Origin: Diaphorobacter sp. HDW4A
Lineage (GTDB): Bacteria > Pseudomonadota > Gammaproteobacteria > Burkholderiales > Burkholderiaceae_C
NCBI RefSeq assembly: GCF_011305995.1
Contig: NZ_CP049910.1
Location: 1 to 64,000 of the forward strand
Length of the DNA stretch: 64,000 nucleotides
Reading direction: 5' to 3'
Shown here: in pieces, positions 1 to 64,000 of the stretch
How positions within the stretch are numbered: the stretch's first letter is position 1
Layout of the letters: each line of letters begins with the position of its first letter
Program-made: the position numbers and the translations under genes
The notes under the pieces: model-generated
Told to the model about the DNA's origin: nothing
The model's input: only the letters and a program-made list of their open reading frames with translations
The model's database searches: none

Positions 1-369
<369 letters not shown>

Positions 370-852
370 TCAATCGAAAATCCGGTCTGGCAGAACGCCG
401 GATTCCAGCAGCTCGGGTAGATCGTCGGGGCCGACTATGAATGACCCTTGCACGCGTGCCTTGGCCACTTTTGTCGGGCCAGCGTTAGGGCCAGCGCAAA
501 CGAACGCGAGATTCTGTGTCACTGTCTTTACAACCTTGAGCCCGGCGGCCGTGGAATCAGTTTCCAGCTGCGCACGCAATGCCGATGCGAAGCCGGTGAA
601 AAGAATGTTTGGGCGCTGTGCCTCGGGTGCGGCCTTGATGAGCTTGGGAGGCGGACCGCTGTGTGGCTCTTTCAGCGCTGATGCGCTGCCGTTGAGGTAT
701 TCGGTGATTCGATCCTTGCGGAAAGTGCGTGGTGCGCCGTTCGACTCCAAGTCGTTGCCAACGATGTAGTGACCTTCCTCTGCCCAATTGATGACTTTGC
801 GCAGTTTGGTTTCGCCATCACTGTTTTTGTACAGAAATTCAAGTGTTTCCAT
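370..852 (-). CDS. Small phage protein: WYL-like N-terminus plus BRCT domain
   Basis: A 160-residue protein of two parts. Residues 1-55 have the spacing of a WYL/SH3-like ligand-binding fold: an opening strand with Y8, then a GHYIVGND strand, then an R-F-R-K-D-R-I segment. Residues about 80-155 match a BRCT domain: an NILFTGF opening strand, a helix, the KVVKTVTQNLAFVCAG strand-turn-strand, and a second helix rich in Ala and Lys. BRCT domains bind DNA ends or phosphoproteins and are best known from NAD-dependent DNA ligase. The start has AGAGGG about 6 bases upstream. It lies beyond the repressor gene and points the same way, so it may be expressed in the lysogen. The BRCT call is fairly firm, the WYL-like part less so, and the role is unknown. 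Confidence 0.7.
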   Translation of the reverse strand: METLEFLYKNSDGETKLRKVINWAEEGHYIVGNDLESNGAPRTFRKDRITEYLNGSASALKEPHSGPPPKLIKAAPEAQRPNILFTGFASALRAQLETDSTAAGLKVVKTVTQNLAFVCAGPNAGPTKVAKARVQGSFIVGPDDLPELLESGVLPDRIFD

Positions 853-898
853 AAGCCCTCTTTTTGTAGTCTGATGAACTGTGGCCGGAGATCATTCG

Positions 899-1591
899 TC
901 AAAACCTTCTGCCGTTGAATCCGTAGACGATCCGGCCGCAGATCCGCACCTGGTGCTCGCCGTTGAGCACGTCCACGGTGCGAACGTTCGGGTTGTCGCT
1001 TGTTACCTCGTGACGGCCGTCCATGCGCTGGGTCACGCGCTTGATGAACAGGCGTTCATGGGCTTCCAGCACATAGATGCCATCCACATCGGCTGTGATT
1101 TTGTCTGTGTCGCATATCCCGAAATCGCCGCTTGCGAGAGTGCCTTGCATGCTGTCCCCAAGCTGATGAATGATGCGCAAAGCCTCGGGGCGGGAGCTGG
1201 GTAGGTAGCGGTCAATCCACTTGAGCGACATGGGGACGTCGCCCATGATGATTTCTTCGGACACCAAGTCATTTCCAGGCCCCATGCTGGCAACTACGTT
1301 GAGGCGTGGAATAAGGATCGTGTCTTCGCTGGAGATTGGCGCAGGTGCGGGGCCGGTCAGTGAGCCTTTGGTGCGCGAGCCGGTGACGATGTAATGCACA
1401 TCAAACCCAAGCGCCTGAGTTGAGGCGAAAAATTCAACCTTTGGCGAGGTCACGCCGTTTTCCCAGCCGTAGATCGTTCGGGAAGGCATATCGCCAAACT
1501 TGGCGACATCAGCAACGGTTAGATTCAGTCTCTCCCGTTCTTCTTTGAGTCTCTCGCCAATAACAGCGCGAATTGGTGATGTTTCGCTCAT
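899..1591 (-). CDS. CI-like phage repressor, XRE HTH plus S24 peptidase
   Basis: A 230-residue lysogeny repressor. Residues 8-68 form a Cro/CI-type helix-turn-helix (ADVAKFGDMPSRTIYGWENG). Residues about 95-228 are a LexA/S24 domain with the nucleophile in GDSM (Ser147) and the general base Lys184 in LFIKRV. It would bind operators between itself and the divergent early operon and keep the prophage silent. In LexA-type relatives RecA-stimulated self-cleavage occurs at an Ala-Gly bond before the catalytic domain. Here the corresponding stretch is ASMGPG, with Met103 before Gly104, so cleavage may be weak or absent. The adjacent antirepressor module offers another way to inactivate it. The start codon is the first ATG and has only a weak purine-rich leader. 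Confidence 0.9.
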   Translation of the reverse strand: MSETSPIRAVIGERLKEERERLNLTVADVAKFGDMPSRTIYGWENGVTSPKVEFFASTQALGFDVHYIVTGSRTKGSLTGPAPAPISSEDTILIPRLNVVASMGPGNDLVSEEIIMGDVPMSLKWIDRYLPSSRPEALRIIHQLGDSMQGTLASGDFGICDTDKITADVDGIYVLEAHERLFIKRVTQRMDGRHEVTSDNPNVRTVDVLNGEHQVRICGRIVYGFNGRRF

Positions 1592-1717
1592 TGAGTGAAA
1601 AACTTTTCTCTAAAAGATTGCAAATTGCCAAAATTAGCAATATCATCGGCGCAAGAACATATAGCACCGTCTAACACGATGGTACACACACCGCGACACA
1701 GCGGGGAGGCTTGGCAC
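1592..1717. promoter_or_regulatory. Divergent repressor/early promoter-operator region
   Basis: This 126-base gap separates the leftward repressor from the rightward early operon and is the natural place for lysis-lysogeny operators. It holds an inverted repeat ATTGC-N8-GCAAT at 1624-1641, with a further ATTGC at 1617-1621 and a TTGCAA palindrome at 1618-1623. CTCATTGAG, a short palindrome, overlaps the repressor start. The stretch is richer in A/T than its surroundings. Which repeats are bound is inferred. Confidence 0.55.
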
Positions 1718-1918
1718 ATGACTTTTGATAACCGTGACCTTGTGCGCGATAAGCGCTACACGATCCGCGCTCAATCCGCGACGGACGAGGTGATCCGGAT
1801 GGCTGCAGAAATGACGGGCGTGCAGCCATCGACGTTCATCCACGATTCGGCGCTGCAGCGTGGGCTGGAGTTGATCCGCCGTGCGCAGGAACAGCAGGGG
1901 CAAAAGAGCAATGCCTAA
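1718..1918 (+). CDS. Small RHH-like (CopG/DUF1778-type) early phage protein
   Basis: A 66-residue protein and first gene of the early operon. A strand KRYTIRAQ is followed by two helices (ATDEVIRMAAEMTG and VQPSTFIHDSALQRGLELI), the layout of ribbon-helix-helix DNA-binding proteins and TacA-type antitoxins. The ATG at 1718 is preferred over an upstream in-frame ATG at 1595 because GGGAGG lies 8 bases before it and the upstream extension would cover the operator. It faces the repressor gene, so a Cro- or Cox-like role is plausible. No partner toxin with an acetyltransferase signature is present, which argues against a toxin-antitoxin pair. Confidence 0.65.
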   Translation: MTFDNRDLVRDKRYTIRAQSATDEVIRMAAEMTGVQPSTFIHDSALQRGLELIRRAQEQQGQKSNA

Positions 1919-2222
1919 GCCGCTTTTTGCAATTCATTCAGGCGCTGCAGTGGTGCCTGCGGTGCGCGAGCCGCCGCAGACGCCGAAGCGCACACGAAGG
2001 CGGCAACGCAAACAGGGGTCGGCTCACCATGTGGAGAGCACACCGCAACTTGAGGTCGTACTGGACCACTTTTGTGCGCTGTGGAAAACGAATGACAGGC
2101 GGGCCGTGCTTGAACGACTGTTCGAAGAGCAGCTAAAAGCAGGCTTTCATGAAATGGCAGGGCTCCGGCAGGGGCCGCGACTGATCGTAGACAACACACT
2201 GCCCAAAGGGCGCAAGGGGTAG
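1911..2222 (+). CDS. Hypothetical early phage protein
   Basis: A 103-residue basic protein starting at an ATG that overlaps the 3' end of the previous gene by 8 bases, which suggests translational coupling. The N-terminal 40 residues are rich in Pro, Arg and Lys and look disordered. The C-terminal part has two amphipathic helices (QLEVVLDHFCALWKT and RAVLERLFEEQLKAG) and then a short basic tail. I do not recognise a family. Its position in the early operon suggests a regulatory or replication accessory role. Confidence 0.55.
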   Translation: MPKPLFAIHSGAAVVPAVREPPQTPKRTRRRQRKQGSAHHVESTPQLEVVLDHFCALWKTNDRRAVLERLFEEQLKAGFHEMAGLRQGPRLIVDNTLPKGRKG

Positions 2223-2225
2223 AGG

Positions 2226-2516
2226 ATGCAGGCAATCAATCAACCAATTTCGCGCGATGCATTTCGCGGACTGGTGCAGCGCAATAAAACAGCGGGCCGC
2301 CTTGCCGGTCGCCCAGCGAAGCCGGAGCGCGACAAGGTGGTTGCATCGGGCATGCATCTGTACCCGGTCGATCTAGAGCGCGCAAAGCGCGTGGCTGAAA
2401 TCAAGGACCGATCCGTTTCCTATTACATGCGAGTGTCGTTCCTCAAGCAACTGGCCAAAGACGAAGAAGAACTCGGCATTGCAGAGCAGCAAAAAGCTGC
2501 TGCCGAGCCGCTTTAA
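2226..2516 (+). CDS. Hypothetical early phage protein, possible RHH fold
   Basis: A 96-residue protein beginning 3 bases after the previous stop. Residues about 18-35 are basic (AGRLAGRPAKPERDK). Residues 40-75 (a GMHLYPVDL strand, a helix with AKRVAEIKD, then SVSYYMRVSFLKQL) have the strand-helix-helix order of ribbon-helix-helix proteins. The tail is acidic and helical. This would be the second RHH-like protein of the operon. The family assignment rests on pattern only. Confidence 0.55.
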   Translation: MQAINQPISRDAFRGLVQRNKTAGRLAGRPAKPERDKVVASGMHLYPVDLERAKRVAEIKDRSVSYYMRVSFLKQLAKDEEELGIAEQQKAAAEPL

Positions 2517-2540
2517 AGCGCAAGCCAACACCGCCAACGA

Positions 2541-2987
2541 ATGACAGATAAGGCCTCCACCATGCTGACCACGAATGCAGAAATGCAGGCGCTGAGCGCC
2601 GCACAGCCGCGCCGCGAGCGTGTGAGCCATCAGGGCCGCAAGCTGCGCATGGAGGGCACGCGCATGGCATGCGCGCATTGCAAGGCCTCGGCCGAGATCC
2701 GCACATCGGCAATGCTGACGGTGACGATGCGCGAAACCATCTACCAATGCACCAACGTGGAATGCGGTCACACCTTCGTGGTGGCCAGCGAGGTGGTGCG
2801 TACGTTGTGCCCGAGCGCTACACCTGACCCCACGGTCAATATCCCCCTGTCCACTCACGTGCGCCGCGACATGCTGCGCGTGGTGCTGGACAACGCAGGC
2901 GAGGCCGCCCATGTGGCGCGCTTCACGCTGCCCGTGACTGGCGACCTGTTCGCCGGTGGAGCGGGCACGGCGGGCGAGAGCAGTTAG
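2541..2987 (+). CDS. Ogr/Delta-like zinc-finger late-gene activator
   Basis: A 148-residue member of the Ogr/Delta family, which in P2 and P4 phages activates late structural operons by recruiting host RNA polymerase. The family's metal site is visible as CAHC (C-x2-C) near residue 45 and CTNVEC (C-x4-C) near residue 70, separated by a strand-rich segment with MRETIYQ. After the finger comes LCPSATPDP, then a C-terminal region with VRRDMLRVVL, longer than the roughly 72-residue P2 Ogr. Its presence implies that late operons exist on this element or on a helper phage. A start further in (2562) cannot be excluded. Confidence 0.85.
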   Translation: MTDKASTMLTTNAEMQALSAAQPRRERVSHQGRKLRMEGTRMACAHCKASAEIRTSAMLTVTMRETIYQCTNVECGHTFVVASEVVRTLCPSATPDPTVNIPLSTHVRRDMLRVVLDNAGEAAHVARFTLPVTGDLFAGGAGTAGESS

Positions 2988-3104
2988 CCCGAACCGCATA
3001 GCCGCTGAATAGCAGCGGCACCAATCAAAACCAGTTGATGAATTTGCAAGGCGCGTTTGCGCCGGGCAGGGACTTTTTTTGTCCGAATTTTGGAGGAAAT
3101 GCAG

Positions 3105-3638
3105 ATGAATGCCGAAACGAAAACGCGCGAACCGGCGGGCGAGATCGGTTTGTTTGTCACGCTCACGTTGCCAGCGAAGTTCTATCCGAACCAAAGGGGT
3201 GTGGGTGGAAAGCTGATTGACAACCCGTTTTTTGATGGGTCAAGCCCATTGAGCGGTCATGAATGGCTGCGGGTGTTGTGGGGCAAGGTGCGTGCAGCAT
3301 TGGCTCGCAATGGTGTGCGCATGCACGGACTCCGTTATGTGGTGCCGAATTTTGACGGTGTTCCGCAATGGAGTTTGATTGCGTGGGTGCGCTCTGATGA
3401 GGACGCCAGAGTGCTGGAATCGGTTACGCGCCATTACTGGCTTGCGAGTGCGGGTGCTGATGGTTCGCGGATCGGTGCGAATGTGGAGCGCTTAGAGCCG
3501 GGCTGTGCGAGCCGCTACATGAACGCATACGCGGATGATGTGCTCGGCGATCAGGCGGTGATCGCGTGGGCAGCCACATGGGGCGTTCGGTTGACTGGTC
3601 GGTTTGGATTTTCACGGACTGGCGAGGTGCTGTCATGA
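3105..3638 (+). CDS. Truncated gpA-like Rep paralogue lacking HUH histidines
   Basis: A 177-residue protein that aligns along its length with the central nuclease domain of the full replication endonuclease encoded 600 bases downstream. Both share GLF-TLTLP, the WLR--W-K-R block, the M-GLR strand, RHYWL and WAATWG. The full protein has the metal-binding HWH (H400, H402); here the same place reads QWS (88-90). The Y-x3-Y pair (Y138, Y142) remains, but the lysines around it are lost. It lacks the long N-terminal and C-terminal parts of Rep. ATG 3105 is chosen because GGAGG lies 8 bases upstream; ATG 3099 is too close. Probably catalytically inactive, it could regulate or compete with Rep. A decaying duplicate is the alternative. 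Confidence 0.75.
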   Translation: MNAETKTREPAGEIGLFVTLTLPAKFYPNQRGVGGKLIDNPFFDGSSPLSGHEWLRVLWGKVRAALARNGVRMHGLRYVVPNFDGVPQWSLIAWVRSDEDARVLESVTRHYWLASAGADGSRIGANVERLEPGCASRYMNAYADDVLGDQAVIAWAATWGVRLTGRFGFSRTGEVLS

Positions 3639-3814
3639 GCGCCGCATTCGTCATGACATGGTGCGACGCCGATGGCGTGCAGTGCTCGCAGCCGTTGGCT
3701 GCGCGCACATGGGCGGCGGCGTGGGATGCTGCATTCAGCGTGGCTGAGGGCAAGGGCTGGGGTGCCTGCTGCCGCTTTGCCGTGGGTCGTTCTGGTGCGA
3801 AGGGTCGTGCATGA
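3635..3814 (+). CDS. Small hypothetical phage protein
   Basis: A 59-residue protein whose ATG overlaps the stop of the Rep-like paralogue as ATGA and whose own stop overlaps the next start the same way, so the three genes look translationally coupled. The sequence is rich in Trp, Ala and Cys (MTWCDADGVQC, RTWAAAWDAAF, WGACCRF). No family is recognised. The coupling is the main evidence that it is a gene. Confidence 0.55.
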   Translation: MSAAFVMTWCDADGVQCSQPLAARTWAAAWDAAFSVAEGKGWGACCRFAVGRSGAKGRA

Positions 3815-4248
3815 ACAAGGCCGAGCGACTGGCGATTGCGGATGACCAGATCGAGCGCATCCGAGCGCGTGAAATCGAGCGCCATAAGCAGCGCATGGAG
3901 GGCATTGACCGCATGGCCAAGCGCCTGCGCTCGGGCAGTGCCAAGGGCATCACGGCGCGCGATGAGGCGCTGCTGCGCCTGTGCGAGCTGAGCGACGAAT
4001 ACACGGCGCAGTCCACCGAGGGGCGCTTCAACGATTCGGCCTCGCGCGAGTGGAAGAGCATTCCGCTGAACTGGCGCGCCAACATGCTTTTGCGGGCCGG
4101 GTTGGGTGTGGGTCTGGAGAATCTGGACACACTCGCGGCGCGCAACTGGTTCGAGATGCCGCCGCCGGAGCGCAACGCGGTCAGCGGGCAGATTCGTGAC
4201 GCGAAGCGGTATTTCAGGGGCCTGGTGGCCCTGACGGCGCGGGTGTGA
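3811..4248 (+). CDS. Hypothetical phage protein upstream of rep
   Basis: A 145-residue, mainly helical protein. Residues 1-50 are strongly charged (IERIRAREIERHKQRMEGIDRMAKRL) and likely form a long helix or coiled coil. The second half contains an LRAGLGVGLENLDTLAARNWFEMPPPERNAVSGQIRDAKR segment (described in parts, not a motif I can name). It overlaps the previous gene by ATGA and the rep start by GTGA. The tight packing suggests a function tied to replication initiation, for example an accessory factor or a translational-coupling partner. That is inference from position. Confidence 0.6.
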   Translation: MNKAERLAIADDQIERIRAREIERHKQRMEGIDRMAKRLRSGSAKGITARDEALLRLCELSDEYTAQSTEGRFNDSASREWKSIPLNWRANMLLRAGLGVGLENLDTLAARNWFEMPPPERNAVSGQIRDAKRYFRGLVALTARV

Positions 4249-6404
4249 GCATGCGCGCGCCCATCGTCATCCAATCGGCCGGTGATCCTGCATTCGAGGC
4301 GTTTTGCCGCGAGAAGGCGGAGATGTACGCGGCGCGTGCGTCGGCCGCTGCTGCGGTGGTGGATACCGCTGCTGATGACGCTGCGCGCGAGGCGATTAAG
4401 AAGGCTCTCAAGAGTCTGAAAAGCGAAGAAGCCGAAAAGTCCGGACGGGGCGAAAAGCTCGCCCCCCTGCTGCGCAAATTGCCCAATGGCAGCTTGGCTG
4501 AATGGGAGCGCGACAAGCCGCGCCTGTTCGTGGCGCGCGGTCACATGGAGCGCGTGATTGCGTGCGCACCGAAGATGTGGCGGGCTGCAATCCGTGCGCG
4601 CCTGGACGGCGGGCCGACGATGTTCGAATCCCAGCAGCCAGAGTGGGCGGACGCGTGGGATTTGATGCAGGCCATTGGGGAGTTCGATGATCGCTTTGGA
4701 TCGGCAACGCTGTGGAATCTGGCGGACTATGAGATTCGCGACATGGCCAAGGGATTGGCCGCGCAGGCCGATGAGCTGGAGGCGGTCACGCTGGCAGATG
4801 GTGGCGATCAGGCGGCGTGCGTGGACAGTATCCGCATGTTGGTGCGTGCCGTGGGTATTGCCGAGGACAAGCCCATCAAGGGCATGCCAGCGGTGCGGCG
4901 CGCACAGGATGCGCAGTGGTGGCGCAAGGCGCTACGCGTGCATGTGGCGCGCATGGTGGAGGCGGGTGCTGTGGGTTTGGGTCTGGTGCACAAGGGGCGC
5001 GGCGGTTATGTGAGCGCAGAGGGCTTGCAGCGGCGCCAAGAGCAGATCAAGCGCAACGCCGAAACGCTGAGCCGCACGCTGTTCCGCAATGAGGCGGGGC
5101 AGGCCTACAGCCTTGCGGAGCTGGCCGCGCTGGGCACGTCTAACCCGATGGTGCGCGGCGGCGAGCTGATGACGCGCATTCGTGGCGCGGAGGAATATGC
5201 GGATTCGCACGGGCATGTGGGCCTTTTCCTCACGCTGACGCTTCCGAGTCGCTTCCACCCGGTGAAATTGGGCAACGGCGGGCGGCCCATTCCGAACAAG
5301 AAGTTTGTACCGGGCACTACGCCGCGCGATGGTCAACTGTGGCTGCGCGGCATGTGGCAAAAGCTGCGCTCTGATGCGGCGCGCAAGGGCATCAAGATGT
5401 ACGGCCTTCGCGTGGCCGAGCCGCACCACGACGCTACGCCGCACTGGCACGCGCTGGTGTGGGTGGAGACGGAAGCGCAGGCGCTGAAGCTGGAAGAACG
5501 CATTCGGCACTACTGGCTGAGCGACGACGGCGACGAACGCGGCGCGGCTGAAAACCGTGTGAACATCAAACGAATGATCAAGGGCGGTGCCGCTGGCTAC
5601 GTGGCCAAGTACATCGCCAAGAGCGTGGGCCATATCGCGCTGGCCGAGCACCAGGACGTGGTCAACGGTGACCAGATCGCGATGGATTTCGGTGACCGTG
5701 ATGAGGCAGATGTGCAGGAATCCGGCCAAGGTTTCCGGCGCGTGGATGCGTGGGCGGCGACGTGGGGCATTCGCCAGTTTCAGACCATCGGCATGCCGAG
5801 CGTCACCGTGTGGCGCGAGCTGCGCCGCGTGTCGAGCGATCAGCTGGAGCTGTTCGCGCGCGAGGGCGACAAGGCCACGGTGCGTGCGCACAGCGTGTGC
5901 CATCGGCATGGCGCATTGCGGGCCGACTGGCGCGTGTTCATGGAGGCGATGGGCGGGCACGCGTGCAAGCGCCATCAATGGCATCTGCGCATCGCGAACC
6001 GCACGCCCGAGGTGGGGCAGGCGAACAAATACGGCGAAGAGGTGCGCGTGGGCCGCATCGTGGGCCTCAAGGCCCAGCGTGGCCGCATGCGTGGCCACAT
6101 GCTGGTGAGCCGCCGCATTGCGTGGTCACCCGTGGTGCAAGAGCACACACATGCTGCGGATGTCTCGGCATCCACGGAAGTGCAAATCACCAATGCAGCA
6201 GGACAGGCGCAGGGCACGGGCGAGCCCGCGTCCCGCGAGGCTTTGCCTCGCGCTTGGACTGGTTTCAATAACTGTACGGCCCGCCTGACCGGCGAGCTGC
6301 GCGATCAGCTTTTGGGCCGTGAAGGCCCCGATGCAAGCGAGTGGGTGACCCCTGAAGCGGTCAATTTCTTCGCCGCCATGCATCGAAAGAGGAAATGGGA
6401 CTGA
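4245..6404 (+). CDS. P2 gpA-like replication endonuclease (HUH, rolling circle)
   Basis: A 719-residue relative of phage P2 protein A (Phage_GPA family), which nicks the phage origin, stays joined to the 5' end through a tyrosine and starts rolling-circle replication. The N-terminal 300 residues are helical and charged. The nuclease core begins at GLFLTLTLP (about 326), has the HUH metal site in PHWHALVW (H400, H402) and the paired tyrosines in YVAKYIAK (Y452, Y456). A C-terminal region of about 200 residues follows WAATWGIR. It starts with GTG overlapping the preceding stop; ATG 4251 is an alternative start. P2 carries its origin inside gene A, so the origin here may lie within this frame, but I cannot point to it. 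All key residues are present, so this copy should be active. Confidence 0.92.
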   Translation: MSMRAPIVIQSAGDPAFEAFCREKAEMYAARASAAAAVVDTAADDAAREAIKKALKSLKSEEAEKSGRGEKLAPLLRKLPNGSLAEWERDKPRLFVARGHMERVIACAPKMWRAAIRARLDGGPTMFESQQPEWADAWDLMQAIGEFDDRFGSATLWNLADYEIRDMAKGLAAQADELEAVTLADGGDQAACVDSIRMLVRAVGIAEDKPIKGMPAVRRAQDAQWWRKALRVHVARMVEAGAVGLGLVHKGRGGYVSAEGLQRRQEQIKRNAETLSRTLFRNEAGQAYSLAELAALGTSNPMVRGGELMTRIRGAEEYADSHGHVGLFLTLTLPSRFHPVKLGNGGRPIPNKKFVPGTTPRDGQLWLRGMWQKLRSDAARKGIKMYGLRVAEPHHDATPHWHALVWVETEAQALKLEERIRHYWLSDDGDERGAAENRVNIKRMIKGGAAGYVAKYIAKSVGHIALAEHQDVVNGDQIAMDFGDRDEADVQESGQGFRRVDAWAATWGIRQFQTIGMPSVTVWRELRRVSSDQLELFAREGDKATVRAHSVCHRHGALRADWRVFMEAMGGHACKRHQWHLRIANRTPEVGQANKYGEEVRVGRIVGLKAQRGRMRGHMLVSRRIAWSPVVQEHTHAADVSASTEVQITNAAGQAQGTGEPASREALPRAWTGFNNCTARLTGELRDQLLGREGPDASEWVTPEAVNFFAAMHRKRKWD

Positions 6405-6490
6405 TGAAAAACCCCGTAAACCAACCCAAGGCGGGCGCCAGCGTGGGCGCTCGCGAGCCGATCAACCACCAGAGCAAAGGAGTGATGACC

Positions 6491-6712
6491 ATGAACGCCA
6501 AACGAACCGAGCCGCGCGTGCATTGCTTTCGCCGTGCCATCGCTGGCGACTACGTGCCCGCCGCGGGCACCACGGCGAACCATCTGGCCAGCGTGTTCGC
6601 CGCCGAGCGCGCACGCCTGGCGGCCGAGGCCAAACCCAAGCGCGGACGCAAACCGCGCGCGGTGGAGGTGCCGCCCGAACAAGGCGAGCTGCGCCTGGTG
6701 CATGCGGCCTGA
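6491..6712 (+). CDS. Hypothetical small basic phage protein
   Basis: A 73-residue protein with a patterned Lys/Arg-rich stretch (KPKRGRKPRA) that resembles an AT-hook-like or nucleic-acid-contacting segment. The start at 6491 is preferred because AAAGGAG ends 8 bases before it; an in-frame ATG at 6404 overlapping the rep stop would add 29 residues. The N-terminal part (HCFRRAIAGDYVPAAG) has no recognised motif. It continues the early operon. Confidence 0.5.
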   Translation: MNAKRTEPRVHCFRRAIAGDYVPAAGTTANHLASVFAAERARLAAEAKPKRGRKPRAVEVPPEQGELRLVHAA

Positions 6713-6756
6713 TCCATTCATCAACAAACCAACCGATTCAACCGAGGACCTGCGAA

Positions 6757-6969
6757 ATGAACCCATCCATTCACACCATCACCGAAACGCACAGCTACCG
6801 CGCGGTGCTGCTGCCCGACCACGTGCCCGCGCAAGACGTGGAGGCGCTGGCCGACGCCCAGCAACTGCCCACCATCCGAGTGCGCGCGGCCAACGCAACG
6901 CACGCCACCACCAGCGCCGCGCGCGTGACGGGCAGGAACGTGCTGCGCGTTGAGCGCGTGGAGTGCTGA
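6757..6969 (+). CDS. Hypothetical small phage protein
   Basis: A 70-residue protein with alternating strand-like segments (SYRAVLLPDHVP, LPTIRVRAANA, NVLRVERVEC). It ends 3 bases before the DUF4406-like gene, in the same direction. I recognise no family. Spacing in the operon and high-GC codon use like its neighbours are the evidence that it is coding. Confidence 0.5.
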   Translation: MNPSIHTITETHSYRAVLLPDHVPAQDVEALADAQQLPTIRVRAANATHATTSAARVTGRNVLRVERVEC

Positions 6970-6972
6970 GCG

Positions 6973-7269
6973 ATGCGGATCTACGTTGCTGGCCCCATGA
7001 CGGGCCACCCCGAGTTCAACTACCCGGCGTTCCACGCGGCGGCCGCCGAGCTGCGCGCGGCCGGCCACCATGTGGAGAACCCCGCCGAGAACCCGGATCC
7101 GGCGTGCAAGAGCTGGGCGGGCTACATGCGCATGGCGATTGCGCAACTGGTGACGTGCGATGCCATCTACCTGCTGCACGGCTGGCGCGCGAGCCGCGGA
7201 GCGCGCATCGAGCACGATCTGGCCTGCGCGCTGGGCATCGATCGGCAATTCGAAACCCCGAAACAGTGA
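6973..7269 (+). CDS. DUF4406-like, nucleoside-deoxyribosyltransferase fold protein
   Basis: A 98-residue protein opening with IYVAGPMTG, followed by NYPAFHAAAAELRAAGH, a VENPAENPD loop, and CDAIYLLHGWRASRGARIEHDLACALG. This order matches DUF4406, a small relative of nucleoside 2-deoxyribosyltransferases common in phages; the conserved GPM, the W-x-S-x-G-A segment and the Glu in IEHDLA are all present. Relatives are thought to act on nucleosides or nucleotides, but phage members are largely uncharacterised. Family membership is well supported, the substrate is not. Confidence 0.8.
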   Translation: MRIYVAGPMTGHPEFNYPAFHAAAAELRAAGHHVENPAENPDPACKSWAGYMRMAIAQLVTCDAIYLLHGWRASRGARIEHDLACALGIDRQFETPKQ

Positions 7270-7278
7270 GAGCAGGTT

Positions 7279-7481
7279 ATGGAACAGATCATCTTTACCA
7301 AAGAGCAATTGCTGGAAGAGCTGGGCATCGTGGAAAACACCCTGCGCGCCATGATCGAACACAACGGCTTCCCCACCCGCGCAAGATGCGCGCGAAGCTG
7401 TTCTGGCTGGTGTCGGAGGTGATGGAGTGGCTGAGCGCGTGCCCCAAGGCGTGGGGCGGGGCGCAGGACGCTCATGAATGA
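7279..7481 (+). pseudogene. Frameshifted AlpA-like HTH regulator (possible excisionase)
   Basis: From ATG 7279 the frame reads MEQIIFTKEQLLEELGIVE and continues to EHNGFP, then leaves homology and stops at about 7420. One frame over, from about 7375 to the stop at 7481, the sequence reads PRKMRAKLFWLVSEVMEWL, the usual second half of AlpA/MerR-like winged HTH proteins (typical pattern GFP-P-K--R--FW-VSEV--WL). One missing base in or near the CCCC run at about 7369-7374 would restore a product of about 67 residues. Such proteins act as excisionases or activators of integrase promoters. It may be a real mutation, a sequencing error in a C run, or a frameshift-expressed gene. Loss would hinder excision of the element. 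Confidence 0.7.
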
Positions 7482-7588
7482 TCGAAACATGGAACCAAAT
7501 GGGGGCGAGGTACACAAAACTATCCCCATTTGATACACTGGTCTGGCCTCGAAAGAGGTGGAGCGTAAGAACTCCTTGGATAAGCGGA

Positions 7589-7619
7589 AAACCGCGCCCG
7601 ATAGATCAGCGGTTTTTTT
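7589..7619 (+). terminator. Rho-independent terminator behind the early operon
   Basis: AAACCGC at about 7589-7595 pairs with GCGGTTT at 7609-7615, followed by an unbroken T run to 7619. It would stop early-operon transcripts just after they have copied the upstream pair of boxes and before the C4-like RNA. Confidence 0.75.
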
Positions 7620-7664
7620 GCGCCCGGACATTGCACGCCTGTACTTTTGCAGGCGATTGATTTA

Positions 7665-7745
7665 TGGCCGGGAGGGCGACGGATAAAAGACCCGCAAGGG
7701 GAAGAAGTCCGCCTGGCTTATCCCAGGTTCTTAACCTCCCGGCCA
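7665..7745 (+). ncRNA. C4-type antisense RNA candidate
   Basis: A perfect 11-bp outer stem (7665-7675 with 7735-7745) encloses about 60 bases with two inner hairpins: CCC-GCAA-GGG at 7691-7700, within a GAC/GTC extension, and CCTGG-CTTATC-CCAGG at 7712-7727. The size (about 80 bases), the outer stem and the position just upstream of an antirepressor gene fit the C4 RNAs of phages P1 and P7, which repress antirepressor synthesis by base pairing. Two unpaired stretches match the downstream mRNA: CTTATC (7717-7722) with GATAAG (7794-7799) at the ribosome site, and GTTCTTA (7727-7733) with TAAGAAC (7762-7768). The Rfam family assignment is from memory of its layout and needs a covariance-model check. 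Confidence 0.75.
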
Positions 7746-7758
7746 CCTCGTGGGCGGT

Positions 7759-7802
7759 GCGTAAGAACGCTGCTCACGAGACTTCACAGTCTCGATAAGG
7801 AG
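7759..7802 (+). promoter_or_regulatory. Antisense target and ribosome site of antirepressor mRNA
   Basis: GCGTAAGAAC at 7759-7768 and GATAAGGAG at 7794-7802 carry the two boxes complementary to the C4-like RNA. The second overlaps the Shine-Dalgarno sequence AAGGAG, 6 bases before the ATG at 7809. Between them a hairpin (GAGACT at 7778-7783 with AGTCTC at 7788-7793) would bring the boxes together. Pairing with C4 would block ribosome entry. Confidence 0.7.
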
Positions 7803-7808
7803 CGTTCC

Positions 7809-8492
7809 ATGTCGCATTCCGCCTTGGCATTTGTGCCCTCTCTCGCCGTTGTCGACGGCAAACCCACTACCACAAGCATTGATGTTGTGCGTCACTTCGG
7901 CAAGCAACATCGCAACGTGCTGCAAGCCATCCAGAACTTGATTCCTCAGCTCGATGCAGAGCATGCGCTGAATTTTCAGCAGATGGTCGTTGATGTTCAG
8001 ATCGGCAGTGGTGCGACGCGCAAGGATGTGGCATATCGCCTAGCGCGCGATGGCTTCACGCTGCTGGCGATGGGGTTCACCGGAAAGAAGGCGCTCCAGT
8101 TCAAGCTTGGCTACATCGACGCCTTCAACCGCATGGAGGCAAAGTTGCATGGCGGTGACATCGATCTCGAGCAGATCAATCGCGCGTATGCCTTCGCTTC
8201 GGAAGTTGCTGCGAACACTGCACGTGCAGCGTTTGAGTGCATGCTGACGGGCAATGTTGATGACTGGCGCAACATGCGATTGCTGGTCAGTCCGGTGCCG
8301 GACGGTGATCGGTCGTCAGTGCGCGTGACTCGAGTTACTAACGACGCACTAGTGCTCAGCTTGGCGCAGTTGCCGGGTTATTTGATGGATGAGGCGTCGA
8401 TGGTAAGCAATGCGCAGTTGGCAGGGGTGGCTGCCGCGTGCAATAACCAGCTCATGAGAAGAATTTTAGATGTGGGCGAATGTCAATCTTAA
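7809..8492 (+). CDS. Rha-family phage antirepressor/regulatory protein
   Basis: A 227-residue protein. Residues about 20-115 match the pRha domain: TSIDVVRHFGKQHRNVLQAIQNL, then a central strand region, RKDVAYRLARDGFTLLAMGFTGKKALQFKLGYIDAFN (motifs GFTLLAMGFTG and K--Y---FN). Rha and relatives act as antirepressors or lytic-growth regulators of temperate phages. Residues 120-227 form a different C-terminal region without a recognised fold (no ANT or KilA-C signature evident). The strong AAGGAG site sets the ATG at 7809 and overlaps a C4 antisense target box, so translation is probably gated by that RNA. Its likely target is the S24 repressor encoded at the other end of the early operon. Confidence 0.88.
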   Translation: MSHSALAFVPSLAVVDGKPTTTSIDVVRHFGKQHRNVLQAIQNLIPQLDAEHALNFQQMVVDVQIGSGATRKDVAYRLARDGFTLLAMGFTGKKALQFKLGYIDAFNRMEAKLHGGDIDLEQINRAYAFASEVAANTARAAFECMLTGNVDDWRNMRLLVSPVPDGDRSSVRVTRVTNDALVLSLAQLPGYLMDEASMVSNAQLAGVAAACNNQLMRRILDVGECQS

Positions 8493-8521
8493 TTACAAAG
8501 GAATTTGATATTTTTTTGGGG

Positions 8522-9109
8522 TTAAACAGTTGGCGGGCATTCCTTTTTGCTGGTTGTAATTTTAGTGACTAAATCCTGGATGGATATTCTTGGGTGGTTC
8601 TCGAGTATGAAGTATGGGTAGCCGTACTTGGAATGCTTTGGGGTGGGCAATTCTGCGCAACGGCGACTAGTACCTTTAGCGGGTGATTTTCGAGGTGTCA
8701 GGCTGATAATCCCTATGAATTTGCACTGCCCTGATTTCCAATGGCCGTGAAGAGTTAATAGCTCTCTAATCCATCTCAGTAATAGTCTGGCACTCTCTAT
8801 TTGCTTTAAAGCATCCCCCGCAGACCCTTCTGATGATTTCATTTCAATCGCGACGAGGTAGTGATCTTCGCCTATTGTTGTGGCAATGATTCCATCATTA
8901 ACGCTTTTCATTCCTTTTTTTGCATCGGAGAAATGAGGGAATGCGGGCGTGCCAACAATATCAAGTGTAAAAGCGAAGGATGACCCTGCTGACACTTCGA
9001 AGTGGTTATTCTTTGCTCTCGGTTCTTCTATTACCCATAGACCTCCATTGTTATTTAGTTTATATTCTTCTGGTATTATGTCTTTAAATATCGAAGAAAG
9101 AGCACTCAT
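8522..9109 (-). CDS. Small partner of ATPase, PD-(D/E)XK-like signature
   Basis: A 195-residue protein not assigned to a known family. Residues 70-95 read VNDGIIATTIGEDHYLVAIEMKSSEG; D72 and the E89-M-K91 pair on adjacent strands have the D-x(n)-E-x-K layout of the PD-(D/E)XK nuclease fold, and E38 may serve as the upstream acidic residue. A helix follows (ALKQIESARLLLRWIRELL), also usual for that fold. Its ATG overlaps the ATPase stop as ATGA, so the two are coupled. The gene is markedly richer in A/T than the element around it. It is probably the effector of a two-component defence module; no signal peptide or membrane segment is seen. Confidence 0.6.
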   Translation of the reverse strand: MSALSSIFKDIIPEEYKLNNNGGLWVIEEPRAKNNHFEVSAGSSFAFTLDIVGTPAFPHFSDAKKGMKSVNDGIIATTIGEDHYLVAIEMKSSEGSAGDALKQIESARLLLRWIRELLTLHGHWKSGQCKFIGIISLTPRKSPAKGTSRRCAELPTPKHSKYGYPYFILENHPRISIQDLVTKITTSKKECPPTV

Positions 9110-10530
9110 TCATCTGCTCCATTGTCTCCTGACTCCTGATAGGCATAATAAATACGATCACTCGTGTCGTTAAGTGCGTGAATTTCCTCGTCAAAGGTTT
9201 CTGCGTCGATTCCTTCGGTGTCGTTTATAGGCATGGAACTGATTGTTTGATCGTGAAATAGCCATGCGGATATAACTGACGGATTAAGAATTTCCTCTTG
9301 ACTATATTCGAACTGCTTGATTAGTTTCTCTTGAATAGGGGACTTGCGATGCAGCATAACGAGTGAATTTATTTCTCGTACAAGGTAATCGCTGTGTGTG
9401 CTTGCCACCACACGCAGACCTGAATTCACAAGTCTTGCTATTACGCGCGCCATCATTCGCTGATTTGCGGGATGCAAATTTAACTCTGGTTCGTCAATCA
9501 TTAGAACATCGCCAGGTTGAGCGTCAAATTCTAAATATGCCCAAAGTCCAAATAAGCTTTTGACGGTGGATGAGGTGAGGTGTAAATCAAGTTTTGGCGG
9601 TGCCTCAGAACTTTTTCTGGATTTTCTGGGTAAGAAGGTAATGGAGCCTTCAGAGTCAACGTCATATCGACCGCCGATTATTTTTTTTATGCCCTCTGCG
9701 TGATCGTGAAAAGGGCCTTTTTTCTTTTTTCTTGTTTCTGGTAAATCATTGAGCCAGTCGATGTAGTCGGCTATTGGGCGTGCGTAACGAGAAGATACGA
9801 AGTCGTTTATTAATTCAGATAAATTAATCTCTTTGTCTTTTTTAGATGCATGATGCAAGAGTGCGGTGCGACGGCTTGCTAAATCTTTGTAGAAGAGGTG
9901 TAATCCATTCCGCTCCGCTGGAATGAGAAATACGTTTTGCCGGGCAGGAATTCCGATTAGGTGACGTACAATAATTTCGCTCACGAAAAATTCTGAGCCG
10001 GAAAGTGCGGTATTTTGGATGATTTCAACTTTGCTTGAATCAGCCTTTTTGGTGACGCGAATAAATTGATTTTTATCTCGGCCTAACTCTATTGACGAAT
10101 TTAATGGACGCGCGATTGCTTGCTCCAATAAGTTATAGAAGTCTATATCCCAATCAAAGCCGCTGCCTTTGAAAATGTCTGGTGAGCTATTAAACGCTGA
10201 GGGAAGGTTGTCCGCTACTTCTTTGTTGAACAGTTTGACAAATGATCCGCCGTGCTCGAGTGCCCAAAGCTGGAGGTCCCACGTTACGTGTCCCTCCTTT
10301 GCAAGGTCTTTGACGGTCTGATCCATTCCTGGGAGCCGCGGCGTGTGCGTGCGTGACAGAAAGGCGTATAGGGCGTACATCACCCAAGTTTTGCCGGTGT
10401 TGTTTTGACCACAGACGAGCGTAAGAGGTTTGAATTCAATCGCACCGGCGTCTTGAGACAGGCAGCCCAGCTTCTTGGGCCGAAAGCGCCAGCTAACTAG
10501 GTCGAGCCGTTGAGGTGTTTGGTCTTGCAT
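9106..10530 (-). CDS. AAA15-type ATPase of a putative defence module
   Basis: A 474-residue ATPase of the RecF/OLD-like ABC class. The Walker A motif GQNNTGKT is at 41-48, Walker B with the catalytic pair (VLMIDEPELNLHP) near 340-352, and the STHS H-loop segment near 376-380. A middle region has FLIPAERNG followed by a charged helical section, typical of AAA15/AAA21 proteins. No TOPRIM domain follows, so it is not an OLD or GajA nuclease by itself. It is coupled by ATGA to the small PD-(D/E)XK-like gene. Both lie next to the integrase, in the cargo position where P2-like phages often carry anti-phage systems. A/T-rich codon use suggests separate acquisition. It resembles the ATPase halves of PARIS, Septu and AbiL-type pairs, but the partner is different. 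Confidence 0.8.
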   Translation of the reverse strand: MQDQTPQRLDLVSWRFRPKKLGCLSQDAGAIEFKPLTLVCGQNNTGKTWVMYALYAFLSRTHTPRLPGMDQTVKDLAKEGHVTWDLQLWALEHGGSFVKLFNKEVADNLPSAFNSSPDIFKGSGFDWDIDFYNLLEQAIARPLNSSIELGRDKNQFIRVTKKADSSKVEIIQNTALSGSEFFVSEIIVRHLIGIPARQNVFLIPAERNGLHLFYKDLASRRTALLHHASKKDKEINLSELINDFVSSRYARPIADYIDWLNDLPETRKKKKGPFHDHAEGIKKIIGGRYDVDSEGSITFLPRKSRKSSEAPPKLDLHLTSSTVKSLFGLWAYLEFDAQPGDVLMIDEPELNLHPANQRMMARVIARLVNSGLRVVASTHSDYLVREINSLVMLHRKSPIQEKLIKQFEYSQEEILNPSVISAWLFHDQTISSMPINDTEGIDAETFDEEIHALNDTSDRIYYAYQESGDNGADE

Positions 10531-10578
10531 TTCTTGAGGCCGATGTTCTGACAGTAAAAATTAGTTCCGCAATCTTAA

Positions 10579-11808
10579 CTATGTCTCGGTTGCAGCAGCT
10601 TTCGTTGTTTGGTTGGCGAGTGCGCTCAGCGCATAGTCAGCCCACTCCTGCATGATCACAGCGCGCTTTTCCAACATATCGGCGCGCCGGTAAGCGGCCT
10701 CTGTCTTGGTGTCGATGCTGTGCGCAAGGCACAGCTCCACCGCATCGCGCGGGTGGTGCGTGGTTTCTCCGGCCCAATCTCTGAACGTCGAGCGGAAGCC
10801 GTGTGGCACGGCGGCAAGATGGTGCTTGCGCATCAGCACCGTGAGGGCCATATCTGAGAGCGGCCCATTCCTGACAGATGGAAAGACGAATTCTCGATCT
10901 CTGAATGCGGATTGACCTTCGATGATGGCCAGCGCTTGGGTGGAAAGTGGCACGCGGTGCGCGCGTCCTGCTTTCATGCGTTCGGCGGGGATGGTCCACA
11001 CGCCTGCATCAAGGTCGAGTTCTTCCCAGCGCATATAGCGCGCCTCGCTCGAGCGTGCGGCGGTGAGGATGAGGAGGCGAAGGGCTCGGGCGCTTTGGCC
11101 GCCGAACGTGGAAATCTCGCTGTAGACCTTGGGTAAATCATCGAACGGTATCGCTGCCAGGTGTTTGACGGGTGCCACCTTCTTGGGGTTGGGTAGGACG
11201 TGCTGTAGTTGTCCGCGCCAGCGGGCAGGGTTAGGGCCGGATCTGTGGCCATGAGCTGCTGCCCAGTCGAGCACCTGCTCGATGCGACCACGAACGCGCG
11301 AGGCTGTCTCGGTTTTCGTTTTCCAGATGGGGGTGATGCACCGCAGAACGTGCGCAGCATCGATCTCGGAAACGAACACGTCGCCAATCTTGGGGTAGGC
11401 GTACATCTTGAGGGTGTTACGCCACTGCTGTGGATGCTTGGCGTTGCGCCACGTCGATTCGTGCTCTGTGATGTATGCCTCTGCCGCGTCTTGAAACGGG
11501 AGCTGCTTCGCGGCCGCGCGACGTGCGGCCTCGCGCTCGTCGCTGCGTGCTTTGAGTGGGTCTGTGCCGCTGTCTCGCAAGCCCATTGCCGCGCGCGCTG
11601 CTTCTCGGGCGGAGGCGAGAGTCACGGCCGGATAACTGCCGAGGCCCATGCGTCGCCGGTGGTGCATGAACACATAGCGGTAGACCCAGACGCGGGACCC
11701 GCCGATGATCTGTAGATACAAGCCAGTCACGCCGCCGACCGCGTGCGCGCCGTCTTCGCGCAGACGCGACACCTCCAGAGCCGTCATTTCAAGAATTCGC
11801 TTGGGCAT
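10579..11808 (-). CDS. int: P4-type tyrosine integrase
   Basis: A 409-residue site-specific recombinase. Residues 1-85 match the DUF4102 arm-binding domain (LYLQIIGG, WVYRYVF, MGLGSYPAVTLASAREAA). A SAM-like core-binding domain spans about 105-200. The catalytic part has Arg in AARSSEARYMRW, the H-x-x-R motif in PHGFRSTFRDW, the LAHS segment and the nucleophile in TEAAYRR. P4-type integrases usually insert into the 3' ends of tRNA genes. This one starts about 185 bases from the tRNA-Sec 3' end, so selC is the evident attachment site. It runs in the same direction as the defence pair, 48 bases upstream of it. No frame damage is seen. Confidence 0.95.
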   Translation of the reverse strand: MPKRILEMTALEVSRLREDGAHAVGGVTGLYLQIIGGSRVWVYRYVFMHHRRRMGLGSYPAVTLASAREAARAAMGLRDSGTDPLKARSDEREAARRAAAKQLPFQDAAEAYITEHESTWRNAKHPQQWRNTLKMYAYPKIGDVFVSEIDAAHVLRCITPIWKTKTETASRVRGRIEQVLDWAAAHGHRSGPNPARWRGQLQHVLPNPKKVAPVKHLAAIPFDDLPKVYSEISTFGGQSARALRLLILTAARSSEARYMRWEELDLDAGVWTIPAERMKAGRAHRVPLSTQALAIIEGQSAFRDREFVFPSVRNGPLSDMALTVLMRKHHLAAVPHGFRSTFRDWAGETTHHPRDAVELCLAHSIDTKTEAAYRRADMLEKRAVIMQEWADYALSALANQTTKAAATET

Positions 11809-11994
11809 CTCATTTATGGGCCATCACATAGGCCATAAAACATTGATTTGGGGATGAAAGTCGATTGAATGGTGGATGAAGAAATACTGTATATAACACC
11901 ATATATCGCAGCGTAACACATTGATTTTCAACGGTCAATCTGGCGCGTTTGGACATGAAAAAGCGCCATCGTGTGGCGCTATTTTTGGCGGGGG
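11809..11994. other. Attachment-site flank between int and selC
   Basis: An A/T-rich gap. The phage-side arm probably includes the imperfect inverted repeat TGGGCCATCACATAGGCCATA near 11817-11838 and other integrase or excisionase arm sites, none of which can be defined with certainty. The att core should overlap the 3' end of selC (about 11,986-12,020). The other att copy would be left of the window. Confidence 0.5.
11957..11986 (-). terminator. Bidirectional terminator behind selC
   Basis: AGCGCCA (11962-11968) and TGGCGCT (11974-11980) form a 7-bp stem with loop TCGTG. An A run precedes and a T run follows on the plus strand, so it can act in both directions. On the minus strand it lies directly after selC and would end the fdn-sel transcript. 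Confidence 0.8.
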
Positions 11995-12086
11995 CGGAGG
12001 AGAGCAGGAGTCGAACCTACCGACCGCGCGTGGCGCAATCCACCGGGTTTGAAGCCCGGGCGCCCCACCAGGGACGTTTCTCTTCC
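11995..12086 (-). tRNA. selC: tRNA-Sec (anticodon UCA)
   Basis: A 92-base selenocysteine tRNA (95 with CCA, the usual bacterial length). On the minus strand it has an 8-base acceptor arm GGAAGAGA, a D arm GTCCC-TGGT-GGGGC, an anticodon arm CCGGG-CTTCAAA-CCCGG with TCA at 12050-12052, a long variable arm and a T arm with TTCGACT. The 3' acceptor strand is TCTCCTCC, so position 4 (A) faces C and is unpaired; the other seven pairs are intact. CCA is not encoded (GCCC follows the acceptor). The 3' side borders the integrated element, so this end may derive from it. It is the adaptor for the UGA codon in fdnG upstream. Confidence 0.93.
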
Positions 12087-12119
12087 AATATGCATGCAGT
12101 GTCTGTTGTTGCCCTGACC

Positions 12120-14042
12120 TTATACGCCGCTGTCGAACAGCGACGTGCCGGGGCGCAGCAGGTGCTGGTCCTTGACGCGGCGGGTGAAGCCGACGCGGTC
12201 AAAAAATTCCAGCAACTGGATCGCACGTTTGCGGCCGAGGCCGGTGGCGTCGCGGAACGCAGCGGCCTGGAGGCCTGCGTCCGACGAGGTGTACGAGCGC
12301 GCGATTTCTGCGAGACGCTCGATTGTAGTCAGTGGATAGAACAAATCCTTCACCACCTGAAAAACTTGACCGCGACGCGCGAGGCTGGCGAGGGTCTGAC
12401 GGACCATGGCCTCGGGGATCTTCATATCGTTGGCGAGGGTGCGTACCCAGGGCGGGTCGAATTCTCCGTTGATGAGAAGGGGAAGAAGCTGTTCTGCGAT
12501 CTGCTCCTCGGCTTCGTTCATGCGCACCGCGTGTTCGGGGCGGTGTAGCCAGTGGCCGCTGCGCGCCATGCTGCCGTCCGCCAGCAACTGCTCGACGAGG
12601 TATTGCCACAGAGGCTCGTCGGTGCGCGGTGCGGCCAGGCGCTTGAGGCGCTTGGTGTCGGGGCCGATCTCGTCGGGCGAGGTGGTGTGGAAGGTCTGCA
12701 GGCGCTCGAACACCAGTGTTTTCAAGGCTTGCAGCGCGGCGGGTGCCATCGCCATTTGGCCGTTGGCGAAACGCAGGGCGTACTGTGGCAGGGGCAGGGC
12801 GTCCGGACTAGTCACGCCTTCCGCACGCGCGGTGCGCTGCAGGTCGAGGCCTTGGGCTGATTGCGCGAGCAGCGCGGCTAGGCGCTCGGCGCGCTGGGGC
12901 AGTGCCTGAGCTTGCAGTGTGGCAAGGCGCTCTGTTGTGCTGCGATAGCGCTGCGGCGCGAACGGGTCGAGCACGCGTATGCCCGCGAGGGTGCGGGTAG
13001 CAGAGGCGTCGCGCAGCACGCCGCGATCACCGTGCCACACGGGCAGGCTGCCGTGCAGCACGATCTGTGCGAGCGCGGCGGCGCCGGGCTCGAGCGTGGT
13101 GCGGCCCAGCAGCACGATGCTGCCCGTGACGTCGCTGGTGCCGAGGTGCACATGCACGGGTGTGCCCGAGCGCAGCGCGCGTTCTTCGTCGGGCCAGAGT
13201 GTGCATTCGACGTCGAGGCGTTCGGTGTGCAGCGCGATGTGGCTGGCACTGATCCAGTCGCCGCGATGCACTTCGTCCTTGGCCACGCCCGCGAGCGCCA
13301 AGGCGCTGCGTTGTCCGCGCGTGGCCAATGTGGCCTGCCGGTTCAGTGCATGGATGCCGCGCACGCGCACGGTCTTTCCGCTCGGGCTCAGCGTGAGCTC
13401 GTCGCCGACCGAGACCGTGCCGTGGGTGATGCTGCCAGTGACTACGGTGCCGACGCCGGTGAGCGTGAACGAGCGGTCCACCGCCATGCGGAAGGCGTGC
13501 GTGTCGATATTTGCGGTGCCATCGTCATGTTCAAGGGCACGTGCGAGCAGGTGCTGGCGCAGCGCTTCGATGCCATCGCCGGTGATGGCGGATACCTCGA
13601 ACATTGGTGCGCCCGCGAGTGCGGTGGGGGCGAGCAGTTGGGTGACTTCGGCACGCACTTCGGCGATGCGTTCGGCGCGGGTGGCAGTGTCGAGCCGGTC
13701 CACCTTGGTGATGGCGACGGTGGCCTGTTGCACGCCCAGCAGGGAGACGACCGCGAAGTGCTCACGCGTCTGCGGCATCACGCCGTCATCGGCCGCCACC
13801 ACGAGCAGGGCGTGGGCGATGCCGGTGGCGCCGGCGAGCATGGTGTGCAGGAGTTTTTCGTGGCCGGGGACGTCGACGAAGCCGAGCGTCGTGCCGTCGT
13901 CGGCATGCAGGTAAGCGTAGCCCAGCTCGATGGAAATGCCGCGGCGTTTTTCCTCGGGGAGGCGGTCGGTTTCCACGCCCGTCAGAGCCCGAACCAGCGA
14001 AGTCTTTCCATGGTCAATATGACCTGCAGTGCCAATGATCAT
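12120..14042 (-). CDS. selB: Selenocysteine-specific elongation factor
   Basis: A 640-residue GTPase that brings Sec-tRNA to UGA codons by binding the SECIS hairpin of the mRNA. The N-terminal GTPase motifs are present: [11 protein letters not shown] (G1), a [13 protein letters not shown] segment (G3) and TKVDRLD (G4). Domains II and III follow to about residue 330. The C-terminal winged-helix repeats that bind SECIS RNA occupy about 370-640. The length is close to the usual 600-640. It begins about 200 bases after the selA stop, the gap being a palindrome, and ends 33 bases before selC. All GTPase residues look intact. Confidence 0.96.
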
Positions 14043-14085
14043 GTGCTTTTTTTGGTTGGTGTGCTGTTCGTGCTGAGGTGACGAT

Positions 14086-14165
14086 ATGGCCCCTCATGCG
14101 TTGTTGCGAAGCCTTGCTGTACAGGCGGTACTGTCTGCGGCTTCGCGCCTAGCCTGAGGGGCCAT
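14086..14165. repeat. Nested 80-bp palindrome between selA and selB
   Basis: Three stems lie inside one another: ATGGCCCCTCA (14086-14096) with TGAGGGGCCAT (14155-14165), GCGAAGCC (14106-14113) with GGCTTCGC (14139-14146), and ACAG (14121-14124) with CTGT (14131-14134). As RNA this is a long hairpin in the middle of the sel operon; as DNA it could form a cruciform. selA and selB are usually adjacent, so this may be an inserted palindromic element, an RNA processing site or an attenuator. Confidence 0.85.
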
Positions 14166-14243
14166 CTCGTCATTGGGGTGGTGGTTCACACCCCCCTGCG
14201 CGCTGCTGAGCTTGCTGATTTCATGCTTCCTGTTTTTGTGTTG

Positions 14244-15689
14244 TCAGGGCGTGTTCATCGCGCTTTCTAGCGTTGTCAATTGCTGTGTGAATGTGGCTTC
14301 GTCGCGGGCTTCCAAGCAGCGCAGATCCAGCCAGAGGGTGTCGTCGGAGATGCGGCCGATGACTGGGCGGGGGAGGCTGCGCAGGGCGGCTTCGAGTTTG
14401 CCCAAGGCGCGGCCGGCGCGTTTGATGTGGACTGGGCGAATGGCGAGGCCGTAGCTGGGTAACGTGTCCACAGGCAATGCGCCGCTGCCGATCTGGCTGA
14501 GCATGGGGGCGGTGCTGACTTCGTATTCAGTACCAACTGCGGTTTGCAGTGGCGCGACGAGTGCCTGTGCCTGCGTCTTCATCTGCGCCTGTGGGCGGGT
14601 GAAGAGGCGCAGGGTGGTGAGGCGCTCGGCCAGATGTTCGGGCGACAGGTAGAGCTGCAGCACGGGCTCGAGCGCGGCGAGCGTGAGCTTGCCGACGCGC
14701 AGCGCGCGCTTGAGCGGGTTCTTCTTGATCTTGGCGATCAGGTCCTTGTTGCCGACGATGAGGCCGGCCTGCGGGCCGCCGAGCAGCTTGTCGCCGCTGA
14801 AGGTGACGATGTCCGCGCCTGCTTCAATCGTCTCGCGTACCGTGGCTTCGTGCGGCAGGCCGTATTGCGCGAGGTCGATCAGCGTGCCGCTGCCCAGGTC
14901 GACGGCGAGCGGCAGGCCGCGCGCATGGGCGATCGCGGCCACCTCGGCTTCGGTCACGCTCTTGGTGAAGCCCGTCACTTCGTAGTTGCTGCAATGGACC
15001 TTCATCAGCAGCGCGGTGTCGTCGGTGATGTTGTCGGCGTAGTCCTTGGCGTGCGTGCGGTTGGTGGTGCCCACTTCGACGAGCTTGGCGCCCGCTCGGC
15101 TCATGATATCGGGGATGCGAAAGGCACCGCCAATCTCGACGAGTTCGCCGCGCGAGACGATCACTTCCTTTTTCGCTGCCAGCGCGTTGAGCGTGAGCAG
15201 CACCGCCGCCGCGTTGTTGTTGACCACGGTGGCGGCCTCGGCACCAGTCAGCTCGCGCAGCAGATCGTTGACGAGATCGTCGCGATCACCGCGCCCGCCC
15301 GTGGCCAGATCGAACTCCAGATTCGCGGGCGTGGTGAGTGCTTGCACCACCGCGTTCACCGCTGCATCGGGCAGCAGCGCGCGGCCCAGGTTGGTGTGCA
15401 GCACGGTGCCGGTGAGGTTGAAAACGGCCTTCAAACGCGGCGCGAATTTCTGCGCGAGGCGTGAGGCCGCCTGCTGCGCGATGGCGTCGGGTTGCAGATT
15501 TTCTGCCGCCACTTCGCCCGCCAGTGCAGCGGGGCGCAGTTCGTCAATGGCTGCGCGCACGGCCTGAGTGGCGGCGGTGTTGCCGTACTCGGCGATGAGC
15601 GCCTTGAGCGCGGGCGTGCCGAGCACGCGGTCCACGGCGGGCAGGCGGGCTGCGGAGGAGGTCGTCGGGGCGTGTTCGGCAGTGCTCAT
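14244..15689 (-). CDS. selA: L-seryl-tRNA(Sec) selenium transferase
   Basis: A 481-residue PLP enzyme that turns Ser-tRNA(Sec) into Sec-tRNA(Sec) using selenophosphate. The N-terminal domain has LPAVDRVL. The core carries [17 protein letters not shown], the [15 protein letters not shown] segment and the PLP-binding lysine in [15 protein letters not shown]. The length fits the bacterial enzyme (about 460-480). It starts 10 bases after the fdhE stop, so the two are in one transcript with the fdn genes. It needs SelD (selenophosphate synthetase), which is not in the window. The start ATG is the first of the frame and there is no overlap. Confidence 0.96.
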
Positions 15690-15699
15690 GGATTTGCGC

Positions 15700-16647
15700 T
15701 CAGGCGTTGTGGTCGTCGGGCGTTGCGTCGGTTTCCGTCATCGGCAGCAGCGGGTTGACGCTGGCGCGCGCGAAGTCGGTCTCGCTCATCAAGAGGTCCA
15801 GCATCAGTGTGGCGAGGTCATCGGCCAGCGGTTCCGCGAACGGGTCCTTTTCCTGATTGGCGATCTTGCGGTAGGTGTGGCACACGTCACAGGTCTCGGC
15901 CAGCACGGTCTCGTCGCCGCCATCGACCTTCTGGTAGCGCACGCCCTTGGTGCTTTCGCAGTGGGTGCACTTCACGCGCACCATGTGCCACTCGGTGGCG
16001 CAGGTGCCGCAGTGCAGATAGCGTAGCCCTGCGTCGCGACCGCCGATGCGGATCACGCTGGCCACCGGCGCGGTCGCGCAGACGGGGCAGATCGAGGCGG
16101 GGTCGGTGTAGGGCACGTCGCTTTCCTGCAGGCGGCTTGCTCGGTCGGCGAAGGTCACCTGCAGCGCGGCCATCACCACGGGGGCGGCGGCGAGATCGGA
16201 GCTTTCGGTCAGCAGGCCCACCAGCACGCGGCGCGCGAGCGTGTTGCGGTCTTCGGCGTCCATGGCGTGCAGCGATTGCAGCATGGGCTTGACGGCATCG
16301 GGCACATGGGGGGCGTGGTCCAGCTCGTCGAGCAGTTGCACCAGCACGTCCTGCCACACCGGATCGATGTGGCTCGCGGCGGGCAACAGCGGCATGGAAT
16401 GTTCCTGCGCCTGCGCGATCAGCACGGCGTCGGGCGCGGCGGTCTGCACGCTGGCAGCGGCTTTCTGCTGGGCGCGCACGATCTGCGCGACAAAGCGCAG
16501 GTAGTCGGCGATGGGGTTGCCATCGGCCTTCTGTTCGAGGCGCGCGGCGCGCTCGGCGAACAGCTGCGCGGGCTGTGGAAGACGGATACGCTGCGGATTG
16601 GTGCGGTCGAGCGATTCGATTTCGCCCGGTTGAAGAATTCTTGACAC
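15700..16647 (-). CDS. fdhE: Formate dehydrogenase accessory protein FdhE
   Basis: A 315-residue cytoplasmic, rubredoxin-like maturation factor for respiratory formate dehydrogenase. The opening [14 protein letters not shown] is characteristic. The C-terminal half carries four CxxC pairs (CPVC, CGTC, CTHC, CDVC) that bind iron. GTG at 16647 is chosen because homologues begin at this [10 protein letters not shown] and GGGAG lies about 10 bases before it; a TTG at 16671 would add 8 odd residues. E. coli FdhE is 309 residues. It lies between the fdn structural genes and selA. Confidence 0.95.
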
Positions 16648-16722
16648 TGTGAAGTGACTCCCAAAAAACAATGCCGCTGACTGCCAAAAAACAGTCAGCG
16701 GCAGGGCAGGGGCAACGCTATG

Positions 16723-17349
16723 TTAGCTGTTGTCGCCCGTCATCTTGCGATACCACCCACGGTGGTGTTGCTTTGCCCAGGCACGTGTGACCGTGCCGTA
16801 GAGCATCGCGCGGATGGTGCCGCGGGTCCAGATGGCGGCATAGACGTGCATGATGATCAGGCCGATCATCCACACGGCCGCCACGGCGTGCAGCACTGAG
16901 GCGATGCGCACCACGCCCACGGGCAGGTTCAGCCAGGCGCGCCACATCATGACGCCGGAGACGATGAGCATCAGCATGCCGATCCCGAGGCCCCAGAACA
17001 GCACCTTCTGGCCGCCGTTGTACTTGCCTTGCTCGGGCATGTCGTGGTCGTCGCCGTCCACCATCTTGTTGACGTTCTTGAGCCACTCGACGTCACGTGG
17101 TTCGATCACGTTGAGCTTGGCGAAGCGGAAGAACATCACCAGGAAGAACACGAACATCACCACACCGATGTAGGGGTGCAGGATGCGCGTCCACGGGCCA
17201 CCGCCGAACAGCATGGTCAGCGGGAAGAACGCCGGATGGAAGAAGGCCAGACCGGAGAGTGCCAGCAGAATGAAGCAGATGCCCACCACCCAGTGGTTCA
17301 GGCGCTCCGAGGCGTTGTAGCGTTGCAGGTCACGAGGATTGCGTCTCAT
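16723..17349 (-). CDS. fdnI: Formate dehydrogenase cytochrome b556 (gamma) subunit
   Basis: A 208-residue integral membrane di-haem subunit that passes electrons from the beta subunit to quinone. Membrane segments lie at about 20-40, 55-75, 110-135 and 150-172. Histidines in [27 protein letters not shown] and [10 protein letters not shown] are candidates for the haem ligands. Its start overlaps the fdnH stop by 4 bases. It could equally be named fdoI; sequence alone does not separate the nitrate-inducible from the aerobic isoform. Confidence 0.94.
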
Positions 17350-18269
17350 GGCTGATTCTCCTTGGCTTCGGCTTCACGGTCCTTGCGTTCTTCCTCGTCT
17401 TCCAATTCCTTGGAGACTTCGTTCGGTCCCTTGGTGATGTAGTGGAACAGGCTGCCGATGGCGGCGGCGCCGAGCAGCGCCATCGACAACGGTTTGGCAA
17501 CACCCTTCCACAGTCCGACCATCGGGCTGATCTTCGGCGTATCTGGCAGGTTGGCGTACAGCGACGGCTTGTCGGCATGGTGTAGAACGTACATCACATG
17601 CGTGCCGCCCACGCCTTGCGGATCGTACAAACCGGCCTCCTTGAAGCCGCGCTCGTTCAGGTCCTTCACGCGTTCCGCAGCCTGATCCTTCATTGCCTTC
17701 TTGGTGCCGAACATGATGGCGCCGGTCGGGCAGGTGGTGACGCAGGCCGGTTCGCGCCCAACGGCCACGCGGTCCGAGCACAGCGTGCACTTGTAGGCCT
17801 TGTGGTCCTTCTTGGAGATGCGCGGCACGTTGAACGGGCAACCAGTGACGCAGTAGCCGCAGCCAACGCAGTTTTCCTCATGGAAATCCACGATGCCGTT
17901 GGTGTACTGGACGATGGCTCCGGGCGATGGGCAGGCCTTGAGACAGCCCGGGTCGGCGCAGTGCATGCAGCCGTCCTTGCGGATGAGCCATTCCAGATTG
18001 CCCGTGGCCTCGTTGTCGTATTCGGTGAATTTCATCACCGTCCACGCGTTCTCGGTCAGGTCGGTCGGATTGTCGTAGGTGCCGTGGAATTCACCGGGCT
18101 CCTGGCGCAGATCGTTCCACTCCATGCATGCCGTTTGGCAAGCCTTGCAGCCGATGCATTTGGAGACGTCGATGAGTTTGGCGACTTCGCCGGACTGTGG
18201 CGACCGCGCCTGTGGAGGCGGGGTCGTCGTAGCCGAGAGGCGCATGATATCGAGTGATTGCAGTGACAT
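17346..18269 (-). CDS. fdnH: Formate dehydrogenase iron-sulfur (beta) subunit
   Basis: A 307-residue ferredoxin-like subunit with four [4Fe-4S] motifs: [11 protein letters not shown] near 33, [10 protein letters not shown] near 95, [11 protein letters not shown] near 128, and [20 protein letters not shown] near 150. A single membrane segment ([18 protein letters not shown]) near 265-285 anchors it on the periplasmic face. ATG 18269 is chosen: GAGGAG lies 7 bases upstream and the sequence [14 protein letters not shown] matches family N-termini. Upstream in-frame codons overlap the fdnG stop. It links the catalytic subunit to the cytochrome b subunit. Confidence 0.95.
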
Positions 18270-18282
18270 CAGTGGCTCCTCA

Positions 18283-21200
18283 TTAGATCTTCTCAACCTT
18301 CACGAGGAAGGTCTTGAATTCCGGCGTGTTGCTGTTGCCGTCTCCGACGTAAGGCGTGAGCGTGTTGGCCAGATAACCCGGCTTGGTCACGCCCTTGAAG
18401 CCCCAGTGGATTGGAATCCCCACGTGGTGCACCATCTTGCCCTCGATTTTCATCGGCTTGATGCGCTTGGTGACCAAAGCCTTCACCTTGATCGCCCCAC
18501 GCTTGGAGGACACCTTTACCCGGTCGCCCGAGGCAATGCCCAATTCCTTGGCCAGCAATTCGCCGATTTCGACGAATTGCTCCGGTTGCGTGATGGCGTT
18601 GACCAGCGAGTGCTTGGTCCAGTAGTGGAAGTGCTCCGTCAAACGATAGGTTGTGCCCACGTGCGGGAACTCGTCCGCCTTGCCGAAGGTTTCCCAGATG
18701 TGCGGGAACACCCGTGCCGCCGGCGAGCTGGTGGCCTTGGGGTTGTTCGGGTACATCGGGTTCTTGCCGATCGGCGTGTCGAACGGTTCATAGTGCGTGG
18801 GGAACGGGCCTTCGTTCATGCCCTTGCGAGCGAAGAAGCGTGCGACGCCTTCCGGGTTCATGATGAACGGACCATTGCCGGTTTCGGGCGCGATGCCCAC
18901 ACCGGTATCCGGCACGTCAGCACCCACCCAGGCCTTGCCATTCCACTTGATGAGCTCGCGACTCGGGTTGAACGGCTTGCCCGCCACGTCGGCAGAAGCG
19001 CGGTTGTAGAGCACGCGGCGGTTCGCTGGCCAGGCCCAGGCCCAGTTCAGCGTGTTGCCGATGCCCGTCGGGTCGGAGTTGTCGCGGCGGCCCATCTGGT
19101 TGCCGGCCACAGTCCATGCACCGGCGTAGATCCAGCAGCCCGAAGCCGTGGTGCCATCGTCGCGCAGTTCTGCAAACCCGGAGACTTGCTGGCCGCCCGG
19201 ACGCAGCACCTTGGTCGGGTCTTTCGGATCGACCAGATCGACCAGCGCCTTGCCGTTGTACTCCTTGGCGATCTCTTCCGATGAAGGATGAGCAGGCTGT
19301 GCGTACTTCCAGTCCAGATTCGCAATGGGATCAGGGAACGCGCCGCCGTCCTTGGCGTACATGGCCTTCAGGCGCACGTGCAGCGCCGACATGATGGCCA
19401 CGTCGGTCTTGGCTTCACCCGGAGCCTCCGCAGCCTTCCAGTGCCACTGCAGCACACGAGACGAGCTCACCACTGCGCCATCTTCTTCAGCGAAGCAGGT
19501 GGTCGGCAGACGGAACACCTCGGTCTTGATCGACGCGGTATCCACATCGTTGAACTCGCCGAAGTTCTTCCAGAACTCGGAGGTTTCAGTCGCCAGCGGA
19601 TCCATGATGACGAGGAACTTCAGCTTCGAGAGGCCATCACGCACGCGGGTGCTGTTGGCCAGCGCCGCAATCGGGTTGAAGCCCTGCGCGATGTAGCCGT
19701 TGACCTTGCCTTCGTTCATCAGCTGGAAGTACTGCAGCATGTCGTACTGCTTGTCCAGCTTGGGCAGATAGTCGTAGGCCCAGTTGTTTTCCGCAGTCGC
19801 TGAAGCGCCCCACCACGACTTCATCAGGCTGACGTGGAACTTCGGATAGTTCTGCCAGTAGCTCATCTGATTGGCGCGCAGAGGTTTCTGCGTGCGGCTC
19901 GTGATGTAGCCCTGATAGTCCTGTTCCCCCTGCATCGGCAGCGTCAGATAACCGGGCAGGCTGTTGGACAGCAGGCCCAGGTCAGTCAGACCCTGGATGT
20001 TGGAGTGACCACGCAGCGCGTTCATGCCGCCGCCAGCGATACCGATGTTGCCGCACAAGAGCTGCACCATCGCACCGCAACGCAGGATCTGTGCGCCGGT
20101 GGAATGCTGCGTCCAGCCGAGCGCGTACAGGATCGTCGCGGCGCGGCCTGGAACAGCGGTGGACGCGAACTGCTCGCACACGTGCTTGAACTTGTCCTGA
20201 GGTGTGCCGCAAACGCTCTCCACGCGCTCTGGCGTGTAGCTCTCGTAGTGCTTCTTCATCAACTGGTACACGCAGCGCGGGTGCTGCAGTGTCGGGTCGG
20301 TCTTGACGTAGCCGTCTTCGCCCAACTCGTAGTCCCAGGTTTTCTTGTCGTATACGCGCTTCTCTTCGTTGTAGCCCGAGAAGATGCCGTCCACGAATTC
20401 ATAGTCATCGCGCACGATGAAGGTGAAGTCCGTATAGTTTTTCACGTACTCGTGATGGATCTTGTCGTTGGCGAGCAGGTAATTGATCATGCCCCCGAGG
20501 AACACGATGTCCGAACCTGACCGGATCGGCGCGTAGAAGTCCGCTACCGACGCTGAACGGTTGAAACGCGGGTCCACCACCATGAAGTGCGCCTTGTTGT
20601 GCGCCTTGGCTTCGGTGACCCATTTGAAGCCGCATGGGTGCGCTTCAGCGGCATTGCCGCCCATGATCAAAATAACGTCCGCATTCTTGATGTCGACCCA
20701 ATGGTTCGTCATCGCTCCACGGCCAAACGTCGGGGCAAGACCTGCCACCGTCGGGCCGTGTCAAACACGGGCTTGGTTATCGAATGCGAGCAGGCCCCAC
20801 GAACGGGCCACTTTGTGTGTGATGTATCCGGCTTCGTTGCTCGCGGCCGATGCCGCCAGCATGCCGGTGGTGAGCCAGCGGTTGACCTTCAAGCCGTCCT
20901 TCGTGGAGGCTTCGAAGTTCGCATCGCGGTCGTCCTTGAGGAGCTTGGTGATGCGGGTCAGCGCCTCGTCCCAGGACATGCGCTTCCACTCGTTCGAGCC
21001 GGGAGCGCGGTACTCAGGGTACAGCAGGCGGTTGGGGCTATTGATGAAGTCGAGCAGACCTGCCCCCTTGGGGCAGAGCGTGCCGCGATTCACCGGGTGG
21101 TCCGGATCGCCCTCGACGTGGATCACCGAGGACTTGGCGTTCTTGCCGCCCGTGCCCAGCGAATACATGAGGATGCCGCAACCGACCGAGCAGTACGTAC

Positions 21201-21348
21201 AGGTCTGGCGCGTGACCGTGGTCGACGCAAGCTTGAACTGACGCACCTCCGCAAGAGCGGCTGTGGGCGAGAAGCCCATGGCCACGAGGCTGGAGCCGAC
21301 CAGGCCCGCCCCGCTCATGCGGAAGAAGTGTCTTCTGTTCATGTCCAT
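18283..21348 (-). CDS. fdnG: Selenocysteine formate dehydrogenase catalytic subunit
   Basis: A 1021-residue periplasmic molybdopterin enzyme that oxidises formate. One reading frame spans an in-frame TGA at 20761-20763, codon 196, in the context [23 protein letters not shown]. coli FdnG also has Sec at 196. The Tat signal is [14 protein letters not shown] at the N-terminus. The [4Fe-4S] motif CTYCSVGCG is near residue 53, followed by the first domain's GTLCPKG. The ATG at 21348 is supported by GGAGG 7 bases upstream. An automatic caller would split this into two genes at the UGA. It heads the fdnGHI-fdhE-selA-selB-selC run and is divergent from fdhD. Confidence 0.97.
20734..20763 (-). promoter_or_regulatory. 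Sec codon and SECIS-like hairpin in fdnG
   Basis: On the minus strand the UGA (20763-20761) is followed, 14 bases later, by GGCA (20746-20743), loop GGTCT (20742-20738) and TGCC (20737-20734). Bacterial SECIS elements place a hairpin with a GGUCU-type apical loop at this distance so that SelB can bind. It overlaps the coding sequence. Confidence 0.85.
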
Positions 21349-21679
21349 GACAGATCCTCCTTTGGTGTTAGTGGTGAGAAATTCATCGCAGCAGCTTGTG
21401 ATAACTGGCTTGATTCCGACATCAGCCGATGAGCCGATGCCAAAACCCCCAGTGCCGGTGGGCGCTGGAGGACCAAAAACTGTTCGAAGACACGATGGAA
21501 GCCGTTTGCTGCGTCGCAGCAAATCATGAGTGCATGCCCGCTTTCGCGGTGAATGGCTGGATGTGCTGGACATCGTGGCTTGGAGACGAGTTGCGATGAT
21601 CTTAACTGCTTGAATCAATTCCCTCAATGAGGGGGAGGTCTGGGGGAACTGCCCAGTGGCGCGCTGGTATCGTTGTGGT
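21349..21679. promoter_or_regulatory. Divergent fdnG/fdhD promoter region
   Basis: A 331-base gap between two divergent gene starts. It must hold both promoters. I looked for FNR-like (TTGAT-N4-ATCAA) and sigma-54 (GG-N10-GC) sites and found no clean match. GGAGG for fdnG lies at 21356-21360. Confidence 0.5.
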
Positions 21680-22564
21680 ATGCAAAATTCTGAGAGTTCT
21701 TCGTCCGCCGCAACCGCCGCGTCTGCCGCCTGTCCGATGGCGGACATGCCCGGCACGACGCTGCCTTCGCTGGTTCAGGTGCAGGCGCGCCTGTGGTCAG
21801 CGGGGAGCGAAGAGGGGCAATGGGTGCCACGCGAGGTCTCGGCCGAGGTGCCGGTGGCCATGGTTTTCAATGGCATTTCGCACGCCGTGATGATGGCAAG
21901 CCCCAGAGATCTGGTCGAGTTTGGCGTGGGTTTTGCGATCAGCGAGGGCATTGTCGAGAGCCCGGACGACTGCCGTGACGTCGAAACCGAGGTGCACGGA
22001 GCTGGAACGCCCGACGCCAGTTGTGCGGTGCACATGGAGATCGCGTCGCGCCATTTCGCCCGCCTGAAAGATCAACGCCGCACGCTCGCCGGGCGCACCG
22101 GCTGCGGGGTGTGCGGGATCGACAGTATTCAGGCGCTCGACCTGCACCCCGAGCAGGTGCCGTCGCCTGCGTGGCGAGAGCAGTTCGGGGTGGCGGCGAT
22201 CAATGCTGCGTTTTCCGCGCTGTCGGCCAAGCAGGCGCTGAACGCGCGTTCGGGCTCGCTGCACGCAGCCGGCTGGGCCAGGCCCGATGGCACGATCGAA
22301 CATGTGATGGAAGACGTGGGCCGCCACAACGCGCTTGACAAACTCATCGGCAAACTCGCGCTGGCAAAGGAGCTGGGCACGCCGGGCTTCGTGGTCATGA
22401 CCAGCCGCACGAGCTACGAGCTGGTGCGCAAATGCGCCCGCGTGGGCATTCCGGCGCTGGCCACGATTTCCGCGCCGACCTCGCTCGCGCTGCAGCTTGC
22501 CGATGAGGCGGGCATGCAGCTTTGGGGTTTCTGCCGCCCGCCGTCGGCGGTCCGCTATGTTTGA
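21680..22564 (+). CDS. fdhD: Sulfur carrier protein for formate dehydrogenase
   Basis: A 294-residue protein that passes sulfur from cysteine desulfurase to the Mo-bisMGD cofactor before it is inserted into formate dehydrogenase. The core signature GRTGCGVCGIDS gives the catalytic C142-x2-C145. Other family marks are EVPVAMVFNG, FGVGFAISEGI, HAAGWARPDG, EDVGRHNALDKLIG and VMTSRTSYELVRK. ATG 21680 is preferred to an upstream frame start at 21656, since the first 30 residues are already poorly conserved. It is divergent from fdnG and needed for its activity. Confidence 0.95.
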   Translation: MQNSESSSSAATAASAACPMADMPGTTLPSLVQVQARLWSAGSEEGQWVPREVSAEVPVAMVFNGISHAVMMASPRDLVEFGVGFAISEGIVESPDDCRDVETEVHGAGTPDASCAVHMEIASRHFARLKDQRRTLAGRTGCGVCGIDSIQALDLHPEQVPSPAWREQFGVAAINAAFSALSAKQALNARSGSLHAAGWARPDGTIEHVMEDVGRHNALDKLIGKLALAKELGTPGFVVMTSRTSYELVRKCARVGIPALATISAPTSLALQLADEAGMQLWGFCRPPSAVRYV

Positions 22565-22582
22565 TCGATGGGATCTGCCTTC

Positions 22583-25105
22583 ATGAACATCTCTGCGTGG
22601 ACTCTGGGCTGGCGCACTCTTTGGCGTGATGTGCGCGCGGGTGAGCTGCGTCTGCTGATCGTGGCCGTGACGCTGGCGGTCGCGGCGCTCACGTCGGTGG
22701 GTTTCTTTTCGGACCGCTTGCAGAGCGGCCTGCAGCGTGATGCGCTGCAACTGCTCGGCGGTGATGTGGTGATCGTGAGTGACAACGCCACGCCCGACAC
22801 CTTTGTGCAGGAAGCCAAAAGGCTGGGCCTGCGCAGCGCGGCGACGCTGAGCTTTCCCACCATGGCGCGCGCGAGCGATGCCCAAGGCGGCGAGAGCAAG
22901 CTGGTGGCATTGAAGAGTGTGGACGGCAGCTATCCGCTGCGCGGTCAACTGCAGGTGGCGACCCAGACGGCGCAGCCCGGTGCGGCGACCAAGGACATTC
23001 CTGCCGCCGGAGAGGCGTGGGCTGATGCGCCGCTGCTCGAATCACTCGGCATCGCCTTGAGCGACACGCTGCTGCTTGGCGACGCGAGTCTGAAGATCAC
23101 CCGCATCATCACGCTCGAGCCCGACCGTGGCGCGGGCTTCATGAGCTTTGCGCCGCGCGTGCTGATCAATGCGCAGGATCTGACGGCGACCGGCCTCGTG
23201 CAGCCAGCGAGCCGCATCACCTACCGCTTTGCGGTGGCGGGCGATGTGCCGCGCGTGGTGCAGCAATTCAAGGACTTTGCGACGCAACTGGTGGACGGGC
23301 ACGAGGTGCGCGGCGTGCGCGTGGAATCGCTCGACAGCGGCCGCCCCGAGATGCACCAGACACTGGTGCGCGCGCAGAACTTTCTGAATCTCGTGGCGCT
23401 GCTCGCGGCCCTGCTGTCCGCTGTGGCCGTGGCGCTGGCCGCGCGCGGCTTTGCCAACGAGCATCTGGATGCCTCCGCGATGTTGCGCGTACTGGGTCAG
23501 AGCCAGCGCACCATTGCCTGGGCCTACGCCATCGAGTTCGCGCTGATCGGTCTGTTTGCCAGCCTGCTTGGCGTGGCGCTGGGCTTTGCGGTGCACTATG
23601 TGTTCGTGTGGATGTTCTCAGGGCTGGTCAATGCCGTGCTGCCAGCCGCGACTTTCTGGCCGGTGCTGTTCGGCCTCGGCGTGGGGCTTACGCTGATGTT
23701 CGCGTTTGGCCTGCCGCCGGTGCTTCAGCTCGCGCAGGTGCCGCCGCTGCGGGTGATCCGACGTGATCTGGGTGGCTTCAAACCGGCATCGCTCTTCGTG
23801 CTGGGGCTGGGCATGGTCGGATTCGCCGTGCTGCTGATGGCGGTGAGCCGCGATCTCAAGCTCGGCGGCATCGCGGTCGGCGGCTTTGCGGCGGCGGTAG
23901 TGGTGTTTGCGGCGCTGGCATGGCTGGCGGTCAAGGCGCTGCGGCGCTTGGTGAATGAGGCCACCGCGCCGCGCTGGCTGGTACTCGCCACGCGGCAGAT
24001 TTCCGCGCGACCGGCCTATGCGGTGGTGCAGGTCAGCAGTCTGGCGGTCGGCCTGCTGGCACTGGTGTTGCTGGTGCTGCTGCGCACTGACCTGATCAGC
24101 AGCTGGCAGAAGGCCACGCCGCCCGATGCGCCCAACCGCTTCGTGATCAACGTGTTGCCCGAACAGGCCGAGGGTTTCCAGAACGCACTCAAGCAAGCGG
24201 GTGTACAGAAGTTCGACTGGTATCCGATGATCCGTGGCCGCCTTGTCGCGGTGAACGGTAAGGACGTGAGCCCCGACGACTACGCCGAGGACCGCGCCAA
24301 GCGCCTCGTCGACCGTGAGTTCAATCTCTCGAACGCGGCACAGCCGCCAGAGCACAACATGATCGTCGGCGGCGTGTGGAAGGCCGAAGAGCAGGGCGCC
24401 ATGAGCGTGGAGGAGGGCATTGCCACGACGCTGGGCCTGAAGCTCGGCGACATGCTGCGCTTTGACATCGGCGGCATCCAGAACGAGGCGAAGATCACCA
24501 GCCTGCGCAAGGTGGACTGGGCGTCGATGCGCGCGAACTTCTTCGTGATGTATCCCGTCGCGAACCTGCCCGATGTGCCTGCAACCTATCTCGCCGCCTA
24601 CCGTGCGCCCGACAAGCAGGGCTTCGACAACGCGCTGGTGCACGAGTTTCCCAATATCACCAATGTGGACCTGAGCGCCACGCTGCAGCAGGTGCAGACC
24701 GTGCTCGGGCAGGTGATCCGCGCGGTGGAATTTCTGTTCGGCTTCACGCTGGCGGCCGGGCTGGTGGTGTTGTTCGCGGCCGTCACTGCCACGCGTGAGG
24801 AGCGTGCGCGCGAATTTGCCATCATGCGCGCCATGGGCGCGCGTGGGCGGTTGCTCAGGCAGGTGCAGCGCGCGGAACTGGCGGGTGTGGGCTTGCTCGC
24901 GGGCTTTCTCGCCAGCGTGGTGGCCGTGGCTGTGGGCTGGGCGCTGGCGCGCTATGTGTTCGACTTCAGCTGGAGCGCACCGCTGTGGGTTCCCTTCGTC
25001 GGCGCGGTGTGCGGTGCGCTGCTGGCACTGGCAGCGGGATGGTGGGGTCTGCGCGAGGTACTGCGCAGACCGGTGGTGGATACGCTGCGGCGCGCGGCGC
25101 AGTAA
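22583..25105 (+). CDS. FtsX-like ABC transporter permease (YbbP type)
   Basis: An 840-residue membrane protein with two FtsX modules. A first membrane segment lies at residues about 15-35, a long periplasmic MacB-like region (about 40-250) carries LLGGDVVIVSDNA, then three helices near 270-400. A further pair lies near 415-480, a second periplasmic region near 500-700 and a final trio near 715-830. This is the layout of YbbP, part of an ABC export or lipid/lipoprotein-related system. No ATP-binding partner gene is adjacent, and it lies 18 bases after fdhD, an unusual neighbour. ATG 22583 is chosen on the family start; ATG 22568 adds 5 residues. Confidence 0.85.
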   Translation: MNISAWTLGWRTLWRDVRAGELRLLIVAVTLAVAALTSVGFFSDRLQSGLQRDALQLLGGDVVIVSDNATPDTFVQEAKRLGLRSAATLSFPTMARASDAQGGESKLVALKSVDGSYPLRGQLQVATQTAQPGAATKDIPAAGEAWADAPLLESLGIALSDTLLLGDASLKITRIITLEPDRGAGFMSFAPRVLINAQDLTATGLVQPASRITYRFAVAGDVPRVVQQFKDFATQLVDGHEVRGVRVESLDSGRPEMHQTLVRAQNFLNLVALLAALLSAVAVALAARGFANEHLDASAMLRVLGQSQRTIAWAYAIEFALIGLFASLLGVALGFAVHYVFVWMFSGLVNAVLPAATFWPVLFGLGVGLTLMFAFGLPPVLQLAQVPPLRVIRRDLGGFKPASLFVLGLGMVGFAVLLMAVSRDLKLGGIAVGGFAAAVVVFAALAWLAVKALRRLVNEATAPRWLVLATRQISARPAYAVVQVSSLAVGLLALVLLVLLRTDLISSWQKATPPDAPNRFVINVLPEQAEGFQNALKQAGVQKFDWYPMIRGRLVAVNGKDVSPDDYAEDRAKRLVDREFNLSNAAQPPEHNMIVGGVWKAEEQGAMSVEEGIATTLGLKLGDMLRFDIGGIQNEAKITSLRKVDWASMRANFFVMYPVANLPDVPATYLAAYRAPDKQGFDNALVHEFPNITNVDLSATLQQVQTVLGQVIRAVEFLFGFTLAAGLVVLFAAVTATREERAREFAIMRAMGARGRLLRQVQRAELAGVGLLAGFLASVVAVAVGWALARYVFDFSWSAPLWVPFVGAVCGALLALAAGWWGLREVLRRPVVDTLRRAAQ

Positions 25106-25168
25106 AAGTTTGCACGGAGGCGCAGAGGGCGTGCGGCTCCGTTATGCTCGCCTGCGGTGACTTTTCAC

Positions 25169-25999
25169 ATGACTGAGAAATTGACAGAGAATTATTCGGA
25201 CCTGTTCGCCGATACCAAACCGCTTGAATCGCCGCCCGAACCACCCGCACCGAGTCCATCGGTGAGCGCCGTGGCGGCGGCGCGCCCCGTCTCGTTCTTC
25301 CGATGGACGTTCGAGGGAATGCGCGCGTCCTTCCTGCTGCGCCCAAGCATCGCGCTCGATGCCGTTCCAGGTCCGTGGCAGCTCGCCTTTCTGACGCTGA
25401 TCGCCAGCGGGCTCGATGTGCTGTTCGATCGGCTCTCGCTCTCGGGCGAGGTTCAGTTCAACTACCAGGGTTGGCTGATTCAATGGAGCCTGTGCCTGGT
25501 CACGCTTTGGCTTGCCTGGTGTTTTGCGCCGCGTGCGCGACTCGGCGCGGCGCAGGCTGCATGCCGGGTGATCGCATGGTTTGCGCTGCTGACCTGGGCC
25601 TTGTTGCTGCCGATGCTGGCTTATTACAGTGTCATGTTCTGGATAAAGATCGCTGACGACAGCGACGTGCCCGCATGGGTGAGCGATTTCTCGATGAGCC
25701 TGATCGCCTCGCTCTGGATGTTTGCCGTCATGAGCAAGCTCTCGCGTCACTATTTTGAAAGCTGGCTGCGCGCGTTCGTTCTGGTGCTGGCCGTGTTTGT
25801 CGTGACGGCCGTGCTGTTCGCCACGGCCGATGCGGAAACATGGCTTGCAGCGGATTCCGAGGGGGCTCCGGTGGAGGTTGTTCCCGGCGAAGAAGAGTCG
25901 GACGATGGTACGGATGAACAGGAGGAGTCGAACACTCCGGAAATGCTGGAAGCGCAGCTTCATGTGCCAGCTTGGAACGCGTCGCCCATCCTGATCTGA
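25169..25999 (+). CDS. Multi-pass membrane protein of unknown function
   Basis: A 276-residue protein. Residues 1-45 are hydrophilic and Pro-rich. Five probable membrane helices follow (about 75-95, 110-130, 140-165, 175-200, 210-230). The C-terminal 40 residues are strongly acidic (PGEEESDDGTDEQEE). The helix arrangement is reminiscent of Yip1-type proteins, but no signature residues are convincing. ATG 25169 is used; a GTG at 25157 is also open. The gene stands alone between the permease and the hemoglobin gene. Confidence 0.7.
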   Translation: MTEKLTENYSDLFADTKPLESPPEPPAPSPSVSAVAAARPVSFFRWTFEGMRASFLLRPSIALDAVPGPWQLAFLTLIASGLDVLFDRLSLSGEVQFNYQGWLIQWSLCLVTLWLAWCFAPRARLGAAQAACRVIAWFALLTWALLLPMLAYYSVMFWIKIADDSDVPAWVSDFSMSLIASLWMFAVMSKLSRHYFESWLRAFVLVLAVFVVTAVLFATADAETWLAADSEGAPVEVVPGEEESDDGTDEQEESNTPEMLEAQLHVPAWNASPILI

Positions 26000-26102
26000 G
26001 GCGTGGAAACCTGTCATGCAGTGCCATGCATGCAGCGACGAATGCGGGACAATCTTTGCTTGTCTCTCTTCATTCACCTCCCGTCAGATTGCACCGCGCG
26101 CC

Positions 26103-26507
26103 ATGCCAGAAGAATCCCCGAATCAAAACACTCCCGCCACGCCTTTCGAATGGATGGGCGGCGAAGCCAAGGTGCAGGCGCTGGTCACGCGTTTTTATGA
26201 CCTGATGGATCTGGAGCCGGTCTACAAGGAACTGCGCGCGGCCCACGGCCCCGCGTTGGATGACGCAAGGCAGAAGCTGTTCTGGTTCCTCTGCGGCTGG
26301 CTCGGCGGCCCGGACTATTATCAGGAACGCTTCGGCCACCCGCGCCTTCGTATGCGCCATTTCCCCTTCGCCATCGGTATCCAGGAGCGCGACCAATGGG
26401 TGGCGTGCATGAATCAGGCGATGGAAGAAACCGGTGTGCCGGATGCGCTGCGCGAGCGGCTCAATCAGAGTTTCATGGGGACGGCTGATTGGATGAGAAA
26501 CAGATAG
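26103..26507 (+). CDS. Group II truncated hemoglobin
   Basis: A 134-residue globin of the 2-over-2 type. It opens with PFEWMGGEAKVQALVTRFYDLMD, then LFWFLCGWLGGPDYYQERFGHPRLRMRHFPFAIG, where the His before PRLRMRH is the probable proximal haem ligand and the YY/Trp residues line the pocket. These are hallmarks of trHbO. Such proteins bind oxygen or detoxify NO or peroxide. ATG 26103 gives the standard length. A dispersed repeat starts 2 bases after its stop codon. Confidence 0.9.
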   Translation: MPEESPNQNTPATPFEWMGGEAKVQALVTRFYDLMDLEPVYKELRAAHGPALDDARQKLFWFLCGWLGGPDYYQERFGHPRLRMRHFPFAIGIQERDQWVACMNQAMEETGVPDALRERLNQSFMGTADWMRNR

Positions 26508-26509
26508 TT

Positions 26510-26605
26510 CCCCCTGAGTCGCTTCGCGCCTTTCCCTTTTCTCGCTGCGCAGGAGGGGTTCGCAAGCAGCGCGGCGATGCGGCTCTTGTGCGGCCGCCGC
26601 TGGTG
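26510..26605 (+). repeat. Dispersed 3'-end repeat, copy A
   Basis: Starts CCCCCTGAGTCGCTTCGCGCC two bases after the hemoglobin stop and shares about 90 bases of broken similarity with copy C at 63,801 (GCGCGGCG and GCTCTTG-GCGG blocks included). It lies in the same orientation relative to its upstream gene as the other copies. Its inner hairpin is weaker than that of copy C. Confidence 0.75.
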
Positions 26606-26699
26606 AAGGAGGCGCGCCGCAAAGTGAGGTGCTACAGCAACGTCACGGCGGTGTCATGCCAATTTTCCAAACTCCGGGTTTTCTTGTTCAGAGCCCGAT

Positions 26700-28778
26700 A
26701 TGTCCTCAATTTTCGAGCGCCGCGTTGAATTCTCTTTGTTCATCGCGTCTCGCCGTCACGTGCTTACCGCTGTCGCCGCAGCGTCCTTGCTCGCCGCCTG
26801 CGGTGGAGGCGATGGTGACGACGACACATCGCCTTCCACCAAGGCCGCAACCGCCACGCTGGCGGTGTTGGAGACCACCGATCTGCATTTCAACGTGCGC
26901 AGCTACGATTACTTCAAGCTGGCCGAGGACAAGAGCTACGGCTTCGAGCGTACGGCGACGCTGGTGCGTGCGGCCCGCAAGGAGTTCGCGAACACGCTGC
27001 TGGTGGACAACGGCGACACGATTCAGGGCACGGCGCTGGCCGACTACGAGGCCGTGGTGAAGACCATTCCGTGCATGCAGCAGCTGTCGATGTACAAGGC
27101 CATGGGCGCGCTGGGCTTCGATGCGGGAACGCTGGGCAATCACGAGTTCAACTACGGCCTGCCGTTCCTGAATCAGGTGCTTGGCGGCGGCATGGATGTG
27201 GAAGGCGTGGACTCCAAGCTCAAGTGCGCGGGCAACGGCTTCCCCGCCGTGCTGGCCAATGTGTACAGCAGCAAGACCAAGAAGCCGCTGGTGGCTCCGT
27301 ATGCGATTCTTGAGCGCACGCTGGTGGCCAAGGATGCGGACGGCAAGGAGGTGAAGCTGCCGATCAAGATCGGCGTGATCGGCTTCACCACGCCCGGCAT
27401 TATGAACTGGGACAAGCGTTATCTGGAGGGCAAGGTCTACACGCAGGGCGCGGTGGAAGCGGCCAATCAGTATGTTCCGGAGCTCAAATCCAAGGGTGCG
27501 AATGTCGTGGTGGCGCTGCTGCACGGCGGGCTCGATGCCAGCCCGTATTCCGCGTCGATGGAGAACCCGGGGCTGCATCTCTCCAAGGTGCCGGGCATCG
27601 ATGCGATGGTGATGGGCCACCAGCACAGCGTCTTTCCTGATTTGGCGGTCACGCCCGCCTTCTCGCAGTCGGGGGTGGACAACAAAGCCGGTACGGTCAA
27701 CGGCGTGCCTGCGGTGATGGCGAGTTCGTGGGGCAAGGCGCTGGGCGTGATCCAGTTGCCGCTCAAGTGGGATGGCAAGGCGTGGAGCGTTGACAAGACC
27801 AAGTCGAAGAGCGAGCTGCGCACAATACAGACCGGCAAGGACGCAGCGGGCAAGACCGTGTATGTGGATGCCGACAGCAGCATTGCGCCGCTAGTCGAGC
27901 CCCAGCATCAGGCCGCGATCACCTATGTGAAGACACCCATCGGCACCACCGATTTCCGCATGAGCACGCTGTTCGCCGATGTGGGCGATCCGGGTGCGAT
28001 CCAGATCGTGAATCAGGCGCAGCGTGACTATGTCGCGACCTACATTCAGTCGAACCTCCTGCAATACAAGGACCTGCCGGTGCTTTCGGTGAGCGCACCG
28101 TTCAAGTCGGGCTTTCAGGGTGCGGCGGACTACACCGATGTGGCGGCGGGTGCGCTGTCGATCTCGAGCGCGGCCGATCTGTATCTTTATCCGAACACGG
28201 TCTATGCGGTGAAGGTCAACGGCGCCGACATCAAGGACTGGCTTGAGGCCGCCGCCAAGCGCTTCAACCAGATCGATCCGACTAAGACCACAGAGCAGCA
28301 GCTCATCAGCAGCTTCCCGGGCTACAACTTCGACATGTTCACCACGCCCGACGTGCAGTACGAGATCGACGTGACGCAGCCCGTGGGCGGTCGCATCAAG
28401 AACCTCACGTATCTGGGCAAGCCCATCGACGCGGCTAAGGAGTTCGTGATCGCGACCAATAACTACCGCGCGACGAGTGGCAAGAGCTTCATTCCCAAGC
28501 TCGACGGATCGTCAACCATCTGGGCATCGCCCGATGCGAACCGCGATGTGGTGATCGACTATGTGAAGAAGAATGCCAAGGTGACGCGCGCCAGCAATGG
28601 CAGTGCGAAGAGCTGGAAGTTCGCACAGGTGAAGACTGCTGGTGACGTGGTGTTCAGCTCGGGCGCTGGCGCAATTGCGGTGGCGCAGGCAGCGGGGCTC
28701 GCTAACGTGTCGCTGCTGACTGCCGATGATGGCTCGGGCAAGGGCGCGTCCAAGTACAAGGTTGATCTGTCGAAATGA
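26700..28778 (+). CDS. Lipoprotein 5'/3'-nucleotidase or cyclic phosphodiesterase
   Basis: A 692-residue CpdB/UshA-type metallophosphatase. Residues 1-35 form a signal with the lipobox LAAC, followed by a Gly/Asp-rich linker. The calcineurin-like domain has ETTDLHFN, DNGDTIQG, GTLGNHEFNYG, LLHGG and MGHQHSVFP; the C-terminal 5'-nucleotidase domain (about 400-640) has the substrate-stacking region FPGYNFDMF. CpdB members hydrolyse 2',3'-cyclic nucleotides and 3'-nucleotides in the periplasm to scavenge phosphate and nucleosides. E. coli CpdB is soluble, so a lipid anchor is a difference. The substrate is not decided by sequence. Confidence 0.9.
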   Translation: MSSIFERRVEFSLFIASRRHVLTAVAAASLLAACGGGDGDDDTSPSTKAATATLAVLETTDLHFNVRSYDYFKLAEDKSYGFERTATLVRAARKEFANTLLVDNGDTIQGTALADYEAVVKTIPCMQQLSMYKAMGALGFDAGTLGNHEFNYGLPFLNQVLGGGMDVEGVDSKLKCAGNGFPAVLANVYSSKTKKPLVAPYAILERTLVAKDADGKEVKLPIKIGVIGFTTPGIMNWDKRYLEGKVYTQGAVEAANQYVPELKSKGANVVVALLHGGLDASPYSASMENPGLHLSKVPGIDAMVMGHQHSVFPDLAVTPAFSQSGVDNKAGTVNGVPAVMASSWGKALGVIQLPLKWDGKAWSVDKTKSKSELRTIQTGKDAAGKTVYVDADSSIAPLVEPQHQAAITYVKTPIGTTDFRMSTLFADVGDPGAIQIVNQAQRDYVATYIQSNLLQYKDLPVLSVSAPFKSGFQGAADYTDVAAGALSISSAADLYLYPNTVYAVKVNGADIKDWLEAAAKRFNQIDPTKTTEQQLISSFPGYNFDMFTTPDVQYEIDVTQPVGGRIKNLTYLGKPIDAAKEFVIATNNYRATSGKSFIPKLDGSSTIWASPDANRDVVIDYVKKNAKVTRASNGSAKSWKFAQVKTAGDVVFSSGAGAIAVAQAAGLANVSLLTADDGSGKGASKYKVDLSK

Positions 28779-28802
28779 TCTGACGCGAAGCAGCGTTTGA
28801 CT

Positions 28803-28839
28803 TCAGGCCCGGCAAGGCATCGCGCTTTGTCGGGCCTGA
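28803..28839. terminator. Terminator between convergent genes
   Basis: TCAGGCCCG (28803-28811) pairs with CGGGCCTGA (28831-28839), extended inward by GCAA with TTGT. TCGTTTTC follows on the plus strand. It separates the nucleotidase gene from the leftward RHS gene and may serve both. Confidence 0.75.
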
Positions 28840-28845
28840 TCGTTT

Positions 28846-30927
28846 TCAGGAGCGCGATGCTTCCTCGGGCTTGGGCAGTCGCTTGTGGGCGATGGCCTCG
28901 ACATGTCGGGGCGGATGGGTCTTGCCGGGTGTGAACAGCTCGCCCGCGGTGTTGTAGCGGAAGGTCTGCACGCTGCCGTTGGCGTGGGTCAGCTCGACGA
29001 TGCGGTCCATGCTGTCGTAGGCAAATCGCAGGGTGCCGCCTTTCTTGCCGCTGATCGCGATGAGGCGACCGGCGGCGTCGTAGCGGTACTCGATGCGCTG
29101 GCCTGCGGTCTGTTGCAGCAGCACGCGGCCATGGGTGTCGCGTTCGATGAGCAGGTGGTTGTCGGCGGCGTCGCGCAGGTGGATCAGGTCACCGGCCGGG
29201 TTGTACTGCCAGACGGTCGGCGGGTTGGCGCCGATGGTGCGCTCCACGCATCGTCCGTGGTTGTCGCGCAGGGTGCGGATGCGGGGCGCTCCGTCACTTT
29301 GCTGCTGAATGAGCTGACCCCAGCGGTCATGTTCGAGGTACAGGGTCTGGCCGTCTATGTTGGTGATGCTCGCAAGCAGACTTTCCGGCGTCCATTGCAA
29401 TTGCAGCTTGTCGCCGCGTGCGTCTTCTATGAGGCTGGGCAGGTGGGTCTCATCATGCGCGTAGCGCAGACGCGTGGTGCGCGTGGCTGCGCCGGTGGAG
29501 GCGACGAGGCGGCCGATCAAATCGTATTGGTAGCGGAACTCGGTGCCGCATGCGAGCGTGACGCGCACCAGCTGGCTTTGTGCGTTGTAGACCATCTGCC
29601 GTTCCTTGCCGCCGTGCTCGCGCACGCACAGCAGCTGGCCGGTGAGTTCGTCGCGCTCGAAGTATGTGGTGCGGCCTAGTGCGTCAGTGCTCGTGATCAA
29701 ATGTCCCTGCTCGTCGAATTTGCGGCCCACGCTGCTGCCGTCGGCGCGTTTGAGGCGCACCGCGCGGTGTGCTTCTCCCGATTTCGCGAATTGCAATACT
29801 CGCTGGCGATTCAGGCTGTCGGTGATGGTGGTGGTGTTCGATTCCCCATACTGGAAGCGGAGCTTGTGCCCGCCGGAGGTGCGTTGCTCGACAACCTGGC
29901 CGTCATCGCTGTAGTCGAACGCGACATCCGAGCGACCGGCGCGTGCATGCATCACGATACGGCCGGGCTGCAGTGTGTGGTATTCGAAGTGGTGCTGCAG
30001 CGTTTCGCTGCGTCCATAGACAGCCGCGAGCTCGCCTCGCATGGTGTATTCGTAGCGCACGATGGGGGGCTGGTGCGGTTTGATTGGATGCGCTTCCTGC
30101 ACATGCGCGTCTCGGATGATGTGCACGCCCAACATACGCCAGCCAAGTTCTGCACCAAAGCCATCGGCCGACTTGCGCACGAGTTGGGGGAAGTATTTCA
30201 ATTCGAGGCGAAACTGCCTGCCCGAGCTGTCTTCCGCCACCGTCGCGAGGCCTGTGTGCGGATCGTGGCCGAACTGCAGCATGCGGCCAAAGCGGTCGCG
30301 AATCACCCGCAGCGGCAGTCGCTGGCCGGGCACGAGCGCCTGATCACGATGCGGCCCGAAGATCCACCAAGGGCCAAGTGCGTGGTGGGCCACGAAGAAG
30401 AAGGATGAACGGCGGCGGTCGCCCGGATGCAGGCTGCGCCAGAGCAGGCGCAGCGCGGCAGCGGGATGGCGTGAGCGTGTTTCGAGCTGCTCGCTGCCGC
30501 CGCGTACCAACCAGAGCCGGTGTTCGGCGCTGTAGGTCATTTCGCCGGGAGCGAGTGCGGGCAGCGTCAGGTGGCTGGCCGGGCCGTTGTGCAGCACTAG
30601 TCCATCGTCGCATAGGCACAGCGAGGCCTCGTGCGGTAGCCACCAGCCGGGGCCAAGCAGCCCGACGGGCGTAGGGGTCTTGTTGTCGCTGTGCTGGCTG
30701 GAGTAGCTGCGCGAGATCACCAGTGGCAGCGGATCGGGCAGACACAGATCAAGCTGATCGCGCAGGATCTTCGTGCCCGATTGCAGGTCGATCTCTGCCG
30801 CTTCCGGTAGAGCAAACGGGTCTTGTACCTCACTGTGAAAGCGCTGCGAATGCTGAACCTGCAGCAGCAGTTGCTCCATCGGATCGCACCAGAGACTGCG
30901 TGCGACGATTGCCGTGTTGTTCGCCAT
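28846..30927 (-). CDS. RHS/YD-repeat protein without a C-terminal toxin
   Basis: A 693-residue protein. Residues about 55-240 match the N-terminal Rhs region (DUF6531-like: SGTKILRDQLDLCLPDPLPLVISRSYSS, LLGPGWWLPHE). From about 250 to 670 come many YD repeats of the form G----Y-YD--GRL. In full Rhs proteins the repeats run to a conserved DPxGL core and a variable toxin. Here the protein stops shortly after the last repeat with a basic tail, with no core and no toxin or immunity gene. ATG 30927 is used because AGGGGGA lies 7 bases upstream. It may be a natural short form, a remnant or a shell/carrier protein. Confidence 0.85.
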   Translation of the reverse strand: MANNTAIVARSLWCDPMEQLLLQVQHSQRFHSEVQDPFALPEAAEIDLQSGTKILRDQLDLCLPDPLPLVISRSYSSQHSDNKTPTPVGLLGPGWWLPHEASLCLCDDGLVLHNGPASHLTLPALAPGEMTYSAEHRLWLVRGGSEQLETRSRHPAAALRLLWRSLHPGDRRRSSFFFVAHHALGPWWIFGPHRDQALVPGQRLPLRVIRDRFGRMLQFGHDPHTGLATVAEDSSGRQFRLELKYFPQLVRKSADGFGAELGWRMLGVHIIRDAHVQEAHPIKPHQPPIVRYEYTMRGELAAVYGRSETLQHHFEYHTLQPGRIVMHARAGRSDVAFDYSDDGQVVEQRTSGGHKLRFQYGESNTTTITDSLNRQRVLQFAKSGEAHRAVRLKRADGSSVGRKFDEQGHLITSTDALGRTTYFERDELTGQLLCVREHGGKERQMVYNAQSQLVRVTLACGTEFRYQYDLIGRLVASTGAATRTTRLRYAHDETHLPSLIEDARGDKLQLQWTPESLLASITNIDGQTLYLEHDRWGQLIQQQSDGAPRIRTLRDNHGRCVERTIGANPPTVWQYNPAGDLIHLRDAADNHLLIERDTHGRVLLQQTAGQRIEYRYDAAGRLIAISGKKGGTLRFAYDSMDRIVELTHANGSVQTFRYNTAGELFTPGKTHPPRHVEAIAHKRLPKPEEASRS

Positions 30928-31196
30928 GAAACTTCCCCCTCGATGTTTTTGTCGCATCAAACGCGAGCGCCGATGGTCGCGCGAGCGAGCGAAAAACAGG
31001 GAGGGATTGGCTCAATGACTCATGAATGCTCACTCACTGTGACACGATCTCAATCTCGGTTACGAGGTAGAAAGAGGCCGGGTTGACGAACTGTGCGGAC
31101 TCCGTTGTTCACGGAACTACTGATGTCGGCAATGTCTGAAACTGGCGCGATCCAGGCGAGAGAGGGGGAAGGCGCGAAGCGACTCAGGGGGCGTCC
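30928..31196. other. Intergenic gap before rhs, with repeat copy B
   Basis: No gene is seen. The right end (31,156-31,191) is repeat copy B. The remainder probably holds the rhs promoter, but no clear -35/-10 pair stands out. Confidence 0.4.
31156..31191 (-). repeat. Dispersed 3'-end repeat, copy B
   Basis: Read on the minus strand, CCCCCTGAGTCGCTTCGCGCC is followed by TTCCCCCTCTCTCG. It begins 5 bases after the stop of the leftward Smr-domain gene. The first 35 bases are nearly identical to copy C. Confidence 0.8.
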
Positions 31197-31853
31197 TTAT
31201 CGGCGCTGCGACGGCTGGAGCAGCACGACAAGTGCACCTGCTCCACCTTCTGCGGGCCTCGCCTGAACAAAGGCCAGCACTTCCTTTTTTTGTACCAGCC
31301 AGCTTTGCACGCGGCCCTTGAGCACCGGCATTTTTCCGGGCGAACCGAGGCCTTTCCCATGTACCACGCGCACGCAGCGGATACCGGTGCGAAACGACAG
31401 CCGGATGAATTCGCCGAGCGCCTCGCGGGCCTCGTCGGTGCGCAGGCCGTGCAGATCAAGCTGGCGCTGAATGCTCCAGTGCCCGGCGCGCAGCTTGTTT
31501 GTCACATCAGGGCCGATGCCAGGGCGGCGAAAACTCAGCTGATCGTCGGTGTCCAGCAGCGTGCTCACGTCGAAGGCGTCGCTGAGCGATTCGCGCAGCA
31601 CGCGTTCCTCATCGAGTTCGCGCTGCACGGGCAGGGGCTCGGGCGGCTCAGGGGTGTACCACAATCGGTCGCTTTGTCCGCGCAGGGCCTTGACGTTTCC
31701 AATGGCTTCGCGAAACAAGTTCTGCTCGCGTTGCGCCTTGCGATGCGCCTCGGCCAGCGCGTGCTTGCGAGCCGCCTCTCGCTCGGCAGCCTCTGCAATG
31801 GCTTTGCGCAGGGATTTGAGGTCGGCGAGAGAGCGGATTTTGATGTCTGACAT
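31197..31853 (-). CDS. Smr-domain protein
   Basis: A 218-residue protein. Residues 1-60 are a charged helical region (EAAEREAARKHALAEAHRKAQ). The C-terminal Smr domain runs from about 135 to 210 with LDLHGLRTDEAREAL and CVRVVHGKGLGS, the LDLHG and HGKG motifs of the family. Smr domains are endonuclease-like; bacterial stand-alone forms (SmrA/SmrB type) cut nucleic acids, and SmrB cuts mRNA at collided ribosomes. ATG 31853 is chosen over a long upstream extension that overlaps radC in another frame. A repeat copy follows its stop. Confidence 0.85.
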   Translation of the reverse strand: MSDIKIRSLADLKSLRKAIAEAAEREAARKHALAEAHRKAQREQNLFREAIGNVKALRGQSDRLWYTPEPPEPLPVQRELDEERVLRESLSDAFDVSTLLDTDDQLSFRRPGIGPDVTNKLRAGHWSIQRQLDLHGLRTDEAREALGEFIRLSFRTGIRCVRVVHGKGLGSPGKMPVLKGRVQSWLVQKKEVLAFVQARPAEGGAGALVVLLQPSQRR

Positions 31854-31986
31854 GGCGCGGAGAAGAACAATAGCGTTTTTACCGCATTGAAGGAGCCTCC
31901 TCGACCGCCGGGGTGAAAAATCGCACCCGATCGATTGCATTGATGGGCGCGGAGTCTGTCGCAGATCCGCTGGCCCCGCGCCGGCG

Positions 31987-32745
31987 CTACATGTGACCAG
32001 TTTCCGCCATGGAGAGCGCAGCGCCAGGGGCGATGATGAAATGATCCAGAACGCGCACATCCACCAGCGCCAGCGCTGATCTGAGCAATTGCGTGAGCTG
32101 GATATCCGACGGACTTGGATGGGTGCTGCCGCTTGGATGGTTGTGGGAGAGGACGACAGCGGCACAGTGGTGGTGCAGGGCGCGAACGACGATCTCCCGG
32201 GGATAGACGCTGGTCTGCGTGAGCGTGCCGCGAAACAGTTCTTCCATCGCGATGAGGCGATTCTGGCTGTCCAGAAACAGCACCATGAAGACTTCGTGGT
32301 TCTTGGCGGCCAGATGCAGTTGGAGGAATTGCTTGACGGCTTGAGGTGAGTCAAAAACCGTGTCCCTGCACAGCTGTTCGGCCAAGGTTCGTCGTGCCAA
32401 TTCGAGGATGGCGGCCAATTCTGCGCGTTTGGCGGGTCCGAGCCCCTTGATTTTCTTGAGATCGCTGCCGCTTGCGTTCAGAAGGCCCGAGATACCGGAA
32501 AATCCAGTGGTCTTCACGTCAGAGTGGTGCGGTGTTGCTTCGGCTACCCTGGGCACTGTCTGCCTTGGATTGGGAACAACGGTATCGGGGGTGATCAGCT
32601 CCTGCGCGAGTTGCAAAACGCCTTTCCCCTTGATTCCAGTGCGCAGCACAATCGCGAGCAATTCCGCATCACTCAAGGCCTGCGGGCCACGGGAGAGCAG
32701 TTTTTCGCGGGGGCGGGATTCGGCGGGGAGGTCTTTGAGGGGCAT
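31987..32745 (-). CDS. radC: RadC family JAB/MPN-domain protein
   Basis: A 252-residue protein. It starts [20 protein letters not shown], the conserved RadC opening, then an HhH region ([21 protein letters not shown]). The JAMM domain has metal ligands in [16 protein letters not shown] and the following Ser/Asp-containing segment (PSPSDIQLT). RadC proteins look like metalloproteases or nucleases, and their role in DNA repair is disputed. A stretch of about 35 residues ([10 protein letters not shown] to GFSG) is longer than usual between the first two parts. ATG 32745 fits homologues better than the upstream ATG 32775. Confidence 0.88.
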
Positions 32746-32824
32746 GTCAACACCGCTTTCTTTAGGCGGACTCATAAGGGAATCCCCGATTTTTTACAAT
32801 GGTGGCTGTTTTGCGAGGCCATTC

Positions 32825-33304
32825 ATGTCAAGTTCCACTCCCGTTTCCGATTCCGCCGTGCCTACGGTGCAACCCGGCTCGTTCCTTACACTTCACTATC
32901 GACTGGCGGGGCCGGCCGGTGACGTGATCAATACTTTTGGTGGTCTGCCCGCCACACTGTCGCTCGGAACTGGCGAACTTGCACCGGCGGTCGAGGAGCG
33001 CATGCTGGGCATGGCCGAAGGAGCACGTGCCACGTTCGAGCTGCCTGCGGGCGCGGCCTTCGGCGAGCGCAACCCCGACATGCAGCAATGGCTTGCGCGC
33101 AAGGCGCTCAACGAGCTGGGCGATCCAATGGAGCAGTACACCATCGGCGATGTGGTGCAGTTTCCCACGCCCGACGGCACAGGTACCTTCGCGGGCACGG
33201 TGCTGCAAGTGCGTGAGGGCGACAAAGCCGTGCTGTTCGACTTCAGCCATCCGCTGGCGGGACTGCCCGTGACTTTTGAAGTGCAACTGATCGGCGTGCT
33301 CTGA
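32825..33304 (+). CDS. slpA: SlpA-like FKBP-type peptidyl-prolyl isomerase
   Basis: A 159-residue cytoplasmic isomerase/chaperone. The FKBP part has LHYRL, then LGTGELAPAVEERMLGMAEGARATFELPAGAAFGERN, and the inserted IF domain is at about 85-135, followed by FDFSHPLAGLPVTFEVQLIGV, the family's NHPLAGK-like end. SlpA genes often lie before ispH, as here (50 bases). It is divergent from radC. ATG 32825 gives the usual length. Confidence 0.92.
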   Translation: MSSSTPVSDSAVPTVQPGSFLTLHYRLAGPAGDVINTFGGLPATLSLGTGELAPAVEERMLGMAEGARATFELPAGAAFGERNPDMQQWLARKALNELGDPMEQYTIGDVVQFPTPDGTGTFAGTVLQVREGDKAVLFDFSHPLAGLPVTFEVQLIGVL

Positions 33305-33355
33305 GCCGCATCCGCACGACATCACCAACATAGAAGAAGCGACCCACGAGACCCC

Positions 33356-34345
33356 ATGCAAAAACCCCAGGAAATCGTTCTCGCCGAGCCGCGCGGCTTC
33401 TGCGCCGGAGTGGACCGTGCCATAGAGATCGTCGAGCGCGCGCTGCAAAAGTTCGGCCGCCCGATTTATGTGCGTCACGAGATCGTGCACAACACCTATG
33501 TGGTGAACGACCTGAAGAACAAGGGCGCGATCTTTATTGAAGAGCTGGATGACGTGCCCGCAGGTGCGACGCTGGTCTTCAGCGCCCATGGCGTGAGCAA
33601 GGCCGTGCAGCGCGAAGCAGAGGCGCGCGGCTTCCAGATTTTCGATGCAACCTGCCCGTTGGTGACCAAGGTGCATGTGGAAGTGGCCAAGCTTGCCAAG
33701 GAAGGCTACGAGTTCATCATGATCGGCCACAAGGGGCACCCCGAAGTGGAAGGCACGATGGGCCAACTCTCCGAGGGTATCCATCTGGTCGAGGACCTGG
33801 AGGACGTGGTCACCGTGGCGCCGGGGCAGACCGAGCGTCTGGCTGTCGTGACGCAGACCACTCTCTCGGTGGACGATGCCGCCGCCATCACCGCCGCCGT
33901 CCGCGCACGTTTTCCGAGCATCCGCGAGCCCAAGCAGCAGGACATCTGCTACGCCACCCAGAACCGTCAGGACGCCGTGAAATTGCTGAGCGGCCAGGTC
34001 GATCTGGTGATCGTCGTCGGCAGTCCCACCAGTTCCAACAGCAATCGCCTGCGCGAGCTGGCAGCGCGTCTGGGCACACCGGCCTATATGATCGACAGCG
34101 CAGATGAACTCAAGCACGAGTGGTTCGACGGCATCGCGCGCGTGGGTCTCACGGCCGGCGCGTCGGCACCTGAGGTGCTGGTCAAGGACGTGATCCACCG
34201 CATCAAGGAGTTGGGTGCGACGTCGGTGCGCAAGATGGATGGCGTGGAGGAAACGCTCAAGTTCCCGCTGCCCAAGGGCCTCAAGATCGATGCTGCGACC
34301 GGCCTCGAAATCGAAGTGCGCAAAGCCCCGGAGACTGGCCGCTGA
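33356..34345 (+). CDS. ispH: 4-hydroxy-3-methylbut-2-enyl diphosphate reductase
   Basis: A 329-residue iron-sulfur enzyme, last step of the MEP pathway, which makes IPP and DMAPP from HMBPP. The three cluster cysteines lie in [27 protein letters not shown] and [13 protein letters not shown]. Catalytic and substrate residues are seen in [51 protein letters not shown] and LTAGASAPE. It lies downstream of slpA, a common pairing. It is essential in most bacteria using this route. Confidence 0.97.
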
Positions 34346-34581
34346 GACTTTTCAGTGGCTGATGCGACAATACAACGCTTGAATGAAGCTCCTTAATTGA
34401 GAGCATCAAGCGTACAGCCCGTGTAGGATTGCATCGCAATTTCCTCAAATTTTCATGAACGCGGCCACAACGCGCACTATGATGCCCGTAGCGCGCGCCG
34501 GGTACTCGTTCAGCCGGGGTCGCGCAAATTCATACAATTTGGGCTTCTCTACACCGGGGGAGTACATCGGTCTCCCTGATC

Positions 34582-35907
34582 ATGGAAATAGCAATACTGT
34601 TCGCCCTCATCCTGCTCAATGGCTTGTTTGCCATGTCCGAGCTGGCCTTGGTTTCTGCGCGCAAGACGCGTCTGCAAAAACTTATCGATGAGGGCGATAG
34701 CGGCGCCAAGGCAGCCGTCAAGCTGGGTGAAGATCCCACGCGTTTTCTCTCCACCATCCAGATCGGCATTACTTCGATCGGCGTGCTCAACGGCATTGTC
34801 GGCGAAGCGGCTCTGGCGCAGCCGCTCGGCATCTGGCTCATCAAGATGGGCATGGAAGCCAAGATGGCGGGCTATGTATCGACCGGCCTGGTCGTGGTGC
34901 TCATTACCTATTTCTCCATCGTCATCGGCGAACTCGTGCCCAAACGTCTGGGCCAGAGCTACCCTGAGACGCTGGCGCGCATCGTTGCACGCCCGATCAA
35001 CTGGTTGGCGATTGCTACCAAGCCGTTCGTGAAGCTGCTCGCTGGCTCCACCGTGGGTCTGCTGCGTGCACTGGGCGTGAAGGAAGGCTCTAACAGCGCG
35101 GTGACCGAGGATGAAATCCACGCCGTGCTGGCAGAAGGCACAAGTGCGGGCGTGATCGAAACCCATGAGCACGAGATGGTGCGCAACGTGTTCCGCCTCG
35201 ACGACCGCCAGATCGGTTCGCTCATGCTGCCGCGTGGCGATGTCGTTTACCTCGATGTCGAAGATTCATTCGAGGCCAACCTCAAGCTGGTGGAAGAGTC
35301 CGACCATGCACGCTTTCCCGTGGTGCGTGGCAGCATGGAAAACGTGCTGGGTGTGATCAATGCGCGCCAGTGGCTGGCCCGTGCGGTGCGCGATCCGGCA
35401 GCCCGCGATCTGGTTGACCAGCCGCTCAAGCCTGCGCTGTACGTGCCCGAAACCATCAACGGTCTGGAACTTCTCGACGAGTTCCGCCTGTCCGACGTGC
35501 AGATGGCCTTCGTCATCGACGAATACGGCGAAGTGCAGGGCATCGTCACGCTGCAGGACCTGATCGAGGCCATCACTGGTGAATTCCAGCCGCGCGACCC
35601 AGAGACGTCCTGGGCCGTGCAGCGCGATGACGGCAGCTGGCTGCTCGACGGCCACATCCCCGTGCCGGAACTCAAGGACCGCCTGAATCTGGCCAGTGTC
35701 CCCGAGGAAGATCGTGGCCGCTACCACACGCTCAGCGGCATGCTGATGTTCCTCACCGGCAAGCTGCCCGCCGAGACCGACGCGGTGCAGTGGGAAAACT
35801 GGCGCTTCGAGGTCATCGACATGGATGGCAAAACCATCGACAAGGTGCTCGCTACCCGTGTGCCCGAGCCGGAGATCGATCTGTCGACGGAATCGATTTC
35901 AAACTGA
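34582..35907 (+). CDS. CNNM/CorC-HlyC family transmembrane protein
   Basis: A 441-residue membrane protein. The DUF21/CNNM domain with about four helices spans 1-190 (ALILLNGLFAMSELALVSARKTRLQKL at its start). Two CBS domains lie at about 215-335, with LPRGDVVYLD and FVIDEYGEVQGIVTLQDLIEAITGE. The C-terminal CorC_HlyC domain spans about 350-430 (LDGHIPVPELKDRL). Relatives work in magnesium or cobalt efflux; older names are hemolysins. A 236-base gap before it has no clear gene. A strong UUCG terminator follows. Confidence 0.93.
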   Translation: MEIAILFALILLNGLFAMSELALVSARKTRLQKLIDEGDSGAKAAVKLGEDPTRFLSTIQIGITSIGVLNGIVGEAALAQPLGIWLIKMGMEAKMAGYVSTGLVVVLITYFSIVIGELVPKRLGQSYPETLARIVARPINWLAIATKPFVKLLAGSTVGLLRALGVKEGSNSAVTEDEIHAVLAEGTSAGVIETHEHEMVRNVFRLDDRQIGSLMLPRGDVVYLDVEDSFEANLKLVEESDHARFPVVRGSMENVLGVINARQWLARAVRDPAARDLVDQPLKPALYVPETINGLELLDEFRLSDVQMAFVIDEYGEVQGIVTLQDLIEAITGEFQPRDPETSWAVQRDDGSWLLDGHIPVPELKDRLNLASVPEEDRGRYHTLSGMLMFLTGKLPAETDAVQWENWRFEVIDMDGKTIDKVLATRVPEPEIDLSTESISN

Positions 35908-35932
35908 TTGGTGAGTTCCAAGCGATACATGC

Positions 35933-35955
35933 AAAGCCCTCTTCGGAGGGCTTTT
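35933..35955 (+). terminator. UUCG-loop terminator
   Basis: AAAGCCCTC (35933-35941) pairs perfectly with GAGGGCTTT (35946-35954) around a TTCG loop, followed by TTC. It ends the CorC-like gene's transcript 25 bases after the stop. Confidence 0.92.
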
Positions 35956-36059
35956 CGCTGCACCTGCCACACCCGGTGCCCTCCCGCAACGTCGCGAATG
36001 GGCATCGGCGACACGGCGAATTTCTGCCGCTTGGCGCCCCGCTTCGGCCGCTCCATTAA

Positions 36060-37391
<1,332 letters not shown>

Positions 37392-38169
37392 TTCTCTTTG
37401 CTCCATTTTCTTGGCGCGGCTTGGGTTTTTTGAGAGCTGCTGGCCGGGAGTTCCGCCCGGCGGCGGAGTTACCTTTTGCTTGCGCGCAAAAGGTAACCCA
37501 AAACGCGCTTTGAAAACCCGCGGCAGAACTCGCTTTGTGCTTCGCGCGCCGCTCGGACAACCGCCGCGAGTCAGTGTTTAATTAAGAGGTGTGGTCGGCA
37601 CGTCGCTGCGCTCGTGCCGTGCATCTCGCGACTTCGCGAGATGTTGGGGTGCAGGAGCGGCGTGATTTGCGAGCGGCCGTTTCAGCATTGCACACTCAAA
37701 AGCGCAGTGGGCATTTGGCACCGAACCCCTCTCCACAGACACCCAGCACGAGCGCAGCAATGTGCCGCAAGCACCTTTTAGTAAACCTCTAGCTCGCGGC
37801 GGTTGCCCGAACGGAGCGACGCAGTCGCGCAGTGAGTTCTGCCGCGTGCCCCCGCATTGAAAGCGCGTTTTTGATTACTTTTTGCGCGTATGCAAAAAGT
37901 GATTGCCCCGCCGGGGCAGTCCCGGCCTCAGCCCTCAATCACCCAACATCCCCCAAAAAGACAACGACCCTTCCAAGTCGTTACATATAAAAAAAATAAT
38001 AAAAATCGACAATCTCTTGTTATCCCCCACCCCGCCCACACGTTATTCCGTCAGCCACAGCCGATCTTTCCCTCCGCCCCTCATTGGGAGAATCAAGCGA
38101 AGAAACATCAGCCCAGAGCAAGCAAACCAAGAGTTAGTATGTCTGTCATCCACCACCGGAGGTACCACC
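37392..38169. other. Non-coding stretch behind serS with repeats
   Basis: 778 bases without a convincing gene. The first part has a CCTTTTGC/GCAAAAGG hairpin near 37,470-37,495 and then the large inverted repeat at 37,501-37,870, followed by a GCCCCGCCGGGGC palindrome near 37,905. From about 37,980 to 38,110 it is A/T-rich (a run of AT-rich triplets) and may hold the promoter of the YkvA-like gene. Confidence 0.55.
37501..37870. repeat. Large imperfect inverted repeat (MITE-like)
   Basis: The left arm (37501-37570) begins AAACGCGCTTT, contains CGGCAGAACTC and ends CAACCGCCGCGAG. The right arm (37793-37870) is its reverse complement with scattered mismatches and small indels: CTCGCGGCGGTTG, GAGTTCTGCCG, AAAGCGCGTTT. 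About 220 bases separate the arms, and they include a further TCTCGCGACTTCGCGAGA palindrome near 37,625-37,642. No transposase is encoded. It may be a non-autonomous element or a stacked intergenic repeat. Confidence 0.8.
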
Positions 38170-38469
38170 ATGTGGAAGCTGGGTCGATTGTTCACCATGT
38201 TTCGCAAGGAGCTGCTGCTCGCCTGGGCCGTCTTGCGTGACCCGCGCGCGCCGAAGGCCGCCAAGCTTGTGACGGTGTTGGCCGCGCTCTATGTGGTGAG
38301 CCCCGTGGATTTCATCTCCGACTTCATCCCCGTGTTGGGGTGGTTGGACGATGGGCTGATTGCTTATTTTCTGCTCCAGCTGGCATTCAAGTTCCTGCCG
38401 CCCGAACTATTGGCAACGCTGCAGTCGCGCGTGAGTTCGCGAACGCAGCAAGCGAAGGCGGCCCGCTGA
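38170..38469 (+). CDS. YkvA/DUF1232 small membrane protein
   Basis: A 99-residue protein. The DUF1232 signature is clear: a helix with LAWAVLRDPRAPKAAKLVTVLAALYVVSP, then VDFISDFIPVLGWLDDGLIAYFLLQLAFKFLP. The motif P-D-F-I-P-x-G-x-D/LD is conserved in the family, whose function is unknown. ATG 38170 is set by GGAGG 7 bases upstream; a longer frame from 37,903 runs through A/T-rich non-coding sequence. Confidence 0.88.
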   Translation: MWKLGRLFTMFRKELLLAWAVLRDPRAPKAAKLVTVLAALYVVSPVDFISDFIPVLGWLDDGLIAYFLLQLAFKFLPPELLATLQSRVSSRTQQAKAAR

Positions 38470-39101
38470 TACTGCATCAAGCAGCGCACTTTCACGTTCC
38501 TGTTGCGAACGAGCCGCCCTGTCGTTCCTGAAGAATGAACCGGTTCACGGCCTGTTTTGGCCGCAGGGAGTGAGGTGCCTGCTCCGTGCGTCTTCTGATC
38601 CTGGCAGGTCTCGCTGCAGGTTTCGGCACTTTCCCATTGGACATCAAAGCAGCAGGAAAACACTGGCAGTGACTGCGGCATGCACGCGCGCCAGGTGTTC
38701 TCCCGGTCAAGTTCGTAGTGGACCGGTCCGTTGAAGATCCGCGCCGCTCTGTGGCGACTGTGGGGGGATGCTGATTTTTCGGAAGCCTATTTGAATTCTG
38801 CAACCCGTATTGCTGATTAATGAGAGTGAGTGCAGACAAACCATTTTTATGGCGAATGACGGGGTCCACCGGAGCAGATATTTTCAGGTCCAGGGAACTC
38901 CAACGCGAAGGTTTTTTGGTAAGTTATATTGTCCAAAATACCGTATTTAAGTGATATGCAAATAGCAACTCGGGGTATCTAATGGATACATATTTGCGAA
39001 CGATCACTTGAATTCAGTAGGTTTTGAGGTTCCAGTGAACGCGCACCAATGACTGGGCTCGGGAGCGAGCTCGCAACAGGGGTGATGGGGTGGCTGGAAA
39101 C
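38470..39101. other. Gene-poor gap before the two-component cluster
   Basis: 632 bases. A leftward 125-codon frame at 38,492-38,869 has low-complexity content, no ribosome site and no recognisable product, so it is left out. The right part is A/T-rich and carries the inverted repeat at 38,949-39,009. Confidence 0.5.
38949..39009. promoter_or_regulatory. Nested inverted repeat upstream of the signalling cluster
   Basis: AAGTGAT (38949-38955) pairs with ATCACTT (39003-39009), GCAAATA (38958-38964) with TATTTGC (38991-38997), and GTATC (38975-38979) with GATAC (38985-38989). It lies about 90 bases before the first gene of the cluster in A/T-rich DNA. It may be an operator for the response regulator; this is inference. 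Confidence 0.5.
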
Positions 39102-39638
39102 ATGGCAACCGAGTCCAGACAGGTCTGGATCAAGAGAAGAGGGCTGCGATTTGCGGCCATGGCGTGGTGGTGCGTCGGCGGCTTCGCGGTAGCCAGGGCG
39201 GAAGTTGCGGTTCCGACGGGTAATCTCGAAATTCTCTCTCCATCTCGTGAGCCCGTGACGGTGAGCGCCAGGCAGCTTGCTTCCTTGCCTCAGCAGTCCG
39301 TCCGGACGGTGACGGCGTGGACCGACGGCGTGAAGACCTTCACCGGGCCGCTGATGACCGACGTGTTCAAAGCGGTCGGCATCAGCTTGAGGTCAGGCAG
39401 CATCGTGCAGGCCAAGGCGCTCAATGGGTATGTGATCACGATTCCTTCCGAGGACTTTGTGCGCTGGCCAGTGATCGTTGCGTGGTCCATGGATGGCAGT
39501 GTGCTCACGCGGCGTGACAAGGGTCCGCTGTGGATCGTCTACCCGCGCAGCAGTGACAGCACGCTACGCGATGCCAAATACGACCACCGTTGGGCTTGGC
39601 AGTTGCGACAGTTGACGGTTCAGTCCGTCGGGCTATGA
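39102..39638 (+). CDS. Periplasmic molybdopterin-oxidoreductase-like domain protein
   Basis: A 178-residue exported protein. Residues about 12-38 form a signal sequence (RRGLRFAAMAWWCVGGFAVARA). The rest has the strand order of the sulfite-oxidase/YedY-type Moco domain: a PVTVSARQLASLPQQSVRTVTAW start, FTGPLMTDVFKAVGI, an AKALNGYVITIPSEDF segment and GPLWIVYPR. The catalytic cysteine region of true YedY enzymes is not evident, so it is probably a ligand-sensing or structural relative. It sits 7 bases before a response-regulator gene, so it likely works as a periplasmic sensor or partner of that system. The start could be GTG 39090. Confidence 0.7.
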   Translation: MATESRQVWIKRRGLRFAAMAWWCVGGFAVARAEVAVPTGNLEILSPSREPVTVSARQLASLPQQSVRTVTAWTDGVKTFTGPLMTDVFKAVGISLRSGSIVQAKALNGYVITIPSEDFVRWPVIVAWSMDGSVLTRRDKGPLWIVYPRSSDSTLRDAKYDHRWAWQLRQLTVQSVGL

Positions 39639-39645
39639 GGCGGCC

Positions 39646-40710
39646 ATGAAAAATCCATCCATGTGCGCATTCTCAATCCGTCCCGTCATTTTGTGCGTGG
39701 AAGACGAGCCGTCCCTGCTGCGTGACCTCTGCGACGAACTGCGCGCGGCAGGCTATGAGCCCATTGGGGTGCCCGATGTGGCGAAAGCGCAGAACCTGTT
39801 GACACAATTGACTCCGTCGATGATCGTCTGTGATATCAACCTGCCCGGGAAAAGCGGGCTTGAATTCATGTCCGAACTGCGTACGGGAGATTTGTTGCGC
39901 GATGTCCCGTTCATGCTGCTCACCGCGCTGGCAGATCGCGAGCATGTGCTGCGCGGCAAATGGGCCGGGGCGGACGACTATCTGGTCAAGCCGGTGGACT
40001 ACGACATTCTGTTGGCAAGCGTCGCATCGCGTCTGGCGCAGGTGGGGCGCATGCAGTCCAACTACCTCACGCAATTGCAGCAACAGTCGAACGAGCAACT
40101 GCTGCAATGGACCAATGTGCTCGACAAAATCAGTCACTGCGCGCTGGTGTGCGATGCGGCGCTGGGGGTGCGTTTCGCCAATCGTGCTGCCTACAGTCTG
40201 TGCCGCGATGCGGAGCACGGTCTGCTGTCGGTGGGCGGGGCCGGGCAGATCGTGCTGCACGGCGACATCGTCCAGCATGCGGATGTGCGCCAGTTTCTGA
40301 TCGGAGACCGAGAGGCTGCAAAGGTGGATATCACCTCGCACGGAGCGACGCCCAAGAACTGGCAGGTCTCTCTGCTGGCCCTTGGCGAGCGCAGGGCGTC
40401 GCAGGCGCGGCGCGATGAGTCGTTTGTCGTCTTTCTGTCGGACCTGTCACAACGCCATCTGCACAACCGCGCAGGGCTGGCGCGGCGCTTTTCGCTCACG
40501 CCCACCGAAATGCAGGTGGCCAGTCTGCTCATCGATGGACTTACCAAGCAAGAGATGAGCGAGCAGATGAACGTCAGTGCGGCCACCATGGCCTATCACC
40601 TGCGCAATCTTTTCAGCAAGACCGACACCAAGCGCCAAGCCGAACTGGTGGCCATGCTCATGTCCGTGGCGTGGAACGATATCGCCATGCCTGCTTCCGC
40701 GCGGCATTGA
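39646..40710 (+). CDS. Response regulator, REC plus LuxR-type HTH
   Basis: A 354-residue regulator. The receiver domain covers about 12-130: the acidic pair in CVEDEPS, the phosphoacceptor Asp in IVCDINLPGKSG, Thr in MLLTALAD and Lys in YLVKPVDY. The middle region (140-270) resembles a PAS-like sensor (WTNVLDKISHCALVCDAALGVRFANRAA). The C-terminal LuxR HTH spans about 285-345 (FSLTPTEMQVASLLIDGLTKQEMSEQMNVSAATMAYHLRNLF in parts). It should be phosphorylated by the histidine kinase encoded 12 bases downstream. A middle PAS-like domain is unusual for a LuxR-type regulator. Confidence 0.9.
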   Translation: MKNPSMCAFSIRPVILCVEDEPSLLRDLCDELRAAGYEPIGVPDVAKAQNLLTQLTPSMIVCDINLPGKSGLEFMSELRTGDLLRDVPFMLLTALADREHVLRGKWAGADDYLVKPVDYDILLASVASRLAQVGRMQSNYLTQLQQQSNEQLLQWTNVLDKISHCALVCDAALGVRFANRAAYSLCRDAEHGLLSVGGAGQIVLHGDIVQHADVRQFLIGDREAAKVDITSHGATPKNWQVSLLALGERRASQARRDESFVVFLSDLSQRHLHNRAGLARRFSLTPTEMQVASLLIDGLTKQEMSEQMNVSAATMAYHLRNLFSKTDTKRQAELVAMLMSVAWNDIAMPASARH

Positions 40711-40722
40711 TGGCGCTGCGTG

Positions 40723-42132
40723 ATGGAGTCTTTGGCCGTACCGCCTCCGATCCTTGACACCAGACGGGCGCGTCGGCGCTGGGTGCTGCTGCTGGGCATC
40801 GCGCTGCTGTTCTTCGCGTTCAGCGTTGCGGTAGCGTGGCAATTGGTGGTGTTGTACGGCAAGCTCAATATTCGTGAAGCCAAGAACACGCTGTGGAGTC
40901 TCTCGCAGGCGCAGAACCACGGCACTCAGCTTGAGCGCGACGACGAGCGGTTTCGGCAGGGCCTCATCAGCCGCGACGAGCTGTCGCTGCAGGAAGACCT
41001 GTTCTTCAGCCGTCTGACCGTACTGAAGGATGGCCCGCAAAAGCGCTTGCTCGAGCACTTCGATCATGAGCACGCAGTGCTCGCGGCGGTGGATCATTTT
41101 CTGGCGGTGGACACCGGCTCGATCGTCGACCAGCCGCGCGATTCAGATGTACACCGGGCACTCTCGGCGCTGACCCGCGCACTGGCCGCTGCAGGCAATC
41201 AGGTCATGGTGGTGGAGCGAGACGAACGCAGTCAGCAGCTCGAGCAGATCGGCGAGCTGATCCGGGCGGCGTTTGCGGCGTTTTCGGTGGTGCTGCTCAC
41301 TGGGGGCGTGCTCGTGTGGCAACTGCTCAAATCGCATTCGCATCAGCGCAAACAATTGCGCATCATCGCCGAGCAACGTGACACGCTGCAGCTCACCGTG
41401 CACCAGTTGCATCAGGCACAGCTTGCCACCGAGACCTATCGCAACTTCGTCTCGCTCGTGTCTCACCAGTTCCGCACGCCGCTTGCCGTGATCGACTCCA
41501 CCGCGCAGCGCCTCATGCGCACCGCGCGCAGCGCGCCAGATTCGGGCTTTGCCGACTCTGAACTCGTGCTCGAGAAGATGAACCTCACGCGCAGCACGGT
41601 CGAGCATCTGAACAAACTGATCGACAGCGTGCTCACCAGCGTGCGTCTCGATAGTGGCGCCGTGCGCCTGCAGGCCCAGCCACTGAACATGGCCGAGCTT
41701 ATGGGGCGGGTGATTGCCACCAACGCACACCTGTTGCACGAGCGCCCTCTGCTCATGGAGACTGAGGGCAACGCCCATGACTACGTTTGCATGGGCGACC
41801 CCAATCTGCTGGAACACGTGCTGCAGAACCTGCTCTCCAATGCATGCAAGTACACAGAGAGTGGCACGGCGATCTCCGTCTCCCTCGCCCGTGCAGGCGA
41901 CAGGCACATCGTTTGCACGGTGCGTGACTGGGGGGATGGCGTTTCCGAGGCGGAACTCCCCTTGCTGTTCGAGCGCTTCTTCCGCTCAGAGCAGGCCCGC
42001 TCGGCCGATGGCACAGGTCTTGGGCTCTATCTGGCACGCTCCATCGCGCAGCTGCATGGCGGCGACATGCACGCCAGTCTGGCAGAGGGCGGCGGCTTGG
42101 CGGTGCATCTGCGGATTCCCGCGTCGCGCTGA
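40723..42132 (+). CDS. Sensor histidine kinase
   Basis: A 469-residue membrane kinase. A first membrane helix is at about 22-45 and a second at about 180-200, with a periplasmic helical sensor of about 130 residues between them. The HisKA domain has the phosphorylated His in SLVSHQFRTPLAVIDSTAQRL near 247. The ATP-binding domain has the N box (VLQNLLSNACKYTESG), the G1 box (VRDWGDGVSEAELP), the F box (LFERFFRSEQ) and the G2 box (GTGLGLYLARSIAQLHGG). It forms a pair with the preceding regulator and possibly the periplasmic Moco-like protein. Confidence 0.93.
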   Translation: MESLAVPPPILDTRRARRRWVLLLGIALLFFAFSVAVAWQLVVLYGKLNIREAKNTLWSLSQAQNHGTQLERDDERFRQGLISRDELSLQEDLFFSRLTVLKDGPQKRLLEHFDHEHAVLAAVDHFLAVDTGSIVDQPRDSDVHRALSALTRALAAAGNQVMVVERDERSQQLEQIGELIRAAFAAFSVVLLTGGVLVWQLLKSHSHQRKQLRIIAEQRDTLQLTVHQLHQAQLATETYRNFVSLVSHQFRTPLAVIDSTAQRLMRTARSAPDSGFADSELVLEKMNLTRSTVEHLNKLIDSVLTSVRLDSGAVRLQAQPLNMAELMGRVIATNAHLLHERPLLMETEGNAHDYVCMGDPNLLEHVLQNLLSNACKYTESGTAISVSLARAGDRHIVCTVRDWGDGVSEAELPLLFERFFRSEQARSADGTGLGLYLARSIAQLHGGDMHASLAEGGGLAVHLRIPASR

Positions 42133-42424
42133 CCGATTCCGGTTTGCCGAGGTGTGGGGCTTCCCTTGGGTGCCCGATGCATTTTTCTTTGCACATCTGC
42201 GTTTTCCCATCCGAACGGATGGGGCGCATTCTTTTTTGATTTTTTAACATTCGTTTACACCCACTCTCGGGCTGGTTGCGCGTGCGCACCAGCCGTTTGG
42301 CGAGCCATGCACACGGCGTCGCTGGCAAAACGGCGTCTCAAGACAGGAGTCGGTGAAGCGGGACGTGTGCTCGGTATGCCAGGGCGCGCGGACTCATTGA
42401 TTCCACTATCAATTGAATAAAAAG
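42133..42424. other. Intergenic gap behind the kinase gene
   Basis: 292 bases without a gene. It holds the hairpin GGCTGGT-N10-ACCAGCC near 42,269-42,292, which may act as a terminator although only GTTTGG follows. The A/T-rich stretch near 42,225-42,260 and 42,395-42,424 probably includes the promoter of the next gene. Confidence 0.5.
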
Positions 42425-43246
42425 ATGAACAGAGAGCTTTTGTCATTCAAGCCGGAACCGACAGGGGGCGAAACGGTTGCGAGCTGGCGCGTGCCACGCC
42501 GGGTCACGGCTACGCTTGCCTGCCTCGCGGGCATGGCCACTGCCGCGCCAATGGTCTACGCTGCGGGCTACACCGTCGATCCCGCAGGCGGTAGCTTTGG
42601 TGCCTCAATGGATCTCGACTGCGGCGATCTGGTGGTGAACGGACCCTTCGATGCCACCGGGGCGAGTTTCACGAAAATCGGCAAAGTCATCATCGGCTCG
42701 GGCGTGACGTTCACTGCCGCCAACGCGACGCTGGAAGTCACTGTGGGCTGGGAGAACAGCGGCACGTTCAGCGGCGCGGGCAGCATCGTCACGGCAAGCA
42801 ATGCCTGCGCCAACACCAGCACCACCTTTACCGGCAACACCACGTTCAACGCGCTGTCGGCGACGGTGGCGGGGCATACGCTCAACTTCACGTCGGGCAG
42901 CGAGCAGACAGTGACAGGGCAGTTAACGCTCAACGGAGTCACGCTGACCGGACAAGGCGGGACCGCCTACCTCACCTTGCCGACGGGTGGCGGGCAGACC
43001 ATCGCGAACGTTGGCGTCAGTGGCGTCGACGCGTCGCGTGGACAGCGCTTGGCACCCACAGGTACCAATGTCATCACTGGTGCGGCAGTGAACTGGTTTG
43101 GAGTTCCCACGCCAACGACCCCAACGGTCACGAAGCCTGTGCCGGTCACGGGACCGTTTGGCCTTGCATTGCTGTCGGGTCTGCTTGCCGCAGCGGCACA
43201 TCTGTCGCGTCGCAGATCAGGTACATCGCGTCGCAAGCCCGATTGA
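42425..43246 (+). CDS. Exported protein with IPTL-CTERM-like sorting tail
   Basis: A 273-residue protein. A signal sequence at about 22-48 ([22 protein letters not shown]) precedes a Gly/Ser/Thr/Asn-rich beta-helix-like body of about 180 residues. The end has [28 protein letters not shown]: a VPVTGP motif, a membrane helix and a basic stop, the tripartite layout of IPTL-CTERM tails, which are substrates of an exosortase-like processing route in Proteobacteria. The tail motif departs from the standard (IPTLSEWG), so confidence is moderate. ATG 42425 is chosen over a TTG at 42413. It and the following collagen-like gene look like a surface pair. Confidence 0.7.
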
Positions 43247-43310
43247 ACCGCCCCCAAACATTCATTTCGTTTTCGAATTCATTCTTTCGTTTAGGCAGGA
43301 ATCACTTGTC

Positions 43311-44816
43311 ATGAAAAAAAATATCTCCGTTTCCCGCAAGTTCGCCATCAGCCCCTTGTTGGCAGGTCTCGTGGCACTTGCCAGCACCTATTCCGCACAT
43401 GCTCAGGTGACCATCTCCGGGGCCAACGGCGTCGCGATCAAGACGCCACAGGGCGCAACCATTACAGGCTTTTCCAATGACGGAAAGGTCACTATTCCGG
43501 GTCTCGGACCGACAGGCGGTTATGTCAAGAGCAACGCCGCAGGCGAGCTTTCTGCAGATGCCGGTCCCGCTGGTTTGACGGGAGCCACCGGGGCGACGGG
43601 TGCAACTGGGCCGACGGGTGCGACCGGGGCGATTGGATTGTCGGGATCATCTGGTTTGACCGGAGCTACAGGTCCTCAAGGGAGTGCAGGCGCTACGGGA
43701 GCCACGGGTCCTCAAGGGAATACAGGCGCTACTGGAACCACTGGGGGCGCTGGCAACAGCGTCTTGCAAGGTACCGGAGCTCCTGCACCCGAACTCGGGA
43801 ATGTTGGGGACTCTTATTTGGATTCCTCTGGTGGACTTCTGTACCGTAAGGATACCGCGACAACCTGGGTTTCGACAGGTAGCCTGACGGGTGCCACAGG
43901 CGTGACGGGTGCAGCGGGTGCCACAGGCGCAACCGGTGCCACAGGCGCAGCGGGTGCGGTGGGTGCCACAGGTGCAGCGGGTGCGGTGGGTGCCACAGGT
44001 GCAGCGGGTGCGGTGGGTGCCACAGGTGCAGCGGGTGCAGCGGGTGCGGTGGGTGCCACAGGCGCAGCGGGTGCGGTGGGTGCCACAGGCGCAGCGGGTG
44101 CGGTGGGTGCCACAGGCGCAGCGGGTGCGGTGGGTGCCACAGGCGCAGCGGGTGCGGTGGGTGCCACAGGCGCAGCGGGTGCGGTGGGTGCCACAGGTGC
44201 AGCGGGTGCGGTGGGTGCCACAGGTGCAGCGGGTGCGGTGGGTGCCACAGGCGCAGCGGGTGCTGCAGGGGCAGCGAGCACGGTCCCAGGACCTCAGGGG
44301 GCGCAAGGACCAGCGGGCGCTCAAGGGCCAACGGGTGCGGCGAGTACGGTGGCGGGGCCGACAGGCCCTACAGGGCCGACAGGTGCGCAAGGCCTGCAAG
44401 GTCCGACGGGTGCTGGTACAGGGGCGGTGTTCGTTGGGCTCAGTATCAACAGTTCGCTGTCCACAAGTCAAACCAGGTATGTTGGGGTGCACGGGATTGA
44501 AACTGCGGTCAGTGAATTCGACGCAATTCCTGTGCCCGTGGCGGGAACGCTCAAAGGTCTGAAGGTTGTCTTGGACGGGGCTCCGAACAACAGCGGTACC
44601 GGGGCAAATGCGACAAGAGGATGGGTGTTCACAGTGATGAACGGAAGTACAGCGACGGCCATCACTTGTTCGATTTTGGGTGCCGCGACATCGTGCACGG
44701 ATGCATCGAACACAGCATCGGTTACAAATGCGTCCATGCTCATGTTGCGTGCGACTCCTACCTCGTCCAATCCAGCCAACAGCAGCGCTGCCAATTGGTC
44801 CATGGGCCTTCAATAG
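43311..44816 (+). CDS. Secreted collagen-like repeat protein
   Basis: A 501-residue exported protein. The signal is [20 protein letters not shown] to about residue 34 (AHA/Q cleavage). Residues 35-85 form a short head domain. From about 88 to 385 the chain is G-x-y repeats, interrupted once at about 150-195 by a non-repeat segment ([23 protein letters not shown]); the main block consists of GATGAAGAV units. A C-terminal domain of about 125 residues (from [10 protein letters not shown]) probably nucleates trimers, as in BclA-like proteins. Thr-rich triplets suggest possible glycosylation. It may be a cell-surface filament. It follows the CTERM-like gene by 64 bases. Confidence 0.9.
43928..44268 (+). 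repeat. 27-bp tandem repeats in the collagen-like gene
   Basis: About a dozen copies of a 27-base unit encoding GATGAAGAV, with synonymous C/T variation (CACAGGC or CACAGGT) between copies and one or two shortened units (GAAGAV). Copy number can change in frame by recombination or slippage, which would alter filament length. Confidence 0.93.
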
Positions 44817-44888
44817 ACATATGTCCTGAGGCACTGCGTCGGTTGTTCGACGGAGTGCCCGGAAACCTGCGCGTGGCAAGATGGAGGC

Positions 44889-45479
44889 ATGACACCGGCC
44901 CTGATTTCCACGCAAGTTTCTGCACGCGACTTCATTCGTATCGCGCGGTGCAATCCCGTCAACGCCTCGCTGCTCTCGAGGCTTCGGTCCTTGGACATTC
45001 CGCAGTGCCACCTCACTGCGGGATGTCTTTTTCAAGCCCTCTGGAACACCACGAGCGGCCAGCCTGCAGACCGGGGCGTGAGCGACTACGACATCTTCTA
45101 CTTCGATGACTCCGACCTTTCCTACGAGGCCGAGGATCGCGTGATCCGGGAGGTAGGGACAGCTTGCGCCGACCTGGACGTGAAGATCGAAGTGCGCAAC
45201 CAGGCACGCGTGCATCTCTGGTATCCCGAGCGCTTTGGCCGACCCTATCCGCCACTGAAAAGCGCGCGCGACGGAATCGACCGTTATCTTGTCGCCTGCA
45301 CCTGTGTGGGTGTTGATGTGGCAAGTGGGGAGCTGTATGCGCCGGATTCGCTTGATGATCTGGCAGCCGGGATTCTGCGGATCAATCCGCGCTTTCCTGA
45401 CCCGGTGCAGTTCCGGCGCAAGGCACTGAGCTATCAGGAGCGCTGGCCTTGGTTGCGGATCGTCGAGAATGAGGGCTGA
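44889..45479 (+). CDS. Nucleotidyltransferase-like protein (COG3575/DUF925)
   Basis: A 196-residue protein. LTAGCLFQALWNTTSGQPADRGVSDYDIFYFDDSDLSYEAED (in parts) matches the family motif in which the SDYDIFYFD aspartates take the place of the metal-binding pair of nucleotidyltransferases. KIEVRNQARVHLWY and the Ser/Arg-rich follow-up are also typical. The substrate is unknown. It is short of a signal peptide and cytoplasmic. It ends 18 bases before the next gene. Confidence 0.85.
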   Translation: MTPALISTQVSARDFIRIARCNPVNASLLSRLRSLDIPQCHLTAGCLFQALWNTTSGQPADRGVSDYDIFYFDDSDLSYEAEDRVIREVGTACADLDVKIEVRNQARVHLWYPERFGRPYPPLKSARDGIDRYLVACTCVGVDVASGELYAPDSLDDLAAGILRINPRFPDPVQFRRKALSYQERWPWLRIVENEG

Positions 45480-45497
45480 ATCCCGACGGCGACCGAC

Positions 45498-46682
45498 ATG
45501 AGCAACAGCAGCAGCAACGACAACGGCCAGATCCCACCTTCATCCCTGAACGCCTTGGGCGAGCCGGTGCGGCCCGCGTGGCAGCGCGTCCCGGCGGACA
45601 TCATGTCGCTGAGCGACTATGAGCGGCATGCGCTGCACCATGTGGAGCGGGCCTCGTGGGCGCACATTGCCTGCGGTGCGGACCAGGAGCTGAGCGTGGC
45701 GCACAACCGCGCGGCGTTCGACGCCATCCGCCTCGTGCCTGAGCCGTTGCCCGATCTGTCGGATGCGCACACACGTGTCGATCTGCTGGGAAAGACCCTC
45801 CGAAGCCCGGTCTTGCTTGCCCCCGTCGCGTACCAGCGGCTGATGCATCCAGACGGCGAGCTTGCGACCGTGCGCGCCGCAATGGCGATGCAGACGGCGA
45901 TGATGGTGAGCACGCTCGCCACGCACACCATCGAAGACATCGCGCAGGCGGCCGAAGCGGCACGGCGCGAGCTGGGGCGGGGTGCGCCGCTGTACTTTCA
46001 GCTCTACAGCCAGCCCGAGCGCAGCACCTCGTTGAACCTTGTGCGCCGTGCGGAGACGGCGGGGTACGAGGCCGTCGTGTGGACGGTGGATGCCAACATC
46101 AAGCGCTCGCGCTTTCCTCTGCCCCCCGGTGTGGAGGCAATCAACCTGCGCGGCAGCCAGCAGCAGCCGACGCAGACCAGTGATCTGACGAGCGAGCACA
46201 TTTTGTTCGGCACGCCACTGGCCCATCAGGCTCCCGGTTGGGACGAGCTGGTTTGGCTGCGCGCGCAGACACGTCTGCCGCTGGTGGTCAAGGGCATTTT
46301 GTCGGCCAGCGCGGCCAAGCGGGCGGTGGAGTTGGGGGCGGATGCCATCGTGGTCTCGAATCACGGTGGGCGTGTGCTTGATGGTGTGGTCTCGCCCATC
46401 GATGTGCTGCCTGCGATCCGCGCGGCCGTGCCCGCGTCGATTCCACTGATTGTCGATAGTGGCGTGCGTCTGGGCACCGACGTCGTCAAGGCGATTGCGT
46501 TCGGCGCCACAGCGGTGATGGTTGGGCGCCCGCAACTGCATGCGCTCGCCACGGCTGGCATGCTCGGGGTAGCGCACATGCTGCACTTGCTGCGCTCGGA
46601 GTTGGAACTGGCGATGGCGCAGACCGGCTGTGCCACGCTGTCTCAGATTTCACCGACGTTGCTAGCCTGCACTGATCGGTGA
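45498..46682 (+). CDS. FMN-dependent alpha-hydroxy-acid dehydrogenase
   Basis: A 394-residue TIM-barrel flavoprotein of the lactate/glycolate/mandelate oxidase family. Key parts are SPVLLAPVAYQRLMHPDGELATVRAA, the YFQLY segment, LPLVVKGILSASAAKRAVELGADAIVVSNHGGRVLDG (catalytic His in SNHGGR), IPLIVDSGVRLGTDVVKAIAFGATAVMVGRP (FMN phosphate binding). It oxidises a 2-hydroxy acid; sequence does not fix which. No N-terminal haem domain or membrane anchor is present. Confidence 0.92.
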   Translation: MSNSSSNDNGQIPPSSLNALGEPVRPAWQRVPADIMSLSDYERHALHHVERASWAHIACGADQELSVAHNRAAFDAIRLVPEPLPDLSDAHTRVDLLGKTLRSPVLLAPVAYQRLMHPDGELATVRAAMAMQTAMMVSTLATHTIEDIAQAAEAARRELGRGAPLYFQLYSQPERSTSLNLVRRAETAGYEAVVWTVDANIKRSRFPLPPGVEAINLRGSQQQPTQTSDLTSEHILFGTPLAHQAPGWDELVWLRAQTRLPLVVKGILSASAAKRAVELGADAIVVSNHGGRVLDGVVSPIDVLPAIRAAVPASIPLIVDSGVRLGTDVVKAIAFGATAVMVGRPQLHALATAGMLGVAHMLHLLRSELELAMAQTGCATLSQISPTLLACTDR

Positions 46683-46710
46683 GGTGTTGGCTCCGTCCAA
46701 GGATTTATAG

Positions 46711-46749
46711 GGTATTGCAATCGTGGATTTAGCCTCTATATTCAATACC
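46711..46749. promoter_or_regulatory. Inverted repeat upstream of the pirin gene
   Basis: GGTATTG (46711-46717) and CAATACC (46743-46749) form perfect 7-base arms 25 bases apart in A/T-rich DNA, 55 bases before the pirin ATG. It may be an operator or promoter element. No regulator gene is adjacent. Confidence 0.45.
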
Positions 46750-46803
46750 TAACCAGTCGCGGATCGAGCAGCGTCCCGCCGCGTTGGGCAAGGAGAAAAT
46801 ACC

Positions 46804-47877
46804 ATGAACGGAGTCAGCAACAACGAGGCACTCATTCTGAGTGCGCAGGCCATCGAGGGGCGCTTGCCGGGGATCGATCCCTTCATCTTTGGTGCCTACC
46901 ACCAGGATCTCTATCCCAAGGGCAACGGCCAACTGGGCCCCGATCCCGCACTGCTCAAGGGCCGCGACATCGGCATGGACTTCGGCCGTCAGGACGGCTG
47001 GAGCATGTACCACGGTGACGATGTGCCGGGCTTTCCCGCCCATCCGCATCGCGGCTTCGAGACCGTGACCATCGTGCGCAAGGGGCTGGTCGATCACGCC
47101 GATTCGCTGGGCGCGACCGCGCGCTACGGCGAGGGGGACGTGCAGTGGCTCACTACTGGCGCGGGCGTGCAGCATGGCGAGATGTTCCCCATGGTGCACG
47201 AGGACAAGGTCAACACGCTGGACCTGTTCCAGCTGTGGCTGAACCTGCCCGCCAAAAGCAAGATGGTGCCGCCAGACTTCACCATGTTCTGGGCACATGA
47301 CATTCCGCATGCGGTGCAGACCGATGCGCAAGGACGTCGCTCTGAGGTCGAGGTGATCGCGGGCGATTATGTGCCCGTCGATGCGGCAGCAGCCGGTGGT
47401 TCCGGAGCGACGAAGGCTCTGCGTCCTCCGAGCGATTCATGGGCGAGCGAACCTGATGCCGATGTGGCGATCTGGATCGTCCGCGTGGAGCCGGGCGCGA
47501 GCCTGACGCTGCCTGCCGCATCGGTCGGAATCAACCGTGCGATCTACCTCACGAGTGGCAAGACCGTGACCGTGGGTGAGCACAAGTTCGATCAGCGCAT
47601 CATGCTCGTACTGCGCTCCGATCTGCCGGTGCCGATGAAGAACGAGGGCAGCGAAGTGATCGAAGTGCTGCTGCTACAGGGTCGGCCGATTGGCGAGCCG
47701 GTGGTGGCGCGCGGACCGTTCGTGATGAACAGCGAACAGGAACTCTCGCAGGCCGTGCGTGACTACCAGCGCACGCAGTTTGGTGGCTGGCCCTGGCCTT
47801 CGCATGCGCACACGCATGGCAAGGAAAAGCGGTTTGCCAGGCACCCCGACGGGCGTGTGGAAACACCACGGGAGTGA
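46804..47877 (+). CDS. Pirin family protein
   Basis: A 357-residue bicupin. The N-terminal cupin has the metal site HPHRGFETVTIV and TGAGVQHGEMFP; the body has LFQLWLNLPAKSKM. A C-terminal cupin-like domain spans about 215-320 (EPGASLTLPAASVGINRAIYL). Bacterial pirins include quercetinase-type dioxygenases and regulators of metabolic enzymes; the first His/Glu set here is complete. It is longer than the usual 230-300 residues because of a linker and a charged C-terminal extension (HAHTHGKEKRFARHPDG). It is followed by a very strong terminator. Confidence 0.9.
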   Translation: MNGVSNNEALILSAQAIEGRLPGIDPFIFGAYHQDLYPKGNGQLGPDPALLKGRDIGMDFGRQDGWSMYHGDDVPGFPAHPHRGFETVTIVRKGLVDHADSLGATARYGEGDVQWLTTGAGVQHGEMFPMVHEDKVNTLDLFQLWLNLPAKSKMVPPDFTMFWAHDIPHAVQTDAQGRRSEVEVIAGDYVPVDAAAAGGSGATKALRPPSDSWASEPDADVAIWIVRVEPGASLTLPAASVGINRAIYLTSGKTVTVGEHKFDQRIMLVLRSDLPVPMKNEGSEVIEVLLLQGRPIGEPVVARGPFVMNSEQELSQAVRDYQRTQFGGWPWPSHAHTHGKEKRFARHPDGRVETPRE

Positions 47878-47929
47878 TCGATCCGCTCGCTGAACTGATT
47901 TCCCTGCGAGCATCATTGACAAGACTGCA

Positions 47930-47960
47930 AACGGGCCCCAAGCACGCTTGGGGCCCGTTT
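47930..47960 (+). terminator. Strong terminator behind the pirin gene
   Basis: A perfect 13-bp stem, AACGGGCCCCAAG (47930-47942) with CTTGGGGCCCGTT (47947-47959), loop CACG, then TTTGC. It lies about 55 bases after the pirin stop. Confidence 0.92.
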
Positions 47961-48130
47961 GCATTGGGACGGTGATGAATCCAGATTCACCACTTTGGGG
48001 CAATCACCGACACAGCTTGCCAGAAACAGCTGATACCGTGTCATGCCGATCCTTGGCTTCCAGTGGCCCAGTCAGCCACCGAAGGGACGCGCTGAAGAAA
48101 TCCACGATATCGACACAAAAGGAGACAACT

Positions 48131-50095
48131 ATGCAGACAAGAAAATTGTGGCCGCTGGCACCCATGGCCATCGCGGTGCTGCTGGTGGGCTGCAACAGCA
48201 GCAACCACCACGACGATGAAAACGAGTTGCGCGTGGACACCGATGCCAAGAGTTGCACGGTGCTCAGCAGCTCGGGCGGATCGGTCGTGGTGGGCTCGGG
48301 CGTGACGGGTGACCCTGCAGCGCCCGAAGCGGCGTCCGGATATCGTCTGGGGCTCAAGGCCAAGCAGTCCAACAGCTACATGGCCGTGGCCAACACGCCG
48401 CTTGCAAGCAAGGCCGGTTGCGAGGTGCTCAAGGCAGGAGGAACGGCGGTTGATGCAGCGGTCGCCATGCAGGCCGTGCTCGGTTTGGTAGAGCCGCAGT
48501 CGAGCACGATTGCGGGCAGCGCATTCATGGTCTATTACGACGCGAAGACCAAAAAGGTCGTCGCCTACGACGGCCGCGAATCCGCACCAGCGGCGGCCAC
48601 AGGCTACTACCTCGCGCGACAGGATCAGGCCGATCCGAACTCGTCCGCGCCCGTGCCATCGGCGCGTCGCAGTGGCCGCTCGATCGGCGTGCCGGGCGTG
48701 CTGCGCATGCTCGAGATGGCGCAGAAGGAGCATGGTCGACTCGCATGGAATGGTCTCTTTGATTCGGGCATCAAGCTTGCGGATGACGGATTCAAGATTC
48801 CGGGGCGGCTGGGCGATGCGATCAAGAGCAATGCCACCAGTCTTGCACTCGACTCTAACGCCATGGCCACCTATTTCAAGGCCGATGGAACGCCGCGCCT
48901 GACCGGCGAGGTGATGACCAACAAGCCCTATGCGGCCACGCTGCGTACCATCGCCAGCAAGGGGGCGGACGGGCTGCATACCGGCGACATCGCGAAGAAT
49001 ATCGTCGCCAAGGCAGCGCAGTCGGTGGGTGACGATGCGGCGAAGACGCCCATCACCCCGAGTCTGATGACGCTCGACGATCTGGCAAATTACAAGGCCA
49101 AGAAGCGTGATCCGGTCTGCGTGAACTACCGCGGCACTTACCATGTGTGCACCATGTCGCCACCCTCGTCGGGCGGCATCGCCATTGCGCAGGGGCTGGG
49201 CATTCTGAGCCAGTTCAACATGGCGCAGTACGCACCGATGAATCCGACCAACGAGGGCGGAGTGCCGAGCGTGATGGGCGTGCATCTGCTCACCGAAGCC
49301 GAGCGCCTCGCTTACGCTGATCGAGACAAGTACGTGGCCGATACCGACTTTATTCCGCTTCCTGGAAGTGGCGTCCCCACGCTGCTCAATGCGGACTACC
49401 TGAAAGCCCGCGCCGCGCTCATCAATCCCGACAAGAGCATGGGCACCGCGCAGGCGGGCGATCTGGGAACCGTGCCGCTCGGTGTGGACAAGACCGTGGA
49501 GCATGGCACGACGCATCTGTCGGTGGTCGATGCGTATGGCAACGTGGTGTCGATGACGACGACGGTGGAGTCCAGCATGGGCTCGTTCCACATGGTCAAC
49601 GGCTTTTTGCTGACCAACCAGCTCACTGACTTCTCTGCAGCGCCGGTGGATTCCGCAGGCACGCCGATTGCGAACCGCGTCGCACCCGGCAAGCGCCCGC
49701 GCAGCACCATGGCACCCACGCTGGTGTTCAAGGGCGACAAGCCCGGCGACTTCGTGATGGCGACGGGTTCACCTGGCGGTGGTGCAATCATCCAGTACGT
49801 GATGAAGACCGTGGTCGGCGCGCTGGACTGGGGGCTCGATGCACAGCAGGCCACCTCGCTTGTCAACACGGGCGCATCGAATAGCGCGACCACGGGCATC
49901 GATGGCTCGAATACGTCGCTCGATCTGACGGCGCTGGTCGACGGCCTCAAGGCCAAGGGTCACACAGTGAACACGGCTGCGCAATCGAGCGGTGTGGCCA
50001 CCATCATCCGCGTGACGAAGGATGGCAAATCAGTGCTGCAGGGTGGTGCCGATCCACGGCGCGAGGGGATTGTTCTGGGAGACGGCGCGCTGTAG
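48131..50095 (+). CDS. ggt: Lipoprotein gamma-glutamyltransferase
   Basis: A 654-residue Ntn-hydrolase that breaks down glutathione or transfers gamma-glutamyl groups. Residues 1-20 are a lipoprotein signal with lipobox VGC (C19-C20 region). The large-subunit part has GGTAVDAAVAMQAVLGLVEPQSSTIAG. The nucleophile Thr begins the small subunit in EHGTTHLSVVDAYGNVVSMT; downstream SSMGSFHMVNGFLLTNQLTDFS and GKRPRSTMAPT and the GSPGG oxyanion segment are all present. Most relatives are soluble periplasmic proteins, so the lipid anchor is a variation. ATG 48131 has AAGGAG 8 bases upstream. Confidence 0.93.
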   Translation: MQTRKLWPLAPMAIAVLLVGCNSSNHHDDENELRVDTDAKSCTVLSSSGGSVVVGSGVTGDPAAPEAASGYRLGLKAKQSNSYMAVANTPLASKAGCEVLKAGGTAVDAAVAMQAVLGLVEPQSSTIAGSAFMVYYDAKTKKVVAYDGRESAPAAATGYYLARQDQADPNSSAPVPSARRSGRSIGVPGVLRMLEMAQKEHGRLAWNGLFDSGIKLADDGFKIPGRLGDAIKSNATSLALDSNAMATYFKADGTPRLTGEVMTNKPYAATLRTIASKGADGLHTGDIAKNIVAKAAQSVGDDAAKTPITPSLMTLDDLANYKAKKRDPVCVNYRGTYHVCTMSPPSSGGIAIAQGLGILSQFNMAQYAPMNPTNEGGVPSVMGVHLLTEAERLAYADRDKYVADTDFIPLPGSGVPTLLNADYLKARAALINPDKSMGTAQAGDLGTVPLGVDKTVEHGTTHLSVVDAYGNVVSMTTTVESSMGSFHMVNGFLLTNQLTDFSAAPVDSAGTPIANRVAPGKRPRSTMAPTLVFKGDKPGDFVMATGSPGGGAIIQYVMKTVVGALDWGLDAQQATSLVNTGASNSATTGIDGSNTSLDLTALVDGLKAKGHTVNTAAQSSGVATIIRVTKDGKSVLQGGADPRREGIVLGDGAL

Positions 50096-50123
50096 TTCGG
50101 GTCTGATCGTCAATTCACAATGA

Positions 50124-50150
50124 CAACAGGGCGCTTTGTGCGCCCTGTTG
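50124..50150 (+). terminator. Terminator behind ggt
   Basis: CAACAGGGCGC (50124-50134) pairs perfectly with GCGCCCTGTTG (50140-50150), loop TTTGT, followed by TGCTTTC. It may also serve the leftward small gene that ends at 50,178. Confidence 0.88.
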
Positions 50151-50177
50151 TGCTTTCTGCCGGGTGACTCTGCCGTG

Positions 50178-50390
50178 CTATTCGAACAGCTGCCTGCAGA
50201 TGTTCTTGCCCGTGGTGGTCAGTTGAAGGCTACCGCCTACCCACTCCAGCCAGTGCAGCAACACCAGATCGTCAATCACCACATCATCGATTTCATTGGC
50301 GCGACGCTTTTGAAGCAGTTCAGCCACTTGCGGCAGTACGCCGCGCAGCGTTTCCCGCCGGGCCTGCGGGACGGAGGACACTTGGTTCAT
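50178..50390 (-). CDS. Small conserved-looking hypothetical protein
   Basis: A 70-residue protein, mostly helical (RETLRGVLPQVAELLQKRRANEIDDVVIDDLVLLHWLEWVGG), ending in a strand-turn segment LQLTTTGKNICRQLFE that resembles a small winged-helix. The ATG at 50390 has AAGGGC about 6 bases upstream; a longer start at 50459 is possible. It lies convergent to ggt and divergent from the MBL-fold gene. No family is recognised. Confidence 0.55.
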   Translation of the reverse strand: MNQVSSVPQARRETLRGVLPQVAELLQKRRANEIDDVVIDDLVLLHWLEWVGGSLQLTTTGKNICRQLFE

Positions 50391-50723
50391 ACGAGCCCTT
50401 CTTTCATCTTGCGAACGGAAATGAGAAATCAGCCTACTCGCTTGCGTGGCGCAGCGCATCGGGGAAGCACTCGATGCGCGGCACGTGGAACCTCAAGTGC
50501 AGGCACCGATGATCCTTCACAGGCAAGCAATCCATTTTGCTGGATTTGGCCGGGCTTGCAAGCTGAATTTCGGGCGTCTGCCCGCCCTGCAAGAGTGCAC
50601 GTCAGCCCTCTCGACTGAAATGAAGGTGACAGCGGTTGTTTTTCGTAAAGCTGAATTCGGCGCATGATGTGCAGACACCACGAAGTGGACGACACCACCC
50701 CGACAGTCACAGGAAACCCACAG

Positions 50724-51761
50724 ATGCCGCAAACCAATCTTTCTTACCCGATGGAGGCCCCGGCTGCAGGCCACTGGCGCGAAGTCTGCAAGGGTGTCTA
50801 CTGGCTGCGCCAGCCGATGCCGATGGCACTCAACCACATCAACGTCTGGTTGCTCGAAGATGGAGATGGACTCGCGCTGGTGGACACCGGGCCGCGTACC
50901 GAGGAAACCGTGGAAATCTGGACCCGGCTGCTGTCCGCACCGCCGTTCAATCGCAAGCTCACGCGCGTGTTTGTCACGCACATGCATCCCGACCATGTGG
51001 GGATGGCGGGCTGGCTTACGCGGCGCTTTGGCGTGCGGCTGTGGATGTCGCGGCTCGAGTATCTGAGCTGCCGGGTGACAGTCTCCGACATGAACCGCGA
51101 GGCTCCCAAGGATGCAGTTGACTACTTCCATGAAGCAGGCTGGCCCGATGCTGCCATCGAGAAGTACCGCGCGCGCTTCGGTGCGTTCGGCAAGATGATC
51201 TACACGCTGCCCGACAGCTTCCAGCGGCTTTCGCACGGGCAGAACATCCGCATCGGCGAGGGTGACTGGCGGGTGGTGATCGGGCGTGGTCATTCGCCCG
51301 AACATGCGTGCTTGTACAACGAGAAGGACAAGCTGCTGATCTCGGGCGATCAGGTGCTTCCACGCATTTCGTCCAACGTGTCAGTGCATCCGCTGGAGCC
51401 CGCGGCAAATCCCATGGCCGATTGGATGGAGTCGCTCGACTGGCTGGAGAAGAACATTCCCGATGACGTGCTGGTGATGCCTGCGCACGACGAGTGTTTT
51501 CACGGCCTGCATGCGCGTCTTTCGCATCTGCGCGAGAGCCAGCACAAGTCGTTCGACCGCTTGCGCGAGGTGCTCTCGCAGCAGCCCATGCGCGTGGTGG
51601 ATACGTTCGCCGCGTTGTTCTCTCGGCCCATCGATGCCAGTTCCACTCACTTTCATCTGGCCACCGGCGAGGCACAGGCCTGCCTGAACTATCTGTTGGA
51701 GCGAGGTGAGATCAGTCGCACACTCAAAGATGGCGTTGCATGGTATGCAGGCTCCACTTGA
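50724..51761 (+). CDS. MBL-fold metallo-hydrolase
   Basis: A 345-residue metallo-beta-lactamase-fold protein. The metal motif THMHPDHVG is near residue 95, with further ligands in GHSPEHACL, SGDQVLP and PAHDECFHG. The C-terminal helical domain (about 265-345: LRESQHKSFDRLREVLSQQP) resembles that of LACTB2/BLTR-type thioesterase or nuclease relatives. The substrate is not known. ATG 50724 has AGGAAA upstream and excludes a 20-residue extension with no conservation marks. Confidence 0.88.
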   Translation: MPQTNLSYPMEAPAAGHWREVCKGVYWLRQPMPMALNHINVWLLEDGDGLALVDTGPRTEETVEIWTRLLSAPPFNRKLTRVFVTHMHPDHVGMAGWLTRRFGVRLWMSRLEYLSCRVTVSDMNREAPKDAVDYFHEAGWPDAAIEKYRARFGAFGKMIYTLPDSFQRLSHGQNIRIGEGDWRVVIGRGHSPEHACLYNEKDKLLISGDQVLPRISSNVSVHPLEPAANPMADWMESLDWLEKNIPDDVLVMPAHDECFHGLHARLSHLRESQHKSFDRLREVLSQQPMRVVDTFAALFSRPIDASSTHFHLATGEAQACLNYLLERGEISRTLKDGVAWYAGST

Positions 51762-51778
51762 GTCCCCATCGAAGCCCA

Positions 51779-51809
51779 GGCGGAGGCGTTGATATCGCCT
51801 CCGCCTTTG
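51779..51809 (+). terminator. Terminator behind the MBL-fold gene
   Basis: AGGCGGAGGC (51779-51788) pairs perfectly with GCCTCCGCCT (51798-51807), followed by TT. It begins 17 bases after the stop codon. Confidence 0.88.
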
Positions 51810-52193
51810 CCGCTGCGCGGGTTGCAGCCGCAACTCTCGCGCCTCTCCCACCTCCCCTTTTCATCATCAATTCTATTGAATAAGTGTATTTGATAGTGTT
51901 GATGAATCAATGCATTTTGGTGCATTCACTATGTTTCAATGTGCAAGCATGTGTAGTTGAAGCCCTTTGAACGTGATGCCCCATGCCGCACTGCAACTGT
52001 AGGGCGCGAGCAACTGCTGTCATGAAAATGTCACATGGTGCGTCAATGATGCAGAGTTTCCATCGCACGACATGACACTCAGCCCCTCACCCCGCGCGCC
52101 TCTCGGATTTGCCCATCGCCCCCCCGGTTGCGGAGTCTGTTGGTTTTTTCAAACACAACACGATGCGATGCGCTCTGAGGCAGGGGAGTCGGC
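51810..52193. other. A/T-rich intergenic region before the ZntB-like gene
   Basis: 384 bases without a gene. The stretch 51,860-51,960 is clearly A/T-rich and contains overlapping short palindromes around AATGCATT (near 51,910) and TGATGAATCA. It probably holds the promoter of the transporter gene, but no certain -35/-10 pair can be assigned. Confidence 0.45.
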
Positions 52194-53240
52194 GTGAGTG
52201 ACGCGTTGTCGGACAGGCCGCTCGCCGCACCGGATGCCGGACTGATCTGCGGTTGGCGATTCTTTCAAGGCTCAAGCGAACCTGCGCAACCGGTTACGGC
52301 CACCGAAGCAGCGGCGTGGCTGGCATCGCATGGTGACGAGAACGAGTTTGGACAGAACAAGGAATTTCTCTGGCTGCATTTCAATCTCTCCAACGCGCTC
52401 TCACAGCGCTGGCTGGAGCGGTATGCCGCGTTGCCGGACACCTTCTTCGAAGCGTTGCAGGAGGGCTTGACATCGACACGCATCGAGCGCGCAGACGACT
52501 GGCTGGTCGCGGTGCTCAACGATGTGAATTTCGAGTTCAACTTCGAATCCGCTGATCTGGCGACGCTGTGGATTGGCGTGAATGACAAGCTGGTGGTATC
52601 TGCACGCTCCAAGCCGTTGCGCTCAGTTGACGATTTGCGTGCGGCGGTGCGCGGCGGCGACAGTCCCGCTACGACGGCCGAGCTTCTGGAGCACCTGATG
52701 CGCACGCAGGCCGATGTGCTCGTGAAGGTGGTGCGCGAGACGACGACGCGTGTTGATCGCATCGAGGACGCGATTCTTGCGCGCAGCTTTGATCATCCGC
52801 GCGCGCAACTCGGCAAGCTGCGGCGATTGCTGGTGCGGCTGCAGCGTCTGCTTGCGCCGGAGCCTGCAGCGCTGTTCCGCTTGCTGCAGCGCCCTCCGGC
52901 CTGGATGAGCGAGGATGATCGCCAGGGACTTGCAGCGGCTAGTGAAGAGTTCTCGCTGATGCTGCGCGATATGCTGACATTGCAGGAGCGCATCAAGTTC
53001 CTGCAGGAAGAGGTGGCCGCCGCCGTCAATGAGGACAACGGCAACAGCTTGTTTGTACTGACCGTGGTGACCGTGCTCGCGCTGCCGATCAACATCCTCG
53101 CGGGCCTGTTCGGCATGAACGTGGGCGGCATTCCGCTCGCGCAGGATGAGCACGGCTTCTGGATCGTTGTGTTCATCGTGTTCGCGTTCACCGCGATCGC
53201 CGCATGGCTTGCATTCCGCAGAAGGCGGCGCGAGCGCTGA
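52194..53240 (+). CDS. zntB: CorA/ZntB-type metal transporter
   Basis: A 348-residue membrane protein. The long cytoplasmic domain (1-285) is a beta-alpha part followed by long helices (LMRTQADVLVKVVRETTTRVDRIEDAIL). Two membrane helices lie at the C-terminus; the first ends in the pore signature GMN (LFGMNVGGIPLA), and the second is followed by RRRRRER. The GIPLA loop is more like ZntB (zinc) than CorA (magnesium). It starts with GTG at 52194, next to weak purines. The metal is not proven by sequence. Confidence 0.88.
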   Translation: MSDALSDRPLAAPDAGLICGWRFFQGSSEPAQPVTATEAAAWLASHGDENEFGQNKEFLWLHFNLSNALSQRWLERYAALPDTFFEALQEGLTSTRIERADDWLVAVLNDVNFEFNFESADLATLWIGVNDKLVVSARSKPLRSVDDLRAAVRGGDSPATTAELLEHLMRTQADVLVKVVRETTTRVDRIEDAILARSFDHPRAQLGKLRRLLVRLQRLLAPEPAALFRLLQRPPAWMSEDDRQGLAAASEEFSLMLRDMLTLQERIKFLQEEVAAAVNEDNGNSLFVLTVVTVLALPINILAGLFGMNVGGIPLAQDEHGFWIVVFIVFAFTAIAAWLAFRRRRRER

Positions 53241-53243
53241 TAC

Positions 53244-54215
53244 TCACTCCTTCTGCGTGGCCGCAAGACTTTCCAGGATCACTTCAAGCTGCGGGCTCAT
53301 GGGCAGGTTCAGCGTTTGCCCCGAAGGCAGCTTGCGCTGGAACCAGCGTCGGTACTGGCGCTCGATCTCGCCATCGGCGGCCAGGGCTTGGAAAGCATCC
53401 GTGACGAGCTTGGCGAGCTGTGGATCGTCCTTGCGGAACATCAGGCCATACGGGTCGTAGGAGAGAAAGTCTCCCACCACCACATATTGACTTCGCCCAT
53501 TGGGCGTTTGCGCGATCAGTCCGTAGAGCAGCACGTCGTCGGTCGCGAACGCATCGGCTGCGCCGCTGGTGACCTGCGCGAACGATTCGGCATGGTCGCG
53601 CATCGACATGATCTGCAGGTTCAGTTGGAAGCGCTGCGACAGATCACCCAGTGTCTTCTCGTTGGTCGTGCCCGAGGTGACCGCTACCTTCTTGCCTTTG
53701 AGCTGGGTGTAGTCGCGCACCGGCGAGCCCTTGCGCACCAGCAGTTTGGTGCCCGCGACGAAGAAGGTCGGCGAGAACGCGACCGTCTTCTGTCGCTCAC
53801 GGTTGTTGGTGGTGGAGCCACATTCGAGATCGGCCTTGCCCGAGGTGATGGCCTCGAATCGCGTGGCCGAGGTGACCGGAACCCACCGGATTTCCAGCGG
53901 TTTGTGCACCGCGAATTGAACGGCCTGAACCAGCGATTTGCACAGTTCGATGGAGTAGCCAATCGGCTTACCGCGTGCATCGAGGTATGAGAACGGCACG
54001 GAGCTGTCGCGATACGCAATCGCGATGTGGCCAGACTCCTGCACCTTGGCGAGCGTGCCGCTCAGGTTGACCGGAGCGATGATGCCGCTGAGCCATGCGC
54101 TGCTGGCGGCGGCTGCGGCATCCTGCGAAGGTGTCTGGGCCAGCGCGGCTGTGCCGCAGGCCAGCAGAGTGGTCAGGCATAGCGCTGTACGACGAAGTAG
54201 AGCATGGTGGCGCAT
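53244..54215 (-). CDS. Amino-acid-type periplasmic solute-binding protein
   Basis: A 323-residue SBP_bac_3 family protein. The signal sequence runs to about residue 26 (LLACGTAALAQ). The two-lobe domain has GHIAIAYRDSSVPFSYLD, GYSIELCKSLVQAV, RFEAITSGKADLECGSTTNNRER and KGKKVAVTSGTTNEKTL, close to GltI-type glutamate/aspartate binding proteins. It begins 16 bases after the symporter stop with GGAGG upstream. There is no ABC permease or ATPase beside it, so it may serve a system encoded elsewhere or deliver ligand near the symporter. Confidence 0.9.
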   Translation of the reverse strand: MRHHALLRRTALCLTTLLACGTAALAQTPSQDAAAAASSAWLSGIIAPVNLSGTLAKVQESGHIAIAYRDSSVPFSYLDARGKPIGYSIELCKSLVQAVQFAVHKPLEIRWVPVTSATRFEAITSGKADLECGSTTNNRERQKTVAFSPTFFVAGTKLLVRKGSPVRDYTQLKGKKVAVTSGTTNEKTLGDLSQRFQLNLQIMSMRDHAESFAQVTSGAADAFATDDVLLYGLIAQTPNGRSQYVVVGDFLSYDPYGLMFRKDDPQLAKLVTDAFQALAADGEIERQYRRWFQRKLPSGQTLNLPMSPQLEVILESLAATQKE

Positions 54216-54230
54216 GGGTAGCCTCCGCCA

Positions 54231-55577
54231 TCAGGCCACGTCAGGCGTGGGCAGAGGTTGGGCTTCGCGCGCGGCTTCCGCGTCGAGCTTGCGGGCATGC
54301 GCTTCGGCTTCGCCTTCGGGCAGCAGTTCGCCCTCCCACTTGGCAACTACGGCCGAGGCGATGGAGTTGCCCACTGCGTTGGTGGCGGAGCGGCCCATGT
54401 CGAGGAAGGTGTCCACCCCGAGAATGAGCAGCAGGCCGGCCTCGGGAATGTTGAACTGGTTGAGCGTTGCGGCAATGACAACGAGCGATGCGCGCGGCAC
54501 GCCTGCCATGCCTTTGGAGGTCAGCATCAGGATCAGCAGCATGGTGATCTGGGTGCCGAGCGGCAGGTGGATATCGTAGGCCTGCGCAATGAACAGCGTG
54601 GCGAAGGTGCAGTACATCATCGAGCCGTCGAGATTGAACGAGTAACCCATCGGCATCACGAAGCTGGAGATCTTGCGCTTGACGCCAAAGCGGTCGAGCG
54701 CATCAAGAATCTTGGGGTAGGCCGCCTCGGAACTGGCCGTGGCGAACGACAGCATGAAGGCTTCCTTGATGAGCACGATCAGCTTGAAGATGCGCGGGCC
54801 GAGGAACACGAAACCCGCACCCACGAGCAACGACCAGAGCAGGAACAGGCCGAGGTAGAAGTCGCCCATGAACACGGCGAACTTGAGCAGGATGCCGAGC
54901 CCATTGACGGCCACGGTGGCAGCCATCGCAGCCAGCACTGCCAGCGGTGCGAGCTTCATGACGTAGCCTGTGATCTTGAGCATCACATGCGAGAGCTCGT
55001 CGATGGCGGCAACCAGCGTCTTGCCCTTCTCGCCAAGCGCGGCGAGGGCCACGCCGAAGAACATCGAGAACACCACAATCTGCAGGATTTCATTGTTGGC
55101 CATCGCTTCGGCGAACGACTTGGGGATCAGGTGACTTACGAAGTCTTTGAGCGTGAATTTGCCCGTTGCCAAGTTGGCCGACGCCCCGATATCGGGCAGA
55201 GGCAAGCCAAGGTTGTGGCCGGGCTGCAGCACGTTGGCGAGGATCAGGCCCAGCACCAGCGACACCAGCGACGCGGTGACGAACCATGCCATCGCCTTGA
55301 GAAACACGCGCCCCACAGAAGCCGCATCGCCCATGTGGGCGATGCCGACCACCAGCGTGGAGAACACCAGCGGGCCGATCAGCATCTTGATGAGCCGAAG
55401 GAACACGTCCGAGATGATGGAGATGTAGCCTGCGATCTCTTTGGCTGCATTTTTGTCGGGGAAGTTGGCGAAAACCATCCATCCCATCAGAATGCCGAGG
55501 ACCATCGCACCAAGGATCAGAAACGCTGCGGGGAGCTTCTTTTTACCGGAGGGAGACGTAGCGGACATGGCTGTCAT
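54231..55577 (-). CDS. Dicarboxylate/amino-acid:cation symporter (DctA/GltP family)
   Basis: A 448-residue secondary transporter. It has about eight membrane helices and the family's two re-entrant loops; SFATASSEAAYPKIL is the serine-rich hairpin, and MGYSFNLDGSMMY and the final VVIAATLNQFNIPEAGLLLILGVDTFLDMGRSATNAVGNSIASAVVAKWEGE region hold the substrate and cation residues. It brings in C4-dicarboxylates or acidic amino acids with H+ or Na+. Its neighbour, a glutamate-type binding protein, suggests acidic amino acids. AAAGG lies 6 bases before the ATG. Confidence 0.93.
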   Translation of the reverse strand: MTAMSATSPSGKKKLPAAFLILGAMVLGILMGWMVFANFPDKNAAKEIAGYISIISDVFLRLIKMLIGPLVFSTLVVGIAHMGDAASVGRVFLKAMAWFVTASLVSLVLGLILANVLQPGHNLGLPLPDIGASANLATGKFTLKDFVSHLIPKSFAEAMANNEILQIVVFSMFFGVALAALGEKGKTLVAAIDELSHVMLKITGYVMKLAPLAVLAAMAATVAVNGLGILLKFAVFMGDFYLGLFLLWSLLVGAGFVFLGPRIFKLIVLIKEAFMLSFATASSEAAYPKILDALDRFGVKRKISSFVMPMGYSFNLDGSMMYCTFATLFIAQAYDIHLPLGTQITMLLILMLTSKGMAGVPRASLVVIAATLNQFNIPEAGLLLILGVDTFLDMGRSATNAVGNSIASAVVAKWEGELLPEGEAEAHARKLDAEAAREAQPLPTPDVA

Positions 55578-55820
55578 GACGTGCCTTTCGCGTGCCTTTC
55601 GGTGGCTATTGATGTTGTATTTGAATCCCCATAATGTTGACGAGCGTCCAGATTGTCCATCTGGTTTCTACCTAGCGGAAAGTGCTTCCCTGCAGGCCTT
55701 GTCACAAGATTGCTGCATGTGTTGCAGCATTCAACTGCAGTCAACCAGATTGCTTGCGGTCATCCCCCTGCGTAACCTTGTCATATCAATTTTTCAGCAA
55801 CGATGCGGAGTGGTTTTGAC

Positions 55821-56795
55821 ATGGCGACAAGAGTGCGAATCGATGTGACAGGTGGTCCCGAGGTCATGCAGTTGGAAGCGGTGCAGGTGCGGGCACCGGG
55901 CCGTGGCGAAGTGTGGCTCGAGCAGTCGGCGATCGGCGTCAATCCGCTTGATGTGCTGCAGCGCAAAGGCGGCGCGCCACTGTCGCTGCCGTCAGGGCTG
56001 GGACTCGAAGGCGCGGGTGTGGTGGCGGCCGTTGGCGAGGGCGTGACGAACGTGCAAGTCGGTGAGCGTGTGGCCTATGCGACGGGGCCGGTCGGCGCAT
56101 ATGCCAGCGGGCGTCTGTTTCCGGCAGAACGACTCGTCCAACTGCCGGATTCGATCAGCCACGAAGACGCAGCGGCCGTGCTTTTCAAAGGCATCACGGC
56201 GCAGTATCTGCTCAAGACGACGTATGACGTGCGACCCGGATCGCGCGTGCTGATCTACGGTGCGGCAGGTGCGGTGGGGCAGTTGATGTGCGCGTGGGCA
56301 AGACATCTCGGTGCTTTCGTGATCGGCGTGGTCTCCAATCCCGAGAGCGTTGCGCGAGCAGAGGCTGCGAGCTGCCACCATGTGCTGGTGTTCGATGCCG
56401 AGCGCATGGCCGTCCAGGTGAAGGAGTTGACGGACGGCGCGAAGATGGATGTGGTGTATGACCCCATTGGTCGCAACACGCTGAACGCATCGCTGGACAG
56501 CCTGCGCCCGCGCGGGCTTCTGGTGTCGTTTGGCGCGACTTCGGGTGTGCCTGCGCCGATTGAAGTGGCGACGCTCAATGCCAAGGGCTCGCTTTATCTC
56601 ACGCGCCCCTCGCTGGCCGCGCACACCGCCACCGCTGCGGAGTACCAGCAGCGCGCGCAGGACGTGCTGGATGCGGTGGTGCAGGGCGTGATCACGCCGC
56701 ACGTGTGGCACCGCCATGCGCTGGGCGATGTGCGGGCTGCGCATGAGGAACTCGAGCAGGGACGCTCGCAAGGTGCGATCATTCTCACTTCTTGA
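55821..56795 (+). CDS. NADPH:quinone reductase-like zinc-free dehydrogenase
   Basis: A 324-residue medium-chain dehydrogenase/reductase. It has GEVWLEQSAIGVNPLDVLQR, the GLEGAGVVAAVGEGV strand, KGITAQYLL and the Rossmann motif YGAAGAVGQLMCAWARHLGAFVIGV. No zinc ligands are present, matching the QorA subgroup that reduces quinones with NADPH. ATG 55821 matches the family start; ATG 55803 adds 6 residues. Its stop overlaps the possible TTG of the LysR gene. Confidence 0.92.
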   Translation: MATRVRIDVTGGPEVMQLEAVQVRAPGRGEVWLEQSAIGVNPLDVLQRKGGAPLSLPSGLGLEGAGVVAAVGEGVTNVQVGERVAYATGPVGAYASGRLFPAERLVQLPDSISHEDAAAVLFKGITAQYLLKTTYDVRPGSRVLIYGAAGAVGQLMCAWARHLGAFVIGVVSNPESVARAEAASCHHVLVFDAERMAVQVKELTDGAKMDVVYDPIGRNTLNASLDSLRPRGLLVSFGATSGVPAPIEVATLNAKGSLYLTRPSLAAHTATAAEYQQRAQDVLDAVVQGVITPHVWHRHALGDVRAAHEELEQGRSQGAIILTS

Positions 56796-56815
56796 ACGAC
56801 CACCGCGATGCCCCC

Positions 56816-57748
56816 ATGTTTGCCACCGACAGTCAGCATGCCGATGAACTGGCCACCCTGCTCGCCCTTGCGGAGAAGGGCACGTTCGTGGCGGCGGGGG
56901 ATCTGCTGCAGCGCCATCCCTCGGTGCTGACCAAGCGGCTCAAAACGCTCGAGCACCGCCTTGGCGTGCGGCTGGTAGAGCGCACCACGCGCAGGCTGCA
57001 TTTGACGCAGGAGGGCGAACGCCTTGTGCAGCGGCTGCGCGAGGCTCAGAGCCTGATTTCGGAAGCCGAGGCGGAGGCCAGTCAGGGGGCGGTGCAGGCG
57101 CGTGGGCGCCTGCGCGTGTCCATCCCGGCGGCGATGGGGCGACGCGTGCTCGCGCCCATGCTGGCGGAGTTTTCGCTCGCGCATCCCGAGGTGGTGCTGG
57201 AGCTGGAATATGCCGACCGTATGGTGGACATCGTCGGCGAGCGATTCGACGCCGCCATTCGTATCGGCAAACTGGCCGACAGCCGGTTGGTGGCCACCAA
57301 ATTGAGTGAACATCAACGCATCCTCTGCGCGGCGCCGGTCTATCTCAAGCGCCATGGAAAGCCGCGACAGCCCAATGATCTGGCCCGGCACAACTGTCTG
57401 GGCTTCACCGGCTTCATCTCGTATCCCGAATGGAAGCTGATGCGCGGCGAGGAGTGCGTCACCTTGACCGTGAACGGCAGCATGATCAGCAATGACAGCG
57501 AAACGCTGCTGACTGCCGCGACGTTGGGCGTGGGAATCGTTGGGGGTGGAAGCTGGCTTTTCAAGCCTGCGCTGGCAGACGGGTCCCTGGTGCAGGTGTT
57601 GCCGCAGTGGCAGCTCAATGCGGATACGGGCATCTACTTTTTGCGGCCCTCGGCCCAGTTCAGTACGGCCGCGATGACGGCATTCCGGCAATGGGTGGTG
57701 GACTGGTTTGCTGCCGGGCAGAATAGCAAGGCGGCACGCGCCAGGTGA
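56816..57748 (+). CDS. LysR-type transcriptional regulator
   Basis: A 310-residue regulator. The N-terminal HTH covers about 8-65 (LATLLALAEKGTFVAAGDLLQRHPSVLTKRLKTLEHRLGVRLVERT in parts). The effector domain has RGRLRVSIPAAMGRRVLAPML and the DRMVDIVGERFDAAIRIG segment typical of the LTTR group. A TTG at 56792, overlapping the reductase stop, would add 8 residues. It is co-directional with the reductase gene, which may be its target. Confidence 0.92.
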   Translation: MFATDSQHADELATLLALAEKGTFVAAGDLLQRHPSVLTKRLKTLEHRLGVRLVERTTRRLHLTQEGERLVQRLREAQSLISEAEAEASQGAVQARGRLRVSIPAAMGRRVLAPMLAEFSLAHPEVVLELEYADRMVDIVGERFDAAIRIGKLADSRLVATKLSEHQRILCAAPVYLKRHGKPRQPNDLARHNCLGFTGFISYPEWKLMRGEECVTLTVNGSMISNDSETLLTAATLGVGIVGGGSWLFKPALADGSLVQVLPQWQLNADTGIYFLRPSAQFSTAAMTAFRQWVVDWFAAGQNSKAARAR

Positions 57749-58131
57749 GCGCTTTCAGAAATCGAGAGAAGCTGCTGAAGGATTGAAAAAGGCCGCGTCT
57801 GCTGATCAGGCTTGGCGCGCAGCCCGCGCGCCATCTCGCTTTCATCCATAAAATGAATTTCATGACGGGCCCATGCCGCCCGTTGGCGAAGACCTTCGAG
57901 ACAAGTCTCTTTCGCTGCGCGTGAGTTTGTCGATTCAAGCGTCAGCGAACTGCCGCGTGCGCCGCGTTCGCCTTCTCGTTCGCTTTCTGTCTGCCGCCTC
58001 TGGCAAACACCACTTCGCAAACTTGGACTACAGGTTCTGTAGGAATTCGCCGCCTCTTGCGGCCAGCGCGCGAAGCAAAAATCAAACCTCCCGGGATGAC
58101 CCACGACATCCCAGAAGTCAGGAACTACCAC
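57749..58131. other. Intergenic region before the molybdenum hydroxylase operon
   Basis: 383 bases without a gene. A perfect ATGAATTTCAT palindrome near 57,852-57,863 and A/T-rich flanks (CATAAAATG) may belong to the operon promoter. The frames that cross it have no ribosome site. Confidence 0.45.
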
Positions 58132-58728
58132 ATGAAATTCATCTTGAACGAGCAGCCGGTCGAGCTGCAGGGCGTCGCTTTGGACACGCCCTTGCTCTAC
58201 GTGCTGCGCAACGACATGCAGCTCAACGGTCCGAAATACGGCTGCGGCCTCGGCGAATGCGGTGCCTGCTCGGTGCTCATCGACGGCAAGGTCGCGCGTT
58301 CGTGTTCGATTCCTTTGAGCGTCGTGGAAGGCGCGCATGTCACCACGCTCGAAGGTCTTTCGCCTGCAGCGACGGCGGCGGCCAAGGCCGGTGTGGCGCA
58401 GGATGCGCAGTTGCAGATGCTCGGTCAGGCGGCCATCGAGGCCAGCAACGCGGCCAAGCCCGCAAGCATTGCCCCTATCACGCTGCACCCCGTGCAACAG
58501 GCATTCATCGAAGAGCAGGCCGCGCAGTGCGGCTACTGCACCAACGGCATGGTGATGGCGCTGGTGGCGCTGTTCGACAAGCAACCCACGGCCAATGACG
58601 AGCAGGTCAAGGTGGCGCTGTCGGGCAACCTGTGCCGCTGCGGCACCCATGTGGAAATCATGCGCGCTGCGGCGCGGGCCCGCGAGCTGATTGCGCAAGG
58701 CGGCAACAAGGCAAAGGGAGCTGTGTGA
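58132..58728 (+). CDS. 2Fe-2S subunit of periplasmic molybdenum hydroxylase
   Basis: A 198-residue electron-transfer subunit of the xanthine dehydrogenase family. The plant-type [2Fe-2S] site uses C38, C43, C46 and C58 (GCGLGECGACSVL). The second cluster, in a four-helix domain, uses the cysteines in AAQCGYCTNGM and GNLCRCGTH. A segment of about 30 Ala-rich residues between the domains is longer than usual. It forms an operon with the Mo subunit (3-base gap) and a cytochrome c. Relatives are IorA (isoquinoline) and aldehyde-dehydrogenase small subunits. Confidence 0.93.
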   Translation: MKFILNEQPVELQGVALDTPLLYVLRNDMQLNGPKYGCGLGECGACSVLIDGKVARSCSIPLSVVEGAHVTTLEGLSPAATAAAKAGVAQDAQLQMLGQAAIEASNAAKPASIAPITLHPVQQAFIEEQAAQCGYCTNGMVMALVALFDKQPTANDEQVKVALSGNLCRCGTHVEIMRAAARARELIAQGGNKAKGAV

Positions 58729-58730
58729 TC

Positions 58731-61070
58731 ATGAAAAATGACATCAACAACAACCTCAGGCTTCCGATCCAACTCACCCGCCGTCAGTTGTTGAAGGCAG
58801 GCGGTCTGGTGATGGTGGCATCAGCCACTGCGACCCATCTGTTCGCGCAGAACACGGCACCTGCCGCTGCACCCGCTGCCAAGGCTTTTCCCGTGCCTGC
58901 GGACAACCGGGTGAATACCTTCATCGCCATCGGCACGGATGGCCAGGTGACGGCATTCTGCGGGCACGTGGATCTGGGTACCGGCGTTCGCACCGCGCTC
59001 GCGCAGATGGTGGCCGATGAGCTGGACGTGACTTTCGAGCAGGTCACGATGGTGCTGGGCCACACGTTCAAGACGCCCGACCAGGGTCCGACGATTGCGA
59101 GCGCGACTATCCAGGTGACCGCCAAGCCGCTGCGTCAGGCGGCGGCGCAGGTGCGCGAGCAACTGGTGGCGCTGGCCGCGCAGAAGCTCGGTGTGCCAGC
59201 TACGGCAATCACTACGCGCGATGGCGTGGCGCATGCGGGTGGCAAGCAGACGGGTTATGGCGAGCTGGTGCAGGGCCAGAATCTGGAGCTGCCGCTCAAC
59301 ACCGAGACCGTGCTGCGCAAGCCGAGCGAGTACAAGCAGATGGGCAAGTCGGTTGCGCGTGTCGATATCCCGAACAAGGTGCTGGGTGCGCTCACCTATG
59401 TGCACGACCTGCGCCTGCCCGGCATGGTGCATGCGCGCGTGGTGCGTCCGCCGTATGCGGGTGCCGATGCGGCAGCGCCGTTTGGCAGCGCGCTGGTGTC
59501 GGTCGACAAGGATTCGGTCAAGCATCTGCCGGGCATTCTCAGCGTGGTGGTGCAGGGCGATTTCGTGGCCGTGGTGGCCGAGCGCGAAGAGCAGGCCATC
59601 GCGGCCATGCGGCAGCTCAAGGTGCAGTGGAAGGAGTGGGCGGGGCTCCCCGATCTGTCGCTCGCCGGTCTGCACAAGACGCTGACCGATCTGCCCAAGA
59701 AGGACCGCGATCTGGTGGTGGAAGACGGTGCGCTCGACGCCATCAAGGACTCCGCCAAGGTGATCGAGGCCGAGTATGTGTGGCCGTATCACATGCACGC
59801 TTCCATCGGCCCGTCGTGCGCAGTGGCACGTGTGGCGGATGGCAAGGCCGAGGTCTGGTCCGGCACGCAGAATCCGCACGACATGCGCAAGGACGTCGCC
59901 AAGCTGCTCGACATGGACGTCGACGCGGTGAACATTTTGCGCATGGAGGCCTCGGGCTGCTATGGCCGCAACGGTGCCGACGATGTGAGCGCCGATGCCG
60001 CGTTGCTCGCCAAGATTACCGGCAAGACGGTGCGCGTTCAGCTCATGCGCGAGCAGGAACATGCGTGGGAGCCCAAGGGCACAGCGCAGCTGATCCGCGT
60101 GCGCGGCGGTCTCGATGCACAGGGCCATGTCACGGGCTACGATTTCAAGACCTGCTACCCGTCGAACGGCGCGACCGTGCTTGCGCTGCTTCTGACCGGC
60201 AAGGTCGAGAACAAGGCCGTGGTGCAGGAGATGGGCGACCGCACGGCAGTGCCGCAGTACGAATACCCCAAGCGCCACATCATCAGCCAGGACGCCGCAC
60301 CGATTGCGCGCGCTTCGTGGATGCGCGGCGTGTCCGCGCTGCCCAATGTGTTTGCACACGAATGCTGGATTGACGAGTGCGCCTACGCGGCTGGTGCGGA
60401 CCCGATTGAATACCGCCTGCGCTATCTGAAAGATCCGCGTGCCGTGGCGCTGGTTGAGGCCGTCAAGAAGCAATCGAACTGGCAGGCAGGCCGCGCATTC
60501 CGCAGCCCGGCGCCCGCAGGTGAGCGCCTTGCAAAGGGTCGCGGCTTTGCTTACGCGCGCTACTTCCACAGCAAGTTTCCGGGCTACGGCGCGGCATGGT
60601 GCGTGTGGGTGATCGACGTGGTCGTCGACCGCCAGACCGGCAAGGTCAGCGCCGAGAAGGTTTTTGTGGCGCAAGACACAGGCGCGATGGTCAACCCGGC
60701 TGGCGTGCGCCATCAGGCCCACGGCAACATCGTGCAGTCCACGAGCCGCGTGCTCAAGGAATTCGTCACCTTCGACAAGCAGGGCGTGACGGCGCTGGAA
60801 TGGGGCGGTTATCCGATCCTGCGATTCCCCGAGCTGCCAGAGATCGATCTGCAACTGGTCGAGCGCCCCGAAGAAGCGCCGATGGGCGCGGGCGAGTCGG
60901 CCTCGGTGCCGAGCGCTGCGGCGTTCTCCAACGCGATCTTCGACGCGACCGGCGTGCGCCTTCGCGAAGTTCCATTCATCCCCAGCCGTGTGCTTGCCGC
61001 GCTCAAGAGTGCGCCCGCCGCGTCCTCGGCACCGGCCGCCAACGCTGCAGCCCCGGCTGCGAGCCAATAA
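58731..61070 (+). CDS. Molybdopterin catalytic subunit, aldehyde/isoquinoline oxidoreductase type
   Basis: A 779-residue enzyme with a Tat signal (TRRQLLKAGGLVMVASATATHLFAQ in parts). The Mo-binding domains contain CGHVDLGTGVRTALAQMVADEL, EASGCYGRNGADDVSADAA, RASWMRGVSALPNVFAHECWIDECAYAAG and the active-site Glu in PMGAGESASVPSAAAFSNAIFDATGVR. This is the IorB/AldH layout with a single polypeptide and no FAD subunit, so electrons probably go to the cytochrome c encoded next. It works in the periplasm, oxidising an aldehyde or N-heterocycle. AAAGGGAG sets the ATG at 58731. Confidence 0.94.
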   Translation: MKNDINNNLRLPIQLTRRQLLKAGGLVMVASATATHLFAQNTAPAAAPAAKAFPVPADNRVNTFIAIGTDGQVTAFCGHVDLGTGVRTALAQMVADELDVTFEQVTMVLGHTFKTPDQGPTIASATIQVTAKPLRQAAAQVREQLVALAAQKLGVPATAITTRDGVAHAGGKQTGYGELVQGQNLELPLNTETVLRKPSEYKQMGKSVARVDIPNKVLGALTYVHDLRLPGMVHARVVRPPYAGADAAAPFGSALVSVDKDSVKHLPGILSVVVQGDFVAVVAEREEQAIAAMRQLKVQWKEWAGLPDLSLAGLHKTLTDLPKKDRDLVVEDGALDAIKDSAKVIEAEYVWPYHMHASIGPSCAVARVADGKAEVWSGTQNPHDMRKDVAKLLDMDVDAVNILRMEASGCYGRNGADDVSADAALLAKITGKTVRVQLMREQEHAWEPKGTAQLIRVRGGLDAQGHVTGYDFKTCYPSNGATVLALLLTGKVENKAVVQEMGDRTAVPQYEYPKRHIISQDAAPIARASWMRGVSALPNVFAHECWIDECAYAAGADPIEYRLRYLKDPRAVALVEAVKKQSNWQAGRAFRSPAPAGERLAKGRGFAYARYFHSKFPGYGAAWCVWVIDVVVDRQTGKVSAEKVFVAQDTGAMVNPAGVRHQAHGNIVQSTSRVLKEFVTFDKQGVTALEWGGYPILRFPELPEIDLQLVERPEEAPMGAGESASVPSAAAFSNAIFDATGVRLREVPFIPSRVLAALKSAPAASSAPAANAAAPAASQ

Positions 61071-61091
61071 GAAAGAAGGGGAGCACACATC

Positions 61092-62414
61092 ATGCGTACC
61101 TTGAAGAAACTGTTTTTCATCGTGCTGGCGCTGCTGATCATCGTGATCGGCGGCTTCTTCGCGTTGACCCACCAACCCGCCATCGAGCCCGCAGCCCAAC
61201 CGGCGGCAGGCAGCTTCGCGCCACAGCAAATTGAAAAGGGCAAGCTGCTGGCCGCCATGGGCGACTGCGCGGTCTGCCACACAGCCCCGGGTGGCACGAA
61301 GAACACTGGCGGGCTGCCCATTGCCAGCCCGTTCGGTACGATCTACACGACCAACATCACGCCCGATGCTGACACCGGCATCGGTGGCTGGTCGTATGAG
61401 GCGTTCGAGCGCGCCATGCGCCATGGCGTGAACCGCGACGGCCAGTACCTGTACCCGGCGTTTCCCTACACCTCGTTCACCCACGTGACCGACAAGGACA
61501 TGAAGTCGCTCTACGCCTATCTGATGACGCAGCCCGCCGTGAAGCACCAGCCGCCGAAGACCGCGCTGAATTTCCCGTTCAACGTGCGCCCCGGTATCGC
61601 CGCGTGGAACTGGATGTATTTGAAGAAGGGCCCGCTGCCGGAAGACGCGACCAAGCCGCCCGAGTGGAATCGCGGTGCCTATATCGCCGAAGGTCTGGGC
61701 CACTGCAGCGCCTGCCACACGCCACGCGACCAGTTCGCGGGTGAGAAGGGCGGCTCGGAAAAATTCGCGGGCAGCACGCTCGATGGCTGGAGCGTTCCCG
61801 CGCTCACCTCGAAGACCAGCGCGCCCATGCCCTGGACGGCCGATGATCTGTATGCCTACTTTAAGCACGGCTTCTCGCCGCGCCACGGATCGGCAGCAGG
61901 GCCGATGGCGCCGGTTATCCACGGCCTGTCGCAGCAAAGCGATGCGGACCTGAAGGCGCTTTCGAGCTACATCATGTCGTTCAAGGATGCGAACGCGCAG
62001 CCCGGCGATGCCGAGGCCTTCGTCGCGGGCAAGTTCAAGGAGTCGAAGTTTGCACTTGACCACGATGGCTACCGCCTGTTTGAAGGCGCCTGCGCAAGCT
62101 GCCACAGCGATGCGACCGGCGTGAAGGACAGCATGTTCGGCGTGCGCCCGCAACTGGCACTCAACACCAACCTGTACTCCGACTCGCCAAACAACGCGGC
62201 GCTGGTGGTCCTGAACGGCATTCAGGAGGCCGCAACGCCGACGATCGGCACCATGCCGGCCTTCCGCCACAACCTGAGCGACGCGCAGATCGCCACGCTG
62301 CTCAACACCATGCGCGAGCAATACGGCCTCAAGCCCTGGGCCGATCTGCCCGCGCAAGTGGGCAAGCTGCGCAGGGATACGGCACCCAGCGCGACGCGGT
62401 TGAGCGCGCATTGA
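61092..62414 (+). CDS. Three-haem membrane-anchored cytochrome c
   Basis: A 440-residue cytochrome with an N-terminal membrane helix (KLFFIVLALLIIVIGGFFAL). Three CxxCH haem sites are seen: CAVCH (C59-H63), CSACH near 210 and CASCH near 338. This matches the alcohol/aldehyde dehydrogenase cytochrome c subunit family (AdhB-like). It takes electrons from the molybdenum subunit and passes them to the quinone pool or a terminal oxidase. It starts 21 bases after the catalytic-subunit stop and is followed by a terminator. Confidence 0.94.
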   Translation: MRTLKKLFFIVLALLIIVIGGFFALTHQPAIEPAAQPAAGSFAPQQIEKGKLLAAMGDCAVCHTAPGGTKNTGGLPIASPFGTIYTTNITPDADTGIGGWSYEAFERAMRHGVNRDGQYLYPAFPYTSFTHVTDKDMKSLYAYLMTQPAVKHQPPKTALNFPFNVRPGIAAWNWMYLKKGPLPEDATKPPEWNRGAYIAEGLGHCSACHTPRDQFAGEKGGSEKFAGSTLDGWSVPALTSKTSAPMPWTADDLYAYFKHGFSPRHGSAAGPMAPVIHGLSQQSDADLKALSSYIMSFKDANAQPGDAEAFVAGKFKESKFALDHDGYRLFEGACASCHSDATGVKDSMFGVRPQLALNTNLYSDSPNNAALVVLNGIQEAATPTIGTMPAFRHNLSDAQIATLLNTMREQYGLKPWADLPAQVGKLRRDTAPSATRLSAH

Positions 62415-62453
62415 CGGCGCTCTGAGCCCGCTCTGAAACCTGCATTGAAGGGC

Positions 62454-62478
62454 AAGGCCGACCTCGTGTCGGCCTTTT
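62454..62478 (+). terminator. Terminator behind the hydroxylase operon
   Basis: AAGGCCGA (62454-62461) pairs with TCGGCCTT (62469-62476), loop CCTCGTG, followed by TTC. It ends the three-gene operon 40 bases after the last stop. Confidence 0.9.
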
Positions 62479-62620
62479 CGTTGGTGTCGCTGGCAGGTAG
62501 CTGAAATCGGTTTGGGATATAAATCGGGGATATCCGAGCCATTGCGGCGGTGGTGAGTCATCACTGCGCTTGCCATGGTTTGAATGCAGAAATCCAATTC
62601 TCTGACTCCGGGAGCCGACT

Positions 62621-63808
62621 TTGAGCCAGCAATTTCTCGTGATTTCCGGTGGTGAGCTGTGGCTGCACGAGGCCGACGGCAAGTCGTCACAGATCATCTC
62701 TCCCTTCGCCAAGGAAATGCTCCAGCGCGAAGCCGACCGACAGCGCACGACCTCGTGGAAATATGCCGAACGCGAGGACAGCAAGGGCCTGATCGGTCCG
62801 GCGCTGTGGGGCCGCGGCGGTGGCGGCGATGGCAACCTTGCGCCTGCGCGCTTTCTGCATGTCTGCAAGGCGGGCGAGCCGCGCACCATCTACTACGTGA
62901 TGAACGTGGGGCGCACGGTGGGTCTGTTCAAATATTACCTCGACGAACAGCGCGAAATCCGTCTGTTCCACAGGCAGCAGGCGCAGATTCTGGGGCTCGC
63001 CTATCTGCCGCAGACGCGCCATGTGGTGCTCGCCATCATGCATGGCGATGGCACCTCGCACCTCGAAGTCTATGACGAAGAGGGTACGCAGAAGGGCGCG
63101 ATCACGCATGGCGACAGCATCGACGCCGCGCCTGCCGCCATGCCCGGCGCCGAGGCCACGGTGGTTTATCAATCATGGGGGCTCGCACGCAACGCGGATT
63201 CGGGTGCGGTCGTCGGGCTTGGTCAGTCGGCCGTGCACTGGGTGGACTACAAGGCGGGCGAGATGGACAGCCTGCTCGACGATGCGGCCTGGGACTTCGT
63301 CGCGCCGCGCATCTCCGAAGACCGCGTGCTCTATTCGATCCGCAGACCGGCCGACAAGCCGCTGCACGAAAAGGCGGGCGGCGCGGCCAAGGATGCATTT
63401 CTGATGCCGCTGCGTCTGGGCAAGGCGGTGTTCGGTTACCTCAACGTGTTCTCGATGCTCTACGGCAAGGAGCCGCTGCGCTCGGCGGGCGGGCCGCGCA
63501 CGCCGGAGCTCGATCAGGATCTCGGCACACTGTGGTTGCATGGTCGGCGCATCGAACTCTCCAAGGTACGCAATGATCCCGAATACGCGGGCAATCTCGT
63601 GCCCGCGTCATGGAAGCTCATCGCGCAGACAGGGCGCAACGCTGCGGCCGAGGAGATCGCCAGCCACGTCGCGCAATTTGACGTGCTGGCCGATGGCGCG
63701 CTGCTTTATTCGAACGGCTACGACATTTACCACTGGCAGCGCGGCAACGCCCGCAAGCTCGCGCGGCGCGAACTCGTCGAAGGGTTGCTGGGGATAGCCC
63801 CCCCCTGA
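62621..63808 (+). CDS. Conserved hypothetical, beta-propeller-like protein
   Basis: A 395-residue protein without signal peptide or membrane segments. Repeated strand pairs with GEPRTIYYVMN, QILGLAYLPQTRHVVLAIMHGDGTSHLEVYDEEG (in parts) and DVLADGALLYSNGYDIYHW suggest a beta-propeller. It starts with TTG at 62621, supported by GGGAG 6 bases upstream. No family name is recognised. Its last codons run into a dispersed repeat, which supplies the stop codon. Confidence 0.7.
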   Translation: MSQQFLVISGGELWLHEADGKSSQIISPFAKEMLQREADRQRTTSWKYAEREDSKGLIGPALWGRGGGGDGNLAPARFLHVCKAGEPRTIYYVMNVGRTVGLFKYYLDEQREIRLFHRQQAQILGLAYLPQTRHVVLAIMHGDGTSHLEVYDEEGTQKGAITHGDSIDAAPAAMPGAEATVVYQSWGLARNADSGAVVGLGQSAVHWVDYKAGEMDSLLDDAAWDFVAPRISEDRVLYSIRRPADKPLHEKAGGAAKDAFLMPLRLGKAVFGYLNVFSMLYGKEPLRSAGGPRTPELDQDLGTLWLHGRRIELSKVRNDPEYAGNLVPASWKLIAQTGRNAAAEEIASHVAQFDVLADGALLYSNGYDIYHWQRGNARKLARRELVEGLLGIAPP

Positions 63809-63905
63809 GACGCTTCGCGCCTTCCCCCTCTCTCGAAACGCGTTGCGTTTCGAGAGAGGGGGGCGCAGCCAGCGCGGCGGGGAGGCTCTTGCGCGGCAGC
63901 CCTCG
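63801..63905 (+). repeat. Dispersed 3'-end repeat, copy C
   Basis: Begins CCCCCTGAGACGCTTCGCGCC inside the last two codons of the preceding gene. It contains a near-perfect palindrome (CCTCTCTCGAAACGC with GCGTTTCGAGAGAGG, about 63,828-63,860), then GCGCGGCG and GGCTCTTGCGCGGC blocks also found in copy A. Confidence 0.85.
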
Positions 63906-63950
63906 CTCAATGCGCGCTAGCTTCAGGCGCTGTGGGTCTTTGCGAAGCCC

Positions 63951-64000
63951 TCATGCGCCGCGCGTGATGCGGCGTGCGACGGTGGCAATCGCGGGCTCGA
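63951..64000 (-). CDS. Possible 3' end of a leftward gene (partial)
   Basis: On the minus strand the window edge reads EPAIATVARRITRGA followed by TGA at 63953-63951, with the codon choice usual for this genome. Only about 15 residues are visible, too few to name a product. It is plausible because repeat copy C would then lie between two convergent genes. Confidence 0.3.
   Translation of the reverse strand, partial: EPAIATVARRITRGA

Follow-up and report, generated by a model that had tools for sequence, protein, structure and literature searches.

PD-T4-4 was found in E. coli by functional selection (Vassallo et al. 2022, PMC9519451), in which, according to that account, each selected system reduced plating of the phage that had selected it. 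The E. coli PD-T4-4 is described there as sitting in an ICE-like element, and the system has been tabulated elsewhere with a PD(D/E)XK domain (PF11645), PF13175 and a P-loop domain (PMC10952713). A gene pair of the V. cholerae WASA-1 prophage, WonAB, is called similar to PD-T4-4 by its authors (PMC12137116). As reported there, WonAB aborts infection and depends on both genes, on residues of the ATPase and on the lysine of the nuclease. Its activation is reported to stop growth and translation, while chromosomal DNA is not lost (PMC12137116; review PMC12409358). In the comparison given by the WonAB authors, PD-T4-4 differs by its inserts, by a C-terminal extension and sometimes by a distinct nuclease (PMC12137116). 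The ATPases of such pairs are referred to as OLD/ABC class (PMC12137116, PMC12839542), and a survey reports OLD-ABC ATPases paired with other nucleases, including PD-(D/E)XK (PMC12839542). For P2-related phages of the Vibrionaceae, an anti-phage hotspot between cI and the integrase has been described (PMC9122126).

We analysed a window of 64,000 nucleotides (positions 1 to 64,000 of contig NZ_CP049910.1, Diaphorobacter sp. HDW4A), which contains a two-gene locus of this kind. With a probability of roughly 0.87, we regard the pair as a divergent anti-phage system of the PD-T4-4 type, which a P2-related prophage, itself integrated at selC, carries as cargo. That this mobile pair of an ATPase and a PD-(D/E)XK-like protein is anti-phage is very probable. 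Judged by profile, the pair appears to belong to a kind already described, and it would add to the PD-T4-4 defence family a divergent, prophage-borne member whose nuclease signature is clear.

Gene A (window 9106-10530, minus strand, 474 aa) is predicted from the ORF list, Pfam, PADLOC, AF2 and Foldseek to encode a PD-T4-4_A-type OLD/ABC ATPase. Gene B (window 8522-9109, minus strand, 195 aa) would encode a PD-T4-4_B-type putative PD-(D/E)XK nuclease, as suggested by the ORF list, PADLOC, conserved residues and weak fold matches. The genes overlap by 4 bases (ATGA), the end of A lying inside the start of B. A contains a Walker A motif (GQNNTGKT) at residue 41, a Walker B motif (IDEPELNLHP) at residue 345 and the sequence STHS at residue 377; residues 72, 89 and 91 of B are D, E and K, and residue 103 is Q. 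The initial annotation had described an ATPase and a small protein coupled by ATGA, with these motifs and D72/E89/K91, and all of this was recovered at the coordinates given here.

The G + C content of A is 0.452 (45.2%) and that of B 0.429 (42.9%), against approximately 62% in the surroundings; at third positions it is 44.6% and 39.8%, respectively. We scanned 59,143 A-length and 60,817 B-length stretches of the window outside the pair, which overlap each other and so are not independent. The minima elsewhere were 0.545 (A-length) and 0.510 (B-length), and no stretch was as low as the pair, in agreement with the claim that the pair is richer in A/T than the DNA around it.

The best PADLOC model for A was PDLC04033 PD-T4-4_A (397.7 bits, E 2.2e-119, residues 15-465, profile 2-459 of 460). 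It was followed by the candidate family PDC-M47A (281.7 bits) and PARIS AriA (82.7 bits), AriA, Old, GajA and PtuA being the weaker matches. In Pfam, only ATPase families were above cut-off, with PF13175 (AAA_15) at 1.4e-22 and PF13304 at 1.1e-16; in NCBIfam, only matches far below the cut-offs were found (ABC transporters, retron effectors). In PHROGs A matched phrog_13167 (419.3 bits), a family without known function. Among the sequences of solved structures there were weak matches to UvrA and OLD, five of them at E<=0.01. The AF2 model of A had a mean pLDDT of 84.3, and its best Foldseek rows were PtuA, Rad50 and retron PtuA; SMC and OLD (rank 37) were also among its structural neighbours. 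These neighbours point to an ABC-type rather than AAA+ protein, despite the Pfam name AAA_15. The protein search with A gave 727 relatives at E<=0.001 among 7995 candidates scored, and among the matches listed (the best 120 of the 727) close relatives were approximately 58-68% identical.

For B, the best PADLOC model was PDLC04037 PD-T4-4_B, with 52.8 bits (E 9.9e-15, profile 7-159 of 190; no curated cut-off is shown for it). The next score, 16.0 bits, was that of PDC-M47B, and these two models were the only PADLOC matches at E<=10. B had no match in Pfam at E<=1 and none in NCBIfam at E<=10, and the best hit among sequences of solved structures was at E 0.31. PHROGs placed it in phrog_14491 (69.8 bits), again a family without known function. 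Eleven proteins, including the query itself, were found among 73 candidates in the protein search with B. Identity was 29-34% to the relatives from Acinetobacter and viral contigs, while the annotated B of the Vibrio phage was 18% identical.

In all 16 chosen B proteins, that of the window included, D72, an acidic residue at position 89 (E in 7, D in 9), K91 and Q103 were kept; D72, K91 and Q103 were invariant in 18 B proteins. Because it is conserved in homologues, the D72/E89/K91 pattern is more than chance. The E-x-K form is found in the B of the window and its close relatives, and the D-x-K form in the B proteins of Acinetobacter, viral contigs and Vibrio phage. The B of the window also has a C-terminal segment, NHPR, in common with its close relatives. 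In the AF2 model of B, D72 lies just ahead of strand 73-79, E89 and K91 are on strand 82-91 and Q103 is on helix 94-120. The order of elements expected for PD-(D/E)XK folds matches that of the model. The predicted fold matches restriction-endonuclease-like nucleases weakly, and gelsolin, CD73 and acetyl-CoA carboxylase are also among the fold rows. Of the earlier proposal that the partner is PD-(D/E)XK-like, the residue part held in 16 of 16 proteins, with E or D at position 89, and the predicted fold is consistent with it but weakly supported. The linked A and B alignments single out residues for mutation.

The likeness to PD-T4-4, judged by the PADLOC models, lies in an ATPase followed by a small PD-(D/E)XK-type protein on a mobile element. 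The score of B is modest, and here the pair is on a prophage, between integrase and Rha-type regulator, whereas the E. coli system is described in an ICE-like element. With WonAB, compared by its published description, the locus shares an OLD-ABC ATPase and a PD-(D/E)xK-type nuclease within a prophage; WonB is smaller, at 16.1 kDa (PMC12137116), than the 195 aa of B. A distant pair is that of Vibrio phages 1.202.O (MG592573.1) and 10N.222.45.E8_PE001 (PQ189284.1), where it lies between the CI repressor and the integrase. In the second record this Vibrio Peduoviridae phage pair is annotated as PD-T4-4_A and PD-T4-4_B. The Vibrio phage A is 27.7% identical to ours, however, and the best models of that pair are PDLC04032 and PDLC04035. 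The gene order is CI-A-B-int in the Vibrio phage and int-A-B here, with B facing the regulator.

PARIS, Septu (PtuAB) and Gabija/OLD share the ATPase superfamily of A, and the PADLOC and Foldseek matches of A uphold the initial view that the pair is related in its ATPase to PARIS and Septu, and also to OLD. The partners differ. For PARIS, an AriB (TOPRIM) or DUF4435 partner is lacking, B having no Pfam match at E<=1 and no match to the AriB model at E<=10. As to Septu, B matches neither HNH nor PtuB in Pfam and PADLOC. Gabija and OLD differ in that no TOPRIM is among the five Pfam matches of A at E<=1. The statement that the partner is not a DUF4435 or HNH protein was therefore right within these searches (Pfam E<=1, PADLOC E<=10), and the same applies to TOPRIM.

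The initial annotation had also proposed a candidate new defence system. This was rejected, as the PD-T4-4 models of PADLOC score best for both proteins, which is among the outcomes that the annotation itself had listed as refuting its proposal; existing family models already name the pair. A separate, still unnamed system of two genes, an OLD-ABC ATPase and a restriction-fold protein merely related to PD-T4-4, could be argued for from the distance of B (29-34%, and 18% to the Vibrio phage B), from the split between E-x-K and D-x-K, and from the match of A to the candidate family PDC-M47 at 281.7 bits. However, PD-T4-4 models lead for both genes, in the case of A with a margin of 116 bits, and for the loci of Acinetobacter (L018), Malikia (L015) and a viral contig (L042) PDLC04033 and PDLC04037 again come first, at scores similar to those of the window pair, which makes an unnamed system improbable. 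It is conceivable, though doubtful, that the subclade of the window is a functionally distinct OLD-ABC and restriction-fold branch on P2-related prophages, with a trigger or substrate unlike those of WonAB and PD-T4-4.

Among the relatives, A is broken in three loci (L037, L045, L046) and B in one (L011), so that a degenerate, inactive copy, or a phage gene pair that plays no part in defence, might be considered. We hold this to be very improbable, since the frames of A and B are open, their motifs are intact and the two prophage copies of this genome (see below) are identical within 8522-10530. Two overlapping genes, one encoding a putative nuclease, are also what a toxin-antitoxin-like or prophage-maintenance module with defence not primary would look like, and overproduced WonB is reported to be toxic (PMC12137116). 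According to the same paper, though, the toxicity of WonB depends on WonA, and its authors argue against a simple antitoxin; moreover, the PD-T4-4 family was discovered through phage protection (PMC9519451). Such a module is the least probable of the readings.

If the pair is a PD-T4-4-type system, analogy suggests that a dimer of the ATPase A with shared ATP sites would sense a sign of phage infection, bind the small nuclease B and license cleavage. The licensed B would then cut nucleic acid, RNA needed for translation being a likelier target than the chromosome by analogy with WonB; infection would be aborted and neighbouring lysogens would survive. Sensing by the ATPase, licensing of B and, probably, abortion of the infection are the most likely course of events; that this copy acts in defence, and in an abortive mode, we infer from published relatives.

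Taken by itself, the PD-T4-4_A model is unspecific: of 14 control genomes, 10 gave matches at the tool threshold, and the own genome yielded a weak third place as well (E 8.8e-4). The case therefore rests on the scores and on B, whose PD-T4-4_B model matched none of the 14 control genomes. In 60 genomes (the own genome and 59 relatives), 11 matched A, full length in the own genome only; the other 10 had partial matches (10-24% of A) with E values no better than 3.1e-7. The B model matched three of 274 genomes of the class (own included). In both of the other two genomes A adjoins B, and in one of them A is split. At L037 (G195, 4109-7901), A is in two frames with approximately 1.7 kb of other sequence between the parts, and B is full length.

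In the genome_contigs search, a B-profile gene followed A directly in nine of 11 loci; the exceptions were L012, which stops inside A, and L020, where the partner had no B-profile match. Twelve loci were returned from viral contigs. Nine held A by profile, in L045 and L046 split over two frames, and all nine had a B-profile gene after it; in the three further loci there was no A. Both scans key on conserved stretches of A, and far relatives are therefore under-sampled. By tblastn with A, three phage records, all Vibrio, and 38 plasmid records, none with at least 60% identity, were found; tblastn with B gave no match at E<=0.01 in phages and plasmids.

For the alignment of 16 pairs, the window was combined with 13 genome_contigs and viral-contig loci, one Vibrio phage and G236. 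Left out were L011 (B remnant), L012 (cut), L020 (other partner), L037, L045 and L046 (A split), L041 and L044 (near copies of L040 and L043 by score) and L021 (same phage as L022). The identities of A and B correlate with r=0.964 over 120 locus pairs, a value uncorrected for shared ancestry. The remnant in L011 (6419-6721), which is among the nine of 11 loci above, is 100 aa long and has no D...ExK segment, next to a full-length A. The partner of the archaeal A relative in L020 (6352-6831) is 159 aa long and has D and ExK spaced as they are in B; it may be a far relative of B or a partner swap.

The initial annotation placed the pair between an antirepressor and the integrase. This position is correct, the 'antirepressor' being a Rha-type (Phage_pRha) regulator (7647-8492, plus strand, PF09669, 1.4e-23) convergent with B. 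The prophage tyrosine integrase (10579-11808, minus strand, 409 aa; PF00589, PF13356, PF22022) is on the strand of A and its stop is 48 bases ahead of the A start. The prophage abuts the tRNA-Sec gene selC (11993-12086, minus strand); the two genes beyond it, to its right, are presumably selB and selA. The P2 gpA-like replication initiator (4245-6404, plus strand) matches PF05840 (E 2.9e-63) and phrog_91, and the prophage is putatively P2-related, as assigned solely by this gpA replication protein match (PF05840). A DUF4406 or nucleoside deoxyribosyltransferase-like gene is in the same prophage (window 6973-7269). Promoter and terminator scans gave roughly shuffle-level counts. Five congeneric genomes searched had no match to A, which fits a recent gain.

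The prophage is approximately 39.7 kb long and extends from within selC over the contig end (window 1-12013 plus the end of G000:C1). A second copy is present in this genome at C1:2961092-3000813; over 39,748 alignment columns the two are 99.836% identical. The 65 differing columns are one substitution and 64 gap columns; one gap is of 12 bases and the others of one to three bases, none of them within the pair. Most gaps are of a single base, clustered near the contig end, and the differences look like residual sequencing error, not divergence. In both copies, the 18 bases of the selC 3' end (11993-12010) are repeated at the opposite end of the prophage, as read from the printed ends. ARAGORN found no tRNA gene near either end of the second copy (L004, L006), and its attachment core is altered at the integrase end; the second copy therefore looks like an integration at a secondary site.
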